From Planctomycetota bacterium (GTDB lineage Bacteria; Planctomycetota; Phycisphaerae; UBA1845; PWPN01): 12,184 bases of DNA. Within the stretch, counting starts at the first letter, position 1. The number at the start of each line of letters is the position of its first letter. A program made the position numbers and the translations under genes. Under the pieces are notes generated by a model that searched no databases, was not told where the DNA came from, and saw only the letters and a program-made list of their open reading frames with translations. The DNA lies in NCBI GenBank assembly GCA_016209665.1, contig JACQVT010000043.1, forward strand, positions 1-12,184, written 5' to 3'. Below are positions 1 through 12,184 of the stretch, one piece after another.

Positions 1-1
1 G

Positions 2-1435
2 GCCGAGCGGACGGCCGCCGATCTGCTCGCGGGCGTGGACGCTGGCGCCGTCCGCCAGCGGTTGGATGCCCGGTTGGGGGCGACCTGCCTGGCGGGGGGC
101 CTGACGATCGACGGGCCGGCGGGGGCAGCGTTCGATTCGCCGGCCTACCGCGAGCATTGCCGGCAACAGGCCGCCATCGAGACCCGGGAACGGCACGCGG
201 CGGCCCGCACGCGGGTCGAGCAGGCGCTGGCCCAGGCCCACAAGGAGCGGCTGACGCACCTCGCCGACGTGATGCAGCAACTGCACAAGGCGTCCGAAGC
301 CCGCACCGATCTGTCGATGGCCGATCTGCTGCGGACGTTCGGCGATGCCGAGCGCGTCGAGATGTATGCCGCGTTGTGGCATCTGTGCCCGCCGGTGCGT
401 CGGGCGGCGTGCGTCGCGGTGGTGTCGGGGCAGGAACTCCTGCTGTTCTCGCCGTCGGACTTGCCGCAACCGGCACGACGCGTGTCGCTGCCGGACGTGC
501 TGGGCCCGCTGCGGTCGGTGTCGGTCGACGAGCGATCGCTGGAGGCGGACCTGGCGATGGTGGGGGCCCGACTGGGCGTGCACCTGGTGGATGTGCGAAC
601 GGGAGACGTGACCGCGAGTCTGTCCGCGGCCGAGCCGACCGAGAGCCTGTCCCAAAACCCGTGTGGGACCGGCTTCCAGCCGGTCGGATTTCAGGGTTTT
701 GGGATCGGCTCTAAGGACGTGGAGGTCCGCGGCGGCGTCAACGCGACGGCCATGAGCGACGACCGCGTGTTCGCCACGCATTCGGAATTGGGCGTGCTCG
801 CCTGGCCGCGGGGTACACCGACGCCGCCCGTCGAGCGGTTGTTCGCTGCCATCACCGCGGGGGCCGACGCAGTGCGGTGCGCCCGCTTTGCCGAAGGATA
901 TCTGTGGTTCACCGCCGACGAAGCCGTCTGGTCCCAGCCGCAAGGCGACCAGCCAACGAGGTACCCGGGCAGCAAGGAGAGAATCTCCGCCCTCGCCGTG
1001 GCCGCCGGCACCTTGTACGTCGGCAACGGCGTCGGCGAAGTCCTGGCCTGGGACGTGGGCGACCCCGAGTCGGCCCGCATCATCCGCAGTGCCACGGGCA
1101 GGCCGGTCGAGTCGATCGACGTTTTGGAAGCGGGGGCGATCCCGCATTTGATCGTCGCCGATCGCGGCAGCGCCCTGCTCGCGATGGTCCTCGAGGACAA
1201 CTACGTCCGGCGCTACGAGAGCGGCGGAATGCCGATCCGCCGGGCCGCCGTCGCCGACGATCTCTTCGTGGCCGTCAACGACAACCGCGACCGCCTGATC
1301 GCCTGGGACCCCGCCCGGCCGAACCAGCCCACCGCCGTCGTCGTCATCCCCCATCTGACCGGCACCACGATCCAGGACGTATGCGTCGTGCCCTCCCGAG
1401 CGAGTCCCAGCTCACCTTCGGGCGTTGAAACGTAG
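2..1435 (+). CDS. Hypothetical protein with coiled coil and beta-propeller-like C-terminal half (5' truncated)
   Basis: The frame is open to the left edge, so the gene probably begins upstream; the first possible start inside the window is a GTG at 35, giving 466 residues with a TAG stop at 1433-1435. Counted from that GTG, residues about 48-95 are Arg/Glu/Gln/Ala-rich and look like a coiled coil. From about residue 150 onward the protein has short beta-rich segments ending in motifs such as LGVHLVDVRTGDV, VLAWDVGD and LIAWDPARP, spaced like blades of a WD40/PQQ-type propeller. No catalytic motif, signal peptide or membrane segment is visible in the part present. Residues about 204-226 are encoded by a palindromic element (642-712) and probably form an added loop. 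GC content is high, as in the SPFH operon to the right. I do not recognise the family; a scaffold or binding role is only a guess from the fold. Confidence 0.75.
   Translation, partial: AERTAADLLAGVDAGAVRQRLDARLGATCLAGGLTIDGPAGAAFDSPAYREHCRQQAAIETRERHAAARTRVEQALAQAHKERLTHLADVMQQLHKASEARTDLSMADLLRTFGDAERVEMYAALWHLCPPVRRAACVAVVSGQELLLFSPSDLPQPARRVSLPDVLGPLRSVSVDERSLEADLAMVGARLGVHLVDVRTGDVTASLSAAEPTESLSQNPCGTGFQPVGFQGFGIGSKDVEVRGGVNATAMSDDRVFATHSELGVLAWPRGTPTPPVERLFAAITAGADAVRCARFAEGYLWFTADEAVWSQPQGDQPTRYPGSKERISALAVAAGTLYVGNGVGEVLAWDVGDPESARIIRSATGRPVESIDVLEAGAIPHLIVADRGSALLAMVLEDNYVRRYESGGMPIRRAAVADDLFVAVNDNRDRLIAWDPARPNQPTAVVVIPHLTGTTIQDVCVVPSRASPSSPSGVET
642..712. repeat. Nested palindromic element inside the coding sequence (REP-like)
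   Basis: The outer arms are AGAGCC-NN-TCCCAAAACCC (642-660) and its inverse GGGTTTTGGGA-NN-GGCTCT (694-712): 19 positions with 2 mismatches, including 11 perfect base pairs (650-660 with 694-704). Inside lies a perfect 8-bp inverted repeat, GACCGGCT (667-674) and AGCCGGTC (678-685), around a TCC loop. The 24 bases at 662-685 are an exact reverse complement of 8366-8389. The reading frame runs straight through and encodes a peptide with the string GTGFQPVGF. Confidence 0.85.
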
Positions 1436-1456
1436 CGGCCGGCGCCCCGCCGGCCG
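1436..1456. terminator. GC-rich hairpin directly after the stop codon, terminator-like
   Basis: Perfect 9-bp stem CGGCCGGCG (1436-1444) and CGCCGGCCG (1448-1456) with a CCC loop, starting on the base after the TAG stop. It lacks a following T tract, so it is not a canonical intrinsic terminator; it could instead protect the 3' end of the message or be another REP-type palindrome. Confidence 0.4.
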
Positions 1457-1479
1457 TTCGCCGTGGGAGGAATCCCGCG

Positions 1480-1767
1480 ATGACGCCGGACGCTTCTATC
1501 ACGGGCGCGCAATTCATATGGAATCTGCACCACACCCGACCGCTCAGACACGGACCGGCTGCCCGAGACTCACGGATGAGAGACGTCTGGGACAGCCTCG
1601 TCCGAGCCCATACACCTGGCCGACGAGCGACTGCGACTGAAGTCCGCGCCGTTGCCCAGGACCGTATCCTCGATACCCGTGTCCTCTGTATAGCCTTACG
1701 GTTTACAGGGTTGTCCTCCGCATGGTTCGGTCAATGGCTGAGCGGCCGCCTTGCGGGAAGCCACTGA
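1480..1767 (+). CDS. Doubtful 95-codon reading frame behind a strong ribosome binding site; possible truncated gene start
   Basis: GGGAGGA at 1465-1471 sits 8 bases before the ATG at 1480, which is better spaced than most starts in this window. The first 20 or so codons (MTPDASITGAQFIWNLHHT) read like a real N terminus. The rest is Arg-rich and resembles no family I know, and base composition changes from about position 1530. My reading is that this is the 5' end of a gene that followed the upstream propeller gene and was cut off when the island was inserted. It could equally be a chance frame. Confidence 0.2.
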   Translation: MTPDASITGAQFIWNLHHTRPLRHGPAARDSRMRDVWDSLVRAHTPGRRATATEVRAVAQDRILDTRVLCIALRFTGLSSAWFGQWLSGRLAGSH

Positions 1768-1791
1768 CTGTCATACATTTGGGGCCCGTAG

Positions 1792-1932
1792 GCTACCGCG
1801 TATTCGGCCGATGGCGACACAGCCGAGAGCGCCCAGACCCTTGCGGCCCATGAGTCGCTTCGGACCACGACGCTGTACGACCGGACCAGCGATGAGATGA
1901 GGCTGAGCGAGATAAAGGGGATCGCGATATGA
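1792..1932 (+). pseudogene. 3' remnant of a tyrosine recombinase / integrase
   Basis: Reading from 1792 to the TGA at 1930-1932 gives 46 residues matching the C-terminal end of XerC/D-type site-specific integrases. The order is TAY, then a G-x-T-x-E-x-A-Q segment, the AAHES box with the conserved His, and TTTLYDRTSDEM containing the presumed nucleophilic Tyr. An in-frame TAG at 1789-1791 and the lack of any catalytic-domain sequence upstream (no HxxR box, no first Arg) show that it is a fragment. It lies 86 bases before the start of the HEAT-repeat gene, on the same strand, and suggests that the neighbouring module arrived on an integrating element. The match is made from memory of the family consensus, not from a search. 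Confidence 0.8.
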
Positions 1933-2018
1933 ATGCCCCAAGCTCTGGGCCCAACCACGAGTGACACCATGCTGGGTAGGCATCCGCGCAGCCTGACGGG
2001 GGTAGGATGAGAACCTGA

Positions 2019-3566
2019 ATGGCACGACTGGCCTTCAAACCTGATTCATCGTTCTTTCGGAAGATCGCGATGGGAGCGGTTGGGAGTCGCGCGGTCTGCG
2101 CGGACCTGCACAAGCTCGGGCACCGTATGGCGGAACTCGAACGCGGGTCCACCGATACCAAGCTCTGGAAGGACGTAAAACGCAAACGCGTTCGCATCCC
2201 CGACCTCGTCTGCACCCGTTGTGGTCTTCGAATTGAGAGCCGAGCCAAAACGAGTCCTGAACTCTCGATGTCTCACAGTCCGGCCGAAGAGGCTCGGGCG
2301 TGGGATTTTGGCATGGTAGATCGAGACCTGATCGCGTTTCCAGTGTGCGAAGCAGCGGAAGAGACCTATTGGAGCACTGGTCGTCTGTCCAGTGTTCTCT
2401 CGTATTGGCACGAACGCAATTGGGTTCGCTGGCAGCCCAAGGAATGCATCAATTACTTCGAGGTTCGGGCCTTCCGAGCCACGCCCCACTTGAAGAGCAG
2501 CACCAAGGGTGTAACCGAGGGATCCGAAACCTCGATCTCTTGGGGGGCCACATTCTCATCGCGAACCGGCGTGGTGGAGGTGGTAGCCGACGATCGGATC
2601 ACTATTCGTCGAACATCAGACGACCACCGTCACACTTGGCGGCTCGGTAGCGGAGTGAAACCTGCGGTCCAAACCGGGGAGACAGTCCTAGAGAATCAAG
2701 TCATCGCCTGTGCGGTGGAGCCGATACCTCGACAGACCCTGCGCTGTCAGGGCGAACTCCCGAACGATGCGATCGGCGAGATGCTCTCATCGCGCGAGCG
2801 AACCCTGCGTTTCACTGGTGTCAAACTCGCCCGGCTCCGCCACGACCCCGGCTTCGAGGCTCAGGTTCGCGATATCGCAGCCGACCAGGATGAGGACGCC
2901 TCTATCCGACTTGAAGGAGCGTCATATCTCACGGCCGTTTGCGGTTCCAGGCTTCAGCAGCTCTTCTCGCCCTATCTCTGCAGCGCTGATCCGCAGACCC
3001 AGCTTGAGGCCGTGATCGCGGCCGGGGAAGCCGGGACCCCGGAGGCCGTGGAGGTCCTCGGTCAAGTCATCGATGCAGTCGATTGTCCCTTTTTTCTGCG
3101 GACTGCGGCCGCATGGTCACTCGGCAAGGTCGCTTCGCCCGAGGCTGTTAACCGTCTCATCCGTGCCTTCGCTGACGTCGATCATGGTATTCGGCAGGAA
3201 GCGTTGGATGGCATCATCTCCATAGGAGGCCCTGCGATCCCGCTCCTGCTATTGGGACTCCGCGAGGCCGACGACTCCATTGCCGCCGGCTGTGCCGAAT
3301 CCCTTCGCCAATTGCCCGAACTCCCAGATGAGGTGGTGTCCACCGTGGTTAGTGACCTCAAAACCGGCGCGTCCTCACCATGGGCTACCTGGCTTGTCGG
3401 TATGCTTCCGCGTGAGCGAGTCGCATCTGCTGTTGCTGATCTACAGTCCTCAGCCCCCGATTTGCACTATGCCGTCAGCCTCTTGTGGAGTTTCGTTGAG
3501 AGTTGGATATCGCGCCGATGGGAGACTCAATCTCTCCCGCCGCAGGAGAAACTACGTGGAATTTGA
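2019..3566 (+). CDS. HEAT-repeat protein with possible nuclease-like N-terminal domain; candidate restriction partner of the adjacent methyltransferase
   Basis: 515 residues from an ATG with AGGA 11 bases upstream (2004-2007). Residues 51-86 are rich in conserved-looking residues: KRKRVRIPDLVC, a CTRC pair (C65, C68), then RIESRAK and SMSH. P61-D62 followed by E73 and K77 resembles a PD-(D/E)xK active site, but the spacing at the end (E-S-R-A-K) is not canonical. Residues about 90-245 are mixed alpha/beta with several Trp and Tyr. Residues about 255-490 are helical HEAT-like repeats, for example around 325-350, 358-385 and 388-415. There is no signal peptide and no membrane segment, so it should be cytoplasmic. 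The gene overlaps the M.PvuII-like methyltransferase by 11 bases, as R and M genes often do. Known R.PvuII is a small enzyme of a different build, so if this is the cognate nuclease it is a different type. It could alternatively be a regulatory or targeting subunit. Confidence 0.8.
   Translation: MARLAFKPDSSFFRKIAMGAVGSRAVCADLHKLGHRMAELERGSTDTKLWKDVKRKRVRIPDLVCTRCGLRIESRAKTSPELSMSHSPAEEARAWDFGMVDRDLIAFPVCEAAEETYWSTGRLSSVLSYWHERNWVRWQPKECINYFEVRAFRATPHLKSSTKGVTEGSETSISWGATFSSRTGVVEVVADDRITIRRTSDDHRHTWRLGSGVKPAVQTGETVLENQVIACAVEPIPRQTLRCQGELPNDAIGEMLSSRERTLRFTGVKLARLRHDPGFEAQVRDIAADQDEDASIRLEGASYLTAVCGSRLQQLFSPYLCSADPQTQLEAVIAAGEAGTPEAVEVLGQVIDAVDCPFFLRTAAAWSLGKVASPEAVNRLIRAFADVDHGIRQEALDGIISIGGPAIPLLLLGLREADDSIAAGCAESLRQLPELPDEVVSTVVSDLKTGASSPWATWLVGMLPRERVASAVADLQSSAPDLHYAVSLLWSFVESWISRRWETQSLPPQEKLRGI
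3544..3548 (+). promoter_or_regulatory. Ribosome binding site that fixes the methyltransferase start
   Basis: AGGAG lies 7 bases before a GTG at 3556 and inside the 3' end of the HEAT-repeat gene. This favours GTG 3556 over the distant ATG at 3280, which would put about 90 residues out of frame inside the upstream gene, and over the ATG at 3580. Translational coupling of the two genes is likely. Confidence 0.75.
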
Positions 3567-4560
3567 CCTTCCTGAATCCATGATTGCGTATCGTACTCGG
3601 CTAGGCGTCCAAGCGTGCAGCGACAGCAGGGATATCCTCCGTCTACTACCTGCGAAGTCCATCGACCTGATCATCACGAGTCCACCGTTCGCCTTGCTCC
3701 GAAAGAAAACCTACGGCAACAAAGACCAGGACAGTTACGTCAATTGGCTCCTGGAGTTTGGCCAAGCCGCCTTGAAGCCTCTTAAAGATACGGGCAGCTT
3801 TGTCCTCGACCTCGGCGGCGCGTATCAGCGAGGTAAGCCTGTCCGCTCGCTCTACAACTTTCGTGTCCTTATCGAGTTCTGCGATGCTCTCGGCTATCGT
3901 CTTGCCGAGGAGTTCTTCTGGTACAACCCGGCCAAGCTTCCTTCGCCAATTGAGTGGGTCAACAAACGTAAACTGCGGGCGAAGGATGCCGTCAACACGG
4001 TGTGGTGGTTGTCCAAAACCGATAATCCCAAGGCTGACGTAACTCGGGTGCTGACAGCCTACTCTCATCGCATGAAGACGCTGCTGAAGAATCCTGCGAA
4101 GTTCTACACGCCCAGGGAACGGCCATCGGGCCACGACATTGCGGACAGCTTCGGCAGGTCCGGCAACGGCGGCGCGATTCCATCAAACCTTCTCCAAATC
4201 CCGAATACCGACAGCAACTCGCACTATTTACGAACCTGTAAGGCTTTGGGCCGCGGGAGCCATCCTGCTCGATTCCCCGCGGACTTGCCTCGCTTCTTCA
4301 TTCGCTTCTTGACAGACCCGGGAGATTTGGTCGTCGACATCTTTTCCGGATCAAACACGACCGGCTACGTCGCCGAGGAACTCGGTCGACAATGGTTAAG
4401 CGTGGAAATCGATCGGCATTGCGCGGCACTGTCTGTCGTCCGATTCATGGAGTCCGAGAACACCCAAATGATCCGGGATCACATCCATGCAATCGAAGCT
4501 GGCCACACCATCATGCTTAAGGCCCCGCGTGTCAGTGCTCAACCTGCACTGTTTTACTGA
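3556..4560 (+). CDS. DNA N4-cytosine methyltransferase, M.PvuII-like (beta class)
   Basis: 334 residues from the GTG start, about the length of M.PvuII. Catalytic motif IV is TSPPF at 41-45, typical of N4-cytosine enzymes, and is followed by ALLRKKTYGN. The AdoMet-binding motif I comes late (VVDIFSGSNTTG, about 259-270), the beta-class order. LPSPIEWVNKRK (128-139), KDAVNTVWW (143-151), RPSGHDI (189-195) and HPARFPADLP (236-245) correspond, as far as I remember it, almost block by block to M.PvuII, which methylates the inner cytosine of CAGCTG. The same target is therefore likely but not proven. It would protect host DNA against a cognate nuclease; the only candidate nearby is the HEAT-repeat protein it overlaps. 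No R.PvuII-like or C-protein gene is visible. GC content is lower than in the flanking genes, consistent with transfer. Confidence 0.9.
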   Translation: MEFDLPESMIAYRTRLGVQACSDSRDILRLLPAKSIDLIITSPPFALLRKKTYGNKDQDSYVNWLLEFGQAALKPLKDTGSFVLDLGGAYQRGKPVRSLYNFRVLIEFCDALGYRLAEEFFWYNPAKLPSPIEWVNKRKLRAKDAVNTVWWLSKTDNPKADVTRVLTAYSHRMKTLLKNPAKFYTPRERPSGHDIADSFGRSGNGGAIPSNLLQIPNTDSNSHYLRTCKALGRGSHPARFPADLPRFFIRFLTDPGDLVVDIFSGSNTTGYVAEELGRQWLSVEIDRHCAALSVVRFMESENTQMIRDHIHAIEAGHTIMLKAPRVSAQPALFY

Positions 4561-4569
4561 GCCGCACGA

Positions 4570-4691
4570 TTGTCGCCAGCGGCGGAGCGCCGAAGGTTCG
4601 CGCGGAAGGCGTCGGGGCCGACCTGGTCGCGGGTCGACCGCAAGGAGTCGCGGAGATTCCCGGAGGCGAGCTTGAGGTAGGCGTCGTCGTC
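4570..4691 (-). pseudogene. Decayed internal fragment of the NTF2-like gene at 6879-7334
   Basis: These 122 bases align without gaps to 7078-7199 with about 16 differences by hand count (roughly 87% identity). Read on the - strand they keep the protein string DDDAYLKLASGNL and the near-identical RDQVGPDAFRANLRRSAAG. The N-terminal membrane segment and the C-terminal half are absent, so it cannot be a working copy even though a 82-codon frame (4554-4802) runs through it. It lies between the convergent methyltransferase and secreted-protein genes. The intact copy lies on the other side of the secreted-protein gene, in the same orientation. Confidence 0.85.
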
Positions 4692-4758
4692 AAGCGTGGC
4701 TGGCATCATGCCGCGTAGTTTGTAGCACCTCCGCGCGAGCGTTGACCACTGCGGGTAC

Positions 4759-6411
4759 CTACTCACAATCGATGCAAACACCTTCGCACGTACCCCAAGC
4801 ACAGGCGGTCTGGTCCGGGCATACGCTCCCGCAGGCGCCGCAGTTGCCGCTGTCCCACATCAGATCAACGCACGCCCCACCACAGTCCGTCAGCCCCGAG
4901 GGGCAGGGGCAGTTCGGATCGGCCGGGTTGTCCGTACCGCTGTAGCAGCGCTGGAAGGACCCGAAGTCGTCGCTATCCGCGTCGCCATCTGAATCCGCGT
5001 CGGCCCGCAGGCAATCGCTGCTCCCGTCGTGCGAGATCGAGGGTCCCGAGCCGCATCCCTCAAAGACCTCGAAGTCGGCCAGGTCCACGTCGCCGTCGCG
5101 GTCGAAGTCGAAGCGGATGAACGGCGGACATCCCGTCGCATCCACCGTTGCACCCGGCACCGTGTTCGGGCACAGGTCGGACCCGTCCTCCACGCCGTCG
5201 CCGTCCGCGTCCGCCACGCCGCAGTCTACGGTCACTTGAATGAAGTAGGGGAAGGAGTTGTCGCCGAGGTTCCAAGTGGCGCCCGCGTCGCTTGAGTCCG
5301 CGAAATTACCCAGGATGCCGGGGCCGGTAAAGAGGTTCGTGTCCGCATACGACCAGTCGTACGTCCCTGCGTTCGACGAGCCCAGCACGAACCAGTACGT
5401 CTGGGAAGCGAGCAGCGTGACCGCGCCGTCCGGCGTGAACAGTCGCGCACTCGTGGCCCCGGACATGTCAGGGGCGGTGAAGGTGGTGAGCAGGCCGCCG
5501 GGCGTCACGTCGATCCCCCCATTGATGTCGGCCTTGCGCAGCTCGGCCACCACCTGTGGAGAATCCGCGCCGTTGCCGACGATGGCCTCGATGGAAACGA
5601 GCCGGCGATCGTTGGCGTCGGGCTGGAACGCTTGGGCCCCCCAGTATTGGGGGTTGGCAATCGGCGTGTCGGCGCGAAACGGCTCGCTCAGGTTGCTGAC
5701 CAGCACGGGCTCGTTGCAGCACGAGGTCGCGGTGCATTCCGAGTTGTCGCCGAGATAGGTCCCGCCGAACTCGACTTCACAGTTGAGGAGATCGATGTTG
5801 GGAATGCATGCGCCGCTGCCCAGGCAGCACGCCCCGGTGGGCAGGGCGTAGTTGACCTGAATGAAGTAGGGGAAGGAGTTATCGCCGAGGTTCCAAGTGG
5901 CGCCCGCGTCGCTTGAGTCGGCGAAATTACCCAGGATGCCGGGCCCGGTATAGAAGTTCGTGTCCGCATACGACCAGTCGTATGTCCCGTCATTCGACGA
6001 ACCCAGCACGAACCAATACGTTTGGGAAGCCAGCAGGGTGACCGCGCTGTCCGGTGTGAACAGTCGCACACTCGAGGCCCCCGACATGTCCGGGGCGGTG
6101 AAGGTGGTGAGCAGACCGCCGGGCGTCACGTCGATCCCCCCGTTGATGTCGGACTTGCGGAGTTCCGCCACCACCTGTGGCGCGTTCGCGCCGTTGCCGA
6201 CGATCGCCTCGATGGAACTGAGCGGGCGGTCGTTGGCGTCGGGCTGGAACGCTTGGGCTCCCCAATACTGGGGGTTGGCGATCGGCGTAGCGGCACGAAA
6301 CGGCTCGCTCAAGTTGCTGACCAGCACGGCTTCGGCCAACGCGGAGGAAGACCCCGCGGCGGCGATCGCCAAAAGCACAGTACTCAGCAGCCGACATCGG
6401 TACATAGTCAT
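4759..6411 (-). CDS. Secreted multidomain protein: duplicated anchor-type domain, TGACC motif, calcium-loop and dockerin-like segments, Cys-rich tail
   Basis: 550 residues from ATG 6411, with AAGGA (6421-6425) 9 bases upstream; the second ATG at 6405 is also possible. Residues 1-26 form a signal peptide ending ALA. Residues 29-187 and 236-394 are two near-identical copies of a beta-rich domain (NLSEPFRA, YWGAQAFQPDAND, TYWFVLGSSN) that resembles the 'choice-of-anchor' domains of secreted planctomycete proteins. A linker at 192-231 has TGACCLGSGACI. Residues 400-428 are a thrombospondin-3-like calcium loop (DADGDGVEDGSDLCP). Residues 434-492 hold two Asp-rich repeats, DFDRDGDVDLADF and DADSDGDADSDDF, like a type I dockerin pair. 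Residues 500-550 carry about ten cysteines (CGGACVD, GNCGACGSVC). No enzyme motif and no PEP-CTERM anchor is present. An extracellular binding or structural role fits; the ligand is unknown. Confidence 0.85.
   Translation of the reverse strand: MTMYRCRLLSTVLLAIAAAGSSSALAEAVLVSNLSEPFRAATPIANPQYWGAQAFQPDANDRPLSSIEAIVGNGANAPQVVAELRKSDINGGIDVTPGGLLTTFTAPDMSGASSVRLFTPDSAVTLLASQTYWFVLGSSNDGTYDWSYADTNFYTGPGILGNFADSSDAGATWNLGDNSFPYFIQVNYALPTGACCLGSGACIPNIDLLNCEVEFGGTYLGDNSECTATSCCNEPVLVSNLSEPFRADTPIANPQYWGAQAFQPDANDRRLVSIEAIVGNGADSPQVVAELRKADINGGIDVTPGGLLTTFTAPDMSGATSARLFTPDGAVTLLASQTYWFVLGSSNAGTYDWSYADTNLFTGPGILGNFADSSDAGATWNLGDNSFPYFIQVTVDCGVADADGDGVEDGSDLCPNTVPGATVDATGCPPFIRFDFDRDGDVDLADFEVFEGCGSGPSISHDGSSDCLRADADSDGDADSDDFGSFQRCYSGTDNPADPNCPCPSGLTDCGGACVDLMWDSGNCGACGSVCPDQTACAWGTCEGVCIDCE
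5237..5708. repeat. Long internal direct repeat, copy proximal to the 3' end of the gene
   Basis: About 472 bp, repeated 621 bp further right at 5858-6329 with roughly 90% identity on visual comparison and no gaps seen. It encodes residues 236-394 of the secreted protein. The two copies encode nearly the same protein, for example FADSSDAGATWNLGDNSFPY in both. Confidence 0.85.
5858..6329. repeat. Long internal direct repeat, copy proximal to the signal peptide
   Basis: Partner of 5237-5708, encoding residues 29-187. The spacer between the copies (5709-5857) encodes the TGACC cysteine linker, which is not repeated, so the duplicated unit is only the anchor-type domain (207-codon period). Confidence 0.85.
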
Positions 6412-6878
6412 GGCACAGGATCCTTTTTCTCAAGCTGAACCGGCGGTGCAGCAGTCGACGCCACATCGCGTAGCTACCGCTACAAGCCCGAGGGAGGCGC
6501 GTTACAACTCACCATCAACGGAAGGGTCATGACCATAGCCTTCCCTCCGGGTCTCCAGCCTCTCGGCGCGGGGAACCTGCTGGACAGAGGACCGCTCCCT
6601 TCCGGTCCCAGGACCCTGGGAATTGACCCGCTAGGTTCCTTATAGGTACGACGTCCACTGGTAGCCATGACAAAATCCGAATTCTTGGGTGGTCAGACCC
6701 GCCTGCCGGCTCATAGGCGTTTAGAGCCTGCCAGCCGATGGATAGTCCCGGCGACTTGGTGAGAGCCGGGGATGGTTTGGGTGTAACTCGCCGATCGCGC
6801 CACATGCGGTCTCGGAAGGCGAGGAGCCGCCATAACCCTTTGGACAGCACGATGCGGTCGCCTTCCGCCGGGCGATGC
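6412..6878. other. 467-bp region without a recognisable gene between the secreted-protein gene and the SPFH operon
   Basis: The right-hand ~10 bases next to the secreted-protein start hold its AAGGA ribosome binding site (6421-6425, - strand). Otherwise I see only short frames of biased composition on both strands, including a 62-codon - strand frame at 6480-6668, none resembling a family I know. The promoter of the secreted-protein gene and the end of the SPFH operon transcript should lie here, but I can identify neither a convincing -35/-10 pair nor a hairpin with a T tract. Confidence 0.5.
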
Positions 6879-7334
6879 CTAGTCGTCGTAGACCGGGGTG
6901 CCGTAAGTTTTGGCGGGTTTGGTGGCCAGGGCGGTGTCGATGGAGGCGATGACCCAGCCGCCTGGCTGGCGGGCGAGGAGCATCTGCTGACGTTCGTTGC
7001 GGTCGGCGAAGACAATCTCGACTTCGAGGGTGACGAAGTCAGCACCGGCGTCAGGCCGACGGGTGACGGCCAGGCCCTTGATGCCGGCGGCGGAGCGGCG
7101 AAGATTCGCGCGGAAGGCGTCGGGGCCGACCTGGTCGCGGGCCGAGCGCAGTGTGTCAAGAAGGTTGCCGGAGACGAGCTTGAGGTAGGCGTCGTCGTCG
7201 CCGCGGCCGGCGGCATCGAAGAAGGCTGAGACCGTGTCCTCCGGCGTCTTGGGCAGTTCGTCGCGGCGGCGAAGCACCACGGCCAGCACGACGATGCCGA
7301 ACACGACCACGACCTGCACGGCCCGACGCTTCAT
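6879..7334 (-). CDS. Small membrane-anchored NTF2-like (DUF4878-type) protein
   Basis: 151 residues from ATG 7334, which overlaps the stop of the preceding HflK-like gene as ATGA (7331-7334). Residues 1-23 are MKRR followed by a hydrophobic stretch VVVVFGIVVLAVV, a membrane anchor with no lipobox. Residues 30-145 (TPEDTVSAFFDAAGRGDDDAYLKL, then beta-rich VTLEVEIVFA and GGWVIASID) have the layout of NTF2/DUF4878-like domains, which bind small ligands or stabilise complexes; no catalytic residues can be named. It is the last gene of the - strand operon, so it is likely a partner of the SPFH proteins at the membrane. An internal fragment of it is duplicated at 4570-4691. Family assignment is moderate; the operon position is clear. 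Confidence 0.85.
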   Translation of the reverse strand: MKRRAVQVVVVFGIVVLAVVLRRRDELPKTPEDTVSAFFDAAGRGDDDAYLKLVSGNLLDTLRSARDQVGPDAFRANLRRSAAGIKGLAVTRRPDAGADFVTLEVEIVFADRNERQQMLLARQPGGWVIASIDTALATKPAKTYGTPVYDD

Positions 7335-8323
7335 TGGCCGGGGCCCTTCTGCTGGGACTCGATCAAGCCGAGGTCGAGGTCGCGGCCGGCATCGGCACCG
7401 ACCACGATCTTCTTGAGCCGCGGCAGGACTTCCTCCATCGTTTCGAGGATGAGTCGCCGCATGGTCAGCTCGCGGGCATCGGAGGCCTCGGCGGCCATCT
7501 TGCGGAAGCGGTCGGCGTCGCCCCGGGCCTTGCGGATGAACTCCTCGCGGGCGGCCTCGGCGTCGACCACGATGCGCTGGGCCTCGCCGCGCGTCTGCGG
7601 CAGCAGGCGGCCGGCGTAGCCGAGGGCCTCGTTGATGGTGCGTTCGCGGTCCTCGCGGGCGCTGGTGACGTCGCGGAAAGCGGGAGCGACCTCCTGCGGC
7701 GGAGTGACGCCCTCCAGCGAGACGGACATGATCTGCACGCCGGCCCCGTAGCGGTCGAGGGCGGCTTGGCCGAGCAGCCTCACCCGGTTCTGCACGGCGA
7801 TACGCTCGACGGTGAGGATGTCGTCGACGTTCATGGCGGTGATGATGGAAGACAGGGCGTCGCCGGTGACGTTCTCGATCAGGCCGGGGACGCTGCCGAC
7901 CTTGAACAGGTACGAGCGGGCGTCGAGGATGCGGTACTGGACGACGGCGGCGATCAGCACGAGGTTGCGGTCGCCGGTCAGACCCTCGGACTCGCGCGGC
8001 TCGCCGACCCGGCCGAGGGCCCGATCGGCAAGGCCCACGCCCACGCCCACGCGTTTGAGTTCACCCATCTTCACGCGGGTGACGCGGTCGATGCCGTAGG
8101 GCAGGCCGACGTGCAACCCGGGCCCCCACATCTCGGGCAAAGCCCGGCCGCAGCGGCGGACGACGGCCTGCTCGTTGGGCTGGATCGAGTAGATGCCCGT
8201 CGCGAGATACGCCGCGGCCAGCCAGGGCAGGACGGCCTTGACGTACCGGCCCGGCGGACGGTGCGGCCGCGGCGGGCCGCGATGGTGATAGTGGGGCAGC
8301 GGTGTATCGCGATGTACGTGCAT
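7331..8323 (-). CDS. hflK: HflK-like SPFH/band 7 membrane protein with His-rich N terminus
   Basis: 330 residues from ATG 8323. Residues 1-27 are rich in His, Pro and Arg (His at 2, 4, 11, 13, 14, 21), and residues 28-46 form one membrane segment. The SPFH domain spans about 47-215: YSIQPNEQAVVRRCGR, then LTGDRNLVLIAAVVQYRI, matching the HflK signature, and VSLEGVTPPQEVAPAFRDV. Residues 216-285 are a long charged helix, as in HflK, followed by LILETMEEVLPRLKKIVV. In E. coli HflK and HflC form a cage around the FtsH protease and limit its activity; no ftsH lies in this window. The gene follows the HflC-like gene after a 106-bp gap that contains a palindromic repeat, with only a weak ribosome binding site (GACGAGACGG). 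The start is therefore the least certain part. Confidence 0.88.
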   Translation of the reverse strand: MHVHRDTPLPHYHHRGPPRPHRPPGRYVKAVLPWLAAAYLATGIYSIQPNEQAVVRRCGRALPEMWGPGLHVGLPYGIDRVTRVKMGELKRVGVGVGLADRALGRVGEPRESEGLTGDRNLVLIAAVVQYRILDARSYLFKVGSVPGLIENVTGDALSSIITAMNVDDILTVERIAVQNRVRLLGQAALDRYGAGVQIMSVSLEGVTPPQEVAPAFRDVTSAREDRERTINEALGYAGRLLPQTRGEAQRIVVDAEAAREEFIRKARGDADRFRKMAAEASDARELTMRRLILETMEEVLPRLKKIVVGADAGRDLDLGLIESQQKGPGQ

Positions 8324-8365
8324 CCGTCTCGTCCGTTACCAGTGCATCCCGGGGCCTTGAAGCCG

Positions 8366-8411
8366 GACCGGCTGGAAGCCGGTCCCACACAAGCTGGAAG
8401 CCGGTCCCACA
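8366..8411. repeat. Palindromic repeat with a tandem half copy between the hflC-like and hflK-like genes
   Basis: GACCGGCT (8366-8373), loop GGA and AGCCGGTC (8377-8384) form the same palindrome as at 667-685, here in the opposite orientation. The 19 bases at 8371-8389 recur exactly at 8393-8411 (22-bp period), giving one full and one half copy. The element sits inside an operon whose other junctions overlap. Confidence 0.85.
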
Positions 8412-8429
8412 TGGCCTCAGGATGGGCGG

Positions 8430-9326
8430 CTATTTCGTTGCCGGCTTGTCCTCCAGCATCGAGCCTCGGGTCAGGAACTTGAGCAGATCCGAATCGGCCG
8501 ACAGCAGGATCGTCGTCTTCTCGTCCAGGAACTTGCGGTAGGCCTCCAGCGTCCGCAGCAGTTCGTAGAACTTCGGGTCCTGCTTGTGGGCCTCGCTGTA
8601 GATTCGCGTGGCCTCGGCTTCGCCCTCGCCGCGCATCTGCTCGGCCTTGGCGTAGGCGTCGGCGAGGAGGATCGTCCGCTCCTTGTCGGCGGCGGCGCGG
8701 ATTTTCATCGCCTCCTCCTCGCCCTCGGCCCGGTAGCGGCGCACCATGCGGGCCCGCTCGGCCCGCATCCGCTGGAAGACGCTGTCGCGGACCTGGGCGG
8801 GCGGGGCGATGCGCTTGAGACGCACGTCGACGATGTCGATCCCGTAGGCCGACCGCGACCGCGCGGCGCACCGACCGGCCACGGTCTTCATGATCTCGTC
8901 CAGCCGGTGGACCTTAGGATCGACCGACAGCATGGCGTCCAGGGGGCTGCGGCCGATCTCCGCCGCCAACTCCGACCAGACGATGTCGTGGATGCGGGCC
9001 TCGGCGCCGGTGAATTCGTTGACCGCCTCGATGAACCGGCGAGGCTCGCCCACCCGCCAGCAGACGAATGCGTCGAGGTCGACGTTCTTCTTCTCGCTGG
9101 TCAGAAACTCGGACGGACGCGGGTTGTAGATCTGCAAGCGCCGGTCGATGCGGATGAGCGACTGATAGGGCGGCTTGACGTACAGGCCGGCGGTCTCAAG
9201 CGTGCGGACGGGCCGGCCGAACTGCGTGACGATCACCACCTCCGTCTCATCGACGAAGATGAAACTGCGGACGGCCGCCACGACGGCCAGGATAAGCACG
9301 ATCAGGATGATCCATCGACGTTTCAT
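8430..9326 (-). CDS. hflC: HflC-like SPFH/band 7 membrane protein
   Basis: 298 residues from ATG 9326, which overlaps the stop of the ATPase-SPFH fusion as ATGA (9323-9326); GGAG lies 11 bases upstream within that gene. Residues 7-20 form a membrane segment after MKRRW. The SPFH domain covers about 21-185 with the HflC-like start FIFVDETEVVIVTQFGRPV, then GLYVKPPYQSLIRIDRRLQIY, LTSEKKNVDLDAFVCWRV and GIDIVDVRLKRI. Residues 186-250 form the charged helix (RYRAEGEEEAMKIRAAADKE), and the C-terminal end has YELLRTLEAYRKFLDEKTTI, as in HflC. It most likely pairs with one or both HflK-like proteins in this operon. Confidence 0.92.
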   Translation of the reverse strand: MKRRWIILIVLILAVVAAVRSFIFVDETEVVIVTQFGRPVRTLETAGLYVKPPYQSLIRIDRRLQIYNPRPSEFLTSEKKNVDLDAFVCWRVGEPRRFIEAVNEFTGAEARIHDIVWSELAAEIGRSPLDAMLSVDPKVHRLDEIMKTVAGRCAARSRSAYGIDIVDVRLKRIAPPAQVRDSVFQRMRAERARMVRRYRAEGEEEAMKIRAAADKERTILLADAYAKAEQMRGEGEAEATRIYSEAHKQDPKFYELLRTLEAYRKFLDEKTTILLSADSDLLKFLTRGSMLEDKPATK

Positions 9327-12184
9327 GGTCTTGGGTTCTCCCCGGTTGGGGTGACGGGCGGGGTCGGTTCCGGCATCAGGCCGGGAGCGAAGCTGCGGAC
9401 GCCCTCGCCCTCGAGAAACAACCTCCGATGGCCGCCGTCCAGCGCGCGGTCGAGAATGATCTTGCGTCGGCCCGCCAGCAGTTGCTCGATCGTCTGCAAG
9501 TAGAGACGCAGACGGGTGAGTGCCGGGTCAGCACCGGCGGCCTTGGCGATCGCGAGTAACCGCCCGGCGCTGCCCTGGGCCCGCCGCGTGCGCTCCTCGC
9601 GGAAGGCCTGAGCGGCGAGCACCTTCTCGTCGGATTGACCGCGGGCGAGGGCCTGGGCCTCGAACTGGTAGGCCTCGGCCTCGTTGATCTGGGCTTCCTT
9701 CTCTTCCTGGGCGCCGGCGACCTCGCGGTAGGCGGGTACGACCTCGACGGGTGGATGCACATCACCCAGGCAGACGTCTTCGATCCTCAAGCCGGTGCGG
9801 TACTCGTCGAGGGCGGCGGCGATCCGTTCGCGGATAGCCGCTTCCAGCTCCGCTCGCTGTGACGCCAGGATCGCCTCGCTCGACCGCCGCGACATCTCCG
9901 CCCGCAGGCCGGCCTCGGCCACACCCCGCACGAGGGCGTCCCACTTGCTCGTGCCGTCCGTCATCGACTCGCCGACGGTGAACAACGCCTGCAAGGGATC
10001 GACGATGCGGTAGTGGGCGATCATCCGGACGTCGACGAGGTTCTCGTCGCCGGTCAGGAGATCGGCCTCGCCCGGCTCGGCCTGTGTGCGGCCCGCGCGG
10101 TGCTGGACGTTCCATTCGTAGGCCGGCACGTCGGCCGACGCGCCCGCGACGGTACGGAACCCGACCTCGACCCGCCACTGTTCGCCGATCCGCACGATGC
10201 GGTGGCGGCCGAACGGATAGGGCAACCGATACTGCAGGCCGGGCGTCTCGGGGGCCCCCGCAAGCTTGCCGAACCGCTGGACCACGGCGACCTCGCCCAC
10301 GCGGACGGCGTGGACTCCAGTCAGGACGTACGTTGCCGCGGCCACGACTGCTGCGCCGGCTGTTGCCTGCCGCCAGCGCCGCCGGCAGGTGGCTTGCACG
10401 TGTTCCCAGCGGGACCGCCAGCGGCCGGCGTCGATCAGCAGCCGCATCGAGTTGAGCACCACGGTGAGCGAACTCGCCTGGTGCACGATCGCCGCCGCCA
10501 CCGGCGCGATCCAACCGACGGCGGCGCCGGCTACGGTCACCACGTTGAACACCAAGGCGAAACCAATGATGTTTTGTCGGATGATCCGCAAGGCCCGACG
10601 GCCGAGGGCGAGGGCTTCGGGCAGCTTGCGCAGGTCGCCGCCCACCAGGATCAGCCCGGCGGACGCGATGGCCACGTCGGTGCCGATGTCGGCCATGGCC
10701 ACGCCCACGTCGGCGGCCACGAGCGACGGAGCGTCATTGATGCCGTCGCCGACCATCGCCACGGAGCCGGCCGCGCCTTGCAGCTTGCGGATGGCCTCGA
10801 CCTTGTCGGCGGGCAGCAACCCGCTGCGGACGTCGTCCAGCCCCACGGCGCGGGCGACCGACCGGGCCGCCGCCTCGTTGTCGCCGGTGAGCATGGCGAT
10901 GCGGTCGATGCCCAGGTGCCGCAGGTCGTGGATCGCGGCGTGGGCCTCGGGGCGAACGGTGTCCTCCACCGCGATCGCGCCGGCGACCTGACCGCCCCTC
11001 GCGACGAGTACGACCGTGCAGCCATGCCGTGCCGCCTCGTCGATGCGGGCTCCGAACTCCGGCGGCAGGGCCACTCCCTCCGTGATGAACCGCGGGTTTC
11101 CAACGCGGACCCGTTGTCCATCGACGGTGGCCTCGGCACCCAGGCCGGGGTGGGCCAGGAATCCGGTGGCCTCGGCCAATGGGATCTCGCGTCGGTTCGC
11201 TTCCTCGACGATGAGTTGACCGACCAGGTGCTCGGAATGACGCTCGACCGAGGCGGCCAGCCGCAAGACTTCGGCTTCGTCCTGGCCCGGCGCGGGGATT
11301 GTCCGCGACACCCGCAGCCTGGCCAGTGTCAACGTGCCGGTCTTGTCGAACACGACCGACCGCAACCGACCGATCTGTTCGAGGACGTTGCCGCCGCTGA
11401 CCAGCACGCCCCGGCACGCCAGCCGACCGATGCCCGCCGCAATGGCCGTGGGTGTGGCCAACACCAGCGCGCATGGGCAGGCGATCACCAACACCGCCAC
11501 CGACCGGACGACCGCCCCCGTCCACCAGTACACCAAGGCGGCAATCACCAGCACCGCGGGCACAAACCAGGTCGCATAGCGGTCGGCCAGGCGCTGAACG
11601 GGGGCCTTGGTCGCCTCGGCGTGCTCGACCAGGTGAATGATCCGCTCGAGCGTCGTGTCCGCGCTGAGCCGTTCGACCGCAACCTCGAGGGCTCCGTTGA
11701 GGTTGAGCGTGCCGGCGAAGACCTCGTCGCCCGCCGCCTTGTCCGCGGGCAACGATTCGCCCGTGATGGCGCTCTGATCGATGGACGAGCTGCCGCGGAT
11801 GACTCGGCCATCCACGGGGACGCGATCGCCGGGCCGCAGAATGACCAGGTCGTCGGGATGAATCTCGTCGACGGGCACGACGTGCTCGTGGCCGTGCCGC
11901 AGCACGCGGGCCTCGTGGGGGCACAGGGCCAGCAGCGAGGCGATGCCGGATCGCGTCCGGCCGATGGCGAAGTTCTCGAGCGCCCCGCCGATCAGCATGA
12001 TGAAGATGACTTCGGCGGCCACGGCGTACTGCCCGATCCACAGGGCCGCGAACGCCGCCAGCGTCACCGCGAGGTCCGCGGTGATCTTCCCTCGCACCAG
12101 CGAGTTGACCACGCCGAGATAGATCGGCAGCCCGCCCACCAGCGCCAGCAGCATGGCCAAGTCGAACCCATAGACGGCCCGTAC
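9323..12184 (-). CDS. P1B-type heavy-metal ATPase fused to an HflK-like SPFH protein (5' truncated)
   Basis: The frame is open to the right edge; the first usable start in the window is TTG 12160 (945 residues), so the true start, and any N-terminal metal-binding domain, lies outside. Counted from that TTG: membrane segments at 3-22 and 28-63, A domain with TGES (133-136), membrane segments 198-218 and 221-243 with the metal-site CPC (228-230), phosphorylation motif DKTGT (272-276), TGDN (425-428), GDGIND (471-476) and two last membrane segments 531-550 and 551-572. A short basic linker leads to a further membrane segment (601-619) and an SPFH domain (about 620-815) with the HflK signature LTGDENLVDVRMIAHYRIVD, then a charged helix and a Pro-rich tail. 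No stop or frameshift separates the two halves. The ATPase would export or import a soft metal (Cu, Zn or similar). The usual HP dipeptide of the N domain reads HL here (311-312). Confidence 0.9.
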   Translation of the reverse strand, partial: VRAVYGFDLAMLLALVGGLPIYLGVVNSLVRGKITADLAVTLAAFAALWIGQYAVAAEVIFIMLIGGALENFAIGRTRSGIASLLALCPHEARVLRHGHEHVVPVDEIHPDDLVILRPGDRVPVDGRVIRGSSSIDQSAITGESLPADKAAGDEVFAGTLNLNGALEVAVERLSADTTLERIIHLVEHAEATKAPVQRLADRYATWFVPAVLVIAALVYWWTGAVVRSVAVLVIACPCALVLATPTAIAAGIGRLACRGVLVSGGNVLEQIGRLRSVVFDKTGTLTLARLRVSRTIPAPGQDEAEVLRLAASVERHSEHLVGQLIVEEANRREIPLAEATGFLAHPGLGAEATVDGQRVRVGNPRFITEGVALPPEFGARIDEAARHGCTVVLVARGGQVAGAIAVEDTVRPEAHAAIHDLRHLGIDRIAMLTGDNEAAARSVARAVGLDDVRSGLLPADKVEAIRKLQGAAGSVAMVGDGINDAPSLVAADVGVAMADIGTDVAIASAGLILVGGDLRKLPEALALGRRALRIIRQNIIGFALVFNVVTVAGAAVGWIAPVAAAIVHQASSLTVVLNSMRLLIDAGRWRSRWEHVQATCRRRWRQATAGAAVVAAATYVLTGVHAVRVGEVAVVQRFGKLAGAPETPGLQYRLPYPFGRHRIVRIGEQWRVEVGFRTVAGASADVPAYEWNVQHRAGRTQAEPGEADLLTGDENLVDVRMIAHYRIVDPLQALFTVGESMTDGTSKWDALVRGVAEAGLRAEMSRRSSEAILASQRAELEAAIRERIAAALDEYRTGLRIEDVCLGDVHPPVEVVPAYREVAGAQEEKEAQINEAEAYQFEAQALARGQSDEKVLAAQAFREERTRRAQGSAGRLLAIAKAAGADPALTRLRLYLQTIEQLLAGRRKIILDRALDGGHRRLFLEGEGVRSFAPGLMPEPTPPVTPTGENPRP

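Follow-up and report, generated by a model that had tools for sequence, protein, structure and literature searches.

The fusion gene and its operon

The window, by which we mean the whole stretch of 12,184 nucleotides that was analysed and which equals the entire contig C460, encodes a P1B-type heavy-metal ATPase that runs in frame into an SPFH protein of the HflK kind, here HflK1. Downstream on the same strand lie genes for HflC, for a second HflK without a transporter (HflK2) and for a small membrane protein (gene D). The features are as follows.

9323..12184, minus strand: fused P1B-type ATPase/HflK1 SPFH protein; 953 aa fall within the window, and the start from contig C229 brings it to about 983 aa
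10436..12184, minus strand: ATPase part, residues 1-583, with membrane helices and A, P and N domains (AlphaFold2 model, Foldseek)
11753..11764, minus strand: TGES of the A domain (motif in the sequence)
11471..11479, minus strand: CPC metal site in M4, kept in 41/41 aligned fused ATPases
11333..11347, minus strand: DKTGT phosphorylation motif, its Asp kept in 40/41 aligned fused ATPases
10733..10750, minus strand: GDGIND hinge motif (motif in the sequence and alignment)
10469..10483, minus strand: HQASS in M6, an unusual metal-site motif; most relatives have HQ followed by SS, AS or GS
10316..10435, minus strand: linker and ninth transmembrane helix, residues 584-623 (model helices 586-602 and 604-621)
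9671..10306, minus strand: SPFH/Band_7 domain of HflK1, residues 627-838 (Pfam, phmmer)
10100..10114, minus strand: WNVQH (W691...H695), in an insert that HflK1 proteins retain when they accompany a P1B ATPase
9755..9757, minus strand: H810 in the DVHPP motif, which HflK1 retains when linked to an ATPase or to SO_0444
9449..9670, minus strand: long and C-terminal helices as in HflK, residues 839-912 (model, phmmer)
8430..9326, minus strand: HflC, 298 aa
7331..8323, minus strand: HflK2, 330 aa (TIGR01933, 202 bits, cut-off 159)
6879..7334, minus strand: gene D, a 151-aa membrane-anchored NTF2-like protein (model pLDDT 90.8)

The covalent ATPase-SPFH fusion is real. Its 953 codons inside the window form a single open frame without stops, along which the Pfam domains follow one another in the order E1-E2_ATPase (1.1e-59), Hydrolase (2.8e-31) and Band_7/SPFH (1.6e-22). 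The contig edge truncates the frame at its 5' end, and the first 30 codons or so are located on the next contig, C229. In a comparison of the contigs, the last 45 bases of the window were the first 45 of C229, the reverse strand of which adds a start codon and MLTWLKDSHRRHLLLTLLVGAGLAAYLTGS in frame with the fusion. Close homologues are 984-985 aa long, as compared with the approximately 983 aa counted here. An assembly artefact was ruled out since the fusion was found again in many separate assemblies. The in-frame fusion described in the earlier note is thereby borne out, and so is its neighbouring HflC-like protein (TIGR01932, 202 bits, cut-off 134).

The fusion and hflC share 4 bases at their stop and start, and gene D likewise begins within the last 4 bases of hflK2. 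Matches of gene D in the PDB were weak (best 8e-4; a YbjP lipoprotein on a TolC pump, 1.3e-3), and we take it only as NTF2-like. Inspection by eye revealed no metal-responsive regulator beside the operon in the window.

The ATPase part

The best Foldseek match to the ATPase part was the zinc P1B ATPase 4umw (TMt 0.84, 38% identity), and with 587.2 bits it belongs to the heavy-metal ATPases of NCBIfam TIGR01525 (cut-off 346.25). Judging from the model, eight membrane helices are expected, the first of them encoded on C229. All five core motifs listed in the earlier note are present (TGES, CPC, DKTGT, TGDN and GDGIND, the fourth as LTGDN). The catalytic motifs are near invariant across 109 homologues and were present in 40-41 of 41 aligned fused ATPases, an alignment in which acidobacterial rows were thinned and 10 duplicate or near-duplicate rows dropped. 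P1B-type ATPases are also recognised by an HP motif in their N domain; at this position the window has SEHL, at least 90% of the 109 homologues have SEHP and the other fused ATPases vary. No Pfam match to an HMA domain was obtained at the N terminus.

Subgroups of P1B ATPases are told apart by their M6 motifs, which are MxxSS in the copper pumps of P1B-1, DxG in the zinc pumps of P1B-2 and HEGxT in the cobalt pumps of P1B-4. None of the three is found in M6 of the window's pump. A copper-specific reading was not adopted because M6 carries HQASS. The exported metal would probably be a soft or borderline ion, such as Zn, Cu or one like them.

The SPFH part

With 80.8 bits for PF01145 (gathering score 23.6), the C-terminal part is a member of the SPFH superfamily. 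HflK of the solved HflK/C structure matches both its SPFH and its C-terminal helical region (phmmer, 2e-24). The designation HflK-like given earlier is right, whereas HflK in the strict sense is not, because the fusion scores 146.6 on TIGR01933, just below the curated cut-off of 159.4; the ATPase fusion of another locus (L041) scores 189.4. The ninth helix would put the SPFH part at the outer face of the membrane.

Histidines of the SPFH part vary with the type of partner in a comparison of HflK1 proteins, the 26 'standalone' rows of which included about five that are HflC-like. Those tied to some partner types are candidate metal contacts, and they may also have been inherited with the SPFH lineage and not selected for metal. 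The loop with W691 and H695 has low confidence in the AlphaFold2 model.

Recurrence of the fusion

The search for the same domain pair in other genomes proposed in the earlier note was productive. PF00702 and PF01145 were both present in 120/120 homologues of permitted length among the matches listed, the window's entry included, which is not a frequency since the length filter excludes unfused HflK proteins of about 330 aa. The best 80 SPFH loci in genomes comprised 63 with an ATPase in the same frame, 1 with an ATPase in another, overlapping frame (L102), 10 with a CDF exporter, 1 with an SO_0444-family exporter, 4 without a transporter and 1 cut at the 5' end. Some of the 63 are cut by a contig end, and two of them (L074 and L091) have a frame break within the ATPase part. 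Among the matches listed, the ATPase-SPFH fusion was verified in at least 9 of 392 sampled genomes. Where database entries are named, ATPase fusions are called 'cation-translocating P-type ATPase family protein' or 'HflK protein', and CDF fusions often 'FtsH protease activity modulator HflK'.

The fusion is usually the first gene of an operon; HflC and a second HflK follow pump-HflK1, and in many cases so does a small NTF2-like membrane protein. The order HflK-HflC-HflK was observed at 60 of the 63 ATPase loci of the scan, at 9 of the 10 CDF loci and at the one SO_0444 locus, and all the remaining ATPase and CDF loci reach a contig end. Three of the four plain loci have room for the triad and hold HflK-HflC only. 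Gene D follows HflK2 in 41 of the 53 ATPase-fused loci with room and was not found in the other 12.

An obligatory HflK1-HflC-HflK2 triad is ruled out by five solitary fusions (L151, L152 and L171-L173) with neither HflC nor a second HflK within the fetched flanks. All five share one ATPase subclade, the other two fetched members of which have the triad. An ordinary HflK/C complex could be their partner, since a separate HflK-type locus was found in 4/4 searched genomes of the five. Eighteen regions were hand-picked for their SPFH or ATPase frames; in one batch of eight of them, two (L123 and L124) had an ATPase without an SPFH gene.

In the ATPase tree, inferred from the thinned alignment, 41 fused rows and the split L102 formed one clade (SH-aLRT 95), consistent with one origin of the fused ATPases. 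At eight fetched loci, the SPFH triad lies beside a separate P1B ATPase, and these ATPases belong to a different clade, which rules out one common origin for all ATPase-SPFH links. Fused and adjacent unfused forms thus both occur, and homologues are not always two separate genes, the outcome that the earlier note had named as counting against a fusion.

Other exporters on the same SPFH module

In some lineages the fusion partner of an HflK1 of the same kind is a CDF exporter, in others an SO_0444-family (SO_0444/ArsP_1) Cu/Zn exporter, as identified with Pfam and NCBIfam, and a single transporter type on the SPFH module is thereby ruled out. Homologue searches for the CDF and the SO_0444 fusions each gave both domains in 119/120 proteins among the matches listed. 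One locus, L146, has a CDF exporter on an SPFH part of the ATPase-associated type (support 96/81, in a tree for which the bootstrap had not settled and about five HflC-like 'standalone' rows were left out). By NF033936, two SO_0444-SPFH fusions from operons of the same type (401 and 350 bits, cut-off 300) belong to the SO_0444 Cu/Zn efflux family, a transporter family that differs from the P1B ATPase of the window. SO_0444 of Shewanella is needed under Zn and Cu stress, and the accessible part of the paper describes it as a membrane protein and leaves an SPFH part unmentioned (PMC3219624). Fusions in three exporter families, together with triads beside P1B ATPases of another clade, show that SPFH proteins have been joined to metal exporters repeatedly, in apparently independent events.

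Comparison with known systems

None of the papers listed by literature searches describes a metal exporter-SPFH fusion, in line with the earlier note, which knew of no characterised protein of this build. The ATPase part shares its core fold and motifs with ZntA and CopA, P1B-type heavy-metal ATPases; unlike these, it has a C-terminal SPFH part, HQASS in M6 and no HMA match. For the SPFH part, the closest precedent found is the dome built by stomatin, which faces the cytosol. Such domes enclose aquaporin-1 (AQP1) and the urea transporter UT-B, according to the accessible part of the study (PMC12407830), and thus resemble the arrangement proposed here in placing an SPFH dome over a membrane transporter. 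They differ in that the oligomer is a eukaryotic stomatin and the cargo consists of channels that are not covalently joined to it, whereas the fusion, known from genes and a monomer model, carries an ATP-driven metal pump. In E. coli, HflK/HflC surrounds FtsH, according to the accessible part of that report (PMC12048511). The likeness to this complex includes aligned SPFH and C-terminal helices, an adjoining hflC and the inferred outer-face orientation. In contrast, the fusion bears a pump where HflK has a short cytoplasmic N terminus, and its operon has a second HflK, with no ftsH in the related loci.

Proposed metal export into an SPFH assembly

Our best reading, to which we give a probability of about 0.5, is that these genes encode a metal exporter with a permanent link to an SPFH assembly, which would receive or shield the metal at the outer face of the inner membrane. 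The ring or dome is inferred from the HflK/C cages around FtsH and the stomatin domes around transporters. The eight-helix pump would end in the cytoplasm and the ninth helix span the membrane; on the outer side of the inner membrane, the SPFH part would form this ring or dome together with HflC and HflK2. By mixing with the pump-bearing subunit, unfused HflK2 would leave one or a few pumps per ring. Exported metal would enter the space below the dome and not the open periplasm, and might there be held, passed on or released under control. The SPFH-organised metal transport suggested in the earlier note is strengthened, because exporters of two further families, CDF and SO_0444, carry an SPFH module of this kind. 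The five solitary fusions, and the 12 fused loci in which gene D was not found, weigh against the reading.

The SPFH part could instead be a sorting or stability tag, which would direct the pump to a membrane microdomain or keep it stable while neither closing into a dome nor handling exported metal. Descriptions of SPFH proteins as scaffolds of microdomains are widespread in the accessible parts of the literature, and the five solitary fusions do without HflC and HflK2 of their own. We regard such a tag as rather unlikely: the helical and C-terminal part typical of HflK persists in the fusion, nearly all ATPase loci of the scan also encode HflC and HflK2, the SPFH histidines change with the partner, and a preference for metal exporters is not expected of a mere tag.

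A second alternative is that the complex is an FtsH-holding HflK/C cage, in which the pump supplies a metal input to the control of FtsH. HflK1, HflC and HflK2 are related to the proteins that hold FtsH, which is encoded in 11/11 genomes searched, and the solitary fusions may associate with a separate HflK/C. We consider this improbable, as FtsH is encoded elsewhere in these genomes: a search with the FtsH sequence from the window's genome detected no ftsH in the window, in C229 or in 101 related loci, some of them short. Moreover, the partner varies among metal exporters, and in 8 of the 11 genomes an additional HflK-type match (at least 80 bits) lies outside the operon and could serve FtsH. 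The metal-dependent control of FtsH-type quality control envisaged in the earlier note thus found no support. That the ATPase part is a metal sensor for the SPFH complex with hardly any transport would fit the missing HMA match and the SEHL at the HP motif, varied in relatives, and is very improbable given that the motifs for phosphorylation, hinge and dephosphorylation hardly vary and that export is the feature in common, since the CDF and SO_0444 versions have no ATPase.

Implications

Extending the reading of an exporter attached to an SPFH assembly to all three families, we suggest more tentatively that bacteria may have built 'export domes' repeatedly, SPFH shells with a built-in P1B, CDF or SO_0444 exporter that would deliver metal into a ligand-bearing compartment before the periplasm. 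Here the SPFH partner is written into the gene, and the apparently independent fusions yield metal exporters each time. Database names conceal these fusions. Whether SPFH domes compartmentalise transport is a general question that becomes directly testable with one operon. The findings suggest that some bacteria send metals out via a purpose-built shell, and the fusions hint at an unrecognised step of bacterial metal export, between the pump and the periplasm.

The fusion gene and its conservation

The source genome is fragmented (940 contigs, 77.6% complete), and the window is an entire contig, C460. The in-frame link between a P1B metal ATPase and an HflK-like SPFH part, proposed in the earlier note, was borne out: 9323-12184 on the minus strand is a single stop-free frame that carries E1-E2_ATPase, Hydrolase and Band_7 domains. 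The 5' end is truncated by the contig edge, and a neighbouring contig of the same genome, C229, has exactly 45 bases in common with C460 and gives a start about 30 residues upstream. The fusion scored 587 bits against the heavy-metal ATPase model (cut-off 346) and 146.6 against the HflK model, which is below the cut-off of 159.4. It is followed, with a 4-base overlap, by HflC (202 bits) and then by a second HflK (HflK2, 202 bits) and a 151-aa protein, here called gene D. On C229, a 133-aa ORF (228-629 of region L116, minus strand) lies directly upstream of the fusion and appears to encode a VapC-type PIN-domain protein.

Using fusion residues 560-953 as the query, 184 proteins were found. The domain pair that the earlier note proposed to seek elsewhere, ATPase Hydrolase plus Band_7, was present in 120 of the 120 matches listed (the window's own entry among them), in a search that was unable to reveal unfused HflK because its hits were restricted to 0.55-1.75 times the 953-aa length. 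The motifs TGES, CPC, DKTGT, MVGDGINDAPS and HQxSSLxVVLNS were near invariant among 109 full-length homologues, and the N-domain motif is SEHL in the window's fusion versus SEHP in at least 90% of homologues. One fused ATPase (L039, 3632-6508) has GKTGT for DKTGT and IGES for TGES, and is possibly inactive or affected by a sequence error.

The AlphaFold2 model of the 953-aa fusion (mean pLDDT 77.9, pTM 0.51) places the ATPase domains first, followed by a short helix (586-602), a helix at 604-621, the SPFH domain, a long helix (813-884) and a C-terminal helix. Its top PDB match was the zinc P1B ATPase 4umw (TMt 0.84 over 582 columns, 38% identity), and by sequence the SPFH part matched HflK of solved HflK/C complexes (E 2e-24), reaching into the C-terminal helix. 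Counting the first helix, which is encoded on C229, the pump would span the membrane eight times and end in the cytoplasm, and helix 604-621 would therefore place the SPFH domain at the outer face, where HflK also has it.

Two further observations concern other parts of the window. A secreted-looking 550-aa protein (4759-6411, minus) contains an internally duplicated segment (300 bases at 92%) and ends in a weak STIG1-like match. On the plus strand (2019-4560), the ORFs of a HEAT-repeat protein and of a DNA methylase containing an N6/N4 methylase domain overlap.

Other exporters joined to SPFH modules

Seven SPFH pieces served as queries for the genome scan, and of 144 confirmed loci the 80 best were retained. 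ATPase sequence lay in the SPFH frame in 63 of these 80 and in a different frame in one (L102); ten had an N-terminal CDF transporter, one an SO_0444-type permease and four no transporter, and one was cut at the 5' end. The ATPase-fused loci were labelled mostly Planctomycetota and Acidobacteriota (many Bryobacterales), and one Lentisphaeria; the few labels from other groups may reflect mis-binning. Judging by the names of its homologues, the window too probably comes from Planctomycetota.

Cation_efflux (Pfam) was found in seven scanned CDF fusions and in L146, a further CDF fusion, and ArsP_1 (Pfam) in four loci (L098, L145, L147, L148). By NCBIfam, the ArsP_1 part belongs to the SO_0444 family of Cu/Zn efflux transporters in both scanned proteins (401 and 350 bits, cut-off 300); according to PMC3219624, Shewanella requires SO_0444 to grow when stressed by zinc or copper. 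Searches with one CDF fusion and one SO_0444 fusion gave 528 and 4560 proteins, respectively, at E 1e-3 or better, both domains being present in 119 of the 120 matches listed for each; unfused relatives may be among the remaining matches. In L145 and L147, the gene immediately upstream of the SO_0444 fusion encodes a ZIP zinc transporter, and the homologous SO_0444-SPFH protein P0285 has a ZIP domain within the same protein.

A separate P1B ATPase followed the triad HflK1-HflC-HflK2 in six of eight regions of one set (L117-L122, three of which belong to the same class as the window), and triad and ATPase had the same order in L149 and L150. The other two regions of the set, L123 and L124, contained ATPases and no SPFH gene. 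Since these regions were hand-picked (an SPFH frame near an ATPase, a long frame, or the surroundings of a separate ATPase), they show the existence of this form, not its commonness. Both fused and adjacent forms exist, so homologues do not always occur as two separate genes, the pattern that the earlier note said would refute its reading. ABC-transporter genes then follow in L117 by Pfam and, by eye, in others, and an ArsP_1 gene lies upstream in L149. In L117-L122, HflK1 begins with about 300 aa to which no library gave a name. In HflK1 of the adjacent type (L117 2512-4569; also L119, L121, L149 and L150) this N-terminal part measures about 280-320 aa; Pfam matched it in none of the five scanned and NCBIfam did not match it in L117. 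It is possibly another transporter or membrane partner.

In a tree of 73 ATPases retained after thinning (41 fused, 9 adjacent, 23 separate), all fused ATPases and the split L102 formed one group (SH-aLRT 95), and the other eight adjacent ATPases with one further gene, present twice in the set, formed a different clade (support 100). The SPFH tree contained 93 rows, with supports given as bootstrap/SH-aLRT and a bootstrap that had not settled. ATPase-linked HflK1 grouped together (81/94), with CDF fusion L146 nested inside, next to an ATPase fusion (96/81); a further 14 CDF fusions formed a group (88/95), CDF fusion L093, labelled Altiarchaeota, was placed with ordinary HflK (99/95), and the SO_0444 fusions grouped (86/92). 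We read these groupings, some of them modestly supported, as a minimum of five joining events: one for P1B, three for CDF and one for SO_0444, with the adjacent P1B lineage in addition.

Operon composition and solitary fusions

The order HflK-HflC-HflK was present in 60 of the 63 ATPase-fused scan loci, in nine of the ten CDF loci and in the SO_0444 locus, the four exceptions all ending at a contig edge. The four plain loci had HflK-HflC only, three of them with ample room. A second HflK thus accompanies the transporter in the scan loci. Counter-evidence comes from the sampled genomes, where five of nine fusions checked were solitary, with neither HflC nor a second HflK in flanks of several kilobases.

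Solitary fusions (L171, L172 and L173 are the surroundings of fusions in genomes G325, G198 and G357)
L151, 6460-9729, solitary fusion
L152, 3816-7229, solitary fusion
L171, 6916-10203, solitary fusion
L172, 7375-10836, solitary fusion
L173, 7004-10276, solitary fusion

All five belong to a single ATPase subclade; the triad is present in L153 and L154, the two remaining members of it that were fetched.

Among loci where the sequence continued for more than 700 bases, gene D followed HflK2 in 41 of 53 ATPase-fused loci and in 0 of 25 others. Its model shows a helix anchor and an NTF2-like fold (pLDDT 90.8), with weak PDB matches. A 122-base stretch of gene D (7078-7199) recurs about 2.5 kb away at 4570-4691 with 87% identity, within a short ORF (4554-4802, minus) that resembles a fragment of a second copy.

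FtsH over the cut-off was encoded in 11 of 11 genomes with fusion or operon genes of the kinds described here. Searched with the FtsH of the window's genome (E 1e-5), it was found in none of 101 related loci, nor in the window or C229, a negative that covers near neighbours only because many of the loci do not reach 10 kb; the same search did recover the locus of the query itself. A further HflK-type match of at least 80 bits away from the operon or fusion was present in 8 of the 11 genomes (two over the model's cut-off); G045 had weak further matches only, and none was found in G036 or in the incomplete genome of the window.

Conserved histidines in the SPFH part

W691 and H695, located in an insert, were kept in 109/109 and 62/63 ATPase-fused proteins and in 8/8 HflK1 of triads beside a separate ATPase; their positions were gaps in 119/119 SO_0444 and 118/118 CDF fusions. 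The planctomycete L146, nested among the ATPase types, was apparently the sole one of eight CDF loci with W691/H695. H810 was kept in the same 109/109 and 62/63 ATPase-fused proteins, in 119/119 SO_0444 fusions and in 8/8 adjacent-type HflK1, in 0/118 CDF fusions and 0/26 standalone rows, and in 2/8 CDF and 2/5 plain loci. Metal binding by these histidines is a proposal, since the standalone rows align poorly at the insert (H there in 2/26) and the pattern could also stem from common descent of the SPFH lineages.

A possible exporter-bearing dome

Among the open-licence papers searched, none described, in the opening part of its abstract, a fusion between a metal transporter and an SPFH protein, and a word search of the available text of the prokaryotic SPFH survey PMC2636767 gave no ATPase, efflux, permease, transporter or metal. 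The earlier note had suggested metal control of FtsH quality control or SPFH-organised metal transport; what fits throughout is an SPFH protein with a metal exporter attached. FtsH is held by HflK/C, as described in PMC12048511, and stomatin domes hold AQP1 and UT-B, in what PMC12407830 terms membrane-bound microcompartments. By analogy, the fusions may form an arrangement like that of HflK/C or the stomatin dome with the metal exporter built in. Solitary fusions would need to form rings alone or together with the genome's separate HflK/C. Where HflK2 is present, it may set the number of pumps per ring, and the dome would be the first destination of the exported metal.
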